Assembly: GCA_016788565.1 (NCBI GenBank)
Contig: JAEUSP010000073.1
Coordinates: forward strand, 1-64,000
From: Chlorobiota bacterium
GTDB taxonomy: Bacteria; Bacteroidota; Ignavibacteria; OLB7
Direction: 5' to 3'
Length of the DNA: 64,000 nt
The notes beneath the pieces were generated by a model. That model worked only from the letters and a program-made list of their open reading frames with translations, ran no database searches and was not told where the DNA came from. Shown here piece after piece: positions 1 through 64,000 of the stretch. Both the position numbers and the translations under genes were made by a program. Within the stretch, counting starts at the first letter, position 1. Every line of letters starts with the position of its first letter.

Positions 1-415
<415 letters not shown>

Positions 416-556
416 TGAATTTATTTTTTATTGACCGCAGGTTCACAATAATGAGTCGCGGGCGCTAATCAGAGCGTCAGCATGACTCGGTGATGCCGAC
501 CAATAGTGATTGCTTGCAGAGACTTCTTACCAACATCTTTGATTCCTTGACAATTT

Positions 557-671
557 TTGGTGGTGATTGCGCAGGGGAAACACCTTTTCCCATTCCGAAC
601 AGAGAAGTTAAGCCCTGCTGCGCCGATGGTACTATACTGGTAACGGTATGGGAGAGTAGGTCGCCGCCAAG
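557..671 (+). rRNA. rrf: 5S ribosomal RNA
   Basis: This is a typical 5S sequence of about 115 nt. It has the conserved loop text CCCATTCCGAACAGAGAAG and GGGAGAGTAGG, and its ends pair as TTGGTGGTG with CGCCGCCAA to form helix I. It lies about 140 bp after the 23S end and directly before a strong terminator, so it is the last gene of the rRNA operon. The exact ends are set by the helix I pairing. Confidence 0.96.
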
Positions 672-680
672 ATTTTTAAT

Positions 681-716
681 AAAAAGCCTCTTGAATTTTT
701 TCAAGAGGCTTTTTGT
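681..716 (+). terminator. rRNA operon intrinsic terminator
   Basis: A perfect 15-bp stem (AAAAAGCCTCTTGAA pairing with TTCAAGAGGCTTTTT) with a 4-nt T loop runs into a T-rich tract (TTTTGTTTT). It begins 10 bases after the 5S rRNA and is a textbook Rho-independent terminator. Confidence 0.93.
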
Positions 717-805
717 TTTCTAAATTTCTAAAAGCGATCCGAAGTGGATTGCATAATTCTGATGAAATCAGGAATGATAACTAGAAGGAGGATTTCATAC
801 GTCTT

Positions 806-1813
806 TCATCGGAGTATTCTAACCATCTCCACATGCGGTATCCCATCTTCATCATACGCTTCCCCTACCACTCGGAATCCAAACTCGGTGTAAAATTTTT
901 CTAAGTACTGCTGCGCTGAAATTCTTATCCCTTGTCTCGGATATTTTTCTGCAACCCAAGCCATCCCTTCCCGCATCAATTCTTTTCCTAACCCTATCCC
1001 CCGTGCCTCTGGCGCGGTAATTACCCGACCAATCGAGGGTTCCGCGTACTTTTTTCCGGGATGTACAATTCGTAAATAGGCGATGAGTTCTCCCGTTCGG
1101 TCTTTGCCCAGCAAATGATCGGCAGCAACATCAAGATAATCGGCATCAAGATAGACGCAGTTTTGCTCAATGTTAAAAACTCGCTGGCGTAAATTCATGA
1201 CATCATAAAGATCACGAGCGGTTAAATCATCGAAACGACGACGATACCAACGTACTCCGTTTTCCCCTTCAATCACGCCGCCATCTGCTGGAATCCCATC
1301 AATACTAAAAGTGTTTTTTTGCTGACGATATTCCACTAACCCCTCTTCTCCTTTTTTTTGCGCCCACTCTGCTAACATTTGGCGTTCCTGCTGGAACTCC
1401 ATAATCGGCACACCAAAACCGCATGATGTTTGAACCTGCTGAATATCCAAGAAAAAAATCTGACGAACCCCGGGAAGCGAGGGAAATTGAGAATTGAAAG
1501 CCTCCCACTCAGCATCCGCTGACTGAATGATTCTTGCAATTCCGTACAACCGAAGAATCCGAGGAGTTTTGGTGAAGCTGCAAAACATCACCGTTACCCG
1601 CCCATTCTGGCGAACATGCGCGGCTGTTTCATTTCCGCTACCGGTTAAATCCAACCAGATAGCCGTGGTACTGTTAACACACCGGAACGTGCTGATCCCT
1701 TTCGGTGAAACGCTGACACGCCCAGCAATCGGTGCTGTGGCAACAAAAAAAATCGGCTGGTCGGCAATGAATTGCTGAAGCGATTGATTGAGTTCACTGT
1801 AAAAGGTAGCCAT
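806..1813 (-). CDS. PNPOx-like flavin domain fused to GNAT acetyltransferase
   Basis: 335 residues with two domains. Residues 1 to about 130 resemble the pyridoxamine-5'-phosphate-oxidase-like split-barrel family of FMN-binding proteins (VSVSPKG and VTVMFCSF are typical strands). Residues about 195-335 are an ElaA-like GNAT N-acetyltransferase, with the acetyl-CoA loop seen as PEARGIGLGKELM and the ElaA-like RQRVFNIEQNCVYLDAD. ATG at 1813 is preferred over the upstream in-frame TTG at 1831 because AGGA lies just before it and the family begins near MATFYSEL. It starts 18 bp after the ACMSD gene and is likely in the same operon. The substrates of both domains are unknown, and the fusion is uncommon as far as I know. 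Confidence 0.85.
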   Translation of the reverse strand: MATFYSELNQSLQQFIADQPIFFVATAPIAGRVSVSPKGISTFRCVNSTTAIWLDLTGSGNETAAHVRQNGRVTVMFCSFTKTPRILRLYGIARIIQSADAEWEAFNSQFPSLPGVRQIFFLDIQQVQTSCGFGVPIMEFQQERQMLAEWAQKKGEEGLVEYRQQKNTFSIDGIPADGGVIEGENGVRWYRRRFDDLTARDLYDVMNLRQRVFNIEQNCVYLDADYLDVAADHLLGKDRTGELIAYLRIVHPGKKYAEPSIGRVITAPEARGIGLGKELMREGMAWVAEKYPRQGIRISAQQYLEKFYTEFGFRVVGEAYDEDGIPHVEMVRILR

Positions 1814-1831
1814 GATTCCTGGACGGCTCAA

Positions 1832-2845
1832 TTATCGAATAAACATTTCGCGTTCCAACCCCAAAAATTCCAACGCTGTTCCACTGAGCAAACGCTCCCG
1901 AATTTCTGGAGTTAATTCTTGCATGGATTCAATTAATTCCCCTGGGTGATGTTCGCCAAGCGGAAATGGATAATCGGAGCCAAGCATGATGCGATTAGCG
2001 GTGAATACTTCCAGCATGTACCGCAGCACTGCCGGATCGTGAACCAGCGAATCGAAGTAGAGGCGGTGGAGATAATCGCGTGGCTCGGTTTTAGTGTTTA
2101 CTTGCACAAGGTCTGGGCGGACGTGGAAGCCATGCTCGATGCGCCCAATGGTTGCAGGAAACGAACCGCCGCCGTGAGCAAAACAAAAACGCAATTTGGG
2201 AAAGCGATCCAACACCCCACCAAACATAATTGAGCAAATTGCCAGCGATGTTTCTGCTGGCATCCCTACCAGCCAGGGGAGCCAATAACGGGGCATTTTT
2301 TCTTTTGCCATCATGTCCCACGGATGCACAAAAATTGCGGCATCTAAATCTTGCGCGGCTTCATAAATCGCAAATAATGCAGGCTCATCAAGGTTCCAAT
2401 CGTTGATGTGGGAGCCGATTTGCACCCCCCGCAACCCCAATTCTTTCACGCACCGCTCAAGCTCTTTTATCGCCAATTCTGGTGATTGCATCGGCAGCGT
2501 TCCAAGCCCGGCAAACCGCTGTGGATATTCGGCCACAATTCCAGCAATGTGGTCGTTCAGCAGCATGGAAAGGTCCAAAGCGTGCTCTGGTTTTGCCCAA
2601 TAACTGAACATTACTGGCACCGTGGAAAGCACTTGAACATCCACGTGGTCGCCATCGCATTCGTGCATTCGCGTTTGCGGATCCCAACAATTTTGCTGCA
2701 CTTCCCGGAAAAAACGATCATCAATCATCATGTTGGCGCAGCATGGTTTTTGGTGTTCCATGCGGATCCATCCGCCGTAGCCGTAACGCTCACGTAAATC
2801 GGGCCAACGTTCGGGAAGGATGTGTGTGTGGATGTCTATTTTCAT
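1832..2845 (-). CDS. acmsd: 2-amino-3-carboxymuconate-6-semialdehyde decarboxylase
   Basis: 337 residues, the usual length for ACMSD of the amidohydrolase superfamily. The protein is strikingly similar to the animal enzyme along its length: MKIDIHTHILPERWPDL at the start, ENCWDPQ-like and STVPVMFSYWAKPE segments, LPWLVGMPAETS, and GSDYPFPLGE near the end. Zinc ligands expected for the family are present: His6 and His8 in the first strand, a histidine in FVHPWDM, and the Asp of GSDYPFP. The enzyme decarboxylates the 3-hydroxyanthranilate ring-cleavage product, steering it to 2-aminomuconate and energy metabolism rather than to quinolinate and NAD. It lies downstream of haaO and kynU on the same strand, completing three consecutive pathway steps. 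Confidence 0.95.
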   Translation of the reverse strand: MKIDIHTHILPERWPDLRERYGYGGWIRMEHQKPCCANMMIDDRFFREVQQNCWDPQTRMHECDGDHVDVQVLSTVPVMFSYWAKPEHALDLSMLLNDHIAGIVAEYPQRFAGLGTLPMQSPELAIKELERCVKELGLRGVQIGSHINDWNLDEPALFAIYEAAQDLDAAIFVHPWDMMAKEKMPRYWLPWLVGMPAETSLAICSIMFGGVLDRFPKLRFCFAHGGGSFPATIGRIEHGFHVRPDLVQVNTKTEPRDYLHRLYFDSLVHDPAVLRYMLEVFTANRIMLGSDYPFPLGEHHPGELIESMQELTPEIRERLLSGTALEFLGLEREMFIR

Positions 2846-2846
2846 T

Positions 2847-2911
2847 GGAAATCGGTTTTCGGGGATCGGTTGTCGGGGATCGGTTGTCGGTTGTCGGGGA
2901 TCGGTTAATGG
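2847..2911. repeat. Tandem GGATCGGTTGTCGG repeat
   Basis: This is a short imperfect tandem run built on the units CGGGGATCGGTTGT and CGGTTGT, just upstream of the ACMSD start. It belongs to the same family as the run at 11365-11445, which reads as the complementary units CCGACAACCGATTCC. It has no coding potential. Confidence 0.8.
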
Positions 2912-2999
2912 CTGAGAAAATGACGGGTGTAGAATGGAAGAACAATTTCAGTTCTCACTTGCTTTCTATCACCCGGCATTTTTCATCATACATTTATGA

Positions 3000-3115
3000 T
3001 ATACTCGGATGAAATTGGTTTGCGAAACTCTACTCAGCTAGGTGTGGTATGGATTCCCGCTTTCGCGGGAATGACAACGACTAGATTTTTCGCAAACCAT
3101 TCTGTTTGGAGTATA
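3000..3115. repeat. 116-bp palindromic element, copy 1
   Basis: The element begins TATACTC and ends GAGTATA. Inside are a second arm pair (GGTTTGCGAAA against TTTCGCAAACC) and a central perfect hairpin (ATTCCCGCTTTCGCGGGAAT, about 3053-3072). The same element, with the same length of 116 bp, recurs at 21020-21135. It carries no reading frame and looks like a non-autonomous MITE- or REP-type element. Its right end touches the 3' end of haaO (stop codon at 3117-3119). Confidence 0.85.
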
Positions 3116-3116
3116 T

Positions 3117-3644
3117 TTATGCGGCCAGCACTGGCGGCTGCATTACTGTGCCGCATTGTTTGCAGGTGCGTAATTCTTCATTTGCCCAAAATGCTTCCAT
3201 CACTGGTTTTAATTGTGTGGTGATGTCGATTAATGGGAAAAATGCTTCGTGCAGTTTATTGCTGCAATGTTCGCAGTACCATTGCAATCCATCTTGCTCA
3301 CCTTCGCGACGGCGGCGTTCCACCACCAAACCAATGGTGTTTGCTTTGCGTTGTGGCGAGTGTGGAACCCGCGGAGGAAGCAAGAAAATATCCCCTTCTT
3401 TTATTTCGATGTCGCGAATTACTCCATCTTCCACAATGCGAACCACAATATCCCCCTCTAACTGGTAAAACAATTCTTCCCCATCCTCAACGTGGAAATC
3501 CTTGCGAGCGTTTGGGCCGCCAACCACCATCACCATGAACTCTGGATGAACTTCTTTCCAGATTTGCTCGTTGCCAACGGGTGGCTTCAGTTTGTGGCGG
3601 TTTTCGTCAATCCATTGCTTCAGATTGAATGCGGTAAGTGCCAT
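3117..3644 (-). CDS. haaO: 3-hydroxyanthranilate 3,4-dioxygenase
   Basis: 175 residues, matching the short bacterial type of this cupin dioxygenase. The iron ligands are visible as His51, Glu57 and His95, in the segments DFHVEDGEELFYQ and PPRVPHSPQ. A second, rubredoxin-like metal site at the C-terminus has CEHC (Cys124 and Cys127) and CKQC (Cys161 and Cys164), as in the characterised bacterial enzymes. It opens the ring of 3-hydroxyanthranilate to give the ACMSD substrate. It lies between kynU and ACMSD, and the gap to ACMSD holds a palindromic repeat, so co-transcription is likely but not proven. Confidence 0.96.
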   Translation of the reverse strand: MALTAFNLKQWIDENRHKLKPPVGNEQIWKEVHPEFMVMVVGGPNARKDFHVEDGEELFYQLEGDIVVRIVEDGVIRDIEIKEGDIFLLPPRVPHSPQRKANTIGLVVERRRREGEQDGLQWYCEHCSNKLHEAFFPLIDITTQLKPVMEAFWANEELRTCKQCGTVMQPPVLAA

Positions 3645-3769
3645 GGTTGGATTCTCCTATTGTTGAATAGATGATTCGGTTGATGTTGCTTCTGCGGTTG
3701 CTTCCAATATCGGATTCTTTTGCCGGTTGCCAGCAAGGTTGTGGGCGTGATAGCTATCTGGCGGCTCTT

Positions 3770-5062
3770 CTACTCCTTCACCCGCGCCAACGCTTCCACA
3801 AAACGCCAGACTTCGTCGAAGGTGTTGTACATCGGCACCGGGGCTACGCGAACAACATCGGGGGTGCGGAAGTCAGCAATCACCCCTTGCCATTTTAGTG
3901 CTTCGGTGATGCGGCGCGCGTCGCCACGGGCGCGGATGGAAAGCTGGCAACCGCGGTCGGCTTCGGTTCGCGGGGTGATGCTGGTGTAACGCCCATCGCC
4001 AATCTGATCCACCAGAAACTCCAGATACCCGGTTAGCAGCCGCGATTTCGCCGTCAGCCGCTCCATTCCAACTTGATCGAACAAATCCAGCGCGACTTTG
4101 TGGGCGGCCATTGGCAGCACTTGTGCGTTGCTCAGTTGCCAGCCGGCAGCCCCCTGTTGCGGGATAAAATTGGGATCCATTTCAAATCGCGTTTTTGGTT
4201 CAACGCCCCACCATCCGGCAAAGCGGGGAAGCTCGGGAGCGAAGGCGTGGCGTTGGTGAACGAAGCAGCCGGAGGTTCCGCCGGGACCGCTGTTCAGATA
4301 TTTGTAGGTGCACCACACGGCAAAATCAACATCCCAATCGTGCAGGCGCATTTGCAGATTTCCTGCGGCGTGAGCAAGATCAAACCCAACAACGCACCCT
4401 TGCTGGTGAGCCGCCTGCGTAATCCGCTCCATGTTGAAGGCTTGCCCGGTGTAGTAGTTCACCCCGCCCAGCATCACCAGCGCAATGCCGTGGCCATGCT
4501 GGCGCAGAATGTCCTCGATATCTTCGGTTCGCATGGTGTCCTCGCCATCGCGGGGGCGGAGCAGCATCACCGCGTCGTTGGGGTTGTGGCCGTGGAATGC
4601 GGCTTGGCTGCGGACGGCGTACAGGTCGGAAGGGAAGGCTCCATCTTCAATCAGAATCCGGTAGCGTTCGCGGGTGGGGCGGTAGAAACTGACCATCATC
4701 AAATGGAGGTTTGCGGTCAGGGTGTTCATCACCACAACCTCCCCCGGCTTGGCACCAACCAATCGCGCCGCAGGTTCGCGGAACATTTCGTGGTAGCTGT
4801 ACCAGGGGTGCTTCGATTCAAAATGGCCATCCACACCAAACTCAGCCCAATCGTTCAACTCCTGTTCAATGGCGGCGCGGGTCCCTTTTGGCTGCAGGCC
4901 TAAGGAGTTTCCGCACAGATAGATGAAGGGATCGCCATCAACAGTTTTGGGGATGTGATACTGCTCGCGAAGCTCTGCAAGGGGATCATTCTGATCCATC
5001 TGCAAGGCAAAATCGCGTTCGGTGGAGTAGGCCACAGATTGATGCTTGGTTGATATTTCCAT
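3770..5062 (-). CDS. kynU: Kynureninase
   Basis: 430 residues, the full length for the PLP-dependent kynureninase family. Visible signatures are the N-terminal IYLCGNSLGLQPKG, SDLYAVRSQ, the FDLAHAAGN segment carrying the PLP-binding Asp, and the Schiff-base lysine (about Lys254) in CTYKYLNSGPGG. The enzyme cleaves (3-hydroxy)kynurenine to (3-hydroxy)anthranilate and alanine. It is the first gene of the minus-strand group kynU-haaO-ACMSD. Tryptophan 2,3-dioxygenase, formamidase and the 3-hydroxylase are not in the window and must lie elsewhere if the pathway is complete. Confidence 0.97.
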   Translation of the reverse strand: MEISTKHQSVAYSTERDFALQMDQNDPLAELREQYHIPKTVDGDPFIYLCGNSLGLQPKGTRAAIEQELNDWAEFGVDGHFESKHPWYSYHEMFREPAARLVGAKPGEVVVMNTLTANLHLMMVSFYRPTRERYRILIEDGAFPSDLYAVRSQAAFHGHNPNDAVMLLRPRDGEDTMRTEDIEDILRQHGHGIALVMLGGVNYYTGQAFNMERITQAAHQQGCVVGFDLAHAAGNLQMRLHDWDVDFAVWCTYKYLNSGPGGTSGCFVHQRHAFAPELPRFAGWWGVEPKTRFEMDPNFIPQQGAAGWQLSNAQVLPMAAHKVALDLFDQVGMERLTAKSRLLTGYLEFLVDQIGDGRYTSITPRTEADRGCQLSIRARGDARRITEALKWQGVIADFRTPDVVRVAPVPMYNTFDEVWRFVEALARVKE

Positions 5063-5202
5063 GTTGAATGATTGTTCGGGGATGTCAGTTGGTTGGAATC
5101 TGTTTGGGCGAAAATAGGGGAAAAGGAAAATGTGAGTAGCCAGGGAGTGTTTGTTGCTGATGTCGAATGAAGAATGTTGGAGTTTTCGCCGAACGCAGCC
5201 CT

Positions 5203-5247
5203 CCGCTCATGCTGAGCCTGTCGAAGTATGAGCGTGAGCCACCGAAC
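5203..5247 (+). repeat. Dispersed 45-bp palindrome, copy A
   Basis: The unit runs from CCGCTCATGCTGAGC to GAGCCACCGAAC and contains an inverted repeat, CGCTCAT...ATGAGCG, around GTCGAAGT. Six further copies lie in this window, always between genes. This copy reads CCTG where most others read CCCCG. Confidence 0.9.
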
Positions 5248-5357
5248 CCACGCCCCCCTGCTCCGCTCTGGCGAGCTTCGCGTCCCCCCAATTCTGGGGG
5301 AAAAAGGGGAGGGAAGACGTAGATCACAATCTCCGCTGAAGCACGGAGTAATGGGGA

Positions 5358-5437
5358 ACCGACCACTGACGACCAGCCACCGACCACTGACCACTGACCA
5401 CTGACCACCGACCACTGACCACCGACCACTGACCACC
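5358..5437. repeat. Tandem GACCACTGACCACC repeat
   Basis: About 80 bp of heptad-like units GACCACT, GACCACC and GACCAGC. The complementary motif (CAGTGGT, CAGTTGT) is repeated at 6010-6046 and 26081-26118. It resembles the heptanucleotide tandem repeats known from cyanobacterial intergenic regions, but the resemblance is only in style. Confidence 0.85.
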
Positions 5438-5465
5438 ACAAAGTGAATTTCTGGAAAGTCGCCCG

Positions 5466-5963
5466 CTACTCCGTCGCCACCTTATCGAACACCTTCACGC
5501 TTCGGAGAATTTCCAGCAGATACCACCCCCCTTTGAACTCCATCACCGAAAAACTGAGCGAGCCTTCGCGCCCTTGCCAACGGTAGAAAACCTCCAGCGC
5601 AATCGGCCGGTCGGCTCCTTCCCAGGGGCGGAATGTCTGGAATCGCACAAACTCCAGCGTCTGCAACTCAACTCCATTTTCCTTTGCCGAAGCAAGGATT
5701 CCGTTGAACCCATCCCGAACGCGCCCCTCGATCAGGTTCATTACTTGCTTATCCTTCAGTTTCTTCTTCTTTTCCTTTTTGGACATTGCATGGATCATCT
5801 TTGCCGAAGGGAGCAAGCCCCGAAAGCCTTCCCAGTTGGAATCGTGGATTGCCGCAAACAGCTTGTTTGCCATCGCAGCCGAGTCCGCTGGTGGTTGCGC
5901 TTTGGCGGCAACAGCACACAGCAGCAGAAGAAGCGTGGTCGGGAGGGTTAATCGAGCGGTCAT
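5466..5963 (-). CDS. Secreted protein of unknown function
   Basis: 165 residues. An N-terminal signal peptide is clear: MTARLTLPTTLLLLLCAVAA followed by KAQ, with likely cleavage after about residue 22. The mature part has a lysine-rich helix (SKKEKKKKLKDK, about residues 61-72) and a C-terminal alternating-strand section ending EILRSVKVFDKVATE. The size and layout suggest an NTF2-like or DUF-type alpha+beta fold, but I do not recognise a family. It stands alone, flanked by repeat-rich gaps on both sides. Confidence 0.8.
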   Translation of the reverse strand: MTARLTLPTTLLLLLCAVAAKAQPPADSAAMANKLFAAIHDSNWEGFRGLLPSAKMIHAMSKKEKKKKLKDKQVMNLIEGRVRDGFNGILASAKENGVELQTLEFVRFQTFRPWEGADRPIALEVFYRWQGREGSLSFSVMEFKGGWYLLEILRSVKVFDKVATE

Positions 5964-6287
5964 TGGAAAATTGTGAGTCGTGAGAGAAAACGCTGCAAAA
6001 TAGGAATCAGTGGTCAGTTGTCAGTGGTCATTAGTCAGTGGTGAGTTTGGGGCTTTGGCTTCATTTCACTCTTCCCATTTCACTCTTCACTCTTCGCTTC
6101 GGCTCCCTCTCTCTCTCTCCCAGACGACGAATGTGAGGGCTGGCAGCGGCGGCGGCTTGGTTCGGTGGCTCACGCTCATACTTCGACGGGGCTCAGCATG
6201 AGCGGAGGGCGAGGTCCGTGGTATGGTAGATGAGCCGGAAAGTTTTGCTACCAGGTTACAACCTCAGTCGCTATTTTCACCGTTGCC
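5964..6287. other. Gene-free repeat-rich stretch
   Basis: It contains a short CAGTGGTCAGTTGTCAGTGG run (about 6010-6046), GAAGAG-type repeats on the complementary strand, a GGCTCCCTCTC...CGAATGTGAGGG module (about 6100-6140) recurring near 58855-58890, and a copy of the 45-bp palindrome. The promoter of the next gene must lie in its last part, but I cannot point to a convincing one. Confidence 0.7.
6160..6205 (-). repeat. Dispersed 45-bp palindrome, copy B
   Basis: This is the reverse-complement orientation of copy A, reading GTTCGGTGGCTCACGC onward to CAGCATGAGCGG. Together with copy G (58951-58997) it is preceded by a shared GTGAGGG...GGCAGCGGCGG segment, so the repeated unit is longer in these two places. 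Confidence 0.9.
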
Positions 6288-9200
6288 ATGGAATCCTACC
6301 GACTACTCTTTCCGACCCTCCTTCTGCTTGCCGCTTCCGCCACGCTCCACGCGCAAGAATCGCCGCTGTTTCGCTGGCTTCCGCCAACCCAAACCGGGGT
6401 GGATTTTGCCAACATGGTTGCCGAGGATGACACCTTCAACGTCACGCTCTTCATCTATGCCTACAACGGCGGCGGGGTGGCCGTGGGGGATGTGAACGGC
6501 GACGCGCTGCCGGACCTTTATTTCACCGGAACCCGCGCAAATTCGCCAAACCGCTTGTTCCTGAATCAAGGTGGGTTGCGTTTCCGTGAGGCTTCGCGCC
6601 AGGCTGGCGTGGATGACTCGGTTGGCGTTCGCTACGGCGTGACAATGGCCGATATTGATGCCGATGGTGATCTGGACATCTACGTTGCCAAACACGACGC
6701 GCCAAACACCCTGTTCATCAACAACGGCAACGGAACCTTCAGCGAGCAGGCGCACAAGTTTGGGTTGGATTTCTGCTGCACCAGCCAACAAGCCGCCTTC
6801 TTCGATTACGACCGCGACGGCGATCTTGATATCTACCTTGCCCGGAACGGCGATGCAAAAGGGGAAGCGTTCAAGCGCGACGGCAACCCCGACCGGTTGT
6901 TCCGCAACAACGGCAACGGCACGTTCAGCGATGTGAGCGACCAGGCCGGAATCAGCGATAAAGGTTACGCGCTTAGCGTGATGGTGGGGGATTACAACAA
7001 CGACGGCTGGGCCGACGTGTACGTTGCCAACGACTTCGAAGCTCCCGATTTGCTTTACATCAACAACCACGACGGGACCTTCACCAACCGCATGCGCCAA
7101 TGGATGAAGCACACCAGCATTTTTTCGATGGGTTCCGATGCTGCCGATTTTAACAACGACGGCAATCTTGACCTGTTCACCGTGGATATGATGCCGGAAG
7201 ACCACTGGCGGAAGATGTCGCACATGGGGCAAGGCTCAGTCTATGACCCAAAATTCGACTCGGCACAGTTGATGCGGAACATGCTGCAAGTGAATCGGGG
7301 AAACGGCACGTTTCTGGAAGTTGGCCAGCTTGCCGGAATTGCTGAAACCGATTGGAGTTGGGCACCCCTGTTTGCCGATTACGACAACGATGGCGATAAA
7401 GACCTGTTCATCAGCAACGGCTACAAGCGGGATGTGCAGAACCTTGATGTGATCCACAACCTTAACGGCCGCAGCTTCCAGCCGCTGAACGTCATCCGAA
7501 AAGTCCCCTCGGTGAAACTGCAGAACTACCTGTTCCGCAACGATGGCGGCATGGCGTTTACGAAGGTGAGCAACCAGTGGGGCGCAATTCAGATGGTGAA
7601 CACCAACGGCGCGGCCTTTGCCGATTTGGATCTTGACGGCGACCTTGATCTGGTGATGAACAACATTGATAGCGTTGCCTTCATCTACCAAAACCTTGCC
7701 GCCGACCAGCACCGCGGAAACTACCTGCACGTTGCTCTGCAAGGTTCCGACAACAACACCGCTGCTATTGGCTCGCGGGTGACAATCAACGCCGGGGGGC
7801 GCTCGCAGATGTTGGAGTGCACCCCCGTTCGCGGCTACATGTCCTCCCTCAACTGCCCGCTCCATTTTGGGTTGGGGGATGCGGCAACGGTGGATACCCT
7901 CACCGTCCGCTGGCCCAACGGAACGGTGCAGAGTGTGGCAAACGTGAAAGCAAACCAGGTGGTGACCATCAAGCAGGAAGCCTGGGCGAACGCTGTGCCG
8001 CCACCTCCAACTCCGGTTCCCGACACGTTGTTTGTTCAACTTGCTAACGGGCTTCAGTATCGCCACCGTGAGAACCGTTTTGATGATTTCCTGCGTGAGC
8101 GGTTGTTGCCCAACCGCCTTTCGCGCAGCGGGCCGGGGATTGCGGTGGGGGATGTTGATGGAAACGGCCTTGATGACGTTTGGATTGGCGGCGCGCGCGG
8201 CTACGCGGGGGCGTTGTTCTTGCAAAACCAATCCGGGCAGTTCAGCCGTTCGGAAGATAGCGCGGCGTTTGTTGCCGACTCCGCCAGCGAGGACACCGGC
8301 GCGCTGATGTTCGATGCCGATAACGATGGCGACCTTGACCTGTACGTGGCAAGCGGCGGCAACGATTTTGCTCCTTCGGAGTTCGCCTTTCTGCAGGATC
8401 GGCTTTACTTGAATGACGGCAAGGGGAAGTTCGCCAAAGCAAGCGACGGCCAGCTTCCCGCAATGCCAACCAGCACCAGCAGCGTGGTTGCTGCCGACTA
8501 CGATCACGACGGCGATCTTGATCTGTTCGTTGCTGGGCGATCCGTTCCCGGGAAATATCCAACCGCGCCACGCAGCTACCTTCTGCGGAACGACCGTGGC
8601 CGATTCAGCGATGCCACCGCAACCGTTGCGCCCCAGTTACTCCATCCCGGAATGGTGACCTCTGCGCTCTGGACAGATTTCGACAACGACACTTGGAGTG
8701 ATCTGATTCTGGTGGGTGAGTGGATGCCGGTGCGGTTTTTCCGCAATCAGCAAGGGAAGCTGCATGAAGTGACTTCTGCCGCCGGAGTGGATTCCAGCGA
8801 AGGGTGGTGGAACAGCATCAGCGGCGGTGACGTGGACAACGACGGCGATGTGGATTACGTTCTGGGAAATTGGGGGCTGAACGTTTATTCCCCGCTGCGC
8901 CCCAGCAACCAGTTCCCCCTGCAACTCTATGCCCGCGATTTTGACGGCAACGGCAGCAGCGATCTTGTGCTTTCCTACTTCTTCCGTGGGGCCGAGTATC
9001 CGGTGCGTGGCCGCGTGGAAACGGCAAGCCAGCTTCCGGCATACATCCGCCGAAAATATCCGACCTACACCGGCTACGCCAGCGCGACGCTGGATCAGAT
9101 GTACGGGCGGGCCAACCTTGATTCTGCCGAGCAATTCCGTGCGCGAACCTTTGCCAGCAGTGTTCTGGAAAATCTTGGCAACGGGCGGTTTCGGCTTCGC

Positions 9201-9725
9201 CCGCTCCCCCTTGTGGCCCAGGCCACGCCGATGTTCGGCTCGCTTCTGGAAGATTTTGACGGGGACGGAAATCTGGACCTGTTGTGCGTCGGCAATTTCG
9301 ACGGGGGCGACCCACTGGTGGTGCGCTACAACTCCGGCTACGGCCTGTATTTGAACGGCGATGGCAAAGGAAATTTTCTGCAGAAATCGGCAACCGGCGC
9401 GGGGTTCAACGTGCCGGGGGAAGGGCGCGGGCTTGCCTGCGTTGCGGGGAAGCAGAGGGTCACGATTGTTGCCGCCAATTGCAACGCCGCCGCAGCCAGC
9501 TTCCAGATACGCCAGCAACCGTTCCGCATTGGTCGCGCCAACAACTACACCCACAGCATCCTGCACCTGGGCGACGGGCGAACCCGCAGGCAGGAGTGCT
9601 ATTGGGGCGGCGGCTACCTTTCGCAAAGCTCCCAAATGCTGATGCTCCCATCGGCAACCGCCACGGCCGAACTGTACAACGGTGAGAAAAAAATGGGAGA
9701 GGTAAAAGCGAAGAGTGAAGAGTGA
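6288..9725 (+). CDS. Secreted FG-GAP/VCBS and UnbV (CRTAC1-like) protein
   Basis: 1145 residues. A signal peptide (MESYRLLFPTLLLLAASATL followed by HAQ) is followed by a long array of FG-GAP/VCBS-type repeats, each carrying an Asp-rich calcium loop such as DADGDLDIY, DYDRDGDLDIY and DFDGDGNLDLL. An ASPIC/UnbV domain sits near residues 480-560 (the GSRVTINAGG, RGYMSS and VDTLTVRWPNG segments), and a second set of repeats follows to the end. Such proteins form calcium-binding beta-propellers outside the cell and are common in Bacteroidota next to polymer-use genes. No T9SS domain is obvious at the C-terminus. It stands alone, and its partner or ligand is unknown. Confidence 0.9.
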   Translation: MESYRLLFPTLLLLAASATLHAQESPLFRWLPPTQTGVDFANMVAEDDTFNVTLFIYAYNGGGVAVGDVNGDALPDLYFTGTRANSPNRLFLNQGGLRFREASRQAGVDDSVGVRYGVTMADIDADGDLDIYVAKHDAPNTLFINNGNGTFSEQAHKFGLDFCCTSQQAAFFDYDRDGDLDIYLARNGDAKGEAFKRDGNPDRLFRNNGNGTFSDVSDQAGISDKGYALSVMVGDYNNDGWADVYVANDFEAPDLLYINNHDGTFTNRMRQWMKHTSIFSMGSDAADFNNDGNLDLFTVDMMPEDHWRKMSHMGQGSVYDPKFDSAQLMRNMLQVNRGNGTFLEVGQLAGIAETDWSWAPLFADYDNDGDKDLFISNGYKRDVQNLDVIHNLNGRSFQPLNVIRKVPSVKLQNYLFRNDGGMAFTKVSNQWGAIQMVNTNGAAFADLDLDGDLDLVMNNIDSVAFIYQNLAADQHRGNYLHVALQGSDNNTAAIGSRVTINAGGRSQMLECTPVRGYMSSLNCPLHFGLGDAATVDTLTVRWPNGTVQSVANVKANQVVTIKQEAWANAVPPPPTPVPDTLFVQLANGLQYRHRENRFDDFLRERLLPNRLSRSGPGIAVGDVDGNGLDDVWIGGARGYAGALFLQNQSGQFSRSEDSAAFVADSASEDTGALMFDADNDGDLDLYVASGGNDFAPSEFAFLQDRLYLNDGKGKFAKASDGQLPAMPTSTSSVVAADYDHDGDLDLFVAGRSVPGKYPTAPRSYLLRNDRGRFSDATATVAPQLLHPGMVTSALWTDFDNDTWSDLILVGEWMPVRFFRNQQGKLHEVTSAAGVDSSEGWWNSISGGDVDNDGDVDYVLGNWGLNVYSPLRPSNQFPLQLYARDFDGNGSSDLVLSYFFRGAEYPVRGRVETASQLPAYIRRKYPTYTGYASATLDQMYGRANLDSAEQFRARTFASSVLENLGNGRFRLRPLPLVAQATPMFGSLLEDFDGDGNLDLLCVGNFDGGDPLVVRYNSGYGLYLNGDGKGNFLQKSATGAGFNVPGEGRGLACVAGKQRVTIVAANCNAAAASFQIRQQPFRIGRANNYTHSILHLGDGRTRRQECYWGGGYLSQSSQMLMLPSATATAELYNGEKKMGEVKAKSEE

Positions 9726-9782
9726 AATGGGAAGAGTGAGATGGGAAGGATGCCAAGCCAAGCCCAGCACGAACGCCACCCT

Positions 9783-9828
9783 CCGCTCATGCTGAGCCCC
9801 GTCGAAGTATGAGCGTGAGCCGCCGGAC
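9783..9828 (+). repeat. Dispersed 45-bp palindrome, copy C
   Basis: This copy has the same orientation as copy A and ends GAGCCGCCGGAC instead of GAGCCACCGAAC. It lies between the UnbV gene and mobA. Confidence 0.88.
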
Positions 9829-9924
9829 TGCGCCGCTACTTGCCCTCACCCCCCCGCCCTCTCCCAAGCGGGTGAAAGTGCTGCTTGCCTCACATTTGTC
9901 AGATGGGCGAGGGAGCCAAAGTGA

Positions 9925-10008
9925 AGAGTGAGATGGGAAGAGCCAAAGCCGGAAACTCACTAATGACTAATGACCACGGACCAATGACTAATGACCACCA
10001 CACCGCGA
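9925..10008 (+). repeat. Composite repeat overlapping the mobA start
   Basis: This stretch has the order GAAGAGTGA, then CCAAAGCCGGAAACTCACTA, then repeated ATGACTAATGACCA, then CCACCACACCGC. The same order recurs at 56958-57060 upstream of an unrelated gene. Here the ATGACTAATGACCA units lie inside the mobA reading frame and provide its first codons. Confidence 0.85.
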
Positions 10009-10616
10009 AGCCCACCGTTGCAATCCTGGCTGGCGGCAAAAGTCGGCGAATGGGGCGCGACAAAGCCTCAATCCACGCTGGCCCAGATGCGGAGTCAGAT
10101 AGCGACTCAACTGGCCAACAAACATGGCTGGAAAAACTCTGCTGGCTGGCCGTGAGCTTGGGCGCAACCGTGGTTGTGGTGGGGCGCGAACGCCCGGATA
10201 GTTGGCGCATCCCGAACATCAGTTTCCTTCGGGATGACACCCCGCCAATCGGCCCGCTGGGTGGCTTGGCAACAGCACTGCGCCACGCCGATTCCCCGGT
10301 TGCCCTTGTCGGCTGCGACATGCCACGGCTAACCGAGCAAGCCTTCCGGTGGCTGCTGTCGCAGCGGGGAAGCCTGGCAAACGCCGATGGAGTTGTGGTG
10401 GTTGCTGGCGGGGAGGTTCAACCTCTTTTCTCCATCTACTCACCCTCACTTCTTCCAACAATTCAGCGGCAGATGGGGCATGGTGATTACTCACTTCGCG
10501 GGGTCATCGGCCAAGCCCGGTTCGCCATGCTTGACGCGCCTGATTGGCTGCTGCCCCAACTTGCCGGGGTGAACACACCGCAGGAACTGAAAGCCTGGCG
10601 CGCCGAGCAATCGTAA
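9984..10616 (+). CDS. mobA: Molybdenum cofactor guanylyltransferase
   Basis: 210 residues from this start. The nucleotide-binding signature LAGGKSRRMGRDK lies close to the N-terminus, followed by DDTPPIGPLGGLATAL and the metal-site segment LVGCDMPRL, as in MobA. The enzyme transfers GMP from GTP to molybdopterin. Two equivalent ATG codons, at 9963 and 9984, both arise from the repeat unit ATGACTAATGACCA, each reading Met-Thr-Asn-Asp-His. I chose the one nearer the conserved domain. A longer frame reaching back to 9885 only adds translated repeat. An internal acidic stretch (PDAESDSDS) is an unusual insertion after the signature loop. The gene converges with maf, 11 bp away. Confidence 0.9.
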   Translation: MTNDHHTAKPTVAILAGGKSRRMGRDKASIHAGPDAESDSDSTGQQTWLEKLCWLAVSLGATVVVVGRERPDSWRIPNISFLRDDTPPIGPLGGLATALRHADSPVALVGCDMPRLTEQAFRWLLSQRGSLANADGVVVVAGGEVQPLFSIYSPSLLPTIQRQMGHGDYSLRGVIGQARFAMLDAPDWLLPQLAGVNTPQELKAWRAEQS

Positions 10617-10627
10617 AGAAATCCAGC

Positions 10628-11227
10628 CTAACGAAGCAAGCTAGATTGCTGCAAAGCAATGGCACGCAACGCACAATAGACTTGCGCCAGCGGCAGTCCA
10701 ACAACAGTGTAGTAATCCCCCTCAATCCGTTCGATAAACACCGCTCCCAAATCATCTTGGATGCCGTAGCTGCCGGCTTTGTCCAGCGGCGAGCCGGTGG
10801 CGACGTAGGCTTCAATTTCATCATCATCAAGCGGGCGGAAGGTGACATCGGCGCTGCCGCATCCGATCACTTCCGCGCCGGTTGCCGCATCCACAATGGC
10901 CCAGCCGGTGAAGACGGTGTGAGCCTTCCCGCTTAGGTTTCGGAGCATCCGGCCCGCATCGGAAGGGTCGGTGGGTTTGCCAAGCACGGCGTTGTTCAGC
11001 ACAACGGTGGTGTCGGCACCAAGCACCAGCCCGGTTGGTTGCTGGCCCGCCACGGCACGCGCTTTCAGTTGCGCCAGGCGTTGCACCATTTGTTGAGGGG
11101 ATTCATCGGGAAGTTGGGATTCGTCGGCATCGGGCGGCACCACTGTGAACTGAACGCCAATCTGCGCAAGCAACTGCCGCCGCCGTGGCGATGAAGAAGC
11201 AAGAATGACCGAGGGAAGATGAAGCAT
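10628..11227 (-). CDS. maf: Maf-like nucleoside triphosphate pyrophosphatase
   Basis: 199 residues, the usual size of the Maf/HAM1-related family. It begins with the family signature ASSSPRRRQLL, has the catalytic/substrate loop LGADTTVVL, and near the C-terminus DKAGSYGIQD. These point to the dTTP/UTP pyrophosphatase (YhdE-like) branch, which removes aberrant nucleotides from the pool. ATG at 11227 is chosen, because the 16 extra residues of the longer frame are not part of the family. The gene is convergent with mobA and is not obviously in an operon. Confidence 0.92.
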   Translation of the reverse strand: MLHLPSVILASSSPRRRQLLAQIGVQFTVVPPDADESQLPDESPQQMVQRLAQLKARAVAGQQPTGLVLGADTTVVLNNAVLGKPTDPSDAGRMLRNLSGKAHTVFTGWAIVDAATGAEVIGCGSADVTFRPLDDDEIEAYVATGSPLDKAGSYGIQDDLGAVFIERIEGDYYTVVGLPLAQVYCALRAIALQQSSLLR

Positions 11228-11364
11228 GGTTTTCAGCAAAGTTTTTCGGCAAAAGTACCACCCAACCGCGACCACCCAAACCTACTCTTACATCTGGTAG
11301 CCGGATGGGAGCCAAAGCGGCTTGTAAATTGAGCCAGCAGAGTGAGTAACTGACAGCCCCAAGC

Positions 11365-11445
11365 CAACAACCAACTCCCGACAACCGATTCCCGACAACC
11401 GACCCCCAACAACCGATTCCCAACAACCGACCCCCGACAACCGAC
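11365..11445. repeat. Tandem CCGACAACCGATTCC repeat abutting a start codon
   Basis: About 80 bp of units CCGACAACCGATTCC, CCAACAACCGACCCC and variants, running right up to the ATG of the next gene with no recognisable Shine-Dalgarno. It is the complementary form of the family seen at 2847-2911. Confidence 0.85.
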
Positions 11446-13782
11446 ATGGAACGCAAACTGACCTACGATCCGCTGATTGAACTGATGGCGTTTTACGATG
11501 GCCGCAAAGCCACGCGCGAAAAAGCTGACGCGGCCACGCTTCCGGTGGAGGAACGCCTGAAGCAACGCATCGTTGACGGCGACCAGCTTGGCATTGATGC
11601 CGATCTGGACGAAGCACTTCGCAGCCATGATCCCTTGTTCATTATCAACACCATCCTGTTAGATGGAATGAAAGTGGTGGGCGAGTTGTTCGGTTCCGGC
11701 CAGATGCAGCTTCCGTTTGTGCTGCAATCAGCCGAGACGATGAAGGCTGCCGTTGGCCACCTTGAGCCGTTCATGGAGCGCACCGAGCAAACCGCGCGCG
11801 GGATCATGGTGCTGGCGACGGTGAAAGGGGATGTTCACGACATCGGGAAAAATCTGGTGGATATCATCCTGACCAACAACGGCTACCGCGTCATCAATTT
11901 GGGGATAAAAGTTCCGGTGGAGGTTATGCTGGATGCGGTTCAGCAACACCAGGCCGATGCCATTGGGATGAGCGGACTTCTGGTGAAAAGCACGTTGGTG
12001 ATGAAAGAAAATCTGGAGCTGATGCATGGGCGCGGAATCCACGTTCCGGTGGTGCTTGGCGGCGCGGCATTAACCCGCCGGTATGTTGAGCACGACCTCC
12101 GCCAAATCTACGGCCCCAATGTTGCCTACGCCGAGGATGCCTTTGCTGGGCTTCACTACATGGAAGCAATCGCCGAGACGGGGATGTTGGTTCCAGAGTC
12201 GGCACAGGCGGAGGCAGCAACCGCCGCCGAATCCGCAACCGCAACGCAATCGCCCGACCCCGCCGAATCCGCACGCCGCCGCGCCACCGACGAACGTGGT
12301 GAGGTGAAATACCGCATTGCCATTGAAGAAGAAATCGAAGAGCTGGCAACGCTGATGCTGGCCGAGCCAGAAGAAGTGCAAGGATGGGGGTTGGAAAACA
12401 TCATTGTTGCCGAACTGCGCGACACGATTGTGGGATGCGGATTGATCGCCCCGCTCGGCGACTCCGCTGTTGAGCTGACCGAGATCACTGTGCTTCCGGA
12501 ACAATGGGCCGCTGGCGTGGGGATGGACCTTGTTCGGGTGATGCGGCGCACCGCACGCAGCGGCAAACCGGAAACCACGATCTACGTGGCCTGCAACCCA
12601 GACGATGCCGACCTTGCCCGATTCTACCGGACGCTTGGCTTCGACCAGATTAGCTTAGACGACCCACGCGCTGCGGCTGCCGAAGATAAAATTGCGTACT
12701 GCTTGGAACAGTACGGAGCCGCCCCCGCGCTGTTCATCAGCAAGCCGGCCAGCCAGATTAACGACCGCACCGTTGGCGCGTTGGACACCGCGCTTCACCT
12801 GATGCAGGAGCAATCGCGCGATGCCGATTTCCCGCTGAATGTGGAGCAGTACGAAGCGCAGAACAACGTCCGCAAACTTCGCGTCACCAGTGATACCGAC
12901 CGGACGATTCCGATTCCCGAAGCTCCATTTTGGGGATCGCGGGTGGTGGAAAATATCCACCTTGATAAGGTGTTCGAGTACATCAACGAGGTGGCCTTGA
13001 TCCGTGGCCAGTGGCAGGTGCGCAAGGGGAAACGCACCCCCGAAGAATACCGCCGCGAGCTTGATGAAGTGGTCTATCCAAAATTTGAGGAGATGAAGTT
13101 GCGCGCCAAGCGCCAGCGGCTGCTGGATCCAAAAGTGATTTACGGATTCTTCCCCTGCCGTGCCGAGTACAACTCACTGGTGGTCTATCGTCCGGCGGGG
13201 ATAAGCGACACCGAATTGATTGGTGAATGGAATGGAGCAACGCCGGCCAGCCAGTGGCTTCAGCAAACGGAGTTGCAGGAGTGGCTTCGGTTCGAGTTTC
13301 CCCGCCAGTCGCATGGCCGCCACCTGTGCATTTCCGACTTCTTCCGCCCTGTGGAATCGGGTGAGTACGACGTGCTGGGAGTCCAGATCGTCACCGTTGG
13401 TGGGAAGGCAACGGAGTACTCCAACGAACTGTTCCGGGCCAACAACTACAGCGACTACCTCTATTTCCACGGGTTGTCGGTGGAGAGTGCCGAGGCGTTG
13501 GCCGAGTACTGGCATCGTTCAATCCGGACCGAGCTTGGCATTGCCGGCGACGACGCAGCCGATATCCGCCGGCTTTTCTCGCAGGGCTATCGCGGCAGCC
13601 GGTACTCGTTCGGCTACCCCGCCTGTCCCGACCTTGAGCAGCAAACCAACATCTTCCAGCTTCTACGCCCCGAACGGATTGGGCTTGCGCTGAGCGAGGA
13701 GTTTATGCTGGAGCCGGAGCAATCCACCAGTGCGATTGTGGTGCACCATCCCGCCGCCAAGTATTTCAACGTGAGAGAGTGA
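11446..13782 (+). CDS. metH: MetH-like cobalamin + GNAT + AdoMet-activation fusion
   Basis: 778 residues corresponding to the C-terminal half of cobalamin-dependent methionine synthase. Residues 1-115 are the methionine synthase cap domain (PVEERLKQRIVDGD and LFGSGQMQLPFVLQSAE). Residues 118-270 are the B12 domain, with the DVHDIGKN motif placing the cobalt-ligand His at 131. Residues about 430-778 are the reactivation domain that binds AdoMet (GYPACPDLEQQ). The homocysteine and folate domains are absent and must be supplied by another gene if the enzyme is complete. An extra domain at about residues 285-425 resembles a GNAT acetyltransferase (ITVLPEQWAAGVGMDLV and FYRTLGFDQ) and sits exactly between the B12 and reactivation modules. 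The alanine/proline-rich linker before it suggests a true fusion, not a frameshift. Confidence 0.9.
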   Translation: MERKLTYDPLIELMAFYDGRKATREKADAATLPVEERLKQRIVDGDQLGIDADLDEALRSHDPLFIINTILLDGMKVVGELFGSGQMQLPFVLQSAETMKAAVGHLEPFMERTEQTARGIMVLATVKGDVHDIGKNLVDIILTNNGYRVINLGIKVPVEVMLDAVQQHQADAIGMSGLLVKSTLVMKENLELMHGRGIHVPVVLGGAALTRRYVEHDLRQIYGPNVAYAEDAFAGLHYMEAIAETGMLVPESAQAEAATAAESATATQSPDPAESARRRATDERGEVKYRIAIEEEIEELATLMLAEPEEVQGWGLENIIVAELRDTIVGCGLIAPLGDSAVELTEITVLPEQWAAGVGMDLVRVMRRTARSGKPETTIYVACNPDDADLARFYRTLGFDQISLDDPRAAAAEDKIAYCLEQYGAAPALFISKPASQINDRTVGALDTALHLMQEQSRDADFPLNVEQYEAQNNVRKLRVTSDTDRTIPIPEAPFWGSRVVENIHLDKVFEYINEVALIRGQWQVRKGKRTPEEYRRELDEVVYPKFEEMKLRAKRQRLLDPKVIYGFFPCRAEYNSLVVYRPAGISDTELIGEWNGATPASQWLQQTELQEWLRFEFPRQSHGRHLCISDFFRPVESGEYDVLGVQIVTVGGKATEYSNELFRANNYSDYLYFHGLSVESAEALAEYWHRSIRTELGIAGDDAADIRRLFSQGYRGSRYSFGYPACPDLEQQTNIFQLLRPERIGLALSEEFMLEPEQSTSAIVVHHPAAKYFNVRE

Positions 13783-14031
13783 GGTGAAAGTGGGTGAGGT
13801 GAGTGCGCAAGGCAAGAGCAGCGCAAGGCTGCCTGGGGGTGCTTCATCGCCAGCTCCTTGCCGAGCCGAACTTCTTGCAATGGCGAAGTATCGTTGCTTG
13901 GCATTTCCATTGTGTTGGTGCATTTTTGCGGTGCGTTAAACGTTCCTGCCAGTGTGGCTTCCCAAGCCAGCCTACGCTAACCGCATCAACACAAATAAGC
14001 CTCCACGCGAACCGAACAACAGGTGACGACC

Positions 14032-14529
14032 ATGAAGACATTGCTTCTTGCACTAACCACACTTCTGCTTACCGCCAGCGCGGCCATTGCGCAAACTTCC
14101 GAGCCAACAACCATTGCCATTTTCCCGTTCAAGAACCTTACGGGTGAGGTGATCTACGACGACCTTTCCTGGTCCTTTGCCGACTCGCTTCACCACTACT
14201 TGGCAACGAAGCCGGAATCATCCACAAAATTTGTGCTGGTTTCCATGGACGACATCCGCGACCAGATGCTGGCCAACAACGTTGATATCAAAAGCCCCAG
14301 CTACGAAACGGATGTTTGGAAAGTGGCCCAACTGTTAGGAGCCAAAAAAGTTGTGTGGGGGACATACCTGGTGAAGTATGAAACCGCCAACCTTGAGGCC
14401 AAAGTGGTGGATTGCCGAACCTTGATGCACGACCAAACCAACATGGCAAAGAAGATTCGCCCGAAATATCCCGAGGCATTAACCCAAGTGGCAACCGTGG
14501 GGGATAAAATTCTGCCAGCAATGAATTAG
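14032..14529 (+). CDS. Secreted FlgO/TolB-N-like protein
   Basis: 165 residues. The signal peptide is MKTLLLALTTLLLTASAAIA followed by Q. The mature part opens with TIAIFPFKNLTGEVIYDDLS, the pattern of TolB N-terminal/FlgO-like domains, in which a strand followed by a conserved Phe-x-Asn precedes a helix with 'FADSLHHYL'. LLGAKKVVWGTYL fits the second conserved strand. Such domains occur in envelope and cell-surface assemblies, but the partner here is unknown. ATG at 14032 is preferred to an in-frame GTG nine bases upstream. A bidirectional terminator-like hairpin follows. Confidence 0.75.
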   Translation: MKTLLLALTTLLLTASAAIAQTSEPTTIAIFPFKNLTGEVIYDDLSWSFADSLHHYLATKPESSTKFVLVSMDDIRDQMLANNVDIKSPSYETDVWKVAQLLGAKKVVWGTYLVKYETANLEAKVVDCRTLMHDQTNMAKKIRPKYPEALTQVATVGDKILPAMN

Positions 14530-14558
14530 CGTTTAGGCAGCGAACCGATAACAAGGCC

Positions 14559-14595
14559 GGCCACGCATCCAGCAGGGTGCGTGGCCGATTTGTTG
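14559..14595. terminator. Bidirectional terminator between convergent genes
   Basis: The inverted repeat GGCCACGCA...TGCGTGGCC (14559-14586) is flanked by AACAA on the left and a T-rich GATTTGTTGTT on the right. It lies between a plus-strand stop at 14529 and a minus-strand stop at 14639. Confidence 0.75.
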
Positions 14596-14638
14596 TTACT
14601 CCAGTGATTCGCGTACGTGGCATCGCACACTTCTTTCC

Positions 14639-15220
14639 TCACTTGCACATCTGCGGGAAGGCTTCGCGGAAACCGGCGTGGCGGCAGAAGAACTCTATCT
14701 GCAGAGTGTCGTCGCCGGTAAGAATCCAGCCGTTGCGTAGCTGCTGGATCGCATCCAACTCGGGCGTTTTCCATTCGGGAAGTTTTGGAAGGAAGACGGC
14801 AACATGAGCCGGGGGAATCTTCCAGAGGGCGATTGCCCCGGCGCACATTGGGCATGGTTCGAAGGAGGTAATCAGGAAGATGCTATCCCGATCAATCGCG
14901 GAAAAATTTTTGGCTCCGCCAACCGACGCAATCGCGTTGGTCAGCGCGTTGATCTCCGCATGGCCGGCGGCATTGCCGTTTTCCAGCGTGGTGTTATGCC
15001 CGGTGGCAATCACCCGCCCGGTGTCGGTCCCGATGACAACGCACGCGCCAACCGGCACATCCCCCGTGCGTTCCCCTTGCTCCATTGCCCGCCGCACACT
15101 ATCCACCATCGCCGATTGAAGCCACGCAGGGCGGGCGGCCTTTTGGCCTGTGGAGGAAGGAGCATTGTTGGCGTCGCAGCCAAACAGAGCAAGCAATGCG
15201 ATGATGAAGAACGGCCTCAT
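14639..15220 (-). CDS. Lipoprotein with cytidine-deaminase-type zinc domain
   Basis: 193 residues. The N-terminus is a lipoprotein signal (MRPFFIIALLALFGC; lipobox LFGC with Cys15), so the protein should be exported and lipid-anchored. The rest is a CMP/dCMP deaminase-fold domain of the TadA/guanine-deaminase type, with HAEINAL (zinc ligand His87 and catalytic Glu89) and EPCPMCAGAI (zinc ligands Cys123 and Cys126). An exported deaminase is unusual, since these enzymes normally act in the cytoplasm on nucleosides, free bases or tRNA. All catalytic residues appear intact. It is unclear whether the substrate is an extracellular nucleoside or base, or whether the signal is fortuitous. Confidence 0.85.
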   Translation of the reverse strand: MRPFFIIALLALFGCDANNAPSSTGQKAARPAWLQSAMVDSVRRAMEQGERTGDVPVGACVVIGTDTGRVIATGHNTTLENGNAAGHAEINALTNAIASVGGAKNFSAIDRDSIFLITSFEPCPMCAGAIALWKIPPAHVAVFLPKLPEWKTPELDAIQQLRNGWILTGDDTLQIEFFCRHAGFREAFPQMCK

Positions 15221-15252
15221 GGTTGTAGCGTGTGGAGGAAGAAGAGATAGAG

Positions 15253-16923
15253 TTAGATGCTGGCGAAAAACGTTGGCAGCGAAAGATCGGCAGCCAGCTT
15301 CAGTTTGCGGCGCATCTGAAGCCGGTGCTTGTCAATGGCGCGTGGGGTGACGCACATCATGGCGGCAATATCTTTTGTGCTCATCTGCATCCGCAGCAAC
15401 GCGGCCACGCGCAGCTCGCTGGGGGAAAGGTCGTGGGCGTGTTCCAGCAGTTTCTGGAAAAACCCCGGATGCACTTGGGCAAACCGCGCCTCGAACGCAC
15501 TCCATTCCTGCTGCGAACCGATGCTCTCCTGAATAATTGGTGTCAGCCGTTTCAGCAGTGGTTTGGTGTCGGCGGTGGCAGCGTTGACCAGTTGCACCAC
15601 CTCCATTTTTATTCGTTCTAACGCCTCGTTCTTTTTCATCAAGTGCAAGGCCATCAGGGTCAGTTCGTGGGTTTTGTGTTGGATGTCCATGCGAAGTTGC
15701 TCGTTCTCCAATCGGGCTATCTCTCGCTCTTTCTGGGCGGTTTCCACCCGATGGCGCGTTGTTAAGTTATGAAGTTGTTGCTGCTGCTCGCGACCCAGCA
15801 CCTCGCGCTCAATCTGTGCCGATAGCTTCCAATGCTCCAACGCTTTTTGGATTTGGCCACTGCGTTCAAATTCTTCGGCAAGGTCGTGGTGGATCCCCCA
15901 TTGGTGGTTCCGTGCTTGCAGTTGCTGGCATAGTTCCAACGCTTGCAGCAGCAACTCCATTGCCTGTTGGTGTTCCCCCTGCCCCACCGCGATTTGCCCC
16001 AATGCCCATGTGTCCAGCATCATGTTGGCTGTGTCGCCCCGGCTGCTGGCGGCTTGGCGCGACTCAGCAAGAAACTGTTTGGCTTCGGTAAGATTTCCTG
16101 TGGCTTGGTGCAGCCGCCCTATCTCGCCAATAATGATGGCCGCAAATGCCTCATCGCCGGCCTGCGTGGCTTGTTCCATTGCTTGATTCAGCCACCCTAA
16201 TGCTTGCTCATATTGGCTACGGTCGCGGCAAAGGTGGGCCAAGTTTGTGAAGATGCGGCGCGTCACCTCCGTATCGGCTTCCTGCTGGGCAACGGCAAGG
16301 GCGCGGTGCAGATACTCCTCGGCAGCGGTTGGTTGTTCAGCCTCGATCAGTGTGCAGCCAATGTTTAACAGCAACGTTGCCTGAAGGTTGTTGTGCGGAA
16401 TTGGCTCGGTCATGGCCAATGCCTGCATCAATTGCTGCAAGGACCCACTAACGTCTCCAATAGTAGCGTGCACTCGCGCTTGGGTCATCAGGATGTTGGC
16501 GGTAAGCAGCGGTTTCCCAGCGTCGCGGCAGGCTTCGTCGGCTTCTTGCAAACACTCCAACGCTTGGCGGTGTTCGCCAAGCCGGTACTGGGTGATGGCA
16601 ATGTTCAGCAGCATGGTGGCTTCGTCAATACGGCTTCCGGCAGCGCGGAACAACCGCAAGGCGCGGCGGCTGGTGGATAATCCTTCGGCAACTTCCCCCA
16701 ATGCTTCTTGCAATCCACCAATCATCCGTAAAGCACGGGGACGGAACAGGGGGGAAGCGCAGGATTGCGCCAGGGTAAGCGATTCGTTTGCTGCAATCAG
16801 AGCTTCAGCATAATCCCCCCGCAGGTATAGTTCCCCCGCAAGCTGCATACACAGTTCGAACTTCTCCTGCGGGTCGTCGCTCCAGCGAATCTCATCGCGT
16901 ATCTGTTGGATTGCGTCGCTCAT
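15253..16923 (-). CDS. TPR-domain LuxR-type transcription regulator
   Basis: 556 residues. The N-terminal 370 or so residues form tetratricopeptide repeats, recognisable by regularly spaced pairs such as LRGDYAEALIAANESL, YRLGEHRQALECLQEA and YEQALGWLNQAM. A charged coiled-coil linker follows (about 390-450, EKEREIARLENEQLRMD). The C-terminus is a LuxR/GerE helix-turn-helix (LSPSELRVAALL, MSTKDIAAMMCVTPRAIDKHR). This architecture is frequent in Bacteroidota. It is probably a cytoplasmic sensor-regulator without a receiver domain, and its target genes are unknown. ATG at 16923 is chosen over an upstream start that would add 14 non-conserved residues. Confidence 0.88.
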   Translation of the reverse strand: MSDAIQQIRDEIRWSDDPQEKFELCMQLAGELYLRGDYAEALIAANESLTLAQSCASPLFRPRALRMIGGLQEALGEVAEGLSTSRRALRLFRAAGSRIDEATMLLNIAITQYRLGEHRQALECLQEADEACRDAGKPLLTANILMTQARVHATIGDVSGSLQQLMQALAMTEPIPHNNLQATLLLNIGCTLIEAEQPTAAEEYLHRALAVAQQEADTEVTRRIFTNLAHLCRDRSQYEQALGWLNQAMEQATQAGDEAFAAIIIGEIGRLHQATGNLTEAKQFLAESRQAASSRGDTANMMLDTWALGQIAVGQGEHQQAMELLLQALELCQQLQARNHQWGIHHDLAEEFERSGQIQKALEHWKLSAQIEREVLGREQQQQLHNLTTRHRVETAQKEREIARLENEQLRMDIQHKTHELTLMALHLMKKNEALERIKMEVVQLVNAATADTKPLLKRLTPIIQESIGSQQEWSAFEARFAQVHPGFFQKLLEHAHDLSPSELRVAALLRMQMSTKDIAAMMCVTPRAIDKHRLQMRRKLKLAADLSLPTFFASI

Positions 16924-17019
16924 AGTGGCTGATGGAAGAAATAGAGTTCCCCCGCTGTTGAGCATGGTGCGTCCAGAGCGGGGGAAACGTCGGGCAAAAC
17001 TACAGGAACACCTCCAAAC

Positions 17020-17808
17020 CTATCGCGGTTGTTCCAGCATCACGGTTGAGCGTTGGTACGGGATATCCATCTCGGCAAGTGCTTCCAACGTGCCTACCAT
17101 CCGGAACCCAATCCAGCGGCTATCGGCAGACCAGTATGGAGCCTGCACATCCAGCACATTATTGGTGTGGCAGCGCAAGGCATTGGTGCGTAGCTCTAGG
17201 GTCCAAAGGTCGCCTCCCATCACAAAGGCCACATACGTTCCGCTTGGGCTGACTGATGGTTGTTGCGGCGTAGCATAGGTAGCAAGCATTGATCCCGCAT
17301 CATCAATATCAATACCAGAAGCTGATTCTTCAAACATCGCTTCAATGTTGTCGCGGCGTAGCTGTGCGATGAACTTTTTTTGCTTATTGATCGAGGCTTG
17401 CTGGATCGAATCATACCGCACACCGTTCAGAAGCGAAGCGATAGAGGTCCGCTTCTTATTGGTAATGAATAATCCTTGCTGTTGCCCAACAACCCCAGCC
17501 ATCACCAACCGCCCATCGCGGGTCCAGGAGGGGCTGGATAAACCGGGGAAGGCGCGAAGGAACTGCACCGAACAGTTCTTACCGCAACGGAACAGGAGCG
17601 TGCCGTTGGGATAGGTAGAATCGGGATAGCTGCGTGAGATCGTCACCGCGAAATACTTGCCATCGTAGCTGGTAACGCGCGAGCCAATGGAACTGGCCCA
17701 TGCGGGGTCATCAAGAATGGAGTTTGGTGTGGTGGTTGATGTGCTGCTGGCTGTGGCAATCGCAAGTAGGAACAGGCCTATCGTTGCAAAAATCTGTGTG
17801 TGTTTCAT
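17020..17808 (-). CDS. Secreted PD40/WD40-like beta-propeller protein
   Basis: 262 residues. The signal peptide is MKHTQIFATIGLFLLAIATA. The mature protein has repeats of the PD40/TolB-propeller kind, including PSWTRDGRLVMAGV, QPSVSPSGTYVAFVM and APYWSADSRWIGFRM, each with the 'W/S-P-D/S-G' turn. The copy number (about three to four visible) is lower than a full propeller, so it may be partial or dimeric. It is probably periplasmic or outer-membrane associated. The start at 17808 is chosen because the longer frame adds residues before an obvious signal sequence. Confidence 0.75.
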   Translation of the reverse strand: MKHTQIFATIGLFLLAIATASSTSTTTPNSILDDPAWASSIGSRVTSYDGKYFAVTISRSYPDSTYPNGTLLFRCGKNCSVQFLRAFPGLSSPSWTRDGRLVMAGVVGQQQGLFITNKKRTSIASLLNGVRYDSIQQASINKQKKFIAQLRRDNIEAMFEESASGIDIDDAGSMLATYATPQQPSVSPSGTYVAFVMGGDLWTLELRTNALRCHTNNVLDVQAPYWSADSRWIGFRMVGTLEALAEMDIPYQRSTVMLEQPR

Positions 17809-18213
17809 GGTTGTCGCCGTAATCGTTTCGTGTGAATGTTGCATGGTTTCGTTTGGCAATCCGTTCGCAGGCCATTTGCGCGCCGTTGCTCCCTGATTGC
17901 GTGTGCAACATACCCGAAGATGTAGGCCCCACCACTACCACTTTTCTACCACCCCCAATTTCTGGGTTAGAATCTATCCATAGCAGGTCAATATCTCACC
18001 AGCGCTTTTTGCTGAATACTTGAGCGCATCCGCCAGCCACAAACAACGCAGCGCGGCGGCTGCCATGCTGGCGGCCTCCGCGCTGTTGTGCGTACTCTCA
18101 TTTCTACTCGGGACAAATTGCTTTGTGAAAATAGACCGCTCGGCTCCTGCTTTCACCCCGACTAATCGGTATCTGGAATTGGATATTGAGCGGCGGCAGA
18201 GGGGATGATATCC
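17809..18213. other. Gene-free stretch at island left edge
   Basis: About 400 bp with no gene I trust. It carries the left 61-bp hairpin repeat. A 62-residue frame crossing this hairpin encodes an alanine-rich, signal-like peptide, but it arises from the repeat itself. The GC content falls going right into the island. Confidence 0.6.
18041..18101 (-). terminator. 61-bp hairpin repeat, left copy (island boundary)
   Basis: An inverted repeat (CAACGCAGCGCGG against CCGCGCTGTTG, around CATGCTGG) that, read on the minus strand, ends in TTGTTTG. This is terminator-like and correctly placed after the minus-strand gene ending at 18214. It matches 21183-21243 at 56 of 61 positions. The pair directly brackets the AT-rich three-gene island. 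Confidence 0.8.
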
Positions 18214-18897
18214 TTATTGCTGCGGGAACAGCGGCAGCGGTTTAGCGTTGAATAGCTTACGCCAGTTCTCTTCGATGACTACTCCACCAAGCAACTTCTC
18301 CCCTTTTGCTGAATCAACAGTTATGCGCCACTTCAATGGATCATACTTGAGAAATTTTTTTAAGTCATTTAATGATGGCTTTCGCTTGAAATAAGCAAAT
18401 GGTTGTTTGTTGCGGTATTCTATGCCGGGTCTATATTTTTTGAATGGCAGATCTGATAGAGCGCCGCCATTAAATGAGTGGCTATAATTTATGATGGGAT
18501 TATTCGGTGTTGATGCAAGATTTGACACGATCACGAACGACCATTTTTCGATATTGCTTTTTGAATACTTAATCGCATATAATCTACGAGTTAAGGTGTC
18601 ATTGTTCATACGTGATAAAGATTTAATATCTACCGAATACTGTGTTAATAGTATTAAGGATTTTTTGGATCCCTCACAGTATTGTATTACTTGCGTGAAA
18701 TAATCTGCGTATTTCAAAGGAACCGATGAACATTCAGTAAAATTTTCACACAAAGCATTGGAAATATTATCAACAAACAAGTCATCAGCATTGAGTTGAT
18801 GTAAAATCGATCTAGAGTTAACAGGATAAAAAATAAGCATTATTATTAAAAAAACACAATAGCAACGATTGAGAATTTCATTGTCCGTAGATTTCAT
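18214..18897 (-). CDS. AT-rich exported protein of unknown function (island gene 3)
   Basis: 227 residues, not recognised. A hydrophobic N-terminal segment (CYCVFLIIMLIFYPV, about residues 12-26) ends near SRS and looks like a signal peptide or anchor. The rest is mixed charged and polar, with several cysteines early (FTECSS, QYCEG) and a lysine-rich C-terminal half. It begins 2 bp after the stop of the preceding gene, so translation is almost certainly coupled. Codon use is AT-rich compared with the GC-rich neighbours on both sides, consistent with acquisition by transfer. Confidence 0.7.
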   Translation of the reverse strand: MKSTDNEILNRCYCVFLIIMLIFYPVNSRSILHQLNADDLFVDNISNALCENFTECSSVPLKYADYFTQVIQYCEGSKKSLILLTQYSVDIKSLSRMNNDTLTRRLYAIKYSKSNIEKWSFVIVSNLASTPNNPIINYSHSFNGGALSDLPFKKYRPGIEYRNKQPFAYFKRKPSLNDLKKFLKYDPLKWRITVDSAKGEKLLGGVVIEENWRKLFNAKPLPLFPQQ

Positions 18898-18899
18898 TA

Positions 18900-20087
18900 T
18901 TATTTTAATTTATTGTTGATATATTTATCCCGTTTCTTCTTTGCTGCTTTAGTGATTGACCAATCACTAAAGCCTCCTATTTCAGATTCAAAGATAACTT
19001 CTAATCTATCTTTATTATTATGAGATTTTTTGTTGTATTCATCCTTACTAAAAAATACGCCCCATGCTTCGTAAAACAGAACCCATTTGCCTAATGTAAT
19101 ATAGGCATTACCAGTCACTATTTGCCCCATTTTATTCATAATTGAGATGAATTGTTTGTTTGTCATATACCTTCCCGTAATTTGCCCAACAATACCTATA
19201 GCATCAATTATAGCACCGACTTCGTTATTTGTGCTTTTATCGCGGTCTTTGATTGAGCAATAATAAATCATAGCGAACAGTAGTTTTTCTAAATAGTCGA
19301 CAACGCTAGCATCGAAAGACATATCAACCATGATTTCTTTTGTAGATGGATTTATCCATATATCCATATCAATATATTTTGATTGTCCATCAAATCTATT
19401 AGCATCTCCACGATTATCTGGGTCTAAACAGCAAATCTTATTCTCTGCAAATGTTTCCGTCATACATTCCATAAGACCTTTATGTTTTGATAAATCACTG
19501 CGAATAGCTGATGAACGGCGCATAATGCCTTTATAAGCATCCTCTATCTTTTGCTGCTGTTCCTCCGAGCAGCAATTTTTCGTTCCTGCTACTGGCCCTG
19601 CCATGTTAATTTTGCAGCGACAGTATTCTAAAAATGGAAGAGGTTCTTCGATTTCTGAATCTTCATCTGTAGAGAGACCTGATGGCATTATGGGCCCCTC
19701 AGGATTATTAGGATATGGACTTCCTTGAGACGGGTCTAACTTAGAGTCATAGACCCTGCCTCTATACGGAGAAACTGGATCTAAAGGATTTGAAGACCTA
19801 CCATCATCTAACACATCAACAGTCACGCTTCCATCACCATGCCGAATAATGATTATTACCCCTCCGTCGCCTACGTCCGGTGGCAATATGCGCAGAAGTT
19901 CTACTTCTCCTTTCTCTTCCGGTAAAAAAGTTTCTGAAGAAGATGGCGTATGGGTAAATAAACCCAGTCTTGGGCCAAAATTAAATGGCTGGTAATAGTC
20001 GTCGGGTTCCATGATACGTACAAATGGTGTTGAATATGGTTCCAAGAGCGACTCACCATTCTTGGCGATAACGATGCCGTTGTCCAA
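18900..20087 (-). CDS. AT-rich cysteine-containing protein of unknown function (island gene 2)
   Basis: 395 residues from a TTG at 20087. An internal ATG at 20012 would give 370 residues, and the start is not settled. The first 130 residues are acidic and proline/glycine-rich with apparent low order. A cysteine-containing core follows: FLEYCRCK, KNCCSEE, LMECMTE and NKICCLD. The sequence around LEKLLFAMIYYCS has the spacing of helices that carry HExxH in some zincin-like toxin domains, but the metal-binding residues are absent here, so this is at most a weak resemblance. It lies between two other AT-rich genes, the downstream one starting 2 bp after its stop. Confidence 0.65.
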   Translation of the reverse strand: MDNGIVIAKNGESLLEPYSTPFVRIMEPDDYYQPFNFGPRLGLFTHTPSSSETFLPEEKGEVELLRILPPDVGDGGVIIIIRHGDGSVTVDVLDDGRSSNPLDPVSPYRGRVYDSKLDPSQGSPYPNNPEGPIMPSGLSTDEDSEIEEPLPFLEYCRCKINMAGPVAGTKNCCSEEQQQKIEDAYKGIMRRSSAIRSDLSKHKGLMECMTETFAENKICCLDPDNRGDANRFDGQSKYIDMDIWINPSTKEIMVDMSFDASVVDYLEKLLFAMIYYCSIKDRDKSTNNEVGAIIDAIGIVGQITGRYMTNKQFISIMNKMGQIVTGNAYITLGKWVLFYEAWGVFFSKDEYNKKSHNNKDRLEVIFESEIGGFSDWSITKAAKKKRDKYINNKLK

Positions 20088-20131
20088 AATGAATGAGTTG
20101 CTCTTTGTAGCTCGCGTTCTTATTACCCCGC

Positions 20132-20713
20132 TTAAATAACCTTTACCTCCATTTCAAACGCACTCCAATCTCCAGCCGAAGTAATTGCTCGAATCATAAG
20201 CGAGACTTGCGTCTTTTGCTTAAACACTAATCCCAACTGCTGATTACCCGTAAACGCTCCAGCCCAACTAATCACTGGGATTGTTCCTTGTGCATCACCT
20301 CGTGTTCCAGCGTTGTCGCGGAAACTTAGCTGAAGGTCATTGTAGGTGACACCACCGAACGCCAGCGTAATTAAATTTTCCCATTGAGTTCCTGCCCGTG
20401 CAAAGATCACCTTTTGCAATGGCGGAGCCAACAACGCGCTCTGGTTCCGTAATTCATGGCCAAAATTGAATTGATCCGAATTGTTGATTGCTAACCCGCT
20501 GTCGGTTGCTAACGCAGCCACTAATGGTTCGCCGCTGTATCCAATACCAGCCGCAGTCCAAGCCACAGGCGGCGTGTTGAAGCTGGTGCTGTTCAAAAAT
20601 GTTCCCACTGTTCCTCCTAACCGAGCCATTGCTACAAGGTCAAGAATATCTGCGGGCATCTGGTGTGCCCAATCGTACCAAGAATTGATGGGGTCGTTGC
20701 AGCCGCATCCCAT
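20132..20713 (-). CDS. Small protein of unknown function (island gene 1)
   Basis: 193 residues, not recognised. It begins MGCGCNDPINSWYDW and contains no signal peptide. The middle is glycine/alanine-rich with alternating hydrophobic residues, and the end reads like beta-strands (QVSLMIRAI, SAFEMEVKVI), giving the look of a structural or binding protein. It has a strong Shine-Dalgarno (AGGAGG, 8 nt before ATG), unusual in this window. It is the first gene of the AT-rich group, and the start of the next gene lies 44 bp beyond its stop. Confidence 0.65.
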   Translation of the reverse strand: MGCGCNDPINSWYDWAHQMPADILDLVAMARLGGTVGTFLNSTSFNTPPVAWTAAGIGYSGEPLVAALATDSGLAINNSDQFNFGHELRNQSALLAPPLQKVIFARAGTQWENLITLAFGGVTYNDLQLSFRDNAGTRGDAQGTIPVISWAGAFTGNQQLGLVFKQKTQVSLMIRAITSAGDWSAFEMEVKVI

Positions 20714-20721
20714 AGTGCTAT

Positions 20722-20727
20722 CCTCCT
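20722..20727 (-). promoter_or_regulatory. Strong Shine-Dalgarno of island gene 1
   Basis: AGGAGG on the minus strand, 8 nt from the ATG at 20713. It is notable because most neighbouring genes have no evident ribosome binding site. Confidence 0.75.
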
Positions 20728-21019
20728 ATCAGGTTGTAGAACGTGTGACTGACGTGCATAGGCTTCCAGTGACGCTACTCAAATGCTCGCCTACATGAAA
20801 TGAACAGTGCAATGATATGCTGAAGGCCTATAGAAGTACAAGCCATACAATAAGTGCTTGACTTAGGGGGGAGGGGGAGATGTTAAGTTACGTGGCTTTG
20901 ATGCACTAAAATTCGGAACACTTCAATTTCGGTGGCCCAGGCTTGTTCCAACCCATTTTCCCCGACAACGGGTAGCGGTTCCTAAACTCCATCACAGATC
21001 ACGCAGGTTTCTCGCAAAC

Positions 21020-21135
21020 TATACTCGGCGCAAATTGGTTTGCGAAACTCTACTCGGCTAGGTTCGCTATGGATTCCCGCTTTCGCGGGAATGACAGTGA
21101 TTGAGTTTTTCGCAAACCACTCTGTTTGGAGTATA
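21020..21135. repeat. 116-bp palindromic element, copy 2
   Basis: Same length and same arms as the copy at 3000-3115: it begins TATACTC, ends GAGTATA, and has the GGTTTGCGAAA/TTTCGCAAACC inner arms and the central ATTCCCGCTTTCGCGGGAAT hairpin. It sits just outside the AT-rich island, 48 bp from the right hairpin repeat. The two copies differ at scattered positions in the arms and loops. Confidence 0.85.
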
Positions 21136-21182
21136 CCTTACTCCAAGCATCACCAGCCGCCAAACACAATTACCCCCTCACA

Positions 21183-21243
21183 AAACAACGCAGCGCGGCG
21201 GCCACCTTGCTGGCGGCCACCGCGCTGTTGTGGGTACTCTCAT
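21183..21243 (-). terminator. 61-bp hairpin repeat, right copy (terminator of subtilase gene)
   Basis: Read on the minus strand: ACAACAGCGCGGTGGCCGCC, a short loop, the complementary arm, then GTTGTTTTG. It is placed 35 bp after the stop of the subtilisin-like gene, so it should terminate that transcript. It is 56/61 identical to the left copy at 18041-18101. Confidence 0.85.
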
Positions 21244-21277
21244 CTCCCCCCCGAAATCGTAGCTAATGTTGCGCTGC

Positions 21278-24223
21278 TTACCGCACCACCATCAGCCGCT
21301 TGGTTAGCCGCTTGTTGTCGGCGATTGCTTCCACCATGTAGGCTCCGGTTGGCAAGCCTTCGGTTGGCAATATCGCGCTGTTGTTTGCGGACACGGTTGC
21401 CTGGGTGGCGTAAGCGACCCCGCCGCTGGCATCATACACAACCAACCGAACACTGCTTCCCGAAGGAACGCCACGGAAGCCGATGGTGGTGCTGCTGTTG
21501 GCGGGGTTTGGATAGAGTTGGATAGCCCCCGCCGCAGCATCCCCCGATTCCCCGATAACAGGTTTTGCCATTGGGGTTGGCACACCATCGCCGTTGGTTT
21601 GGTACGGCGTTGCTTTGGTGGTGGCAATGATGGTGAACGGCTCGGTGTCGCTGTAGGTGATGTTCGGGTCGTTTACCCACACCTGCACGAAGTAGTTGTA
21701 GTTGGCAAAGTCGGCGTTGTTCACTTTCGTGGTCACTGTGCCGTTGTTGGTGATGGTGGTGTTCGGCACCGCGCTCACCGTTCCGCCGTTGATTGGCTGG
21801 CGGTAGAGCGTCAGCTTGAACGGCTTGGAGTGCTCGTAGAATGTCACCTGCAAGTTCTTGAAGCCGCTGGGGTTGTAGATCAGGAACCAATCCTCCTTAT
21901 CCCCCTTGCAGAGCATCCCATCGGCGTAATCCCCCGTGCGGATTTTCCGTGCATCCAGTGCGTTGTTGTTTGGTTCGTAGCTGCCGCAGTCGCTTAGGGT
22001 CCAGAAGCTGGCTCCGTCGCTGTAATCGCTCAGCAGGTTGTTGGCGTACTTGGTTCGCACATACACGGCGTAGTATTGGTCGGGATAGAGGCTGGTTAGC
22101 GTGGTGGAGGTTCCGTTCACCACTTCGCTTTTCCAGCCCCCCAACACGGTGTTGTCGCCGGCAATCCGCGCCCACTGTACTTCGTACTGGGTTGCGCCGC
22201 TTACTGCGGTCCAGTTCACAACACCGCTGGTGGTTTTCTGCTGGGTGATCCAGACTTGCTTCGGCTTTACGGGGTCGCTGCCGTAGAACTGCACAACCGT
22301 TGTCCAGGGGCTAACCACCGCGCCGTGCCGCGCCCGCACTTGTGCCTGGTAGGTGGCTGGCTGAAGATTCTCCAGCTTCGCCTCCGTTTTGGAAACGTTG
22401 TTGATTGCGGTCCACTGCTGGCTGCCAATGGCCCGGTACTGAACGTCGTAGTTGGTTGCGCCGGGGGCTGCGTTCCAGGTAACAAACGCGCTGGTGGCCG
22501 CAAGGCTTGCTCCACCTTTTGGGTTGATTCCGTTGGTGGCAACTTTCACGTCGCTGGGTGCAAGCAACACCTCCGATGCGCCGCTAACGCACAGCGCGAA
22601 ATCTTGCTTCCCGCCGCTCAGCGTCCCCTTGTGTTTTATCACCACTTTATAAACAAAACTGAATTGCCCGGGAAGGTAGGTGTTCACCGCTTTGAAGTAT
22701 ATCTGCTCAACATTATCAACCACGTTGTCGGCATAGTTGGCTTCTTCGGCTGGCTTTGTTGGGTCCAGAGTAAATGGGTGATAGACTTTGTTCAGCGCAG
22801 TTTTCCCGTTGTTGAGCACTTCGTACATCCGAATATCCAGATCGTTCACCAGCGTTGGGGTGCGGTTGTTCAAGGTGATGCGCCCACTTGGCCCGGTCAT
22901 CACAATCCCTGCCGGATCGTTCCAAGCGATGGTGGCACGAACAGGCCCGTTGGTGTAGGATTTGATGTAGAACTCATACGTCTCCCCCTGCTTCAACGTC
23001 CCTTGCCGGATGGAGAAACCGTTGTTGGTGGAGTTGAGTTTGATAAGATCAGCGGCGGCCTGCGCCTCCACTTTTCCCCAGCCGGTGCGGTAGTCAGGGC
23101 CGATTTTGTCAATGTCGCGGGCGGTGTGGATCAGCAGCCCGCGCGCGGTTGCGGCGGTGAACGGAGCCACGGGGTTGAACTGCCGCCAGTATTTGCGCAA
23201 CTGAACCAGCGCGCCACTGACGGCCGGGGCAGCATACGATGTGCCGGAAGCTGTTGTGTAGCCAAGCAAATTCCCGGGCTTTCCGGAAAGCGGAACATCC
23301 ACACCCAGGGCAACCAGGTCGGGCTTGATTCGCCCGTCGTCGGTTGGGCCGGTGTTGCTGTGCGCCCACAGTTTGTTGGTGGAATCAACGGCCCCAACAA
23401 CAATGGCATTTTTTGAAAGCCCAATGCTGGCCAACACATCCCAACCACCGGAACCTCCATTTGCGGGATGTGGCATATCACCGGTGTTGCTGCTGAACTC
23501 TGTTCCGGCAAGGATGAACGCATACGCGGTATCGCTTGCTGGGGCAATCCCACGCTGGTTGCCAGCCGCCACAACGGGAATTTGTGTGGGCCGTACGAAC
23601 ATCACCGAATCCATCTGGCGGGCAAATTTATCGTAGTAGCCAAAGTGCGGGTCCTCGCGGTCCTTTGTGTTGGGCGATCCATCCAACGTCCCGTTCCAGA
23701 CCCACACCAGCGCCTTGCTTGGCAGCCGCGTTTGCACCCACCCACGGTTGATGCCATAGGAGTGATTGCTGATATACCACCCCCGTTTTCCCGCTTGCTG
23801 GATAAACTGCTGGGGCGATCCGTCGGTGGCGTACATGTCGGTGGAGCTTTGGTTGATGCACCCTTTCCGCATGGCATCCACCCCTTTGCCAACCAACACC
23901 CCCATCACCTGCGTGGGGTGAAGGTCCGCTTTCTGCTCGGCAGGCATGGTTGGCGCAAACGCCCGCGATGCCACATGCTGAAGTTCAGGATGCAGCAGCT
24001 GTGGGTAGTTCTGGAATTCAAACAATCCTACCGTATCCCCTTTCCCATCCAGCTTGTAGGTCCCTCCCCACAGTTTATCCACGCCAATGTAGCGTGCGTA
24101 AATCGGTGCCATTGGTGTTGGCCCCGGCTGCCCTGCGGGGGATTGTGCCAGGGCTGGCAATGCTCCAAACAATGCCGCGCCAACAAGTGCGGCCATCCGG
24201 CGAAGTATCGAAATTGTCTTCAT
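21278..24223 (-). CDS. T9SS-exported subtilisin-family (S8) protease with FnIII domains
   Basis: 981 residues. A signal peptide (about 1-27, ending PALAQ) precedes a peptidase S8 domain, with catalytic-region His in HPTQVMG (about 102), the oxyanion Asn in VVAAGNQRG (about 222) and catalytic Ser in GTSYAAPAVSG (about 329). The position where the family normally has the catalytic Asp reads GDTVGLFEFQNYP, with Glu69 instead of Asp. This may reduce activity, or the true Asp may lie elsewhere. Fibronectin type III modules follow (TSAFVTWNAAPGATNYDVQY and similar), then a T9SS type A sorting domain (AIQLYPNPANSSTTIGF... ending LTKRLMVVR). It is a secreted protease likely bound to the cell surface. 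Confidence 0.92.
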   Translation of the reverse strand: MKTISILRRMAALVGAALFGALPALAQSPAGQPGPTPMAPIYARYIGVDKLWGGTYKLDGKGDTVGLFEFQNYPQLLHPELQHVASRAFAPTMPAEQKADLHPTQVMGVLVGKGVDAMRKGCINQSSTDMYATDGSPQQFIQQAGKRGWYISNHSYGINRGWVQTRLPSKALVWVWNGTLDGSPNTKDREDPHFGYYDKFARQMDSVMFVRPTQIPVVAAGNQRGIAPASDTAYAFILAGTEFSSNTGDMPHPANGGSGGWDVLASIGLSKNAIVVGAVDSTNKLWAHSNTGPTDDGRIKPDLVALGVDVPLSGKPGNLLGYTTASGTSYAAPAVSGALVQLRKYWRQFNPVAPFTAATARGLLIHTARDIDKIGPDYRTGWGKVEAQAAADLIKLNSTNNGFSIRQGTLKQGETYEFYIKSYTNGPVRATIAWNDPAGIVMTGPSGRITLNNRTPTLVNDLDIRMYEVLNNGKTALNKVYHPFTLDPTKPAEEANYADNVVDNVEQIYFKAVNTYLPGQFSFVYKVVIKHKGTLSGGKQDFALCVSGASEVLLAPSDVKVATNGINPKGGASLAATSAFVTWNAAPGATNYDVQYRAIGSQQWTAINNVSKTEAKLENLQPATYQAQVRARHGAVVSPWTTVVQFYGSDPVKPKQVWITQQKTTSGVVNWTAVSGATQYEVQWARIAGDNTVLGGWKSEVVNGTSTTLTSLYPDQYYAVYVRTKYANNLLSDYSDGASFWTLSDCGSYEPNNNALDARKIRTGDYADGMLCKGDKEDWFLIYNPSGFKNLQVTFYEHSKPFKLTLYRQPINGGTVSAVPNTTITNNGTVTTKVNNADFANYNYFVQVWVNDPNITYSDTEPFTIIATTKATPYQTNGDGVPTPMAKPVIGESGDAAAGAIQLYPNPANSSTTIGFRGVPSGSSVRLVVYDASGGVAYATQATVSANNSAILPTEGLPTGAYMVEAIADNKRLTKRLMVVR

Positions 24224-24268
24224 GGTGTGTTGCTTGTTCTGTGTGTTGTGTTCGCCTGTCGGTTTGTT

Positions 24269-26065
24269 CTATTTCACGATCACCACTGTTCGCGTTATCG
24301 TCTTCTTCCCGGCTTGAATCACGCACCAGTAAATGCCAGCCGGAAGCGCGTCGGTTGCTACGGTGGTGCGGGTTGCGCCAGCCTCAATCTTGGTTGCGAT
24401 TACCTCCATTCCCTGTGCCGTGAACAGTGTGATGTTCGCTCCGCTCTCGGCCCCGCTGGCCAGCTCCACCGTTACGATTGCCGAGCTTGGGATTGGATAG
24501 ACCCGAACCTGTTCCGCCGTTGCAACGCTTTCTTCCTCCACCCCCGTTGGCGTGCTGATGTTGGCCGTGAAACTCCACGCGGTTGTTGGCTGGCTTTGGC
24601 CATACTGGTTTGCGGCGCGGACCCGCCACCACTGCTTGGTTCCTTCCGGAAGTGAGTCTAAATACTGGGCCACAGCGTTGGTGGTCAGCTTGCTCTGCTC
24701 GCCGGTGAAATCGCCGCTGTTGGAGAGTTCAACGATGTAGGTTTGCGCGTTGCTTGCGGCCTTCCATTGAAGTTGTACCGGGTTCATCACGCCGGTGGAA
24801 CCATCGGCCGGGGCAACCAACTCCGGCAGCGAAGGAAGCTGCGGCTCGGCAGCTTCGGTGGTAAACCGGAAGGGGCGCGACCACGCGCTGGTTGCGGCTC
24901 CGTTCCGTGCGCGGGCGCGCCAGTGGTAGGTGGTGGCGTTCGGCAATCCGGCAAGCACGGCCCATGCGGTAGTGCTGGTGAGCGTGGTATCCACCGTTTC
25001 AAACGTGGCATCCTTCCCAACTTCCACTTCGTACTCGGTAGCGTCGGGGATGCTGTCCCAAGTCATCGTTACCAACAGTGGCGCGCTGGCGGTTCCGTTT
25101 GGTGGGGTTAGCAGTTGCGGAGCCAACAAGCTGATGGGGGATTCCGGAGCAGTGGTGAACTTGAACACGCCGGACCAATCGCTTTTCACTTCGCCATTAT
25201 CGGCACGGACGCGCCAGTGGTAGGTTTGCCCGGCGGGAAGATTCTCCAGCACGTAGCTGGTGTCGGTAAGGCCGCCGTCGGAGTAGGCAACGCTGGAAAA
25301 TGCTGGGTCGGTGGCAACCTCCATTTCGTAGATCGGCTCCTTTGCGGCCACGTGATGCCAAACCAACATCACCGATTGCGGCTGGTTGGCTTGGCCGTTT
25401 GCCGGGGAAATCAACAGCGGCGCGGCAAGCGGAGCGGGGGCCGGATAGCCAGTGGTGAAAGCCGCATACCGCGACCACGGGGTCGGCGCGGCCGCAGCCG
25501 TTACCCGCACCCGCCAGTAGGTTGTGACCCCATAACCAAGCGTCGGCAACGGGTGAGTGGTCCCCGTAACCGTTGCCGATTGCGCCCCATCAGTGGGGAA
25601 TGCGGGGTCGTTACTCCATTGCACGTCGTAGCCGCCAACCCCGGCCACGCTACTCCATTGCAGCATCACATTGGTGGGCTGGTCGGTCGCGCCATCTTCC
25701 GGGGAAATGGGTTGGGGGATTCCGGTGGCGGCAACGGTGGTGAACGATTGCGTGCTGCTCCAATCGGTGGCCACCCCCGCCGCATCAATCCCGCGAACGT
25801 GCCAGAAGTAGGTGGTGGAGTAGTTCAAATTGGTGGCCTCGGCCGTGGTGGCCTCGGTTGCCAGCAAGTTGTAGAGTTGGGTGAAATCGCTTTTTAGGGC
25901 GATTTCCACCTCGTAGCTCACCGCTGTTTTCAGCGGTCGCCACCCCAACGTCACGTTGATCTGCAGGTCGGTTGCGCCATCGGGCGGCTGGTTTGGTGCT
26001 GGCTGGGCAATGGCCGTCATCGTCATCAGCAGCAAGGCTGCGGCATAGGTTAGTAGTGTTTTCAT
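24269..26065 (-). CDS. T9SS-exported multi-FnIII surface protein
   Basis: 598 residues. After a signal peptide (MKTLLTYAAALLLMTMTAIA) come about five tandem fibronectin type III-like modules, each with a repeated pattern such as PANGQANQPQSVMLVWHHVA and TTYHWRARARNGAATSAWSR. The C-terminus is a T9SS type A sorting domain (VRVYPIPSSAIVTVEL... TRTVVIVK). There is no catalytic domain, so it is probably an adhesin or scaffold. It lies 45 bp upstream of the subtilisin-like gene on the same strand and is probably co-transcribed. Confidence 0.88.
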   Translation of the reverse strand: MKTLLTYAAALLLMTMTAIAQPAPNQPPDGATDLQINVTLGWRPLKTAVSYEVEIALKSDFTQLYNLLATEATTAEATNLNYSTTYFWHVRGIDAAGVATDWSSTQSFTTVAATGIPQPISPEDGATDQPTNVMLQWSSVAGVGGYDVQWSNDPAFPTDGAQSATVTGTTHPLPTLGYGVTTYWRVRVTAAAAPTPWSRYAAFTTGYPAPAPLAAPLLISPANGQANQPQSVMLVWHHVAAKEPIYEMEVATDPAFSSVAYSDGGLTDTSYVLENLPAGQTYHWRVRADNGEVKSDWSGVFKFTTAPESPISLLAPQLLTPPNGTASAPLLVTMTWDSIPDATEYEVEVGKDATFETVDTTLTSTTAWAVLAGLPNATTYHWRARARNGAATSAWSRPFRFTTEAAEPQLPSLPELVAPADGSTGVMNPVQLQWKAASNAQTYIVELSNSGDFTGEQSKLTTNAVAQYLDSLPEGTKQWWRVRAANQYGQSQPTTAWSFTANISTPTGVEEESVATAEQVRVYPIPSSAIVTVELASGAESGANITLFTAQGMEVIATKIEAGATRTTVATDALPAGIYWCVIQAGKKTITRTVVIVK

Positions 26066-26434
26066 GTTGGGAATCGGGAGTTGTTGGTTGTCAGTGGTCA
26101 GTTGTCAGTTGTCAGTTGCAAGAACCAATTTGATTTTTGGCATTTGACATTCGGCATTCGGCATTTGACATTCCCCCAGAGGGAGAGGGCGTGCCCTGTT
26201 GTTTTCCATAATTCTTGCTGGCTCATTGCTGTTTTACTCACTCTTTTCAATCTATTCCTCCCCGGCCACGCCTGCGGTTTGCAGCGGCCACAGTTGGGAA
26301 GCTGAAGAAAAAAAGAGGGGAAAAAGTTGGTGGATGGTGGAAACGTGAGGTGGTGCGGAACCGGCGGTGGTGCGGTGAAACGCTGGCCAACCCGAGCTGG
26401 CCGAAAAAGGCGAGGTGAGTGGAGCGGCGTGTGG
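26066..26434. other. Gene-free stretch with tandem repeats
   Basis: About 370 bp. It starts with a repeat module (TTGTCAGTGGTCAGTTGTCA, then GCAAGAACCAA, then GGCATTTGACATTCGGCATT), which is the reverse complement of the module at 29583-29699. The right half, 26180-26434, holds no gene I can support. Confidence 0.65.
26081..26174 (+). repeat. Composite tandem-repeat module (inverted copy of 29583-29699)
   Basis: CAGTTGTCAGTTGTCAGTTG, GCAAGAACCAATTTGATTTT and GGCATTTGACATTCGG segments occur in this order. The order is the exact reverse complement of the downstream copy, so the two lie in opposite orientation around 26435-29542. Confidence 0.8.
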
Positions 26435-28192
26435 TCAGGGGCGGAGCGTGGGCCGCTGCAGATCCTTGCGGATCACCACGGTGTTGGCTTCGGTGGATTG
26501 CGAGCCGATTCCCAGAATAATCCCCACCAACGCCCAGCTTACCGCTGCCGAACTGACCCCGCTGGAAACCAACGGAAGGGTGATGCCGGTCATCGGCAGA
26601 AGGTTCATTGTTCCGGCAATATGGACTACCGCTTGAACCCCAAGCAGCAGCGTGGCCCCGGCAATCACCAAACCGCCGAACGTGGCTTCCCCCTGCTGGC
26701 GCGCCAGCCGCAGCCCAATGGCAACAAGGCTGAGGAAGGAGAGCAAAATCAGCAGCCCGCCAACGATTCCAAGTTCCTCGGTGATGGCCGCAAACACAAA
26801 ATCGCTGGCGGCTTTGGGGATCAGAAACGGCGTTCCTTCGCCAAGCCCGCGCCCGGCAATTCCACCAGCATCGAAGGCATACAACGCCTCGATAATCTGG
26901 CGCGAGCGATCCCACCAAGCGGGGTCGCCATGGCGGCTGTACAGGTCGGCCCACAGAAGGAAACGCTGGCGTGGGGTGGCAATCATCCGGGCAATGAATG
27001 GCAACTGCACAGCAAGCGTGGCAATGGCAGTGTAGCCAACCAACGCCAGCGAAGCCGAGGTCCACAAGCTGTCGCGACGGCGGTAGCGTTCCACCGCGCC
27101 AATGGCCAGCACAGCCCCCACCACCACCCCCAGCAACAGCAGCAACGATGCCGCCGAAAATGTTTTTCCCGAAAGGAGCGTGATGCCGGTTGCCAAAAAT
27201 CCGCCGGTGAACAGCACAACGTACAGGGTGCTTCGGGTGAACCACGCAAGCAACAACACTTGCGCCAATCCAATCACCAGAAATTGGCCAAAGTCACGCA
27301 TCACCAAAAACACCCCCAGCGGCAGCGTCAGCAGCCCGATGATGTAGATCCAAAGAGCCAACGGAGATTTGGCAAACACCTCACGACGTTCGGGCCGGAG
27401 CGCGTTTCGGAAATGGAGTAAGAATCCGGCCCATGCAACCGGCAACGTCAGCTTCAGCAATTCTTGCGGGGCAAAGGTTGCGCCCCGAATCCCACCGCTG
27501 ACGGTGAGGTAGATAAACGTGGCGACGCACACCGCAAAGCTGCCGTAGAACCCCACCAATTTCCAGTGAGAGCTGAGAAGTGCCGGAACCGTGGAGCGCG
27601 CCGCGAACAGCAGTGCCAACAACCCGGCCATCACCGGAATCAGGCGAAGCAGCAGGTTATCGCTGGGGCCAACCGCGCGCCCCCCAAGCACTTGCCGGGT
27701 AAGGGGCGTTGGCCCGTAGGCACGTTCCAGCGAGCGGGCCAACCGCAGGTCAATACGCGAGGCCTCGAAATCGCGGCGAAGCTCGGCGTTCCGCTCGGCA
27801 GCAATCCGGCGCGTTGCTTTGCGGACGGAGTCTTGCGTTCCGCCACGCAGCTTCCCCTGTACCGAGTCGGCAATGGCAGCAACTTCGCCCCGCGAAAGTT
27901 GGCGCGGGTAATCATGCCCAAGCCGGAACTGCGTTGCCAAGCCAACCCCAAACAGCGATGCCGCCACCGCAAGAAGCGTGGCCGCCTTGCTGGTGCGGTT
28001 GGGCCGCGGAATCAGCAGCCAGCCACCCACCAACAGCGCGGCCACCATTGCCACGTTGCGGATCACAATCGCAAGCGGTGGGCGTTGCACAAACCACTCG
28101 GCCCCCACCTGCCACACCTGCACGCAGGCGGTTGCCGTCAGCAGCACCACCAGCACCGCAAGGATTGGGAAGGAGAGTGAGCGGGAGAACAT
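26435..28192 (-). CDS. SEDS-family (FtsW/RodA/SpoVE) cell-wall polymerase
   Basis: 585 residues, longer than the usual 370-420. The family core is clear: multiple hydrophobic helices, FAAITEELGIVGGLLILLSF in the middle-to-late part, and LPLVSSGVSSAAVSWALVG near the C-terminus. SEDS proteins polymerise peptidoglycan glycan strands or partner a penicillin-binding protein. The extra length comes mainly from a charged insertion of about 90 residues after the third helix (around residues 95-185, DYPRQLSRGEVAAIADSV), probably extracytoplasmic. The start at 28192 is chosen, because the longer frame passes through a repeat. No PBP partner is next to it, and whether it acts in elongation or division is not decided. 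Confidence 0.88.
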   Translation of the reverse strand: MFSRSLSFPILAVLVVLLTATACVQVWQVGAEWFVQRPPLAIVIRNVAMVAALLVGGWLLIPRPNRTSKAATLLAVAASLFGVGLATQFRLGHDYPRQLSRGEVAAIADSVQGKLRGGTQDSVRKATRRIAAERNAELRRDFEASRIDLRLARSLERAYGPTPLTRQVLGGRAVGPSDNLLLRLIPVMAGLLALLFAARSTVPALLSSHWKLVGFYGSFAVCVATFIYLTVSGGIRGATFAPQELLKLTLPVAWAGFLLHFRNALRPERREVFAKSPLALWIYIIGLLTLPLGVFLVMRDFGQFLVIGLAQVLLLAWFTRSTLYVVLFTGGFLATGITLLSGKTFSAASLLLLLGVVVGAVLAIGAVERYRRRDSLWTSASLALVGYTAIATLAVQLPFIARMIATPRQRFLLWADLYSRHGDPAWWDRSRQIIEALYAFDAGGIAGRGLGEGTPFLIPKAASDFVFAAITEELGIVGGLLILLSFLSLVAIGLRLARQQGEATFGGLVIAGATLLLGVQAVVHIAGTMNLLPMTGITLPLVSSGVSSAAVSWALVGIILGIGSQSTEANTVVIRKDLQRPTLRP

Positions 28193-28261
28193 GAGCAATG
28201 ATGAGCAGCTTTGTTTCGAGTATCGTGTGCAACGTATGAGCGGAGCCACCGGATAGCGTCC

Positions 28262-28306
28262 CCGCTCATGCTGAGCCCCGTCGAAGTATGAGCGGAGCCA
28301 CCGAAC
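28262..28306 (+). repeat. Dispersed 45-bp palindrome, copy D
   Basis: Same orientation as copy A. A partial half-copy (TATGAGCGGAGCCACCGG) lies just before it, at 28235-28252. The right side shares CGCTCTGGCGAGCTTCGCGTC with the region after copy A. The gap 28193-28342 contains no gene. Confidence 0.88.
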
Positions 28307-28342
28307 GTCGCGCCCCCCCCTTCGCTCTGGCGAGCTTCGCGT

Positions 28343-28885
28343 CTATCTTGGCCGCACCCTTCCCACCTGCAACGCCAGCGAGAAACCGTAGAAATTTTTT
28401 TGGGAGTTGATGGAGTAAAGGAAATCTATTCCAATCCCCAACGTTGGCCAGGGGGCAAGAATTAGCTGCCCCTCAATCGGGAAGGTAATCGTGCTGAAGG
28501 TTTGCACGCTGCGGGTGGTTTGTATCACTTGGCCATGCGCAACGCCAACACCAGCAAACAAGGCGGCTTGCCCAATTTCATCGCGGGTGATGACCCCGTA
28601 CAGCAGGCTGGCATCCAGAAGGTTATCGGGCGGGCGGCCAGGAAGCTGCAAGTTGCTGGAAGGGAGCGCCTGGCCCTGCATCACCCGCACCGCAAGCAAC
28701 TGCCCTTCCATGAAGTTCACCGTGAAGCCAAGATCGAACCCGTACAGCGGCTCGATTCCTTTCATGGAAGCGATCCCGAACCGGAACCAAAGGGGTATCG
28801 GTTTGGCGGAATCACCAGCCACCGCCGGCTGGGCCGATACCGAACAACAGTGGAGCAAAAAAAGAAGGGGGAGAAGGAATCGCAT
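28343..28885 (-). CDS. Predicted outer-membrane/secreted protein of unknown function
   Basis: 180 residues. A clear signal peptide (MRFLLPLLFLLHCCSVSAQ) is followed by alternating-residue strands (FDLGFTVNFMEGQLLAVRV, GIDFLYSIN, YGFSLALQVGRVRPR) typical of small outer-membrane barrels or beta-sandwiches. The C-terminus ends in a hydrophobic strand. I do not recognise the family. It starts 3 bp downstream of aat on the same strand, so the two are probably co-transcribed. Confidence 0.72.
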   Translation of the reverse strand: MRFLLPLLFLLHCCSVSAQPAVAGDSAKPIPLWFRFGIASMKGIEPLYGFDLGFTVNFMEGQLLAVRVMQGQALPSSNLQLPGRPPDNLLDASLLYGVITRDEIGQAALFAGVGVAHGQVIQTTRSVQTFSTITFPIEGQLILAPWPTLGIGIDFLYSINSQKNFYGFSLALQVGRVRPR

Positions 28886-28888
28886 CTG

Positions 28889-29542
28889 CTACCCGAACAA
28901 CCTCCGTTCGGGGGATTGGGTGGCGGCCAGCAGCTCCAGAAACTCGTGACGGGGGATTGCTTTGCCGCCAAGAATCGCCATGTGGGGTGTCACCATCTGG
29001 ATGTCAATCCACTGGGCCCCACGTTCGCGCAAGTGGTCCAGCATGTGCAGCAGTGCAAATTTGCTGGCGTTGCTGCGGCGGTGGAACATGCTTTCGCCGG
29101 CATAAATCCCCTGCACTTCCACGCCGTACAGCCCGCCCACCAACTCATCTCCATCCCAAACTTCCACGCTGTGAGCGTACCCCATCTGGTGAAGATTGCA
29201 GTAGGCGGCGATCATCGAATTAATAATCCAAGTTCCCGGCTGCCCCGGGCGGGCCGCCGCCGCGCAGGCAGCGATAACGCTTGGGAAATCTTGGTCAATG
29301 GTGAAGGTGAAGCTGCTGCGCTCCCGATCTTTCCGAAGGCTGCGGGGGATGTGGAGGTCCTCCAGAAACATGACCCCACGCTCAATCGGGGAAACCCAGT
29401 AGATGGAGTCCTCATCGGTTGGCCAGGGGAAAACTCCCATGCTGTACGCCTTCAACAGATTGTCGTGAGTGAACTGGCCGCCAACAGCCACAAGCCCGTC
29501 ATCGCCGGCAGAGTAGGGGTCAAGAAATTCAATGGTTGCCAT
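28889..29542 (-). CDS. aat: Leucyl/phenylalanyl-tRNA--protein transferase
   Basis: 217 residues, the normal length. It has the typical AYSMGVFPWP, a PLP-independent GNAT-like core with GTWIINSMIAAYC, HSVEVWDGDELVGGLYG, and ESMFHRRSNASKFAL with the conserved Met-Phe. It conjugates Leu or Phe from aminoacyl-tRNA to N-terminal Arg/Lys of proteins, marking them for ClpS/ClpAP degradation. ATG at 29542 is chosen, because the longer frame reads out of a tandem repeat (IRHSSFPSI). Confidence 0.95.
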   Translation of the reverse strand: MATIEFLDPYSAGDDGLVAVGGQFTHDNLLKAYSMGVFPWPTDEDSIYWVSPIERGVMFLEDLHIPRSLRKDRERSSFTFTIDQDFPSVIAACAAAARPGQPGTWIINSMIAAYCNLHQMGYAHSVEVWDGDELVGGLYGVEVQGIYAGESMFHRRSNASKFALLHMLDHLRERGAQWIDIQMVTPHMAILGGKAIPRHEFLELLAATQSPERRLFG

Positions 29543-29582
29543 ACTGGTGCTGGTTGTTGTGTGCCACAAGATAGAGGGAAAT

Positions 29583-29699
29583 GAGGAATGCCGAATGTCG
29601 AATGTCAAATGTCAAATGCCGAATGTCGAATGCCAAATGCCGAATGTCAAATGCCAACAATCAACTTGGTTCTTGCAACTGACTACTGACCACTGACCA
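29583..29699 (-). repeat. Composite tandem-repeat module (inverted copy of 26081-26174)
   Basis: AATGTCGAATGTCAAATGCC-type units followed by TTGGTTCTTGCAACTGACTA and ACTGACCACTGACCAC. This is the reverse complement of the module at 26081-26174. The gap between aat and the next gene consists largely of it. Confidence 0.82.
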
Positions 29700-29758
29700 C
29701 AATCCATTAGGCGAATGCCAAATCAGTGCACATTGAGTGTTCCGGTCTCTTCCCCAAT

Positions 29759-32700
29759 TCACCACCCCGTCACCATCCAGAAATCGCGAGGGTACAGGCG
29801 CACCAGTGTGGTGCTTTCTCCTTCCACTTTTTTCAGATAATCCTCGTACAGTTTCAACTGCTTTTCCGGGCCAATGGCAACGTAGATTCCCCCCGCCACA
29901 TCGGCAGCGCGGATGTTGTAGCCGGGCAGAACTTCACCGTACACCTTCGGCAACTGATCGAACACTTCACCGGCCAGCTTGGGGTCGGAACGGAGGTCTA
30001 AAATCGCTTGGCGGAAGGCACGGACGGTTTCCGGCGGAAGCCCGTCGGCAAGGTCGTTGGCGATTGCTTCGCCGCGTGATTCGTAGCGGCTGGCCGAACG
30101 GAATTCCATGAAAGATTGTGCTATCGCATACTCAACGTAGGCGGGGTCGCGCGGGCCACGCTTCAGTTCGTCAATCACAAACTGCAGAGTCTGCGGAAGC
30201 TCGGGGCAGCGTTCGGCGTAGTAGCCAACAAGCCCGTCGTTGGCCGAGATGCGAAGGCCGTTGCTGTAGGCCAATCCCGCCGCCCAGGTTTTCATAAACA
30301 TGCTGTGCGAACCATGCCCGCTGTACGTTTTGCTGGCAAGGAATTTCACCAACGACTCACGGTCGGTTTGGGCGTAGGTTGCTCCCGGCGCATAGTTAAC
30401 GAACACCCCACTTTGCGTGTTCGGGTTCACCAATCCCACAAACAGCGGGCGTTGGTTTTGTGCGCGGCTGGCTAATCGTTCGGTAATCATCCCGGCCCCC
30501 TGGGGTTGCTGCTTTTGTGTTGCTTCGTGGCCCGCCGGGTATCTGATGCCAAGGTTGTCGGTGATCCGGCGTAGCTCGTTGCCCAGTTGGTTGCGTGTGT
30601 TGGTGGAGCTTATCACAAACATCCGTGCGTTGCCCAGGTTGGCGATGGCGTTGCGAACCCTTTTCAGTTGATTCAGCGCGTCGGCGGGTGGGGTCAGCAG
30701 ATCGTCGCGCAGGCGCTGGCACAGATACTGCCAATCCTGGGCAAGCGTGGCATCGGGGACTTCGTTCAGCATCTGCTTCAGATCCTTGATTGCTTCGGCC
30801 ACAATCTTCTTTCCATCTTCCGGCAACTGGTCGCGCTGTTTCAGAAAATCAGCAACGTCATCGCTCCGTTTGCTGATGCTGTTCAGCGCGTCGGCATCCC
30901 CTTCCAACGCTGCAAGAATCTGGTTGACGCTTCCGCGCCCCATGCCGCCAGCAACGCCCAAAAAGGTGAGGTACTCCGCCACTTTTCGCCCGCTGGTGCC
31001 GGGGTCCATCAGCATCCACCGCAACCGCAGCACGTTGTGGGTTTGGGTCAGGAATGCGTTGGTGGCCAAGTAGAGAGGGTCGTTCTGCTTCATCCACGCA
31101 ATGGCGGGGTCCTGCACCCAGCTTTCTTCCGAGCCTTGCATGGTGGAGCGCAACCCGGAGAGCGTCTGGTCCACGACTTCGCGGATGCGCGGCAGATTTT
31201 CGACGCGCCAATCGGGGGCAACCAGCGCGTGCAGTATCCAGAAGGTGGCTTTTCGGGCTTCCTCCAAATCGCCCCCCGAACCCCGCATCACCAACTCGCA
31301 ACGCCCCGTGCGGTAGTTGCTGCTGATGTAGGCTTGCAACCCGCTGATCTGGCTCCGCAGCTGCTCGCTCATCTCTTTGTGGGAAATGACCCCATCCCCT
31401 TCCGTTACTCCAACATCGGTGAGCAAAGTTGGAAGCATCGAAAGGTAGAGCAAATCTTGCTGGCCAACGCCCCGCAAATCGAGCGCAACCCCCACGGTTG
31501 CCCCGGTTAAATTCTCAAATGTTGAAGCCACAAGCGGCACGTTGTTGGGGGCTTCCTCAACGGAGAATTGGATCTGGTCATCCAACGTCATGGGCGGGGC
31601 GGCAACCAATTTGGCGGCTGGGGCAAGCTGGGCAATGGAGTCAAGCTGGGCGGTGGTTGCGTCGTAGCTGGCTTGGTACTGGCGGATTGCTTCGGCGGCG
31701 TTTGTGGTTCCGTAGCGGCTTTTCAGCGCGGCTACTTCGGCATCAATTCGGCTGCGGCGTTCGGCTTCTTCGGTTGCCACAAGCTCGGGGCTTGGCTTTG
31801 CTGCGCCGGTATATGGGGTGGCTTTTGTGAGCTTCCAGAGGCTCATCATTTTCCGCCAAAGGTTCACCCCTTCGTTCAGCATTTTTTCAACAACTGCAAG
31901 CTCCTCCTTGCGGGTCAGCGATTTTTGGAAACCGTTTTCGCGGGCAAGGTCCAGCAGGTGGTAGAACCAATCGGAACCGCTTCCGCGATAGCCGAACCCG
32001 GGCGGCTGGTTCACAAACTGCCGAAGCGAGCGCCGGATGCTGATGATCCGGTTTTTGACGCGGGCATTGAAGGCAAGCAGTTCGGGGCTGTTGTCGGGCA
32101 GTTGGCAGATGCGCTCCATTTCTTTCAGGATCATCCCACGTGCCTGCAAAAGGTCCTTCGGATTCATGTGGCTTGGCTCCACTGCGCTTAGCCCAATCGT
32201 CACCGGATTTCCCAAATCGCTGCTTACCCAACCGAACACTCCAGTTGCGCCGATGTCCATTTTTCGGGTTTGCGGATCAATCAGCAGTTGGTACAAGTTG
32301 GTGGTGGCATCGCCAGCAATGTTCTGCACGAAAAGCTCCAGAAGAAACCGCTCACGCAATCCAAGTTTGCGGGTTGGCCCCCAAGAAAACAACACCGGGC
32401 CGGGCTGGTTCGGGTTGGCAGATGGATACGGGACAATGTGAACCAAACCTTCCCCGGAAGGTTGCGGTTGCCGAAGAATTGGCTGGGGCGGCGGAAGAAC
32501 TGGATAGAGCGGCGCGGCTGGCTTGGTGGGGGCCGTGCCTTGCAAACGGTTCAAGGCAGCATCGAATGTTGCAAGGGTTGCTTCAAGTTCGAACGGGGCC
32601 GGTAGCGAGGCGATTACTCCCATGTTCCAAAGCTGATAGTTTGCGGCGTGGAATCGGCGGATGTCCTCCGGCTTCATCTGGCGAATGGCCGCCGGAAGCC

Positions 32701-33400
32701 CACCACTGACAAACGCCAGCGGGTGATTTGAGCCGTACATGGCAATGTCCAACGTGCGCGCCATCCGGCTCCAGCCACGCTCGAACGAGCTGACCATTTC
32801 GTTATAGACCGTCCCTTTTTCTTCCAACCTCAACTTCCCATCGGCGGGGTTGACGGCAACGCCGAAGTTGCGGACCTCGCGGCGGATTTCTTCATCGGTG
32901 TAATCGGGGTGAAGCAGTGCATCCATCTGGCTTTCAAAAAGCTGGTGAAAGACCCCCACACCAGCCGCCGTGTGGAAATGGTAGCAAGTCCGAAGCTGTT
33001 CGGTGAACGCCGACGAGCTTGCTGCCGAGACCCCTTCCAGGTTGGCATGGCGGCGGCCATTGTTCCCTTTGCCAAGCAGAAGATGCTCCTGCGTGTGCGG
33101 TTCCCCCATATCGCTTGTGGGAGCGCTGTTAACCCAGATGAAGGCTTGTGGAGCCGACTGAATGGCCAGCAGATCTAGAGTAAACCCGGTGCGTTGGTGA
33201 ACAAACCGCCCCCCCATCGGGCGATCCACATCATCCAGATAGACAGCGCGAGCAGTGAAGCCGCTCAGGAGCTTCCCCTGAGTAAGATTTTGGAAGGAGA
33301 GTTCTTGGGCGCGGGCGGCTGATGCTGATAGAAGGAGGGTGGTGAGGAAGAATGCCTGGCCGAGCCGGAAAGTGAGAGTTGGAAGTATCGAATGCTTCAT
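29759..33400 (-). CDS. Secreted M16-family (presequence-protease-like) metallopeptidase
   Basis: 1213 residues. A signal peptide ends near SARAQ (residue 32). The inverse zinc motif HxxEH is present as HTQEH (His102, Glu105, His106), within a domain that resembles the PreP/M16C proteins in having a single long chain of four lobes. Downstream segments, such as ATFWILHALVAPDW and the long helical stretches, fit that architecture. It would cleave small exported or imported peptides. ATG at 33400 is chosen over an upstream frame that adds 63 residues of non-conserved sequence. It is one of the largest genes here and appears monocistronic. Confidence 0.88.
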   Translation of the reverse strand: MKHSILPTLTFRLGQAFFLTTLLLSASAARAQELSFQNLTQGKLLSGFTARAVYLDDVDRPMGGRFVHQRTGFTLDLLAIQSAPQAFIWVNSAPTSDMGEPHTQEHLLLGKGNNGRRHANLEGVSAASSSAFTEQLRTCYHFHTAAGVGVFHQLFESQMDALLHPDYTDEEIRREVRNFGVAVNPADGKLRLEEKGTVYNEMVSSFERGWSRMARTLDIAMYGSNHPLAFVSGGLPAAIRQMKPEDIRRFHAANYQLWNMGVIASLPAPFELEATLATFDAALNRLQGTAPTKPAAPLYPVLPPPQPILRQPQPSGEGLVHIVPYPSANPNQPGPVLFSWGPTRKLGLRERFLLELFVQNIAGDATTNLYQLLIDPQTRKMDIGATGVFGWVSSDLGNPVTIGLSAVEPSHMNPKDLLQARGMILKEMERICQLPDNSPELLAFNARVKNRIISIRRSLRQFVNQPPGFGYRGSGSDWFYHLLDLARENGFQKSLTRKEELAVVEKMLNEGVNLWRKMMSLWKLTKATPYTGAAKPSPELVATEEAERRSRIDAEVAALKSRYGTTNAAEAIRQYQASYDATTAQLDSIAQLAPAAKLVAAPPMTLDDQIQFSVEEAPNNVPLVASTFENLTGATVGVALDLRGVGQQDLLYLSMLPTLLTDVGVTEGDGVISHKEMSEQLRSQISGLQAYISSNYRTGRCELVMRGSGGDLEEARKATFWILHALVAPDWRVENLPRIREVVDQTLSGLRSTMQGSEESWVQDPAIAWMKQNDPLYLATNAFLTQTHNVLRLRWMLMDPGTSGRKVAEYLTFLGVAGGMGRGSVNQILAALEGDADALNSISKRSDDVADFLKQRDQLPEDGKKIVAEAIKDLKQMLNEVPDATLAQDWQYLCQRLRDDLLTPPADALNQLKRVRNAIANLGNARMFVISSTNTRNQLGNELRRITDNLGIRYPAGHEATQKQQPQGAGMITERLASRAQNQRPLFVGLVNPNTQSGVFVNYAPGATYAQTDRESLVKFLASKTYSGHGSHSMFMKTWAAGLAYSNGLRISANDGLVGYYAERCPELPQTLQFVIDELKRGPRDPAYVEYAIAQSFMEFRSASRYESRGEAIANDLADGLPPETVRAFRQAILDLRSDPKLAGEVFDQLPKVYGEVLPGYNIRAADVAGGIYVAIGPEKQLKLYEDYLKKVEGESTTLVRLYPRDFWMVTGW

Positions 33401-33647
33401 GCTGCAAAACGTTGGAGAGTATTGTGTGAAGGGCGCAAACCTTGCTGCGCGAAGATAGGGAGCAACGGGGTGTTGGCCAGCATTGTGCGGCAGCTTCTTC
33501 ATGCTTAAACCCTTCCGTAGCCTGCAACTCTCAGCGGCGACTTTCGTCAGGCCGCCGGCTGCACCGCTTGCAGCAGAAGCCACCCGCAACCGCTATCTTC
33601 GATGCAATCGGGGATCGTCATCATTCAAGGACTGCCGGATTTTTTTT

Positions 33648-35150
33648 ATGACTGAACTTCTACGACGTGCCGTGCTGCTGGCATTGCTTCCGCTGACGCT
33701 GCTGCTGGGGGGCTGCCCCCACCACATTGAAAGCATGGTGGAGGAGACGCTGCCGCCAAAAGATTACAAGCCAATCTACATGACCTCCACCACACCGTTC
33801 AGCCAAGCGGTTGAAGCGTGGAAAGGGAAGATTACCGTGGGAACTGGTGGAATATCTACCGGAACGGTGCTGGGGTCAAGCAGTGATTCGGCGGCGATGC
33901 TGCCGCTGCAGATGGATATCCGCACGGTGGATGACAAACGCTACCCGAACGAGATTGAGCTTCGTGCGTTTGTGTTCGACACCAACGGGCGGTTTGTGAT
34001 GGGGCTTGCCCCACCCTACTTTTCCGGACAAGGAAACTACCGCAACTACTGGCAGAAACTGGTGGATTCCTGCAACGGAACCACCACCACTATTGACAGT
34101 TTTACCGTCACCGAAGTTCGCCAGGACCGCCGCCAACCGTACGCCATTGCCCTGGTGCTGGACCACTCCCCTTCGATGGGGGAAAGCCGCGCCCGCAAAT
34201 TGCAGGAAGCCGTTGCACTGCTGCTGAAAGTGATAAAAAAAGGGGATATGGTTGCCGTGGTGAAGTTCACCTCTACCATGAAAGTGGAGGTCCCGCTGAC
34301 CGCCGATAGCGGCCTGTACAAACGGCTGTTCCAGATTGATGGGCTGCGCGGCTACGAAGGGGGAACCGCCATGTACGACGGCACGTTGCGCGGCATTGAT
34401 GAGCTGAAGAAAGCCCCGGCGGAATACAAGCGGGTGGCAATTTTGTTCAGCGATGGCGGCGACAATAGCTCCGACAGCACATTAGAATCGGTGCACCGGA
34501 TTGGGCGGGAAACCAACACCGCAATCTACACGGTGGCCTACGGAATGGCCGAGGAAGAACCGATGCGAAACCTTGCTGGATACACCGGCGGGCGGTTCTA
34601 CCGGCTGTACAGCACCAAAGAATTCCCCTACGTTTTTGCCGACATCTACCGGAGCATGAACAACTACTACCGCATCACCTACCGCCCGCCGCAGTGCGAC
34701 TCGCGCCACACCGCACGCGCTTGGCTTAGCTTCCCCGAACTGGAAGGGCTAACCGTCAGCGATTACGGGACGTATGACCGCTCCATCTTTACTCCATTCG
34801 ACCCGGTGGGAACAATCGCTTTTGTGAACATTGAGTTTGAGTATGACAAGGCAGCAATCCGGGCCGAGTCGCTTCCGCTGCTGCGGCAAGTGGCCGAAGC
34901 AATGCAGAGCAATCCGAAATTGGTGATGGAGATTCGTGGCCACACCGACGACCGTGGCGGGGAAGAGTACAACCAGCGGTTATCGGAAAAACGCGCCGAG
35001 TCGGTGCTGGAATCGTTGGTGGAAATGGGCGTTCGACGGAACCGGTTGGTGGCCAAAGGGTTCGGCGAATCCAAGCCGATTGTGGCCAACGACAACGACG
35101 ACAACCGCCGGAAAAATCGCCGCACGGAATTTGTCATTATCGGGAGGTGA
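33648..35150 (+). CDS. Lipoprotein with VWA and OmpA peptidoglycan-binding domains
   Basis: 500 residues. A lipoprotein signal (LPLTLLLGGC, Cys23) comes first. The von Willebrand factor A domain at about 165-330 carries the MIDAS motif as DHSPS. At about 395-500 an OmpA-type domain begins VNIEFEYDKAAIRAESLPLL and includes IRGHTDDRGG. The protein should sit in the outer membrane facing the peptidoglycan. ATG at 33648 is used, because the frame continues upstream to 33483 with no signal sequence at its own start. The next gene has a clear ribosome binding site at its end, so this is the first of a three-gene operon. Confidence 0.9.
   Translation: MTELLRRAVLLALLPLTLLLGGCPHHIESMVEETLPPKDYKPIYMTSTTPFSQAVEAWKGKITVGTGGISTGTVLGSSSDSAAMLPLQMDIRTVDDKRYPNEIELRAFVFDTNGRFVMGLAPPYFSGQGNYRNYWQKLVDSCNGTTTTIDSFTVTEVRQDRRQPYAIALVLDHSPSMGESRARKLQEAVALLLKVIKKGDMVAVVKFTSTMKVEVPLTADSGLYKRLFQIDGLRGYEGGTAMYDGTLRGIDELKKAPAEYKRVAILFSDGGDNSSDSTLESVHRIGRETNTAIYTVAYGMAEEEPMRNLAGYTGGRFYRLYSTKEFPYVFADIYRSMNNYYRITYRPPQCDSRHTARAWLSFPELEGLTVSDYGTYDRSIFTPFDPVGTIAFVNIEFEYDKAAIRAESLPLLRQVAEAMQSNPKLVMEIRGHTDDRGGEEYNQRLSEKRAESVLESLVEMGVRRNRLVAKGFGESKPIVANDNDDNRRKNRRTEFVIIGR
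35142..35149 (+). promoter_or_regulatory. Ribosome binding site of the middle operon gene
   Basis: GGGAGGTG, 5 nt from the GTG at 35155, overlapping the final codons of the VWA/OmpA lipoprotein gene. It decides the non-ATG start of the following gene. Confidence 0.8.
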
Positions 35151-35154
35151 TGCC

Positions 35155-35970
35155 GTGAAAATATCTACCAGATTCAAGCAACAAGGCGGCAACCGTTCCT
35201 CTTTCTCTCTTCTCTTCTCTCTGTGCACTCTGTGCCTCTGTGGTGTTTCCCTCTTCCTGCTCCCGCAAGCAACCACAGCCCAGATACTTGCCGGAAATGC
35301 ACACGGCTTTGTTGGGAAAGAGGTTCAGCTTCCGCTACGGCTGGCCAATGGGGTGGACACCGGAGCGGTGCTCACCATCGAAGGCGCGTTCCAACTCAGC
35401 AACCCGACGGTGTTTTTCCCGGAGCGATTTGTGGTTGCTGCCGGCGATAGCCTGATTGCGCCACGCCTCACAAAACTTACCGACAGCACCTTCACGTTCG
35501 CGCTCACGGTTCGCACAAGCAGCGCAACGCCACGCGCGGAAGGGGACACACTTTTCCGGCTGGCGGGGGAAGCGTTGGCGGGGAACGATTCGGTGTGCGT
35601 GGTCAGCTTCGGCAACCTGCGGCTGAATGGAGGTGAGGTTGGCGCGGCAATCGGGACGATCATCACAACATCTATCGGCACCCCGCGCCCCTACGTGAGG
35701 TTTGCCACGCTGGAGCAAAATTATCCGAACCCTGTGCTTCGGTTCACCCCAACAACATGGGCCTACCGGATTGACAAGGATTCCCCCGTGAAACTGATTT
35801 TGTACACCGATCTTGGTGAAGAATACACCATTCTTGACCAGGGGTTTGTGCCGGCGGGAATTCATCTTATCACTTTCACCCCAGGCTACGATGTCTCGGT
35901 TGGCGTGTATTGGGCGCGCTTAGTGAGCAACAGCGGAGAAGCCTACAAACCGATGCACGTCCTTCGATGA
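35155..35970 (+). CDS. Secreted protein with T9SS-type C-terminal domain
   Basis: 271 residues from GTG at 35155, justified by the GGGAGGTG just upstream; a longer frame back to 34936 lies entirely within the OmpA domain of the previous gene. The N-terminus has a hydrophobic signal stretch (SLCTLCLCGVSLFLLPQ). A beta-sandwich-like middle follows, and the C-terminal 90 residues look like a T9SS sorting domain (LEQNYPNPV, IDKDSPVKLILYTD, AGIHLITFTP, YKPMHVLR). The stop codon overlaps the start of the next gene by ATGA, so the two are translationally coupled. Confidence 0.82.
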   Translation: MKISTRFKQQGGNRSSFSLLFSLCTLCLCGVSLFLLPQATTAQILAGNAHGFVGKEVQLPLRLANGVDTGAVLTIEGAFQLSNPTVFFPERFVVAAGDSLIAPRLTKLTDSTFTFALTVRTSSATPRAEGDTLFRLAGEALAGNDSVCVVSFGNLRLNGGEVGAAIGTIITTSIGTPRPYVRFATLEQNYPNPVLRFTPTTWAYRIDKDSPVKLILYTDLGEEYTILDQGFVPAGIHLITFTPGYDVSVGVYWARLVSNSGEAYKPMHVLR

Positions 35971-37187
35971 TGAACCTGATGCGTACTCTATTTTCCCTCT
36001 CATTCTCTCGCGCGTTTCGGCTCACGTTCCGGTTGCTTGTGGTGGCATTGCTGCTACTGCTTGCGGCCACCGAAGCCGATGCGCAACGCCGTGGTGGCCG
36101 CCGCAATCCGCGCCCGGTGCCAACGCAGCCGCAAGCCGACACGTCGGCGCGGCGGCGGATGATTGAACCGCCCGCGCCGCCACAAGACACCACCGCCCGC
36201 CAAGTTCTTCCCGACAGTATCATGCAGCCGCCGCCGCTTGATTCGGCCCAGCAAGCGCGGCAAGATTCGCTGTACCAAGCGGAGCAAGACTCGCTCTGGA
36301 AATCTATCGGGCTTGATTCTGAGGGACCTGACTTGAACGACTTGATGGATGATCTTATCAAGCATTACTCTCACGGCTGGTTCCCGCAGGCGTTTGCGGC
36401 GCGCTCGCTTTCGTTCACCACGCTTTTCCCCTACGCTGATGTGTTCGACCATGCGAACGATATTCGCTCAACGGGGTTTGTGCCAACAACCGCGCCGTTC
36501 AACCATCACAACCCGTACAGTTCGGGGGAGCGTGAAATTCAGGAGCCGAATCAGAACAAGGAGATTGAGGATGCGGTCTATCCCGTCACTAATTTTTCGG
36601 AGTATGGGCTCAGCTTCACGCTGAACTTGCCGATGCCCGCAATTTTGCGTGCCGATGCCTCGCTGCAAATTGCCGACGGCCTGCTGTTCGCCAACGACAC
36701 CACCCGCAGCTACCTTACGCTGGCTGGCAACAAGGGATCACTGAAGGAGGTGAACACGCTGTTCCTGAGCCAGTATGCGATAGCCGGAAAAATCGGAGTC
36801 AGCATTCCATTCTACGGTGTGTTTTTGGCTTCGGAAGCACTGACGATCGGCTCCTATTATTACCTGAACGTTGGGGTTTCGGGAGCATACACCGTCAGCA
36901 GCAAAGCCACCCAGTACGTGCAGCTTGCGAACGTGAAAGAAGATTTGCGGTACGGCAACGGAATGGACACACTCACGCTGATAGATCAGAGAACACTGAA
37001 CCAGCTTGACCGCGTCCGCACCGCAGCCGAGGTAGCGTTGGGGTGGAATGTGTCGGCAGAGTTCGGGACGTTTTTCTTTGAAGCATTCCTCAGCCGCCAA
37101 CTCAACTCGGTGCTAAACGATGCCGACTGGAAGCAATACTACGTTGGCTTCCGGCTAGGAATTGGCTACCAATGGCTGCCAGAGTGA
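35967..37187 (+). CDS. Predicted secreted/outer-membrane protein of unknown function
   Basis: 406 residues. A signal peptide (about residues 8-34, FRLLVVALLLLLAATEADA) is followed by a proline/arginine-rich, low-complexity stretch (RRGGRRNPRPVPTQPQ) and a glutamine/aspartate-rich linker, then a longer domain with many aromatic beta-strands ending KQYYVGFRLGIGYQWLPE, which suggests an outer-membrane barrel. ATGA overlap with the previous gene makes it the last member of the VWA/OmpA operon. I do not recognise the family. Confidence 0.78.
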   Translation: MMNLMRTLFSLSFSRAFRLTFRLLVVALLLLLAATEADAQRRGGRRNPRPVPTQPQADTSARRRMIEPPAPPQDTTARQVLPDSIMQPPPLDSAQQARQDSLYQAEQDSLWKSIGLDSEGPDLNDLMDDLIKHYSHGWFPQAFAARSLSFTTLFPYADVFDHANDIRSTGFVPTTAPFNHHNPYSSGEREIQEPNQNKEIEDAVYPVTNFSEYGLSFTLNLPMPAILRADASLQIADGLLFANDTTRSYLTLAGNKGSLKEVNTLFLSQYAIAGKIGVSIPFYGVFLASEALTIGSYYYLNVGVSGAYTVSSKATQYVQLANVKEDLRYGNGMDTLTLIDQRTLNQLDRVRTAAEVALGWNVSAEFGTFFFEAFLSRQLNSVLNDADWKQYYVGFRLGIGYQWLPE

Positions 37188-37243
37188 AGGGTGAAGAGTG
37201 AAGAGTGAAAAGTGAAGAGTGAAGGGTGAAGAGTGAAGAGTAG
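37185..37243. repeat. Tandem GAAGAGTGA repeat
   Basis: About 60 bp of the nonamer-like units GAAGAGTGA and GAAGGGTGA, immediately after the operon's stop codon. The same unit recurs near 9715-9740, 9925-9945 and 56955-56989. Confidence 0.85.
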
Positions 37244-37280
37244 AAGGGAAAATGAAGGCAACAAACGTGAAAGAAACATG

Positions 37281-37308
37281 AAAGGGTAGAGCCGTAGCCC
37301 TACCCTTT
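37281..37308. terminator. Candidate bidirectional terminator
   Basis: The inverted repeat AAAGGGTA...TACCCTTT has a loop of about 12 nt. It lies between the plus-strand stop at 37187 and the minus-strand gdh stop at 37363. The T tract is short, so the call is moderate. A CAAATCCTG triplet repeat follows at about 37337-37362. Confidence 0.5.
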
Positions 37309-37362
37309 TCACGCGATTCTTCCACCATCCTCTTAATCCTGCAAATCCTGCAAATCCTGATC

Positions 37363-38871
37363 CTATGGGAAGATTCCAAGCTCCATATACGAGCGGGCCA
37401 CCTTATCAATAGCCACAACAAAGCTGGCGGTCCGCAGGTCCTTCACCCGTTTGTTGGTGTCATAGACATCTTTGATTTGGTAGAAGGAGCCGATCATCGT
37501 CTCCTCAAGCCCGCTATCCACGTAGTCGGCTTCGTCGGCGCCCTGTGTGATGTGAGTACGGACATCGGTAGGAAGCGAAGCCCCGGTCATCTGCTCGATG
37601 GCGGTGACGATGCGGGTGAAGCTGGCTTCATCCGATTTTTTGCCAAGCCGCCCAAACCGAACGTGCGAAAGGTTTTTCAGCCACTCGAAGTAGCTGACCG
37701 TCACGCCGCCAGCGTTGCAGTAGGCATCGGGGATGATGTGGATTCCACGCTTCAGCAGAATATCTTCCCCTTCGGCAGTGGTTGGTCCGTTTGCCCCTTC
37801 GGCAATCATCTTTGCTTTGATGTTCGGTGCGTTGCTGGCCGTTAGCTGGTTCTCCAAAGCTGCCGGAACAAGGATGTCGCAATCCATCGTCATCACGTCG
37901 TTTCCGCGCTTCACATTTTTGGCGTTTTTGAAGTTTAGAATCGAGCCAGTTTCTTTCCGGTGCTTGAAGACTTCATCAACATCCAGTCCGTTCTTGTCAT
38001 AAATCCCCCCTTCCATTTCGCAGATGCCAACGATTGTCGCGCCCCCTTCCTGCAAGAATTTCGCCGACCAATAACCGACGTTTCCAAGCCCTTGCACAAT
38101 CACCCGTTTGTCGTTTAAGCCCGGGGTCATCCCAAACAGCTTCGCGTTCTCGGCTCCGTTCAATGCTTCGCGGATGGAGAAGAACACGCCACGTCCGGTT
38201 GCCGATGCGCGGCCAGCGATTCCCCCTTGCGAGAGCGGTTTGCCGGTGATGCAGGCAATGGCATCAATCTGCCCAGGCATTACCGTTTGGTAGGTGTCGG
38301 CAATCCATGCCATTTCGCGGGCGCTGGTTCCATAGTCCGGGGCGGGAACGTCCACGCCGGGGCCGATGCAGTTCCGCTTAATCAGCTCCATGGTGTAGCG
38401 GCGCGTTACCCGCTCGATCACCTCTTCGCTGTACTTCTTCGGGTCAATCTGGATACCCCCTTTTGCGCCGCCGAACGGAACGTCCACAATGGCGCATTTG
38501 TAGGTCATCAGTGCGGCAAGTGCCATCACCTCATCTTCGGTGACGTGGGTTGCGTAGCGGATTCCACCTTTGGTTGGAAGACGGTGGTGCGAGTGCTGCA
38601 CGCGCCAGCCGGTGAACACCTCGATATCGTTGCCGATGCGAACCGGAAAACGAACCATATAGACCGCGTTGCAGACGCGAATCTGATCCAACAATCCTTT
38701 CGGATAGTCGGTTGCCGAAGCCGCCTTCGAGAAGTTCTTCTCGACGGTTTGGTAGAACGATGGTTCTGCGGACATTAAGTGCGATAGCGCGCCAACGTCG
38801 CTATCCTTCCCATTCTTTGATGATGCTTTTGTTGCCGCTTTGGGGGCGGCTGCTTTTTTGGTTGATGCCAT
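37363..38871 (-). CDS. gdhA: Glutamate dehydrogenase (Glu/Leu/Phe/Val family)
   Basis: 502 residues. Typical features are KGGIRYATHVTEDEVMALA, the catalytic-lysine segment PFGGAKGGI, GPGVDVPAPD and the nucleotide-binding VIVQGLGNVG. The long N-terminal extension (Ala/Lys-rich, about 30 residues) is unusual, and a start at the internal MSAEPSFYQ is possible. It interconverts glutamate and 2-oxoglutarate with NAD(P). It lies after hppD and an aminotransferase on the same strand, each 99-110 bp apart, so it could recycle the amino-group acceptor. Confidence 0.92.
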   Translation of the reverse strand: MASTKKAAAPKAATKASSKNGKDSDVGALSHLMSAEPSFYQTVEKNFSKAASATDYPKGLLDQIRVCNAVYMVRFPVRIGNDIEVFTGWRVQHSHHRLPTKGGIRYATHVTEDEVMALAALMTYKCAIVDVPFGGAKGGIQIDPKKYSEEVIERVTRRYTMELIKRNCIGPGVDVPAPDYGTSAREMAWIADTYQTVMPGQIDAIACITGKPLSQGGIAGRASATGRGVFFSIREALNGAENAKLFGMTPGLNDKRVIVQGLGNVGYWSAKFLQEGGATIVGICEMEGGIYDKNGLDVDEVFKHRKETGSILNFKNAKNVKRGNDVMTMDCDILVPAALENQLTASNAPNIKAKMIAEGANGPTTAEGEDILLKRGIHIIPDAYCNAGGVTVSYFEWLKNLSHVRFGRLGKKSDEASFTRIVTAIEQMTGASLPTDVRTHITQGADEADYVDSGLEETMIGSFYQIKDVYDTNKRVKDLRTASFVVAIDKVARSYMELGIFP

Positions 38872-38970
38872 GATTGTTCTCTCTGCGTGTATGTGTCAGT
38901 GAGCAATGACGTTCTATTTCTGTATCCCCGCCAAACGGTTTTGTTGAACCGCTTGGCGGGGACCCGCTTT

Positions 38971-40095
38971 TTACAAGTTTCCGCGCTCGGCTTGGTCGCG
39001 CTCAATCGCCTCGAACAACGCCTTGAAGTTCCCTTTGCCAAACGACTCCCCGCCGCGACGCTGGATAAACTCAAAGAAAAGCGTTGGGCGATCCTCCAAC
39101 GGACGGGTGAAGATTTGCAGCATGTACCCCTTGTCGTCGCTGTCCACAAGGATGTTCAGCTTCCGAAGGTCTTCGATGGATTCCTGAATATCCCCCACAC
39201 GCTCCTGAAGATCGTCGTAGTAGCTGCCGGGAACCACCATGAAGTCCACACCGTTGTCGCGCATGGTGGCGATGGATTGCAGGATGTCCTGGCACTCGAT
39301 AGCAATATGCTGCACCCCTGCACCCTGGTAGAACTTCACGTACTCCTCAATCTGCGATTTCTTCAGCCCTTCGGCTGGCTCGTTGATTGGGAATTTGATC
39401 CACTTGTTTTCGTTGGCAACTACTGTGGAGCGGAGCGCGGAGTATTCGGTGGAGATGTCCTTGTCGTCGAAACTGACGAATCGGCTGAACCCGAAAACGT
39501 TCTTGTAGAAGTTGACGGTGTCTTCCATCTTGTTCCAATCAACGTTCCCCACAACGTGATCCACGTGCTTCAGCCCAATCGGGGCAGCAAGCGCGTCCTG
39601 GCGCGGAGCAAAGTTCGGGAGGAATGCGCCGTTGTAGTTGCGGCGTTCCACAAAGCTGTGGACGGTGTCGCCGTAGGTGGCAACCGTGGCAATTTTCACC
39701 GTGCCGTTGGCATCGCTGAACTCCACCGGCTCCATCACCCCGCGCGCGCCACGCTCGGTGGCAATCCGGTAGGCTTCCTCGGCATCTTCCACGTGGATGG
39801 CGATGTCGCGCACGCCGTCGCCATGCTTGTAGATGTGGTCGGCAATCGGGTTTTCCGGGTTCATTGGTGTGGTCAGCACAAGGCGGACTTTCCCTTGCTC
39901 CAGAAGGTAGCTTGCGCGGTCGCGCACGCCGGTTTCCGGGCCGCAGTAGCCGGTTAGCGCAAAGCCCATTGCGCGGCGGTAGAAGTACGCGGCCTGCTTT
40001 GCGTTGCCAACGTAAAACTCAATGTGATGCGTGCCATGAATCTTGAACAGGTCTTGCGCCTGCTCAACTTCACGTAGTTGTTCGGATGTTTCCAT
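38971..40095 (-). CDS. hppD: 4-hydroxyphenylpyruvate dioxygenase
   Basis: 374 residues, normal for the bacterial enzyme. The iron ligands fit: His in LKHVDHVVGNV, His in VQHIAIECQD, and Glu in PTLFFEFIQRRG. It oxidises 4-hydroxyphenylpyruvate to homogentisate in tyrosine catabolism. ATG at 40095 is chosen, because the longer frame adds 26 non-conserved residues. Genes for homogentisate ring cleavage are not in the window. Its neighbour is an aminotransferase that may supply the keto acid. Confidence 0.95.
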   Translation of the reverse strand: METSEQLREVEQAQDLFKIHGTHHIEFYVGNAKQAAYFYRRAMGFALTGYCGPETGVRDRASYLLEQGKVRLVLTTPMNPENPIADHIYKHGDGVRDIAIHVEDAEEAYRIATERGARGVMEPVEFSDANGTVKIATVATYGDTVHSFVERRNYNGAFLPNFAPRQDALAAPIGLKHVDHVVGNVDWNKMEDTVNFYKNVFGFSRFVSFDDKDISTEYSALRSTVVANENKWIKFPINEPAEGLKKSQIEEYVKFYQGAGVQHIAIECQDILQSIATMRDNGVDFMVVPGSYYDDLQERVGDIQESIEDLRKLNILVDSDDKGYMLQIFTRPLEDRPTLFFEFIQRRGGESFGKGNFKALFEAIERDQAERGNL

Positions 40096-40205
40096 GTTCG
40101 GGAAAAATATGTGTTGATGGTTGGTACTGTTCTGCTTGTGAACCCCGCAACTGGCGCCGAAGGCTTCGGCCAAAAACTGAGCAAAGTGAGTGGAAGTACG
40201 GGTTG

Positions 40206-41306
40206 TTAATGGACCAGTTCCTCGTTCAAAATTTCCTCCAATGCTTCCACGCAGCGGACGTTTTGCTCCATTGTGCCGGTGGAAATCCGAAGGCAGTTCG
40301 GAAGCCCAAACGCGGCAAGCGGGCGGGTGATAACGCCCCGCTGCATCAGCCCGTTGAATATCCGCATCATCCGGTCGTGGTCGCGGAAGTCAATCATCAC
40401 GAAGTTGGCAAGGGTTGGCACAAAACGCAGCCCCATCCGCTCGAACTCACGGTGGTAGTACAACACCGACTCGCGGTTCAGCTCAACGGTGCGGCGCAAA
40501 AAATCTTCGTCTTGCAGGGCTGCCAATCCGGCTTCTTCGGCGGGGGTGTTCGGCTCGAACGGGAGCTTCACTTTCATCATTTTGCCGATGATGTCCGAGT
40601 GTGCCATGCCGTAGCCGATGCGGATTCCGGCAAGGCCGTAGGCTTTGCTGAAGGTGCGGACGGTCAGAACGTTATCCCAGCGGTAGTGCATCGAGTCGGG
40701 GTAATCGGGCCAGCCGTCGGCGTACTCAAAGTAGGCTTCATCAAGGATCACCAGAATGTGTTCCGGCACTTTCCCCATGAAGCGTTCCAGGGCGTTGGTT
40801 GTGACGGCGGTTCCGGTGGGGTTGTTCGGGTTGGCGATGTAGATGATCTTGGTTTTGTCGTTGATCTTCCGCAGAATTCCATCCAGATCGTACCCGTTGT
40901 TCCGCTGCGGAACGTAGTGGGTTTTCTTCCCGGAAGCGTGGGCAAGCACCAGAAACCCCACAAACGTCCCCTCGCTGCTGATCATCTCATCCTCACCATC
41001 CAAAAACGTGTGCAACGCTGTGCTGATGATAGACTCACCACCGCTGCCGCAGATCACATTCTCTGGCCGGATCACAAACCGCGTGGCCAATGCTTGGCGC
41101 AACCGCAGCCCAGCATCGGGATAGTGAGTAAGGTGCTGCAACGATTCGGCAGCTGCTTGCAGGGCCAGCGGGGATGAACCAAGGGGATTTTCGTTGGAAG
41201 CAAGTTTCACCGCGCCGGTGATTCCTAACTCTTGCTCAACTTCGGCAACGGATTTGCCAGGCTGGTAAGCCCGTAACGAGGCGATATGGGAAGGGACTGC
41301 GATCAT
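40206..41306 (-). CDS. hisC: Histidinol-phosphate/aromatic aminotransferase (HisC family)
   Basis: 366 residues. The PLP lysine is Lys221 in FSKAYGLAGIRIGYG, with ANPNNPTGT before it and LDEAYFEYAD after. Short HisC-type enzymes catalyse the histidinol-phosphate step, but many also transaminate aromatic keto acids. Next to hppD and gdh, and with no other his gene here, an aromatic role (making 4-hydroxyphenylpyruvate from tyrosine) is an alternative. ATG at 41306 is chosen for the family-typical N-terminus, as the longer frame adds 40 residues. Confidence 0.88.
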   Translation of the reverse strand: MIAVPSHIASLRAYQPGKSVAEVEQELGITGAVKLASNENPLGSSPLALQAAAESLQHLTHYPDAGLRLRQALATRFVIRPENVICGSGGESIISTALHTFLDGEDEMISSEGTFVGFLVLAHASGKKTHYVPQRNNGYDLDGILRKINDKTKIIYIANPNNPTGTAVTTNALERFMGKVPEHILVILDEAYFEYADGWPDYPDSMHYRWDNVLTVRTFSKAYGLAGIRIGYGMAHSDIIGKMMKVKLPFEPNTPAEEAGLAALQDEDFLRRTVELNRESVLYYHREFERMGLRFVPTLANFVMIDFRDHDRMMRIFNGLMQRGVITRPLAAFGLPNCLRISTGTMEQNVRCVEALEEILNEELVH

Positions 41307-41597
41307 GGAGTACCTGGGAAGCGGGCCGGTAAAAAGCCACAGGTTTGGATTGAAGGACAGGGGCAAAAATAGCAAAGCATTGTTGGAAAGCAACTGAACT
41401 TCTTTGCGGTTGGCAGACCACCGCACAAACTGTTAAGCACGGCAAAAAAAATCCCCATTCCCCACACTATTCTCACACCATTCCCCCCCCCAATTCGTCA
41501 AGAGAATGTGGCCAAAACCATGCAACCTGTTGGCTGTTCCCTTGCCACCGGAAGACCGCACAGACAACACCCAAGCAACCACTGACCAGGCACCGCC

Positions 41598-42011
41598 ATG
41601 ATGCTCACAACCGTCAACTCAAACGCGATTCACGCAATCGGCTACGACCCGAAAACCCGCCAGCTGGAGGTGATCTTCACCGGCGGCGGAATCTACCTTT
41701 TCCAGAATGTGCCGCAGGATGTCTTCCTCCAATTCCTCCGCTCCCCTTCCAAAGGGAGCTTCTTCCGCCGGCGAATCCAGGGGCGGTTCCGGCAGGAGCG
41801 GTTGGGGCGGCTGACAAAACGCCAGGAAGCACGCCGCCAAGCAAAACATCCGCCAACAGCGGAAGCAACCGTGGAAGCAACCCAGGCAGTCGTGGCCACC
41901 GAGCACACCCCCGCCAGCGCGCCGCCAACCGCCGCCGTGCTGGCGGAACAATCCATTGTGCCCCGCCCCGCTGTACGCCGCACCGCCCGCGTGGTGCCGA
42001 TGTCGGCATAA
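41598..42011 (+). CDS. KTSC-domain protein
   Basis: 137 residues. The first 65 match the KTSC domain pattern: VNSNAIHAIGYDPKTRQLEV, GGIYLFQNVP, and FLRSPSKGSFFRRRIQGRF. This domain is often found in phage or recombination-associated proteins and as a lysyl-tRNA-synthetase-adjacent module. The remaining half is alanine/proline/arginine-rich and looks disordered. The gene converges with no neighbour and is followed 92 bp later by ispH on the same strand. Function unknown. Confidence 0.8.
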   Translation: MMLTTVNSNAIHAIGYDPKTRQLEVIFTGGGIYLFQNVPQDVFLQFLRSPSKGSFFRRRIQGRFRQERLGRLTKRQEARRQAKHPPTAEATVEATQAVVATEHTPASAPPTAAVLAEQSIVPRPAVRRTARVVPMSA

Positions 42012-42103
42012 ACCTTGTGACGTGCTTCCCCCCGCGAAGCCGCTATTTTTACACCGGGGCAGGCAACCGCTCTGCTCCGGTTTCTTTTTATCCAGCACAG
42101 CCA

Positions 42104-43345
42104 ATGGCACGCACGTTCGACATTCCCGTTTTCTACCGCTCGCCGATCATCTCGGTGGTGAAAAATGCCCGAAAACTGCAAGACCCCCGCCGCAGAGATT
42201 ACGCCCCTTCCGTGCTTGATTTTGGGCCAATCGTGTTCCGGTTAGCCAGGCATTTTGGGTTCTGTTTCGGGGTGGAAAACGCCATCGAGATTGCCTACCG
42301 TGCGGTTGAGCAGCATCCCGACAAACGAATTTTTCTGCTGTCGGAAATGATCCACAACCCCCACGTGAATAACGACCTGCGCCGGCGCGGTGTGCAGTTT
42401 ATGATGACCACATCGGGCCAGCAGTTAGTTGGCTGGGATGACCTTTCCAGCGATGACATTGTGATTGTGCCGGCATTCGGAACCACGCTGGAAATCCAGC
42501 AGCAGCTTAGCCAGCGCGGCATTGACCCCTACCGCTACGACACCACTTGCCCGTTTGTCGAGAAAGTCTGGAACCGCACCGCAACGCTTGGCCAGCGCGA
42601 TTGCACCGTGGTGGTGCATGGCAAATGGAACCACGAAGAAACCCGCGCTACGTTCAGCCACAGCCGAAGCAGCGCGCCAACGGTGGTGGTGGAAAACATG
42701 GAGGAAACCGAACGGCTGGCAGCAATCATTGAAGCAAAAGAAGGGGTGGAAAAATTTGAAGAATGGTTCCGGGACAGAAGCTCTGAAGGGTTCAATCCGG
42801 CCACCGATCTAAGCCGGATTGGGGTAGTGAACCAGACCACCATGCTGGCCCAGGAAACACAAGCCATTGCCGACCGATTGCGCCAAGCAATGGCAACCCG
42901 CTACGGCCAAGACTCCATCGCCGAACACTTTGCCGACACCCGCGACACCCTGTGCTACGCCACCAACGAAAATCAAGGGGCCACCAGCGCGCTGATTGAT
43001 TCCGGTGGGGATTTGGCGATTGTGGTGGGGGGCTACAACAGCTCGAACACCTCACATCTGGTTGAGCTTTGCCAGGAGCAGATGCCAACCTACTTCATCC
43101 GCGATGCCGGCGAAATTCTTAGCCAATCCGCCATCCGCCATTTCGATATCCACACCGCGACGGAGGCCGTGACCGAAGGGTGGCTTCCGACACTGGATCG
43201 CCCGATTCAGCTTGTGCTCACCAGCGGCGCTTCCTGCCCCGACGCGCTGGTGGATGCGGTGATCCAATCCCTCCTTACCTTTTATCCAACGGCCCGCTCA
43301 ATCGAAGAAGTTTTGGGGGCATTCCAGGAACGAACATCATCGTAG
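42104..43345 (+). CDS. ispH: 4-hydroxy-3-methylbut-2-enyl diphosphate reductase
   Basis: 413 residues, of the longer (cyanobacterial/plant-like) size class. Three iron-sulfur cysteines are seen: Cys54 in HFGFCFGVENA, Cys149 in RYDTTCPFVEKV and the C-terminal one in TSGASCPDALVD. It makes isopentenyl and dimethylallyl diphosphate, the last step of the MEP pathway. The start at 42104 is chosen because the longer frame adds 29 non-conserved residues. Its stop is followed 4 bp later by the glycosidase gene. Confidence 0.93.
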   Translation: MARTFDIPVFYRSPIISVVKNARKLQDPRRRDYAPSVLDFGPIVFRLARHFGFCFGVENAIEIAYRAVEQHPDKRIFLLSEMIHNPHVNNDLRRRGVQFMMTTSGQQLVGWDDLSSDDIVIVPAFGTTLEIQQQLSQRGIDPYRYDTTCPFVEKVWNRTATLGQRDCTVVVHGKWNHEETRATFSHSRSSAPTVVVENMEETERLAAIIEAKEGVEKFEEWFRDRSSEGFNPATDLSRIGVVNQTTMLAQETQAIADRLRQAMATRYGQDSIAEHFADTRDTLCYATNENQGATSALIDSGGDLAIVVGGYNSSNTSHLVELCQEQMPTYFIRDAGEILSQSAIRHFDIHTATEAVTEGWLPTLDRPIQLVLTSGASCPDALVDAVIQSLLTFYPTARSIEEVLGAFQERTSS

Positions 43346-43349
43346 CCGT

Positions 43350-45428
43350 ATGCTGCCCGACCAACTCACCAACGCCCCCGACACCGATTACTTCCCGCTT
43401 GGCGATGGGCGCGTTGTTGCCATCCTGCAATGGAGCCGCAACCCGTTGCTCACGCCGCTTGGCCTGCTGCTGTGGGATGCCGAGCGGATGACCCGCAAAG
43501 AAGGAACCTGGCTGTTCCACCCCGAGCTTGGCTTGCAACGCACCATGCTGACGGTTGTGGTGGATGGAGTTCGCCACCGCCCAACTCACGGCGGGTTGGA
43601 TGTTCGGTGGAATCTGGCGGAGCGGCCAGAAGTTGTGGCAACGTGGCGGGCTGGCGCGGTGGTTGTTACGGAGCGGTTTCATCTTCAAAGCCCGTCTTCC
43701 AACCTGATTCGCGAAGTCTCTATTTCCCAACCCGATGCCCAACCCGAAGGGGCCGCCACGCCAGTTCAGATTGAGGCTGTTCAGATTGAGGCCGCGCTGT
43801 ACGCCAACCCACTGCTGTTCGACCAGTTCCGTGCGATTTCGGGGGGGATGCTTCAGGCCGAAGGATATGCTTCCATCAACCTTTTTTCGGCTCCATCGGG
43901 GAGTGAGTTCGAGCGGTTTTTAACAGTCCGCTGTGCCCCCGATGCCAGTGGCGTTTCCGCAACGTTCATCTACTCAATCGAAGCTGTTCGAATGGCCGAG
44001 CGGGAAGGATTCTGGAGCCACGATGAAGAATGGGAGCCGCCAACCAACCCCGATGAACCGCCCGGCAGCAGCCTTGCCAACCAACTTCAGCGGCAGTATG
44101 CGATTGCCCGCAACGGGCTTCGGGCGGCGGTAAGCCGCACCGGGAAATTCGACGCATCAATCTGGCAGTATGGCTATCAATGGGGGATGGATGCCGCGAT
44201 GGTTGCCACCGCTGCGGCAATCAGCGGGCGGTTTCTGCTGGCGCGGCAAGTGATTCAGAATATCCTGAGCCAGCTGGCCAACAATGATGGGATGATTGCC
44301 GAATCGGGCCGATTCCGTGGCGGCGAACTTTCCGAATTGAACGGAAACGGCGCGGTGTTGGATGCCATCTGGCACTACTGGCAATGGACCGGCGACGCCA
44401 CCACTCCACGATTGTGGTGGTATCGCATTCGTGCCGTTGCCAACTACCTGCTCCGCCCAGAATACCAGCACCCAAGCGGCTTGCTGCAGGCCCGCCGCGA
44501 CCTGTGGGAACGGCTTCCCTGGATGGGCGTTCAGCCGGGGTTTGACCTTAGCCACCAAGTGTTTTGCTCGGTTGGGTTGCTGCACATTGCCGAGCTTGCC
44601 GAGCATCTGGGCCAGCAGGAAGATGCCAAGCAGTGGCGCGATGCCGGGGCGCAGATTCAGGAGGCGATGCTGAATCATCCGGACTACCGATTGATTCACG
44701 AAGGGAAATTCATCCACCGCCGCTTGGCCAACGGAACCGCAGCCGAAACAATGCTGCCCGATGCGGCTTGGCATGACGCTCACTATGCGCCCTACCTTCC
44801 TCCAGCCGAATCATCGCCCCAGCCGGCTCCCCGCCTCTGCACTCCCGATGCGGTTGAGGCGTTGCCGATTATCTACGGGCTTGTTCCCGCAACCAGCCAA
44901 GTTGCCACGCAGACGCTGGAACATCTGGAGCTTCTTTGGAACCAAAATGGAGGTGGTGGATATGGCCGAAGCACCGCCGCTTCCGACCCCGATTCCCCCG
45001 GCCCCTGGGCGTTTGCAACCGCATTTATTGCTGCCGCCGAAATTGAGTCGGGATTCACCGAACGTGCCGAACGTTCGTTGCGCTGGCTGCTGGAACAATC
45101 GGGCGTTGGGGGAACGTGGTTCGAGTATTACGGCCCACGCAACACGCCGCCATTCCCGCCAGTGGGAATTATTGTTTGGGGGTGGGCGCAGTTTATTATT
45201 CTGGTTGTCCGCCATCTGTTGGGGGTGAGAATTGAAGGTGATATGCTGATTGTTGCTCCAAAAATTTCAGATTTTCAACACACAATTCGGGTGGGTGATG
45301 GAGTAGTGAAAATAAATATCCGAGGGAGCACAACTGCACTGCTTGACGGCAAGATAATTGCGATGGAGCAAGGTGTGGTAAAAATCCCGTTGCCGCTGAA
45401 TATGGAGCATGAGTTGGAAATCAAGTAG
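43350..45428 (+). CDS. Six-hairpin (alpha/alpha)6 glycosidase-like protein
   Basis: 692 residues. The N-terminal half is beta-rich and resembles the glycogen-debranching/GH15-type N domain. The C-terminal half has (alpha/alpha)6-toroid helices with the glycosidase-like segments YGYQWGMDAAMVATAAA, ELNGNGAVLDAIWHYWQ and LERLPW-type active-site loops. It has no signal peptide, so it probably acts in the cytoplasm on glycogen or imported oligosaccharides. It starts 4 bp after ispH, so it is likely translated from the same mRNA. Confidence 0.8.
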   Translation: MLPDQLTNAPDTDYFPLGDGRVVAILQWSRNPLLTPLGLLLWDAERMTRKEGTWLFHPELGLQRTMLTVVVDGVRHRPTHGGLDVRWNLAERPEVVATWRAGAVVVTERFHLQSPSSNLIREVSISQPDAQPEGAATPVQIEAVQIEAALYANPLLFDQFRAISGGMLQAEGYASINLFSAPSGSEFERFLTVRCAPDASGVSATFIYSIEAVRMAEREGFWSHDEEWEPPTNPDEPPGSSLANQLQRQYAIARNGLRAAVSRTGKFDASIWQYGYQWGMDAAMVATAAAISGRFLLARQVIQNILSQLANNDGMIAESGRFRGGELSELNGNGAVLDAIWHYWQWTGDATTPRLWWYRIRAVANYLLRPEYQHPSGLLQARRDLWERLPWMGVQPGFDLSHQVFCSVGLLHIAELAEHLGQQEDAKQWRDAGAQIQEAMLNHPDYRLIHEGKFIHRRLANGTAAETMLPDAAWHDAHYAPYLPPAESSPQPAPRLCTPDAVEALPIIYGLVPATSQVATQTLEHLELLWNQNGGGGYGRSTAASDPDSPGPWAFATAFIAAAEIESGFTERAERSLRWLLEQSGVGGTWFEYYGPRNTPPFPPVGIIVWGWAQFIILVVRHLLGVRIEGDMLIVAPKISDFQHTIRVGDGVVKINIRGSTTALLDGKIIAMEQGVVKIPLPLNMEHELEIK

Positions 45429-45439
45429 AAAATAAAATT

Positions 45440-48112
45440 ATGCGCAACCAACGATCCCTAACTCAGATACTCTTTCTTTTTTTCTTCATCATCACCGCTG
45501 CAAATTCCCAGCAGCGAAGCACACTCTATGCTGTTGTTCTCGGAAATCAGGACTCCATTGTTGGGAGCAGCACGCTTGGCAGCGGATTATTCCGCAGCGT
45601 GGATTCCGCACGGACGTGGCAGCACCTTGGCCCCCGCAACCTGAAAGCCTACTCCATGGATGCCGTTGACCGCTCGAACGGGCAAATTTTATTTATTGCG
45701 GCTGGAAATGGAGTTCACAAATCCACCGATTACGGAAAAACTTGGCGCATCACCACCGATTGGCGGATGACCGAAGTGATGGAGGTAAAAGTAAATCAGA
45801 AAAATCCGCGTTGGGTTTTTGCTGCAACCGCATGGGGTTTGTGGCGGTCCAGCGATGGCGGCGAACATTGGGAAAACCCCGAAGGAGAATTGCAGCACTG
45901 CTACGTTCGGTCTGTTGTGCCGCCAGCTGGAGCTTCCAATCGTTGGGGCGCGGTTGCGTTGTTGGGTGATTCGCGTGAGTTTTCACACTTCTCTTCTACA
46001 AACCAGGGAAAATCATGGCGGAAAGCTGATTCAAAAACCACCAAGTTGTACGGAAATGGAGTTTGGGAAAATGCCAACATCCCGCAAAAAACAATTCTGT
46101 ATGGCTACCACGGTGTAGCAATTCGGACGGAAACCGGAGCGCGAAAAAAATATCCTTCATCCAATTTTGGGGATACTCTTGACATCACCGCGAACCTCCC
46201 CACACGCCGTGTTCATGCGCTGATTAAAATCCCGGGAACCGAAGAATTGCTGGTTGGGACGTTTGGAAATGGAGTTTGGCGAAAAAAAAATGCCGACACA
46301 GCATGGCAGTACTCTGGATTGGGGAAAGGACAGGTTTGGAGCATCACCGTCAAACAGGCGCGCCGCGACTCCGCGTTGTTTGAGAAAAGCATGAATCCAA
46401 ATAGAGATTCAGCATCCACTATTTTTTCAACACAGATTCTTCCTCCAATTCATCAATTTCCTGCTGCTTCTCATTCTTCGCCATTGATTGATTCTACTCT
46501 TCAGAAAATCGCCCGAAACAACGCGCTGAATTTCCAGTTCATTGCTGCGAAATTGGTGACTGGCATTGATACCGCGCTGGCGTGGCAGCAGCTTGACACA
46601 CTGCTGCGACACCCCAAAGGTGATATTTTTTGGATGTACCCCGCCGCCTGTTTCTATTTTTACTGCAATCATTTTTTGAATCAGCAGTGGCGCGCTCGGT
46701 TCCGCGAAACGTGGCAACGCTACACCCCCTACCGTGGCGATACCGAAAACCATTTTCTGATGTATTACTCCACACTGTTGCTGTTCAGCCAGGAATGGCC
46801 GAACCTTCCGGGAAGTGAGTGGTTCAACGGAAAAAGCTCGCGCCAAATTCATGCCGAGGCAACGGAATATCTGAACAACTGGATTGATGAAACCGCCACA
46901 AAAGGGATGTCCGAATGGGATTCCCCACGCTACCACTACTACTACATTGCGCCGCTGCTGACGCTTCGGGATTTTGCGGGCGATAGCGCGTTGCGCCGCC
47001 GCGCCGGGATGATGTTGGAGTTCCTGCTGGCCGATGCCGCCACCGAATATCTGAACGGCAACTACTGCGGCGCGCACTCACGCGATGGCGAAAGCTCCAC
47101 GCTGAACCCACGCACTGCCGAAATGAACGGCTACATCAATTTCTACCTTCGCGACACCGTCCCGATTCCGTTTGCTGATTTGGCATTTGCGGCAATTAGC
47201 CCGTTCCGGCCATCGGGAATTATTCGGGAAATTTTGCGTCAGCGTGATACTCCATTTCTTCACCGCGAGCTGCACCGCTCGCGTGGAAAAATGCGGTTCA
47301 GCAAGGAAGTTTATACTCCGGTAAAAAAACAGACATTTATTAATCGGGATTATGCGATTGGCTCGATGCAAGGGGGATTGCAATCCCCCATCCAGCAGCA
47401 CACGTGGGATGTGACGTTTGCCGCCAACCGCCCAAACAACACCATTTTCGGCTTGAACCCGTACGCTTCTGCCGATGAGCTTGGGATGTTTTTCCCGGAA
47501 GAGCCGGAATTAATGTTGGAAAATATCGGCACCACAAAAGCCGGATACCGCAGCCCCGATAAATGGATTGGGGGATCGCCGTCGGAGCAGGTGTGGCAGC
47601 ACCGTGGGACGCTGATTGCGCGGTATGATATTTCCGCAAAATCCGCCTATCCAAACGTTGATCTTTTCTTCCCGAACTCACTCGACACGCTGATTCGCGA
47701 TTCCAGCGGTTGGATTATCTGCCGGATGGAAGGGGGAATGGTGGGGGTCTGGCCGTTTGATAACAATGGAATTTGGAGCGAGCAGACGGCCAACATGCGG
47801 TATCGTTCCGGCAAGGGATATGTGGTGGAGACAGCCAGCATCCAAGAAATGACGTTTGCGAATTTTACCGAACGGCTACACCAGCGGAAACCAACTTCAA
47901 CCAGCTACACCACCATTCACGGCGAACAACTCACACTGCGCCAGCAAGCGGGCGGGGAAACACAACTGTTGGTGAATGGCGTTGCGGCAACAGCGATGCG
48001 GGATGGCTTGCGGATGGAAGGACCGTTTCTGGAATGCACCAACAACGGCGTTGCAACGCTGCGCGCCGGCGGCCAAACGGAAGTGCTCGATTTTTCGAAT
48101 TCTACACCTTGA
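45440..48112 (+). CDS. Secreted BNR-propeller plus heparinase-like toroid fusion
   Basis: 890 residues. After a signal peptide (MRNQRSLTQILFLFFFIITA) the first 300 residues carry BNR/Asp-box repeats (SRSVDSARTW, KSTDYGKTW, RSSDGGEHW), giving a sialidase-type beta-propeller. The rest, from about residue 370, reads as an alpha/alpha toroid and beta-sandwich, as in polysaccharide lyases and heparinase-like proteins (SEWDSPRYHYYY, EMNGYINFYL). I see no proven catalytic residues. The fusion suggests cell-surface polysaccharide binding and perhaps degradation. It lies 11 bp after the six-hairpin glycosidase. Confidence 0.7.
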   Translation: MRNQRSLTQILFLFFFIITAANSQQRSTLYAVVLGNQDSIVGSSTLGSGLFRSVDSARTWQHLGPRNLKAYSMDAVDRSNGQILFIAAGNGVHKSTDYGKTWRITTDWRMTEVMEVKVNQKNPRWVFAATAWGLWRSSDGGEHWENPEGELQHCYVRSVVPPAGASNRWGAVALLGDSREFSHFSSTNQGKSWRKADSKTTKLYGNGVWENANIPQKTILYGYHGVAIRTETGARKKYPSSNFGDTLDITANLPTRRVHALIKIPGTEELLVGTFGNGVWRKKNADTAWQYSGLGKGQVWSITVKQARRDSALFEKSMNPNRDSASTIFSTQILPPIHQFPAASHSSPLIDSTLQKIARNNALNFQFIAAKLVTGIDTALAWQQLDTLLRHPKGDIFWMYPAACFYFYCNHFLNQQWRARFRETWQRYTPYRGDTENHFLMYYSTLLLFSQEWPNLPGSEWFNGKSSRQIHAEATEYLNNWIDETATKGMSEWDSPRYHYYYIAPLLTLRDFAGDSALRRRAGMMLEFLLADAATEYLNGNYCGAHSRDGESSTLNPRTAEMNGYINFYLRDTVPIPFADLAFAAISPFRPSGIIREILRQRDTPFLHRELHRSRGKMRFSKEVYTPVKKQTFINRDYAIGSMQGGLQSPIQQHTWDVTFAANRPNNTIFGLNPYASADELGMFFPEEPELMLENIGTTKAGYRSPDKWIGGSPSEQVWQHRGTLIARYDISAKSAYPNVDLFFPNSLDTLIRDSSGWIICRMEGGMVGVWPFDNNGIWSEQTANMRYRSGKGYVVETASIQEMTFANFTERLHQRKPTSTSYTTIHGEQLTLRQQAGGETQLLVNGVAATAMRDGLRMEGPFLECTNNGVATLRAGGQTEVLDFSNSTP

Positions 48113-48139
48113 GCCGGTGCCTTTATTCACAGCAACCTT

Positions 48140-49048
48140 ATGCGGTACTTGTTGATTGCGATTGCAGCCATTGCCTTGCTTGCGGCAGGGGGGGTGATCT
48201 ACGAAGCGGCCACCGATGACCGCACTATCTCCACGTTTTTGTTCGGCGGGCAAACGGAGCCTTCGCCGGTTGCAATCCTCCCCAGCGATTCGCGCCACCG
48301 CAGTTTCCCCACCACCCGCAATGGCCGTGTGGAAGTTCGGTTCCAGCAAGCTGAGGTTCGGGTTGTGCGTGGGGCAACGGCAAGCATTGGCGTTGATCTG
48401 TTTATGGAAGGAGATGCGGTGGAGTTCGGCAGGGTGCAAGCCGATGCAGTGCAGGATTCCGACGGGACAGTGCGGGTGGTGGCCTATCCGGTGGGAAGCC
48501 CATTGCAATCGGGGAGCCTCACGGTTCTGCTAACGATTCCCGACAGCACAACTTTGCACTTGCAAGGGAAGGCTGGGAAGCTGGCGGTTGATGGAGTGGT
48601 TGGCAACATCACGTGCGCAGCCAGCCACTGCACCACGGCATTGCGCGATCTTCGCGGAACGGTTCGCGCAACGGATACCGCAGGGACCCTCACCCTTGAG
48701 CGGCTGGTTGGAAGCGGGGAGTTCACTCTATCCGGCACGCTGCTGCAAGCAACCATGAACGATGCAAAAATTCGGGCCAGGGGGGAAGGGAGTGTTGTGA
48801 TGGAGGAGCAGTTCCATGCTGCAGATATTCGGCTGGAAATGGGGAACATCACTGCGGGGCTGCGCCAGGTTGCTGATACTTGCTGGTTTATCACCCAGTC
48901 GGGGAATATCGAACTCCAGTTGCCGGAAAGGCTGCTTCCGCAAGTGGATGCGGTTCCTGCCATTCTGGGTTTTCCTGACTCGCTTGGCATCCCGCTTGGC
49001 GCGCCAATTATTGCACGCACGCCGCAGGGGAGCATCAGTTTGCGGTAG
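48140..49048 (+). CDS. Exported DUF4097/DUF2807-like beta-solenoid protein
   Basis: 302 residues. An N-terminal hydrophobic segment (MRYLLIAIAAIALLAAGGV) may be a signal peptide or anchor. The following repeated strand pattern (TLHLQGKAGKLAVDGVVGNI, LTLERLVGSGEFTLSGTL) is that of the DUF4097/DUF2807 adhesin-head solenoid fold. No catalytic sites are expected. It lies 27 bp after the propeller/toroid gene and is probably co-transcribed with it. The function is inferred only from the fold. Confidence 0.7.
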   Translation: MRYLLIAIAAIALLAAGGVIYEAATDDRTISTFLFGGQTEPSPVAILPSDSRHRSFPTTRNGRVEVRFQQAEVRVVRGATASIGVDLFMEGDAVEFGRVQADAVQDSDGTVRVVAYPVGSPLQSGSLTVLLTIPDSTTLHLQGKAGKLAVDGVVGNITCAASHCTTALRDLRGTVRATDTAGTLTLERLVGSGEFTLSGTLLQATMNDAKIRARGEGSVVMEEQFHAADIRLEMGNITAGLRQVADTCWFITQSGNIELQLPERLLPQVDAVPAILGFPDSLGIPLGAPIIARTPQGSISLR

Positions 49049-49147
49049 CTGGTGGCGTAGAATTATTGTTTTGTGCATTCAAGTTGCAGCACTATTTTCG
49101 CGGCACTTCTCAGGACTCCTCAAAACCATACTTCAAAGGACTTACCG

Positions 49148-50038
49148 ATGACCGTACCTAAACCTGTACCATTGCCAATGCTTGCCGTAGGGCTGTTGCT
49201 GCTAACGCTGTGCATGGCCACCACTGCTGTTGCCCAGCAAAATGCACCCGTTGTTGATCCGAACGGACACATGGGAGTTGGGACAACCAAGCCAGACCCA
49301 TCTGCTGCACTCGACATCGCCTCCACAACCGCAGGGCTGCTGATTCCACGGATGACCTCGGCGCAACAGAGCGCGCTGGTGAACCCTGCCACGGGGTTGT
49401 TGGTGTTCAACACCACCACCGGCAATTTTGAGTACAACAGCGGCACAACTACCAGCCCAACGTGGTCGACCATTTTGAACACCAGCAACTTGGTGAACTT
49501 CGGTTGGTCCACCACCGGCAACCCCAACACCAGCCCCGCAACCAACTTCTTGGGAACCAAGGATGATGTTGCGCTGGTGATCCGCACCAACAATGCCGAA
49601 CGGATGCGGGTGGATAACGATGGCGACGTTGGCGTTGGCACAAGCGGCCCAAATGTGCGGATGGATATTGATGGCGGTTTGGCGGTTCGCCCACCGTCGG
49701 AGGTGTCGGTCAGCGATCAAGGAACGATCACCGTTGGCAATCGCTCCTACATCCGCGCCCGCTCCACCACCGATTGGAATAGCACTACCGTGACCCTGAG
49801 CGATGGGGTTCAAGATGGCCAGATACTGGTGCTGCAAGCCAAAGGGGATTGCGATGATGGGCCGTTTTCGCAGGACCCATCCAATGGGTTTGAAATCTCC
49901 GATGACAACATCTTAACCAAAAACTTTTCCACACTTCAATTGTTCCCCGAAGACACCATCACGCTGATTTGGGATGCATCAGAAGGGAGTTGGATAGTGG
50001 TCAGTAAAATGGAGAGCGGTATGTGTGCCGCCTTCTAA
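49148..50038 (+). CDS. Exported repeat-containing surface protein of unknown function
   Basis: 296 residues. A signal peptide (about residues 10-30, LLLLTLCMATTAVAQ) is followed by the pattern GHMGVGTTKPDPSAALDIAS and GDVGVGTSGPNVRMDIDG, which is frequent in Bacteroidota secreted or phage-tail-fibre-like proteins, and ends in a compact beta domain. ATG at 49148 is preferred, since a frame reaching back to 49073 adds 25 non-conserved residues. A strong bidirectional terminator follows. Confidence 0.75.
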   Translation: MTVPKPVPLPMLAVGLLLLTLCMATTAVAQQNAPVVDPNGHMGVGTTKPDPSAALDIASTTAGLLIPRMTSAQQSALVNPATGLLVFNTTTGNFEYNSGTTTSPTWSTILNTSNLVNFGWSTTGNPNTSPATNFLGTKDDVALVIRTNNAERMRVDNDGDVGVGTSGPNVRMDIDGGLAVRPPSEVSVSDQGTITVGNRSYIRARSTTDWNSTTVTLSDGVQDGQILVLQAKGDCDDGPFSQDPSNGFEISDDNILTKNFSTLQLFPEDTITLIWDASEGSWIVVSKMESGMCAAF

Positions 50039-50096
50039 AAGGCCAAGCCAAACAACAGCCTGATTGAAGCAGATGAACATCTGCTGAATCACCGAT

Positions 50097-50144
50097 AAAA
50101 AACAACAGGGGCGGAACCCGCGAAGGTTCCGCCCCTGTTGTTTT
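50097..50144. terminator. Strong bidirectional terminator
   Basis: The long perfect inverted repeat AACAACAGGGGCGGAACC...GGTTCCGCCCCTGTTGTT has a 6-nt loop (CGCGAA), with A-rich and T-rich flanks (AAAA on the left, TTTT on the right). It lies between a plus-strand stop at 50038 and a minus-strand stop at 50161. Confidence 0.92.
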
Positions 50145-50160
50145 GCACCGTTTCAGTGCC

Positions 50161-51279
50161 TCAAAGTGCCTCATCAATCCCAAAGTAGAACTCCAATTTC
50201 TCCCCTACTCCAACATCAAGCCGGACGTTGATACGCTCCTTTGGATCCAGCGAAAAACGGATACCGGTCCCTGCCGAAGCGCGAACGTCGCGCAGGCTGA
50301 AAGTCCCCAGCGTTGGGGCCACCGCGCCAATTCCCGCAAAGCCCACCACCCCAAACCGCCACCACACCGGCAGCCGGTACTCGGCTTGTGCGGTCAGCAT
50401 CTGGTTGTTCCGGTAGCGGCCTTCGTAGAACCCTCGCATCCGGTTTTCGCCGCCAAGTTGGGAGAGCATGTAGAAGGGTGCTTGGCCGCTGGTGAACTCA
50501 CCATAGACCTGCGCCGCCACAACATGATCGCCAAACAGCGGCCAGTAGCGGCGGGCATCGGCGGTAAATTTTCCGAAATCGAAATCGCTTCCCAGAACCC
50601 GGTCGTAGCCCATGGCAATCAGCCGGATGTAGGTTCCGCGTGTGGTGCTGAAGGTGTAGTCGCGGTCATCAATTCCGGCAATCACCCCTGCGCCGCTTGC
50701 CAGCCCACCATCGCTTCCGGTGAACAAACCTCTATCCAAAAATCCGCCGGAATCAATGGCCAGAAATTTATCATGGCGGGCATCGTAGCGCACCGCAAGC
50801 ATCAGATGATCGAAGTACCGGGTGACGGCTGCCGAGCAACGGAGCGTGCGTGGTTCGTAAAGTTCCTCATCCTCTTTTCGGGTGGCGTTGCCAACGCCGT
50901 AGAAGTAGCTGGGATAATCCAAATATCCCAAGCTCCCTTTCAGGCTCCATCGCCCTTCGTCCCAGTAGAGTTCGGGGTAGCAGATAAGGGAAAGCTGCTT
51001 GTTCTGGGTGTAGATTCCCCCGCCGCTGATTTCATCGGCGCGGGAATCCAGCGGCGCATCTTCGGCACGTGAGTAGTAGATCACCGCGCCGCCGCCAGCC
51101 CAACGGGTTTCGGGGGTGTAAGCAATAAACGGAAGAATGGCTAAGCCGCTGCGGTCGCGGGTGGCGCTGTCGGCGGTGATATCAGCCGGGGCGGCGGTTG
51201 AGTCTTGAGCTTGCAGCGAAGGGAGGCAAGCAAGAAGGAGGGCAAAGCTGAGAAGAGAACATCGTGTGAAGTATTGCAT
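50161..51279 (-). CDS. BamA/Omp85-type outer-membrane barrel protein
   Basis: 372 residues. A signal peptide (about 1-24) is followed directly by a sequence like the C-terminal barrel of the surface antigen (D15/Omp85) family: RGLFTGSDGGLASGAGVIAG, DRDYTFSTTRGTY, GGENRMRGFYEGRYRNN and a terminal GVGEKLEFYFGI strand. POTRA domains are absent, so it is not a full BamA. Such short forms may act as lipid or protein transporters. ATG at 51279 is used over an in-frame TTG at 51285. Confidence 0.85.
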   Translation of the reverse strand: MQYFTRCSLLSFALLLACLPSLQAQDSTAAPADITADSATRDRSGLAILPFIAYTPETRWAGGGAVIYYSRAEDAPLDSRADEISGGGIYTQNKQLSLICYPELYWDEGRWSLKGSLGYLDYPSYFYGVGNATRKEDEELYEPRTLRCSAAVTRYFDHLMLAVRYDARHDKFLAIDSGGFLDRGLFTGSDGGLASGAGVIAGIDDRDYTFSTTRGTYIRLIAMGYDRVLGSDFDFGKFTADARRYWPLFGDHVVAAQVYGEFTSGQAPFYMLSQLGGENRMRGFYEGRYRNNQMLTAQAEYRLPVWWRFGVVGFAGIGAVAPTLGTFSLRDVRASAGTGIRFSLDPKERINVRLDVGVGEKLEFYFGIDEAL

Positions 51280-51413
51280 GGGCAAAAATCGTGTAAGTTT
51301 CTCACATACGGTAAGGTAGCTGCCAATGGTTTGTTATCTTCGGCGCAAATTTTATGGTCAAATTTTTGTCAGTGCTCTGGTTGGTAGCCTTTTATCTCCT
51401 CTGACTGCTTCCG

Positions 51414-52186
51414 ATGACACATCACGAGCTTCTTCGCAGAATAACCGTTGGCACACCGGGCGACCCCGGCAGCGCGCTGATTCGCGGGACTTCCATCACC
51501 GTGATTGAAGTGCTGGGAAGGCTTGCTGCGGGGGAAACCACCGAAGAATTACTGAACCGCTACCCGCAATTAGTGGAAGATGACCTTCACGCCTGCGCGG
51601 CGTACGCCACCGAAATAACGCTGCTATCGGCAATGCCACCAACCGAGGAGGCCGGCTACACACCACCAACTGGAACGCGACTGCGGCTGATTGCCGAGAC
51701 GCTCCGGTTTGTTCGCGGGGTGATTGCTGCCGATGGGGGAAGCCCACTGGAAGGGGTGCTGCGGATTGCGTTGATTGGATCGCTGGCAACGGCAAAACCG
51801 GACCCCAGAGATATTGACCTGTTAATCACCGTTGGCGACGGGATGGAGCTTGCGCCGTTGGCTTCGCGCGCGCGCCGGTTGCATGAAGCCGCGCAAACGG
51901 TTCATCGCGGAGCCGACGTATTTCTGACGAACTCCGAAGGGGGATACATCGGGCGGATCTGCCGCCAGATTGATTGCGGGCATGGTGTTCGGATCAACTG
52001 CCGCGCGTTGCACTGCGGCCATCGCCCATTTCTGTACGACGATTTGCACTTGGTCAGGCTATCGGCCCGCCTGATTGAGCAACCACCAATTATCCTGTGG
52101 CCGAACCTGATTGTGCGCGTCCCGGTGCCGAACGATCTGCAAACGGGATTGATTGCACCACTTCAACAACTGCTTGGAAACTGGAA

Positions 52187-52190
<4 letters not shown>
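51414..52190 (+). CDS. DUF433 domain fused to nucleotidyltransferase-like domain
   Basis: 258 residues. The first 70 match the DUF433 antitoxin-type domain ([40 protein letters not shown]). The next 140 resemble a minimal nucleotidyltransferase (MNT) of the type with G-S then D-x-[23 protein letters not shown]433 proteins are often antitoxins and MNT domains often toxins or antitoxins, so the fusion may be an unusual toxin-antitoxin module, though both functions are inferred. The next gene starts within its stop codon (ATGA), suggesting coupling. Confidence 0.78.
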
Positions 52191-53092
<902 letters not shown>

Positions 53093-53119
53093 AATAGAAA
53101 TTGAAGCATTGCGGAAAAG

Positions 53120-53169
53120 CACACCAGCCACCAGCGCGGAAACTGAGCAACGCACTGGTGGCTGGTGTG
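53120..53169. terminator. Candidate bidirectional terminator
   Basis: The inverted repeat CACACCAGCCACCAG...CTGGTGGCTGGTGTG has a 20-nt loop. It lies between the plus-strand stop at 53092 and the minus-strand stop at 53176 and suits both directions. The T tract after the right arm is short. Confidence 0.72.
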
Positions 53170-53175
53170 TTCCTT

Positions 53176-55614
53176 TCACTCTACCGCATCCCCCTCCCAA
53201 TCCCCTTCCAACACTTTTTCAATCACCTCTTTTATTCCCTCGGTTGTGCTGTTCTGAAGGGTTTGCAGCGCGGTGCGGAGCGCGTCGTCAAGGTGGCGGG
53301 CGGCGGCGGTTGCGGCGGCGTTGCGCACGCGGTCGGATTCATCAACGATGCCGCGCAGAATTGCTGCGCGGGCGTTGGAGGTGGTGGTGTCAAGCGCGGA
53401 TAATGCTTGGTAAGCATCGGCGCGGGTGTGGTTGCTGAACTCTTCCGTGGTGTACTGGGCCACAGCGTCAACAAACCGGGTGAATTTCCCCGCCGTAACA
53501 GCGTTCAGCCACCCTTGCGCCAGCCGTCCCCGCCTCCCTTCCTTTCCTTGCATCTCTATCAAGTATGGCTCCAACCCAGCGGTGTCGGTTGTGGCCAGCA
53601 CCCCCAGCGTGGCGTTGATAACGCTGAAACTGCTGTCGCGAAGCAACGGGCGCAGCAGCGCGGTGCGTTCTTCTTTCGGGATTATCCAAGCGTTCTCCAC
53701 CGCTTCTTTCCGAACATCAGCATCGGGATCGCCAATGGCCTGCGGTAGCATGGTTGCCGCAATGGTTTCCTCCATTGTTCCAACGCGGCTCACCATCTCG
53801 CGCCGAACAAACGGCGACGGCTCGCGCCGGAACTGCTCGGCAATGGCGCGTGCGCGTTGCTCGGCATTTTTTTTTGCGGGCTTCATCCGCGATAATTCTT
53901 TGACCGCCAGCAAACGGTCAATCATTCGTGGGGCTTGAAGCTGTGCAATCAGTTCATCGGTTGTGCGGGGGAACTGGACGGTTTTCAGCAGAACATCGCC
54001 GGCATCAAAGATCACGAACTTCGGTTGCGCCGGAAGCGGGAACCGGAACGTGTCGGCAGCGTGCGCAACCCAGACGGTATCGGCCACAACGCGGTCGGCA
54101 AGGTGGAACTCTATCGGGACTGGTGCGCGAAAAACTCCGGTCAGTGAGTCCATCGTTTGCGTCTGCCGAACAATCAGTTGAAGCTGGCCCTCCTCCCACG
54201 TTTTCTCCACCGCAAGCTGCGGCATCCCCGCGCCGTACATCCACTGCTGGAAGAACCAATCAAGGTTCAGCCCTGTGGCATCCTCGAAAGCAAGCTTCAG
54301 GTCGTTCGACTCCACCAAGCCGTGGGCGTGGCGTTGCAGGAAGAACTGGTTTGCGCGCCAGAACTGATCTTCCCCCACCAGCTGGCACAGCATCTGCAGC
54401 ACCCGCGCTCCCCGCTGGTAGATGTTGGCGGTGGTTCCCTTTCCGTTGGCAATGGGGTTGCGCCCTCCCCACGTATCAGTTCCTTCGGCGGTGGTTCCTG
54501 CGTCGTACATCTCCTTGGCAAACACATCATCGCCGTAGTAGTGGCCGCAGAATCGGGCGGCAAGGTAGGTGGCGTAGCTTTCGTGAATCCAGAGGTGGCC
54601 CCAGCTTCGGTTGGTCACCAGGTCGCCAAACCATTGGTGGGCGGCTTCGTGAGCGATCAGTTCATCGGGGTTGTAGTCAATCAAGCCACGCTCATCAACC
54701 AGTGCGTAATCGTTCAGGGTGGTGGCGGTGGTGTTCTCCATTCCGCCGTACATGAAGTTGGCGATCATGATTTGCCCGTACTTCTCCCACGGGTAGGGCA
54801 CGCCCAATTTGCTGGCCAGATAGCGCATCACATCGGGGGTGCGGGCAAAGGTTGGAGCGACGCGCTCTGGCATATCTGGGTAGCTCCAATACTCCAACGG
54901 AATTCCATCGGCGGTGTCGCGCGTGACCAAGTAATCGCCGGCGGCCAGCATTATCAGGTAGCTTGCATGATCCTTTGTTTGGGACCAATGCCACGTTGTT
55001 GTGCTATCGGGGTTGGGGGTTGTGGAGCGGAGTAATCCGTTGGAAAGGAGCTTCCAACCGGCGGGGATGGTGGCACGCACTTCGCTGGTGGCGCGGTCGT
55101 TGGGGTAGTCGTAGCAGGGAAGCCAGTAGCGGTTGTCCTCGGCTTCCCCCTGCGTCCAGATTTGATGCCGTTGGCCGCGAACACCCGCGTTGGGGGTGAT
55201 AAAATAAAGTCCCTTTTTCGGGATGACGTTGTAGCTGATGGAGAGGGTGAACGTGTCGTTGTAGCTGCGTGGCGTGGGGAGCATCACCGTCAGCGTATCG
55301 CCGGAATGCTGGTACTGGGCTGGGCTGCCATCCACCGCGACGGCGGTGAAATTCATGTTTGCAGCCGCATCTACCCGAAGCTGAGTTAGCGGATTTCCCA
55401 GCGAGCGGATCCGGTGCTTCACCGTGCCGCTCACCTCCTTCCGTTCCAGATTGAACCGAACATCAACCGCGATATGCTGAACATCGAACGGGTGGGAGCG
55501 CGCCCCGCCAAAATTGATGTCAAAAATTGATTGAGGAATGGCGGCCTGGGCTGAAAGGAGAATGGCAGCAACCAGCAAGCCGCAGCGGAACGGGAAGGGA
55601 AGGTAGGTCGGCAT
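53176..55614 (-). CDS. M1-family aminopeptidase with HEAT-like C-terminal domain
   Basis: 812 residues. A signal peptide (about 1-28) is followed by the M1 core: GMEN-type motif as YGGMENTT (about 289-296), zinc motif HEAAH (His322, Glu323, His326) and downstream Glu345 in WIHES. The final 260 residues carry HEAT-like helical repeats. It is probably a periplasmic or surface aminopeptidase that trims peptides. Its terminator-like hairpin at 53120-53169 is shared with the previous gene. Confidence 0.93.
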   Translation of the reverse strand: MPTYLPFPFRCGLLVAAILLSAQAAIPQSIFDINFGGARSHPFDVQHIAVDVRFNLERKEVSGTVKHRIRSLGNPLTQLRVDAAANMNFTAVAVDGSPAQYQHSGDTLTVMLPTPRSYNDTFTLSISYNVIPKKGLYFITPNAGVRGQRHQIWTQGEAEDNRYWLPCYDYPNDRATSEVRATIPAGWKLLSNGLLRSTTPNPDSTTTWHWSQTKDHASYLIMLAAGDYLVTRDTADGIPLEYWSYPDMPERVAPTFARTPDVMRYLASKLGVPYPWEKYGQIMIANFMYGGMENTTATTLNDYALVDERGLIDYNPDELIAHEAAHQWFGDLVTNRSWGHLWIHESYATYLAARFCGHYYGDDVFAKEMYDAGTTAEGTDTWGGRNPIANGKGTTANIYQRGARVLQMLCQLVGEDQFWRANQFFLQRHAHGLVESNDLKLAFEDATGLNLDWFFQQWMYGAGMPQLAVEKTWEEGQLQLIVRQTQTMDSLTGVFRAPVPIEFHLADRVVADTVWVAHAADTFRFPLPAQPKFVIFDAGDVLLKTVQFPRTTDELIAQLQAPRMIDRLLAVKELSRMKPAKKNAEQRARAIAEQFRREPSPFVRREMVSRVGTMEETIAATMLPQAIGDPDADVRKEAVENAWIIPKEERTALLRPLLRDSSFSVINATLGVLATTDTAGLEPYLIEMQGKEGRRGRLAQGWLNAVTAGKFTRFVDAVAQYTTEEFSNHTRADAYQALSALDTTTSNARAAILRGIVDESDRVRNAAATAAARHLDDALRTALQTLQNSTTEGIKEVIEKVLEGDWEGDAVE

Positions 55615-55700
55615 GGAAATGGAGACGAATGAGAGGTCGGATCAAATACAGCAATCGCCATCCTTCAGCGGGAAGGACGGCGATTGAATGAGAGAGAGTG

Positions 55701-55773
55701 AGCCACCACACGGACTCGAACCGTGGACCTGCTCATTACGAATGAGCTGCTCTACCAACTGAGCTATGGCGGC
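55701..55773 (-). tRNA. tRNA-Thr (anticodon CGT)
   Basis: The cloverleaf is complete: acceptor GCCGCCA pairs with TGGTGGC, the D-arm has AGTTGGTAGA, the anticodon stem GCTCA/TGAGC encloses loop TTCGTAA with anticodon CGT, and the T-arm has GGTTCGAGTCC. The CGT anticodon reads ACG (Thr). The CCA end is not encoded. It sits between the aminopeptidase gene and TerC, and a copy of the 45-bp palindrome follows about 110 bp further on. Confidence 0.93.
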
Positions 55774-55882
55774 GGATGGTTGTTTGTCAAACGGGTTGCA
55801 AAGTTAGAACCTTCCAGCCCGCGAACGCAAGCGGAATATGGGATGAGATGTTTTTTTACGTTAGGGGAGCGGTAGCATCTTG

Positions 55883-55927
55883 GTTCGGTGGCTCCGCTCA
55901 TACTTCGACGGGGCTCAGCATGAGCGG
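55883..55927 (-). repeat. Dispersed 45-bp palindrome, copy E
   Basis: Same orientation as copies B and G. It lies in the 55774-56060 gap between the tRNA and the TerC gene, which otherwise holds no gene. A 'TGGTTCGGCA' fragment follows at about 55941-55950. Confidence 0.9.
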
Positions 55928-56060
55928 GGATGCTATCCGGTGGTTCGGCATATACTTTGAACACGAACTTGAGATGGGTCGAAAAAGTAACCAGCCGAAG
56001 AGTAATGTGCTCACCGGCTGGTTGCTTGATAAACCTTGCTCCATCTCACGTTCTCCGCCA

Positions 56061-56879
56061 CTACTTCTTCCCGTTCTCCTCCTGCGCCAACGGCACTCCG
56101 GTGACGTTCTGGTGGAGGTGAACTGGCTCTGGCAGTTTCTTCCCTTTGTCTTGCTGGCGTTTTTTTGCCCACAGGTTCAGCATCTCCACAAACACACTGA
56201 AGGCCATTGCTGAATAGACATATCCCTTCGGAATTTCGACGTGGAACGACTCGGCCACCAGCGTCATGCCGATCATCAGAAGGAAGGCCAAGGCCAGCAT
56301 TTTCACGGTTGGGTGGCGCATCACAAAATCCCCCACGGGCTGCCCCGTTGCCAGCATGAACCCAAGCGAAACCACCACCGCGATAATCATCGTCTCAATC
56401 TGGATAGTTGGCTGCAACTGGCTGGTCATGCCAACGGCGGTGATGATGGAGTCGAGCGAGAAGACGATGTTCAGCAGTGTGATCTGCATCACCACGCTTC
56501 CAAATTCGGACTTGTTTTCTCCGTTACCGTGGATGTCTTCGGCACCTTCCAATTTGTTGTGGATTTCCTTTGTAGCCTTGTAAATCAGGAACAACCCGCC
56601 GCCAAGCAGAATCAAATCGCGCCCGGCAAACGGGTGATCGAACAGCGTGAAGAATGGCTGCGAAAGGCTGATAATCCAGCCAATGGCAAAGATCAACCCA
56701 ACCCGAATAATGCACGCCAACGCAAGCCCAATCATCCGTGCCCGCGACTGTTCCGACTGCGGCAAACGGGAGGCAAGGATGGAGATGAAGATGATGTTAT
56801 CAACGCCAAGAACGATCTCCATGGCGGTTAATGCCGCAAGGCTGGCAAGAACTTGGCCGGAGAGGAGTGCTTCAATCAT
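56061..56879 (-). CDS. TerC-family integral membrane protein
   Basis: 272 residues. Around seven hydrophobic helices can be seen, with the TerC hallmark LTAMEIVLGVDNIIFISILA near the N-terminus, followed by RVGLIFAIGWIISL and a later Asp-containing NIVFSLDSIITAVGM. Members export manganese or confer tellurite resistance. ATG at 56879 is chosen for the family start; the upstream 40 residues of the longer frame are translated repeat (GAAGAGTGA). Confidence 0.92.
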   Translation of the reverse strand: MIEALLSGQVLASLAALTAMEIVLGVDNIIFISILASRLPQSEQSRARMIGLALACIIRVGLIFAIGWIISLSQPFFTLFDHPFAGRDLILLGGGLFLIYKATKEIHNKLEGAEDIHGNGENKSEFGSVVMQITLLNIVFSLDSIITAVGMTSQLQPTIQIETMIIAVVVSLGFMLATGQPVGDFVMRHPTVKMLALAFLLMIGMTLVAESFHVEIPKGYVYSAMAFSVFVEMLNLWAKKRQQDKGKKLPEPVHLHQNVTGVPLAQEENGKK

Positions 56880-56957
56880 GCTGTTGTGATGCTCGGTTGT
56901 GAATAGGTTTCGGGGTGCAAAGGTAATAGATGAAGGGGAATGTTGAGTGTTCAAGAG

Positions 56958-57060
56958 TGAAGAGTGAAGAGTGAAGAGTGAAGAGTGAAATGGAGCCAAA
57001 GCCGGAAACTCACTAATGACTAATGATCAATGGCTAATGACCAATGACCACCACACCGCC
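56958..57060 (+). repeat. Composite repeat, second copy of the mobA-start repeat
   Basis: Same order of GAAGAGTGA units, GCCAAAGCCGGAAACTCACT, ATGACTAATGA-type units and CCACCACACCGCC as at 9925-10008. Here it lies upstream of TerC and carries no gene, showing that the mobA start lies inside a mobile or expanding repeat. Confidence 0.85.
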
Positions 57061-57072
57061 GAATCCCGCTCC

Positions 57073-57118
57073 CCGCTCATGCTGAGCCCCGTCGAAGTAT
57101 GAGCGGAGGCCACCGAAC
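57073..57118 (+). repeat. Dispersed 45-bp palindrome, copy F
   Basis: Same orientation as copies A, C and D, with a GG insertion near the right end (GAGGCCACCGAAC). It lies between TerC and the beta-helix gene. Confidence 0.88.
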
Positions 57119-57232
57119 AGCCGTCCCCCGATCCCCGTCCCCCGATCCCCGCCTTCCGCCCCCTGTGTCCGATACTCTCACTACCTTTGCGAAGCCTGCT
57201 TGACCTTTCGTTTAACAACCGTCCTCGATGCC

Positions 57233-58735
57233 ATGAAAACTCTGCTCCTTTTTGCAATTCTTGCCTGCCCATCACTGGTTGCTTCCCGCACGTTGGAAGT
57301 TGGCCAGGGAGCAACCTACGCCAACTTGCAAGCGGCTGCGGCTGTTGCCCAGCCCGGCGATTCGATCCTCTTCAAAACCGGAACTCATGCTGGCGGCCAG
57401 TACGTGGAAGGCCTGCAAGGGCGCGCCGACGCATGGATCACAATCATCGGGGAAGAGGAAGGGGGGGCGGTTGTGCGCGGTGGAAGCAACGCTTGGCAGC
57501 TGACCGATGCCGCATATCTGCGCATTGTTGGAATCAGCTTCGGCGGGCAAACCGGAAACGGGCTGAACCTTGACGATGGAGGAAGCTACGACACCCCCGC
57601 GCACCACATTATCATCGAACGCTGCACCTGGTTGGATATCAACGCCACCGGAAACAACGACCTTCTGAAGATGTCCGGCATTGATAGCTTTCAGGTTCGC
57701 GATTGCACCTTCCAGAACGGCGCGGCCGGCGGCAGCATGATTGATATGGTTGGATGCCACCAGGGGAGTTTTCTTCGCAATCGGTTCCAGAATGCCGGGT
57801 CCAACTGCATCCAAGCAAAAGGGGGAACAAGCGATATCCGAATTGAAGGGAACACGTTTGTGGAGGGGGGGGCGCGTGCAATCAATATCGGCGGGAGCAC
57901 CGGCCTTCAGTTCTTCCGCCCGTTGGGGATCAACTATGAGTCGGCACGGATCAAGGTCTATAGCAACGTTTTTGTTGGTGCCGATGCAGCGGTGGCGTTT
58001 GTTGGAACCGTCAACAGCGAAGTGGTGAACAACACCATCTATCTGCCAAAACGCTGGGCCGCCCGCATCCTTCAGGAGACCACCGACGCTGCGTTTCTGC
58101 AGTGTGGCGATAACTCATTCCGCAACAACCTTGTGGTGGTTGGGAACGTGGCGGCGAACCCAACATTCAACATTGGCGGGAACACACGCCCGGGGACGTT
58201 CACGTTCAACAACAACCTTTGGTTCAATGCCGAGAACGGAAGCTGGAACGGCCCAAACCTTCCCGCCGCGGAATCGAACGGCATCATCAGCCGCGATCCT
58301 TTGCTGGCGGCTCCCCCGTCCGATTTCACCCTGCGGGCTGCTTCGCCGGCTATCGGCGCAGGGCTTGCGGTGGATCAGCCAACCCATGATTACAACGGCC
58401 GCCCCTTCCTCACCAACCGCTCCATCGGCGCGGTGGAAGGGGGAAGCAGCACAACCTCCGTTGCCGCCGCAAGCCAGCCGGAAACGGAGTTGCAGTGTGA
58501 GGTGATTGCAACCTCCAATCACGTTGCGGCGGCTGTCCAGCTATCACGTTCCGGCCCGGTAGAGTTTTCGCTGTATGATGTTCGCGGGGAATCAATCTGG
58601 CGGCATCACGCCCAACTGCCCAGCGGCCAAACAACGCTGCAACTCCCGCTTGACGAATCCCCAAGCGGGTTCTACCTGCTGGTTGTTCAGTTCGGGAGCC
58701 GGGTTGTGGTGAAAGAGGTGGGCGTTAGTCAGTAG
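57233..58735 (+). CDS. Secreted parallel beta-helix protein with T9SS-like C-terminus
   Basis: 500 residues. A signal peptide (MKTLLLFAILACPSLVA) precedes a right-handed beta-helix: repeated short strands with asparagine and hydrophobic rungs, such as IIIERCTWLDINATGNND, LLKMSGIDSFQVRDCTFQN and VYSNVFVGADAAVAF. This architecture is shared by pectate-lyase-like and chondroitinase-B-like enzymes and adhesins. The final segment (PVEFSLYDVRGESIW... SGFYLLVVQFGSRVV) fits a T9SS sorting domain. No active-site residues can be assigned with confidence. Confidence 0.82.
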   Translation: MKTLLLFAILACPSLVASRTLEVGQGATYANLQAAAAVAQPGDSILFKTGTHAGGQYVEGLQGRADAWITIIGEEEGGAVVRGGSNAWQLTDAAYLRIVGISFGGQTGNGLNLDDGGSYDTPAHHIIIERCTWLDINATGNNDLLKMSGIDSFQVRDCTFQNGAAGGSMIDMVGCHQGSFLRNRFQNAGSNCIQAKGGTSDIRIEGNTFVEGGARAINIGGSTGLQFFRPLGINYESARIKVYSNVFVGADAAVAFVGTVNSEVVNNTIYLPKRWAARILQETTDAAFLQCGDNSFRNNLVVVGNVAANPTFNIGGNTRPGTFTFNNNLWFNAENGSWNGPNLPAAESNGIISRDPLLAAPPSDFTLRAASPAIGAGLAVDQPTHDYNGRPFLTNRSIGAVEGGSSTTSVAAASQPETELQCEVIATSNHVAAAVQLSRSGPVEFSLYDVRGESIWRHHAQLPSGQTTLQLPLDESPSGFYLLVVQFGSRVVVKEVGVSQ

Positions 58736-59142
58736 TCATTGGTCATTAGTCATTGGCTATTGGCTATTGGTCGGTGGTTGGTTTTCTATTACTCCGTGCT
58801 TCAGCGCGGAGATTGCGTGCCACCTTACTTCCACTCTTCCGTTCCTTCTTGGCTTTGGCTCCCTCTCCCAGCCAGCGAATGTGAGGCAACCAGCACCTCC
58901 ACCCATTTGGGAGAGGGCGGGGGGTGAGGGCAGGCAGCGGCGGGGGCCCGGTTCGGTGGCTCACGCTCATACTTCGACGGAGCTTCAGCATGAGCGGCGG
59001 GCTACTTTCGTGGTTGGTTTGGCATCGTCCACTCTCCCCATCTCACTCTTCACCCCTCACTATTCACTCTTCAATCTTCCCTCAACTCCGTACATTTGCC
59101 CAGCGTTCAACCTATCTCACACAACCCAGAAACCGCTCAATC
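58736..59142. other. Gene-free repeat-rich stretch
   Basis: About 400 bp. It holds a tandem run of ATTGGTCATTAGTCATTGGC units (about 58731-58783), the GGCTCCCTCTC/CGAATGTGAGG module also seen near 6100-6140, a GAGAGGGCGGGGGGTGAGGG hairpin-like block and copy G of the palindrome. A long in-frame extension of the next gene passes through it but is translated repeat. Confidence 0.75.
58951..58997 (-). repeat. Dispersed 45-bp palindrome, copy G
   Basis: Same orientation as copies B and E. It reads CGACGGAGCTTCAGC where other copies read CGACGGGGCTCAGC, a variant with one extra base. The upstream shared segment GAGGGCAGGCAGCGGCGGGG resembles that before copy B. Confidence 0.88.
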
Positions 59143-60162
59143 ATGCAGCATACACGCGAAGAATACCTCCAGAAAAAAATTGCCCCAGTTTCCCCACGGG
59201 ATGTCAGCAGTGTCAACGATTTGCTGGTGCGGCTTGGCGGCTGCTCCTTCCAGGGGCGCGCCCTTAGCCGGTGCCTTGATGTGCTGGAAAACATGGTTCG
59301 GGACGAAGAGTGCATGATTATCATGACCCTTGCCGGCGCAATGGTCCCCGGCGGGATGGAGGAAGTGGTGACGCAGTTCATCGAGCATGGAATTATTGAC
59401 GCGCTGGTCAGCACCGGGGCCAACATGAGCCACTCGATGGTAAACCACGCCGACCCAGAAAATCAGGGGCATTTTGTTGGAGCCACATCGGTGAATGATG
59501 CCGAACTGTACGAGCATCACATCAACCGAATCTACGACACCTTCTTGCCGGAGGACGGTTACCACAAAGGTGAGGTTCTGCTGGAGGCGATCCTGACGAA
59601 GTATTTTGCCGACAACAACATTGACCCGCTTCAGCCCTGGTTTGTGCGTCCGCAGGAATTATTCCGCATCACCGGGTTGGCGCTGGACGGGATCGGGAAG
59701 CGGGGAATCCTTGCGGCTGCGGCGCGCCACAACGTCCCCATTTACTGCGGCGCAACCACCGACAGCGAGTACGCGCTGAACCTTGTGAAATACAACCTGC
59801 GGAACAACTGGAAAATCGTGCTGGATGAGCTTGCCGACGTGCAAGTATTTGCCCAAAGCCTTCTGGCAAAAGAGCGTGGGGGGACGCTGATTATTGGTGG
59901 TGGTGTCCCGCGCAACTGGGCGCAGCAGGCATGGCCGTTGTTGGAGATGACCGGAGCCACCGAACGCCACGGCTACGACCGCACCGTGCGCATTTACACC
60001 GATTCGCCAAGCTGGGGCGGGCTTAGCGGTTGCACCATCAGCGAGTCGGTAAGCTGGGGGAAATACACCGAAAACGCCGTCTCCGCCGAAGTCCAATGCG
60101 ATGCCACCATCGCGCTGCCGATGCTGGCAGTGGGGTTGTTTGAGAGGTTGGGGATTAAGTAA
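59143..60162 (+). CDS. Deoxyhypusine-synthase-like protein
   Basis: 339 residues. The family features are AGAMVPGGMEEV, TGANMSHSMVNH, LIIGGGVPRNW and the catalytic-lysine segment ESVSWGKY, with Lys307. Bacteria mostly lack eIF5A/hypusine, so this family member probably makes a different polyamine, such as homospermidine or an agmatine-derived product, from its substrate and NAD. The start at 59143 is taken because the longer frame reads through a repeat. It is followed about 105 bp later by a DNA methyltransferase gene with very different base composition. Confidence 0.9.
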   Translation: MQHTREEYLQKKIAPVSPRDVSSVNDLLVRLGGCSFQGRALSRCLDVLENMVRDEECMIIMTLAGAMVPGGMEEVVTQFIEHGIIDALVSTGANMSHSMVNHADPENQGHFVGATSVNDAELYEHHINRIYDTFLPEDGYHKGEVLLEAILTKYFADNNIDPLQPWFVRPQELFRITGLALDGIGKRGILAAAARHNVPIYCGATTDSEYALNLVKYNLRNNWKIVLDELADVQVFAQSLLAKERGGTLIIGGGVPRNWAQQAWPLLEMTGATERHGYDRTVRIYTDSPSWGGLSGCTISESVSWGKYTENAVSAEVQCDATIALPMLAVGLFERLGIK

Positions 60163-60268
60163 CAGGGGGGAGTGATTTATAGGGCAGATGGATTTCGTGT
60201 TAGGATTACTGGGTATAGTGTGCTATCATTGCTATCACTTTTTCCCAGCGAACCAATATCACGACGGC

Positions 60269-61477
60269 ATGAAGGAAAACCTGTTGATTCGGAATGTCCC
60301 CCCTGCAATACGCTCTTGGCTTGAACAGGAACGTCATCAGCAGCAGATGACGCAGAATGAGTTTCTACTGAAAGTTCTTGAACGAGCCAGCTCGTACTCC
60401 GCACAACCCTCTCTATTTGATGAGGTTGAGCATCCCCCACGTGCAGCAAATACAGAATCGGCGTTACCCTTTACGTTCATTGATCTGTTTGCAGGAATTG
60501 GTGGGCTGCGTATCGGCTTAGAGCGTGCTGGTGGACACTGCCTGTTTTCTTGTGAATGGGATAAATACTCACAGAAAACATATAAGGCTTGGTTCGGCGA
60601 GCTACCGCACGGGGATATACGCGCAATTGCCCCTGAGACTATTCCCGATCACGATTTATTAGCCGCAGGTTTCCCATGCCAACCATTCTCAATAGCTGGA
60701 GTATCGAAGAAAAATAGCCTTGGCCGTGCTCATGGTTTTCAGGATGCTGCACAAGGAACTCTATTCTATAATGTGGCCACAATTGCTGCAATAAAGCGTC
60801 CACCTGTTCTGCTTCTTGAGAACGTTAAAAATCTAATGTCGCATGATGGCGGAAGAACCTACAAGGTGATATCAGCGACGTTGAAGGATTTAGACTACGC
60901 AGTTTTTAATAAAGTTATTGATGCGGCAGACTACGTACCACAACATCGAGAGCGTATTTTTATTGTTTGCTTTGATAAACATGTTTTCGGCAGTAGCCCG
61001 GAATTTAAGTTTCCAAAAGCGCCCGAATCAAAACCAAAATTCAAAGAAATTTTAGAATCAGAGCCAGATAGCAGGTACACGCTAAGCGACCATTTGTGGA
61101 AATACTTGCAGGATTATGCACAACGCCACCGAGAAAAAGGAAATGGATTTGGCTTCGGGCTTGCGGATTTAGATGGCGTATCACGCACGTTGAGCGCAAG
61201 GTATTATAAAGACGGGTCTGAAATTTTGATCCCTCAAGGAAAGCACAAGAATCCACGCAGATTAACACCCAGAGAAGCTGCGCGTGTTATGGGTTTTGAA
61301 GATAGCCGTGAAATTGTGGTATCGGACACACAGGCATATAAGCAATTCGGGAATGCAGTGGTTCCACCTGTTGCTGAGGCTATAGCTAAAGAGATCGTTA
61401 AAACGCTACGGTGGCATCTTACAAGTTGCGGATCACGCTGCCTTGTCAAGGGGCGTAATTTGTCATCCCATAAATAA
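60269..61477 (+). CDS. DNA (cytosine-5) methyltransferase with N-terminal ribbon-helix-helix-like region
   Basis: 402 residues. Cytosine-5 methyltransferase motifs appear in order: DLFAGIGGLRIGLERAGG (AdoMet site), the catalytic Cys137 in AGFPCQPFSIAG, LLENVKNL, QHRERIFIVCF, and the C-terminal YKQFGNAVVPPV. The first 45 residues (ENLLIRNVPPAIRSWLEQE) look like a ribbon-helix-helix DNA-binding element, as seen in some C5 methyltransferases that autoregulate. With the EcoRII-like gene 80 bp after it, it should modify CCWGG-type sites, though specificity is inferred. AT-richer than its neighbours. Confidence 0.93.
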   Translation: MKENLLIRNVPPAIRSWLEQERHQQQMTQNEFLLKVLERASSYSAQPSLFDEVEHPPRAANTESALPFTFIDLFAGIGGLRIGLERAGGHCLFSCEWDKYSQKTYKAWFGELPHGDIRAIAPETIPDHDLLAAGFPCQPFSIAGVSKKNSLGRAHGFQDAAQGTLFYNVATIAAIKRPPVLLLENVKNLMSHDGGRTYKVISATLKDLDYAVFNKVIDAADYVPQHRERIFIVCFDKHVFGSSPEFKFPKAPESKPKFKEILESEPDSRYTLSDHLWKYLQDYAQRHREKGNGFGFGLADLDGVSRTLSARYYKDGSEILIPQGKHKNPRRLTPREAARVMGFEDSREIVVSDTQAYKQFGNAVVPPVAEAIAKEIVKTLRWHLTSCGSRCLVKGRNLSSHK

Positions 61478-61557
61478 GAAAACGACAGATGGATTCCACT
61501 TGGAGACTGATGACATTGCTGATGAAGTAGCCTCTAAATACCAAACACGCATACCGT

Positions 61558-62730
61558 ATGGCCTCAGCTATAGGCGAAAAAGCTATTGAAGCTGCTTTAA
61601 GCACTGGTAAAGCAATTCTGAAGTTTGTTTCACGTAACGACGTTGGCTTAACTGGCGGGCATCAATCCGGTTTCTTTCTCCCTAAGTCAGGATGGCATAT
61701 CTATTCACCGTATCCGCCCACAAAAGGAGAAAATAAAAAGAGTTGGCCTAGGGTAGTTTGGCAAGATGGAAGAATAACTGAGTCATGCGTGACTTGGTAT
61801 GGAACCGGTACACGCAGTGAATACCGATTAACGAAATTTGGGAAAGGCTTCCCATTCCTGACGGCTGATATTGTGGGTGATCTTCTGGTGTTGATACCAA
61901 TAAACCATCAGGAATTTCGCGCATATATTTTGGATATTGATGAAGATATAGAAGAGATTCAGGTTGCGTTAAGCGTGGAGATAACGGAGACGTACGCTAT
62001 CTATGATCGTGGTCAAGTTGCTATCCCTGAGAGTGAGGATGAGTGCATTGCCCGCAATTTTAGAAAGTTCGTTGAGTTGTTATCAGATTATCCAAGCACT
62101 CAAGAGTTTGCCGATGCTACTCGTAAGACTCTTGAAGGATGCATTAAAAGTTTTGAGAAACTCACTGCTGATGAAAGGTTGCGCTGTCTTGTAGATGAAG
62201 AATACACACTGTTCCGCATGGCCGAGCGGAAGATTACTCAACCTGAGGTAACTCGTCTATTCAAGGATGTGGATGATTTTCTTGCAACGGCTTCCACAAT
62301 TATGAATCGTCGGAAAAGCAGAGCAGGCAAATCGCTTGAACGGCATGTTGAAAATTTATTTTCTTCAGCAGGTATCCCATTTGATGCACAGCCCAAAATT
62401 GATGGCAATGTGCAGCCAGATATTCTAATACCGAGTAGAATCGCCTACGTTGATGACTCATATCCCGCAGATAAACTCTTTGTGGTTGGTGTGAAACGAA
62501 CATGCAAGGATCGTTGGAGGCAGGTTTTGAATGAGGCCAAAAGAATACCCCACAAGCATATACTCACACTGCAACCGGGTATCTCTGCAAGCCAGCTTTA
62601 TGAAATGAAAAATTCAAACATATCATTGATTGTTCCGAAGTACCTCCATAAACAGTATCCGCGTGGAACAGGCATTTCAATTCTGACAGTTGAGGATTTT
62701 ATTGCACACATACAGGCTGTACATTCATAG
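61558..62730 (+). CDS. EcoRII-like type IIE restriction endonuclease
   Basis: 390 residues, close to the 404 of EcoRII. Along the sequence it follows EcoRII: RNDVGLTGGHQSGFFLPK near the N-terminus, RRKSRAGKSLERHVENLF and VGVKRTCKDRWRQVLNEAKR in the catalytic C-terminal domain (with PD and K of the nuclease core in PDILIPS and GVKRT), and ISLIVPKYLHKQYP near the end. EcoRII cleaves before CCWGG after binding a second site via its N-terminal domain, which is also present here. The specificity is predicted from similarity only. It is 80 bp downstream of the methyltransferase, on the same strand. Confidence 0.9.
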   Translation: MASAIGEKAIEAALSTGKAILKFVSRNDVGLTGGHQSGFFLPKSGWHIYSPYPPTKGENKKSWPRVVWQDGRITESCVTWYGTGTRSEYRLTKFGKGFPFLTADIVGDLLVLIPINHQEFRAYILDIDEDIEEIQVALSVEITETYAIYDRGQVAIPESEDECIARNFRKFVELLSDYPSTQEFADATRKTLEGCIKSFEKLTADERLRCLVDEEYTLFRMAERKITQPEVTRLFKDVDDFLATASTIMNRRKSRAGKSLERHVENLFSSAGIPFDAQPKIDGNVQPDILIPSRIAYVDDSYPADKLFVVGVKRTCKDRWRQVLNEAKRIPHKHILTLQPGISASQLYEMKNSNISLIVPKYLHKQYPRGTGISILTVEDFIAHIQAVHS

Positions 62731-62749
62731 ATTTACACGCTGAAAATTG

Positions 62750-62781
62750 AATGGAGAGCAACCACACCGTCGCTCTCCATT
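62750..62781. terminator. Candidate terminator after the RM genes
   Basis: The inverted repeat AATGGAGAGC...GCTCTCCATT lies between the plus-strand stop at 62730 and the minus-strand stop at 62848. It has no strong T tract, so the call is tentative. Confidence 0.5.
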
Positions 62782-62847
62782 CGCATTTCGTGCTGAGCTT
62801 GCATCTGCAGAATCACGCAGCCGTGAGTTTTTCGCCAATAATTCCTC

Positions 62848-64000
62848 CTACCGCTGAATCACCAACGGAAGCAACTGCGGCGGCTCCTTCCCGATGCGAA
62901 CCTCAACCAGATATTTCCCGCTTGCTAAACCCGATACCTCTATCGGAAGGGTGTGTTCCCCGGCTTGCAGCGGTTGCTCGGTTATCAGCTTTGTTTCTTC
63001 GCCGGTCATGGTGATTATTGCCACGCTTGCAACGGCAGCCGAAGCAAGCCGCAACTGCAAAAATCCCGTTTGGCTTGTTGAAAGGATGTTCTGCTGCAAC
63101 CACACTGATTGCACAACTGTTGGCACGGTTGGGGATCCACTGGTTGGCTCGCCGCCAATCCGCCAACGTCCAACTTTGAATGAGTCAAGGGAGGCCAGAT
63201 AAAAGTAATTGGCATCCCTCAGCAGCCCGCCGTAGGTAACGGTTCGCACCAGCACAAAGCCCCGCCCAGAATCAGCCGAGTAGGCTAATCGGTTGGCTGA
63301 AAGCATGTACGCCTGTGCTGGCGATAACCAGCTTGTTGCCCCCCATCCACGAATTGCCGAAGAAGAAAGGCTTGATCGCCACGTGGCTCCGTTATCGAAC
63401 GAACGGTAGATCGTCCACTTATCCTTTCCGGCAAGATTATCCGGGACAATCGCCATGCAGTAGCCATTGCCAAACACGGTAAGCTGTGCTGGAATCGTGC
63501 GCGTTGGTTCGGTGAGGTCTTGGGTGGTTAGCCAAGTTGCTCCGCCATCTATGCTTCGCAGCAGCTCCCTTTCGCGGGCAGCAATGCCAAGTTGGTTATC
63601 AATCATTCTGGTTATCAGCATCGGTTCCTCCGAGAGTAGTTCCCACGTTTGTAGCGTATCGCTGCTTCGGTAGAACCGGCTGTTCATGGAGATGTATGCC
63701 GTTAGCCGCTCGCTGTTTTCAATGAACTGTATTCGGCCGTTCAGCAGCGATAGGTCATCGTACAGTGTGGTGACGCGCCAGGTTTTGCCGGTGTCGCGGC
63801 TTTCCATCCGGCAGGCACGCTCCAGCGTGGTGGGGCTGGTTTGCACGGCAATGGCAACCACCCATTCTGGGCTCAGGATACTGTTTGGCCAAAAGATTTG
63901 TTTAATGTGCCCAATCCCTTTCGGCAATGCGTTCGGCACGCTATACAGGTCGCTCCAGGTTTGCGCCGAATCGCTGCTTCGCAGAAGATGCCCGGTTGTT
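62848..64000 (-). CDS. Secreted BNR-repeat protein with T9SS-type C-terminus (partial)
   Basis: The frame continues to the window edge, where it still reads LRSSDSAQTWSDLYS, so the start lies outside. Visible BNR/Asp-box repeats are LRSSDSAQTW, ESRDTGKTW, RSIDGGATW and RSFDNGATW, consistent with a sialidase-type propeller. The C-terminal 80 residues (LRLASAAVASVAIITMTGEE, AGEHTLPIEVSGL, KYLVEVRIGKE) look like a T9SS sorting domain. It is similar in style to the propeller/toroid protein at 45440-48112. Confidence 0.82.
   Translation of the reverse strand, partial: TTGHLLRSSDSAQTWSDLYSVPNALPKGIGHIKQIFWPNSILSPEWVVAIAVQTSPTTLERACRMESRDTGKTWRVTTLYDDLSLLNGRIQFIENSERLTAYISMNSRFYRSSDTLQTWELLSEEPMLITRMIDNQLGIAARERELLRSIDGGATWLTTQDLTEPTRTIPAQLTVFGNGYCMAIVPDNLAGKDKWTIYRSFDNGATWRSSLSSSAIRGWGATSWLSPAQAYMLSANRLAYSADSGRGFVLVRTVTYGGLLRDANYFYLASLDSFKVGRWRIGGEPTSGSPTVPTVVQSVWLQQNILSTSQTGFLQLRLASAAVASVAIITMTGEETKLITEQPLQAGEHTLPIEVSGLASGKYLVEVRIGKEPPQLLPLVIQR

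Follow-up and report, generated by a model that had tools for sequence, protein, structure and literature searches.

What is the 116-bp palindrome that occurs twice within 64,000 nucleotides of a Chlorobiota genome, and by what route has it come to be repeated? The stretch analysed, called the window below, covers positions 1 to 64,000 of contig JAEUSP010000073.1. An earlier note, made from its letters alone, had described the palindrome as non-coding and as resembling a non-autonomous mobile element of the MITE/REP class. Our analysis points, with high confidence, to a non-autonomous transposon of the IS630 family (a MITE) that captured a CGTC-1 REP.

The two copies were found at exactly the positions first reported for them, with an equal length of 116 bp (Table 1). 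Both have the TATACTC/GAGTATA ends, the matching arms and the identical central hairpin ascribed to them, and share a 25-base core, GGATTCCCGCTTTCGCGGGAATGAC; in all, 102 of 116 positions are identical. The terminal repeats are imperfect and 28 bp long, with the structure TATACTC-N9-TGGTTTGCGAAA, and the two arms of copy 1 agree at 22/28 positions. Copy 1 indeed touches the 3' end of haaO. That copy 2 flanks an AT-rich island is true only loosely, as the island exists (18500-19500, GC 0.31-0.33 vs ~0.55 around it) but copy 2 lies 1-2 kb beyond it. Another repeat family is present in the window at 58846-59010 and 9779-9921, with ~82% similarity to the sequence beside the MITE copy of locus L035.

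Table 1 Features of the two MITE copies and the neighbouring gene in the window
Feature	Position	Strand	Remarks
MITE copy 1, 'GGATG' subtype	3000..3115	+	116 bp
Copy 1, left terminal arm TATACTCGGATGAAATTGGTTTGCGAAA	3000..3027	+	Outermost TA derives from the target duplication (one of its two copies)
Copy 1, embedded CGTC-1-type REP	3050..3076	-	TGTC tag, stem ATTCCCGC, loop GAAA, stem GCGGGAAT, tail CCA; defining features from PMC3733652
Copy 1, right terminal arm TATACTCCAAACAGAATGGTTTGCGAAA, minus-strand reading	3088..3115	-	
MITE copy 2, 'GGCGC' subtype	21020..21135	+	116 bp, 88% identity to copy 1
Copy 2, embedded CGTC-1-type REP, same as in copy 1	21070..21096	-	
haaO (3-hydroxyanthranilate dioxygenase), neighbour	3117..3644	-	PF06052, E 5e-64; stop codon 1 bp from copy 1

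The description "present twice" holds for the window, but the genome-wide search for all copies that the earlier note had proposed lists at least 142 full-length elements (about 145). The arm pattern TATACTCN{4,14}GGTTTGCGAAA gave 207 exact matches in the 4.58-Mb assembly and none when reversed as a control. A covariance model built from 35 copies scored 150 candidates and returned 147 matches, from which 142 elements were listed. Among those listed, 86 are exactly 116 bp; there are minor size classes of 115, 125/126, 135-137 and 156/157 bp, the overall range is 101-157 bp, and the copies are, as had been proposed, non-coding, with terminal inverted repeats. Many are 97-100% identical to each other: copy 1 has three other copies in the genome at 100% identity and five more at 99%, and these four identical copies stand at unrelated sites. 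The MITE sits almost only between genes. By a simple, home-made gene prediction, 6 of 56 sites (one of the 56 being a copy in the relative G004) fall within a predicted gene, in several cases right where it begins, compared with 76% of random control points.

Intergenic sites, often near gene ends, together with a very stable fold on both strands, would also suit a structured RNA or transcription terminator kept by selection and copied by some other route, a reading to which we give very little credence. The fold is far beyond chance (z of -5.7 and -8.3 for the two strands of copy 1, and -6.1 for copy 2), but compensatory change was seen in 0 of 30 pairs, and the Rfam search of the window returned rRNA and tRNA only. 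The alternative named in the earlier note, an RNA or operator conserved at equivalent places in many related genomes, found no support either: the sister species has few MITE copies, and these are at different sites. It should be noted that the MAG of this sister species (L157, L194; JADZEY010000086.1, JADZEY010000112.1) is labelled Armatimonadetes SJ842, whereas another MAG in this family carries the label Chlorobiota RYN_334. As these labels disagree, one is probably wrong, and the Armatimonadetes label is the probable mislabel.

Filled and empty sites decide the matter. When the two flanks of a copy were joined with a single TA and compared with the sister species, empty sites with a single TA were found for L037 (vs L057, CTCAA(T/C)-TA-ATTCTACTG) and L038 (vs L140, TAC-TA-ACACATGAATG). 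A near-identical empty site was found for L027:7564 (vs L142, GCCGCAGT-TA-TCAAC), where the empty side has TG at the place of the presumed TA. The converse case was also observed, with a sister-species copy at a TA that is empty in this genome. In addition, one copy (L027:12134-12249) is nested in another, between GTGAT and AGTTTT, and its target TA is present in other copies of the host element. The MITE has therefore moved, as its genome-wide copies and empty sites attest, and it inserts at TA and duplicates it; the target duplication, which the earlier note had suggested seeking at 2-9 bp, is thus a 2-bp TA. When 45 copies (42 in this genome and 3 in the sister species) were compared in their flanks, nothing consistent was found beyond the terminal TA, including among longer duplications of 3-10 bp. 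Copy 1 is flanked on each side by TTTATG, which other copies do not share and which we attribute to chance. For the two copies in the window, the sister species offers no clean empty site, since its genome differs at these places and synteny breaks. With empty orthologous sites, a nested insertion and identical copies at unrelated sites, a selected RNA or terminator is false as the main explanation; side effects of the MITE on neighbouring transcripts are possible.

The central hairpin is an element of its own. CGTC-1 REPs are defined by a CGTC or TGTC tag, an 8-bp stem starting with AT, a 4-base loop and a CCA tail (Di Nocera et al. 2013, PMC3733652), and the core, read on the minus strand as TGTC-ATTCCCGC-GAAA-GCGGGAAT-CCA, has all of these. 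CGTC REPs are known from at least five phyla and are reported without a dedicated transposase, and the manner of their spread is open in the literature (PMC3733652). In this genome, 98 of the 100 intact exact REP cores listed lie inside a MITE copy, and hardly any REPs stand free of it. Across the genomes listed in our REP survey, related families of the class have the REP free and as head-to-head pairs, and a 104-bp element in the relative G004 shares the arms but lacks the REP. As there are REP-free MITEs with the same ends, and related families carry REP dimers on their own, we have here a nested composite in which the REP is the passenger and the IS630-type MITE the vehicle. Both terms of "MITE/REP class" thus apply, the first to the outer element and the second to the inner one. 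Judging by this distribution, a single capture of the REP, in this genus or its ancestor, is most likely, with REP and MITE multiplying together afterwards.

The presence of a true CGTC-1-type REP, and of one Y1_Tnp gene in the genome, could instead suggest a REP/BIME element whose mobility depends on a REP-associated tyrosine transposase of the IS200/IS605 class, the partner anticipated in the earlier note. This is highly improbable, since the 116-bp element moves as one unit, complete with its TA-bounded inverted repeats, and free REPs are as scarce here as described above; no transposase has been reported for CGTC REPs either (PMC3733652). The search for a Y1-type transposase with matching ends yielded only the one Y1_Tnp gene, which was rejected as the driver because its locus has neither the arms nor the hairpin and is surrounded instead by a different palindrome, CCCAGGGC..GCCCTGGG, present eight times. 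That locus (L061:1035-2580), with the sole Y1_Tnp gene amid eight copies of the palindrome CCCAGGGCnnnGCCCTGGG, looks like a separate REP-type array. The earlier reading, a miniature non-autonomous element served by a transposase encoded elsewhere, is borne out, but the expected IS200/IS605 or tyrosine partner gives way to another enzyme class: the target duplication is a 2-bp TA, and the ends match those of an IS630-family DDE transposon.

This partner was recognized by its ends. Searching the MITE arms alone in 84,980 genomes gave matches in many Bacteroidota (Chitinophagaceae, Tannerellaceae, Prevotella, Hymenobacter, Saprospiraceae and Emticicia), many of which are short REP-free elements of about 90-120 bp. 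Another match is a complete 961-bp IS630-family transposon at L191:5055-6015 (MAG YP4.bin17), which has MITE-type arms at both ends (TATACTCAACTAAAAATGGTTTGCGAAA / TATACTAAAAAGCAAATAGTTTGCGGAA) and encodes a transposase matching DDE_3 (E 3.8e-32) and NCBIfam IS630 (E 3.3e-46). The IS630 elements of the family members G002-G004, and those of G005 and G033, were considered as partners and set aside, as their ends differ. Phages, plasmids and viral contigs were searched for the MITE or its arms, with no match.

A multicopy IS630-family transposon with related ends is present in this genome, in broken form, and in the sister species. No intact IS630 transposase is assembled here, and a DDE_3 search of the contigs was empty. 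With a chimeric IS630 query, however, contigs C35, C36, C78 and C105 were found to open with the C-terminus, and C30 to hold a remnant. The starts of these four contigs share an identical 140-141 bp with the arm ...CTGGTTTGAGTATA at the end, followed by differing flanks. Contigs C10 and C47 start with another stretch of 141 bp, identical in both, which contains the beginning of an open frame (the putative N-terminal end) and terminates in the arm TATACTCCAAATAAATTGGAATGCGAAA (read outward-in). By length, ends and position, the C10/C47 left ends and the four right-end contigs would belong to one element, and we read these breaks as a multicopy IS630 transposon that interrupted the assembly at each of its copies. 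The domain search would then be empty because the copies are broken at contig ends. In the sister species, about 30 contig ends have IS630 termini of the forms TATACTC-N9-GAGTTTGCGAAA and TATACTC-N9-CAGATTGCGAAA, and the N-terminal fragment from this species hits the same winged-HTH Pfam families as the L191 enzyme.

Outside TATACTC, the IS630 ends share 13-16 of 21 positions with the MITE arms, a level equalled by 1 to 227 of 100,000 shuffles; the best contig-break end of this genome reaches 16/21 (1/100,000 shuffles), while several IS630 ends have a modest identity of 13-14/21. This partial identity, and the lack of an intact assembled transposase, would be compatible with a MITE that is old and now dead, the contig-break IS630 copies being an unrelated later invader with similar ends. 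We regard this as unlikely, since many MITE copies, the nested one included, are 97-100% identical, and the two arm blocks are equally spaced in REP-free MITEs across Bacteroidota and in IS630 elements from three genomes.

The longer size classes arise from two insertions inside the REP: module A (about 20 bp, CGCTTCGCAGGCCTTCGGC) on its 5' side and module B (21 bp, CCCGACTGGTCGGGGTAAACA) on its 3' side. Elements with neither module, with A, with B and with both were all found, on differing arm subtypes, and such combinations require either that copies exchanged modules or that modules were gained and lost repeatedly. B-like palindromes (CCCCGACNNGTCGGGG) also follow CGC in another repeat (GTCATCGC...), so module B is itself a repeat. 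Neither module was found inside the REPs of viral contigs, where the bare REP, by contrast, does occur. Other combinations of ends and passengers were also seen. In two other genomes (L020:1416-1595 and L023:1481-1602), a different inverted-repeat element with TAGTGTCTCAGTTT... ends encloses a head-to-head CGTC-type REP dimer; the L020 element is TA-bounded and has an IS630 fragment some 1 kb away. At L081:2042-2300 (G000:C47:12541) and L255:36-400, the MITE arms enclose another passenger, namely a GTCATCGCGAGGAG...CTCCTCGCGATGAC-type palindrome.

For the IS630-type MITE, the following route can be proposed. The IS630 transposase, an HTH and DDE enzyme, would bind the common arms at TATACTC and the TGGTTTGCGAAA block, cut the MITE out beside the flanking TA and paste it into another TA, and the REP in the loop would be copied along as a passenger.

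Elements of this kind are already known, the closest being RUP of Streptococcus pneumoniae; the nesting and the scale are new. RUP (107 bp, 108-110 copies) is about the same in size and copy number, targets TA, lies between genes and has inverted repeats resembling those of the resident IS630-Spn1, but the two papers on it describe no REP or other independent repeat inside it (PMC2229807, PMC3049150). The Correia/NEMIS elements of Neisseria are also MITEs with TA ends, of 107 or 155 bp, whose size classes depend on an internal block; their arms differ, however, and no REP core is described (PMC2229807). The tag (here the TGTC variant), 8-bp AT-starting stem, 4-base loop and CCA tail of the hairpin are shared with CGTC-1 REPs including Neisseria dRS3, which are mostly free head-to-head dimers, whereas here single units occupy a fixed place in a transposon (PMC3733652). 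Parallels in architecture are GTAG-15 REP dimers inside TATAGGA...TCCTATA palindromes in Anabaena variabilis and CGTC-1 REP dimers inside 41-bp palindromes in Halothiobacillus neapolitanus. For those outer palindromes no transposase or target duplication was named (PMC3733652), while here they are shown or strongly indicated.

These results also expose a practical trap, as a domain search can miss a multicopy autonomous element whose copies have broken the assembly. It is conceivable, though we hold it only tentatively, that CGTC REPs generally spread by hitch-hiking inside IS630-type MITEs and that short palindromes are layered (hairpin module in REP, REP in MITE, MITE in MITE), with modules exchanged between copies. 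Here, carriage by the MITE would account for more than 130 copies of a REP class reported without a transposase of its own. MITEs without the REP, with the REP, and with the REP plus extra hairpin modules form a natural comparison series, and the vehicle can be named, an IS630-type MITE carrying a REP, which provides a testable route for REP amplification.

Follow-up and report, generated by a model that had tools for sequence, protein, structure and literature searches.

A mosaic heptamer repeat probably replaced the start of mobA and the stop of its upstream neighbour in a Chlorobiota bacterium

Introduction

In a Chlorobiota bacterium, the junction between a gene with FG-GAP repeats and mobA is made up wholly of repeat, up to the conserved coding sequence on either side. 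We consider it probable that the block in front of mobA is a copy of a mosaic intergenic repeat, whose insertion or expansion at this junction replaced the native start of mobA together with the native stop codon of the gene upstream. The window referred to below is the whole stretch of 64,000 nucleotides that was analysed; its genome (G000) is compared with that of a congener (G001, contig JADZEY010000120.1).

Anatomy of the mobA junction

Bases that match at least three other, dispersed places in the sampled genome define a repeat territory of about 9683–10016. Within it fall the final 12 codons of the upstream gene with their stop, and roughly the first ten codons of mobA. The original prediction had set the extent of the repeat at 9925–10008; the repeat is real, but these coordinates are too narrow, and the same repeat that holds the start candidates of mobA also provides the stop codon of its neighbour. 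The upstream gene (6288–9725, plus strand) was recognized in a domain search by its FG-GAP repeats and an ASPIC/UnbV domain, and its 3' end appears repeat-rewritten on comparison with the congener. mobA (9984–10616, plus strand) encodes a MobA-like molybdenum cofactor guanylyltransferase with conserved coding from about 10017. Its product matches the Pfam family of MobA-like NTP_transf_3 domains (PF12804, 3.9e-25). Its exact name is provisional, because the NCBIfam MobA models score below their equivalog cut-offs (at best 78.7 bits, where 164 is required).

Several modules make up the territory. On the plus strand, a (GAAGAGT)-type heptamer array at 9706–9748 (TRF arrays 9710–9748) encodes the C-terminal residues KAKSEE of the upstream gene product and carries that gene's TGA stop (9723–9725). 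A dispersed inverted-repeat module, CGCTCATGCTGAGCCCCGTCGAAGTATGAGCG, lies at 9784–9815; it has 7-bp arms, CGCTCAT/ATGAGCG, and occurs in many copies in both genomes. A second, degenerate (GAAGAGT)-type module (9921–9940) is joined by the bridge AGCCAAAGCCGGAAACTCACTAATGA (9941–9966; found 14 times in the 708 kb sampled when 4 mismatches are allowed) to an (ACTAATG/ACCAATG) heptamer array detected by TRF at 9959–9995, all three on the plus strand. This last array is the source of the ATG codons at 9963 and 9984. A hairpin repeat, CCGCTCATGCTGAGCCCCGTCGAAGTATGAGCGG, is likewise dispersed and abundant in both genomes, being found at 9784–9815, 57072–57106 and many other places.

Elsewhere in the window, 11446–13782 encodes a MetH-like protein that lacks the N-terminal catalytic domains and retains the B12-binding and activation domains; a GNAT acetyltransferase domain (residues 310–400) lies between the cobalamin and activation domains, and the protein is 90% identical in the congener. 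A DNA cytosine methyltransferase gene and then an unassigned 390-aa gene, possibly its restriction partner, occupy 60188–62730. The window also encodes a T9SS sorting domain, which fits a Bacteroidota-type lineage.

The start codon of mobA

A frame scan shows the mobA frame to be open back to 9876, with six in-frame start candidates on the plus strand between 9885 and 9986, all of them in repeat: TTG 9885, ATG 9903, GTG 9921, ATG 9933, ATG 9963 and ATG 9984. The heptamer units had been proposed to give two alternative starts; ATG 9963 and ATG 9984 are in frame as described, but the candidates number six, not two. A GTG or TTG start nearer to the motif LAGGKSRRMG had been named as evidence that would speak against a start from the repeat, and the scan found no ATG, GTG or TTG in the mobA frame between 9984 and 10050. 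The ATG at 10050 itself sits within the nucleotide-binding loop LAGGKSRRMG, and starting there loses LAGGKSRR. Translation of MobA would, on this evidence, start inside the repeat.

There is a modest chance that the start lies elsewhere, either at an upstream in-frame codon, such as GTG 9921, which follows GAGGGAG, so that MobA would have a longer N-terminus encoded by repeat, or further downstream at a non-standard codon. The open frame with its four codons from 9885 to 9933 favours an upstream start; these options are equally in repeat, however, which leaves the main point unaffected, and the downstream side is empty of the usual start codons before 10050. Far less probable is a phase-variation switch, in which gain or loss of 7-bp units would shift the frame of the start ATG and toggle mobA. 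A period of 7 is no multiple of 3, and changes in unit number are presumably usual for such arrays. Against it, ATG 9984 adjoins the gene end, so that upstream unit changes keep its frame; several more in-frame starts exist; mobA is no surface gene; and phase variation was judged unlikely for heptamers by Rehm et al. (PMC4692102).

The idea that mobA is a special case is not supported. Roughly 4–5% of stops and 3–4% of sampled starts lie inside repeat, the stop counts being firm and the start counts approximate with our home-made gene caller. Two of the block's three reading frames are open with an ATG and the third has a stop, so that an in-frame start from the block is expected. By dN/dS against the congener, 0.24 for mobA and 0.15 for the upstream gene (median of 128 pairs, 0.14), both genes evidently remain under purifying constraint.

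The same junction in a congener

Gene order around mobA is the same in the congener, where a short, repeat-free gap of 40 bp separates the called gene ends. The upstream gene ends there in QVGEVGK and TAG, versus KAKSEE and TGA in G000. The start of mobA in the congener is most plausibly a TTG behind GGGGAGGA, eight bases after GGGGAGG, from which LLNTTSIVAIL would be read; the two N-termini thus compare as LLNTTS-IVAIL and, in G000, MTNDHHTAKP-TVAIL. DNA identity between the genomes stops at 9678 in the upstream gene and restarts at 10017 in mobA. This interruption and the differing ends in the congener together indicate that the repeat replaced terminal codons of both genes. An orthologue with the same N-terminus and no repeat had been named as a counterexample to look for, and the congener's N-terminus differs. 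With no downstream start before 10050 either, the proposal that the repeat rewrote the 5' end of mobA is supported.

In the congener the repeat is located instead downstream of mobA, where the convergent maf gene takes its end from it. That the other genomes sampled from the family lack the block favours its gain within this genus. With a single congener, gain in G000 and loss in G001 are not separable, and gain in the G000 lineage is what we infer. That the junction is an assembly artefact, a repeat-induced misjoin in a draft metagenome genome, is scarcely credible: the draft comprises 137 contigs and short repeats are the usual site of misjoins and collapsed units, but the congener, which was assembled independently, has the two flanking genes side by side in the same order, and the mobA frame stays open and under constraint as far as the repeat.

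A family of dispersed heptamer mosaics

Two blocks with a common internal order had been described, at 9925–10008 and 56958–57060, and both exist. The order is (GAAGAGT)-type heptamers, the bridge, (ACTAATG/ACCAATG)-type heptamers and then ACCACCACACCGC; the bridge is identical at 9941 and 56994, and 9920–10006 is 87% identical to 56977–57059 (BLAST). The second copy, on the plus strand, lies between the divergent genes terC (start 56879, minus strand) and a beta-helix gene (57233, plus strand). It is upstream of terC as described, by about 80 bp, but the terC start does not come from it.

Rather than a pair at mobA and terC, the block belongs to a family of dozens. A 101-bp block gave 56 matches in its own genome, 40 in the congener (mostly short and mainly to the ACTAATG half) and none in three further genomes of the family, from two genera. 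With up to 2 mismatches, ATGACTAATGACCA occurs 10 times in the window versus 0.32 expected, and exact copies number 46 in the genome versus 0 for the reversed control; the repetition is far beyond chance.

The samples in which tandem arrays were compared amount to 708 kb for G000 and 1.09 Mb for G001. Twenty G000 stretches were picked for carrying ATGACTAATGACCA, which biases copy densities upward and affects comparisons of period and polarity less. Period 7 is essentially the sole short tandem period, with 72 arrays in G000 versus 0–2 for periods 4–6 and 8–11, and 95 in G001 versus 0–8; in three further genomes of the family, sampled on a small scale, period-7 arrays numbered 0–1. The arrays are dispersed and non-coding, only 206 of their 10095 bases in G000 (a total that includes a few N runs) falling within called genes. 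Their unit sequences are diverse, and the most frequent, ACTAATG, GAAGAGT and ACCACTG, have no GGG run.

A MITE-looking repeat of about 125 bp with imperfect inverted ends (TATACTC...TTGGTTTGCGAA) was also observed at 2994–3118 and in stretch L025 at about 9100–9240; it is present in G000 and absent at the same junctions of G001.

Polarity of the arrays

The G-rich strand runs outward from the gene in 169 of 207 arrays (77:18 in G000, 92:20 in G001). For arrays centred less than 30 bp from a gene end the bias reaches 59:4; beyond 150 bp there is none. By unit type, (T/C)GA(C/T) units point in the gene's direction ahead of starts (49:3) and in the opposite direction past stops (39:9), and GAAGAGT-like units after stops run with the gene (19:1). 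Repeat-free gene ends, taken as a control, lack this skew after stops and have it in weaker form before starts. On two Nostoc plasmid stretches the arrays divided 6:3, too few to tell.

Since units without G-runs obey the polarity, it does not require quadruplexes, and because most units lack such runs, quadruplex formation is unlikely to be its general cause. A translation filter was also considered and rejected as the sole cause: arrays after stops such as (TCAGTGG) hold no stop codons. Since such arrays are open reading frames, neutral insertion followed by a simple stop/start filter fails to account for the outward polarity, which counts against the preferred reading set out below. It is conceivable, if improbable, that a single DNA process not yet described lays heptamers of unrelated sequence in the outward direction from gene ends and would have rewritten coding ends in this genus repeatedly; as an example, outward-pointing 3' ends at intergenic breaks might be extended with G-rich seven-base units.

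Turnover at conserved junctions

Of 75 conserved gene junctions in the sampled DNA of the two species, 43 are free of repeat in both, 13 carry it in both, 14 in G000 alone and 5 in G001 alone; at 19 of the 32 repeat-bearing junctions it is therefore found in one species only. The junctions with repeat only in G000 have a median gap of 256 bp there versus 90 bp. Another stop is a clear case of replacement, from CAGGTGGAGTAG in G001 to CAGGTGGTCATTAGTCATTAG in G000 (stretches L037 versus L069). As far as sequence comparison can tell, heptamer repeats appear and vanish between genes, at times overwriting gene ends.

The gene argH adds a caution. It keeps the N-terminus MTNSQP-WGG in both species despite different arrays, (CGACATT) versus (CTGACCA), that reach the same conserved ATG; a repeat adjoining a start is thus not in itself evidence of capture. 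Capture is proposed at mobA because, unlike in argH, the native start is missing there. In the congener, heptamer arrays abut the start codons of argH (L102:11129) and argF (L102:8128) exactly; in G000, argF has no heptamer array immediately upstream, and argH has a different array with the same boundary.

These data also bear on the idea that the arrays are functional cis-elements, for instance sites of a translational or mRNA-stability regulator, with the mobA block as a retained regulatory leader. Their strong polarity and closeness to gene ends, fading with distance, would suit such a role, as would the similar placement relative to starts in Maribeggiatoa (PMC4679880). The fast turnover at conserved junctions argues against it, as do orthologues such as argH with different heptamers in the two species, and the leader at 9925–10040 is no better structured than shuffled sequences (z = +1.07). 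We regard a regulatory role as unlikely.

How the gene ends may have been rewritten

The preferred reading is insertion or expansion of a mosaic repeat, mainly of tandem heptamers, that would multiply and turn over between genes in this genus. At least one such event may have taken up the whole of the short space that separated the FG-GAP gene from mobA, as far as conserved coding on both sides, so that the native upstream stop would have given way to a TGA from the (GAAGAGT) array and the native mobA start to an ATG from the (ACTAATG) array. The gain was most likely passive, through slippage, recombination or some form of copying, and selection would remove only gene-breaking versions. Rewritten ends could be tolerated because heptamers hold a stop and/or an ATG once per 7 nt and, 7 not being a multiple of 3, serve all three frames in this way. 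Weak use of Shine-Dalgarno sequences would further ease the replacement of a start; such motifs precede 17% of starts versus 9% in the control.

A search for the Y1 transposase family PF01797 gave one match in G000 and none in G001. The mosaic has a palindromic module, but with a single such transposase in G000 and none in the equally repeat-rich congener, REP/RAYT is unlikely as a general mobilizer. Constant ends of the MITE kind were not seen at the junctions read by eye.

Comparison with known repeat systems

Intergenic heptamers that form quadruplexes, GGGAATC and GGGGA(C/T)T, were described in Xanthomonas and Nostoc by Rehm et al. (2015, PMC4692102), their G-rich strand being the non-coding one ahead of starts and the coding one past stops. 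Like the arrays studied here, they are tandem 7-nt repeats, dispersed, mostly intergenic, near gene ends, polar and overlapping stop codons. They differ in having one G-quadruplex unit per species, whereas many heptamers, most without G-runs, share one polarity here and are joined in mosaics with bridge and palindromic modules.

The TAACTGA direct repeats of marine Beggiatoaceae, Cyanobacteria and some Bacteroidetes (MacGregor 2015, PMC4679880) have been proposed, in Beggiatoaceae, as binding sites of a translational or mRNA-stability regulator. They too lie just upstream of starts, in some cases over upstream stop codons, and are missing at the same junction in relatives. The unit is a different one, its rotation AACTGAT heading no array in the sampled DNA, and related heptamers are rare there but diverse here. 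The STRR heptanucleotide repeats of heterocystous cyanobacteria are also dispersed intergenic heptamers, a comparison made here by type of repeat; their hosts are cyanobacteria, which this bacterium is not. The ACTAATG/ACCAATG part matches arrays on plasmids of Nostoc, Fischerella and Halotia, and a Nostoc plasmid array of the same heptamers (TTAGTCATTGGTCA, L180:23873-23969) spans the stop codon of an ABC transporter permease. Protein-coding MITE-like elements, namely RPE of Rickettsia, YPAL/RU-2 of Yersinia and the enterobacterial RU-3 (PMC2229807), offer another parallel, a mobile repeat that joins the reading frame of a conserved gene. Those elements are defined, mostly have inverted termini and are inserted in or fused to frames; here, variable arrays would replace terminal codons along with the start or stop.

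Intergenic heptamer arrays, their polarity, their overlap with stop codons and their closeness to starts are therefore already known from Xanthomonas, Nostoc and Beggiatoaceae. The present case adds an unrelated genus in which many different heptamers form a mosaic and follow a single polarity rule. It also adds a pair of species that appears to document how, at one junction, a stop as well as a start was replaced. For annotation, starts and terminal residues beside such repeats should not be trusted on homology alone. Since the polarity reported earlier for quadruplex-forming units also holds for units without G-runs, the quadruplex explanation is weakened and the origin of the polarity becomes testable.
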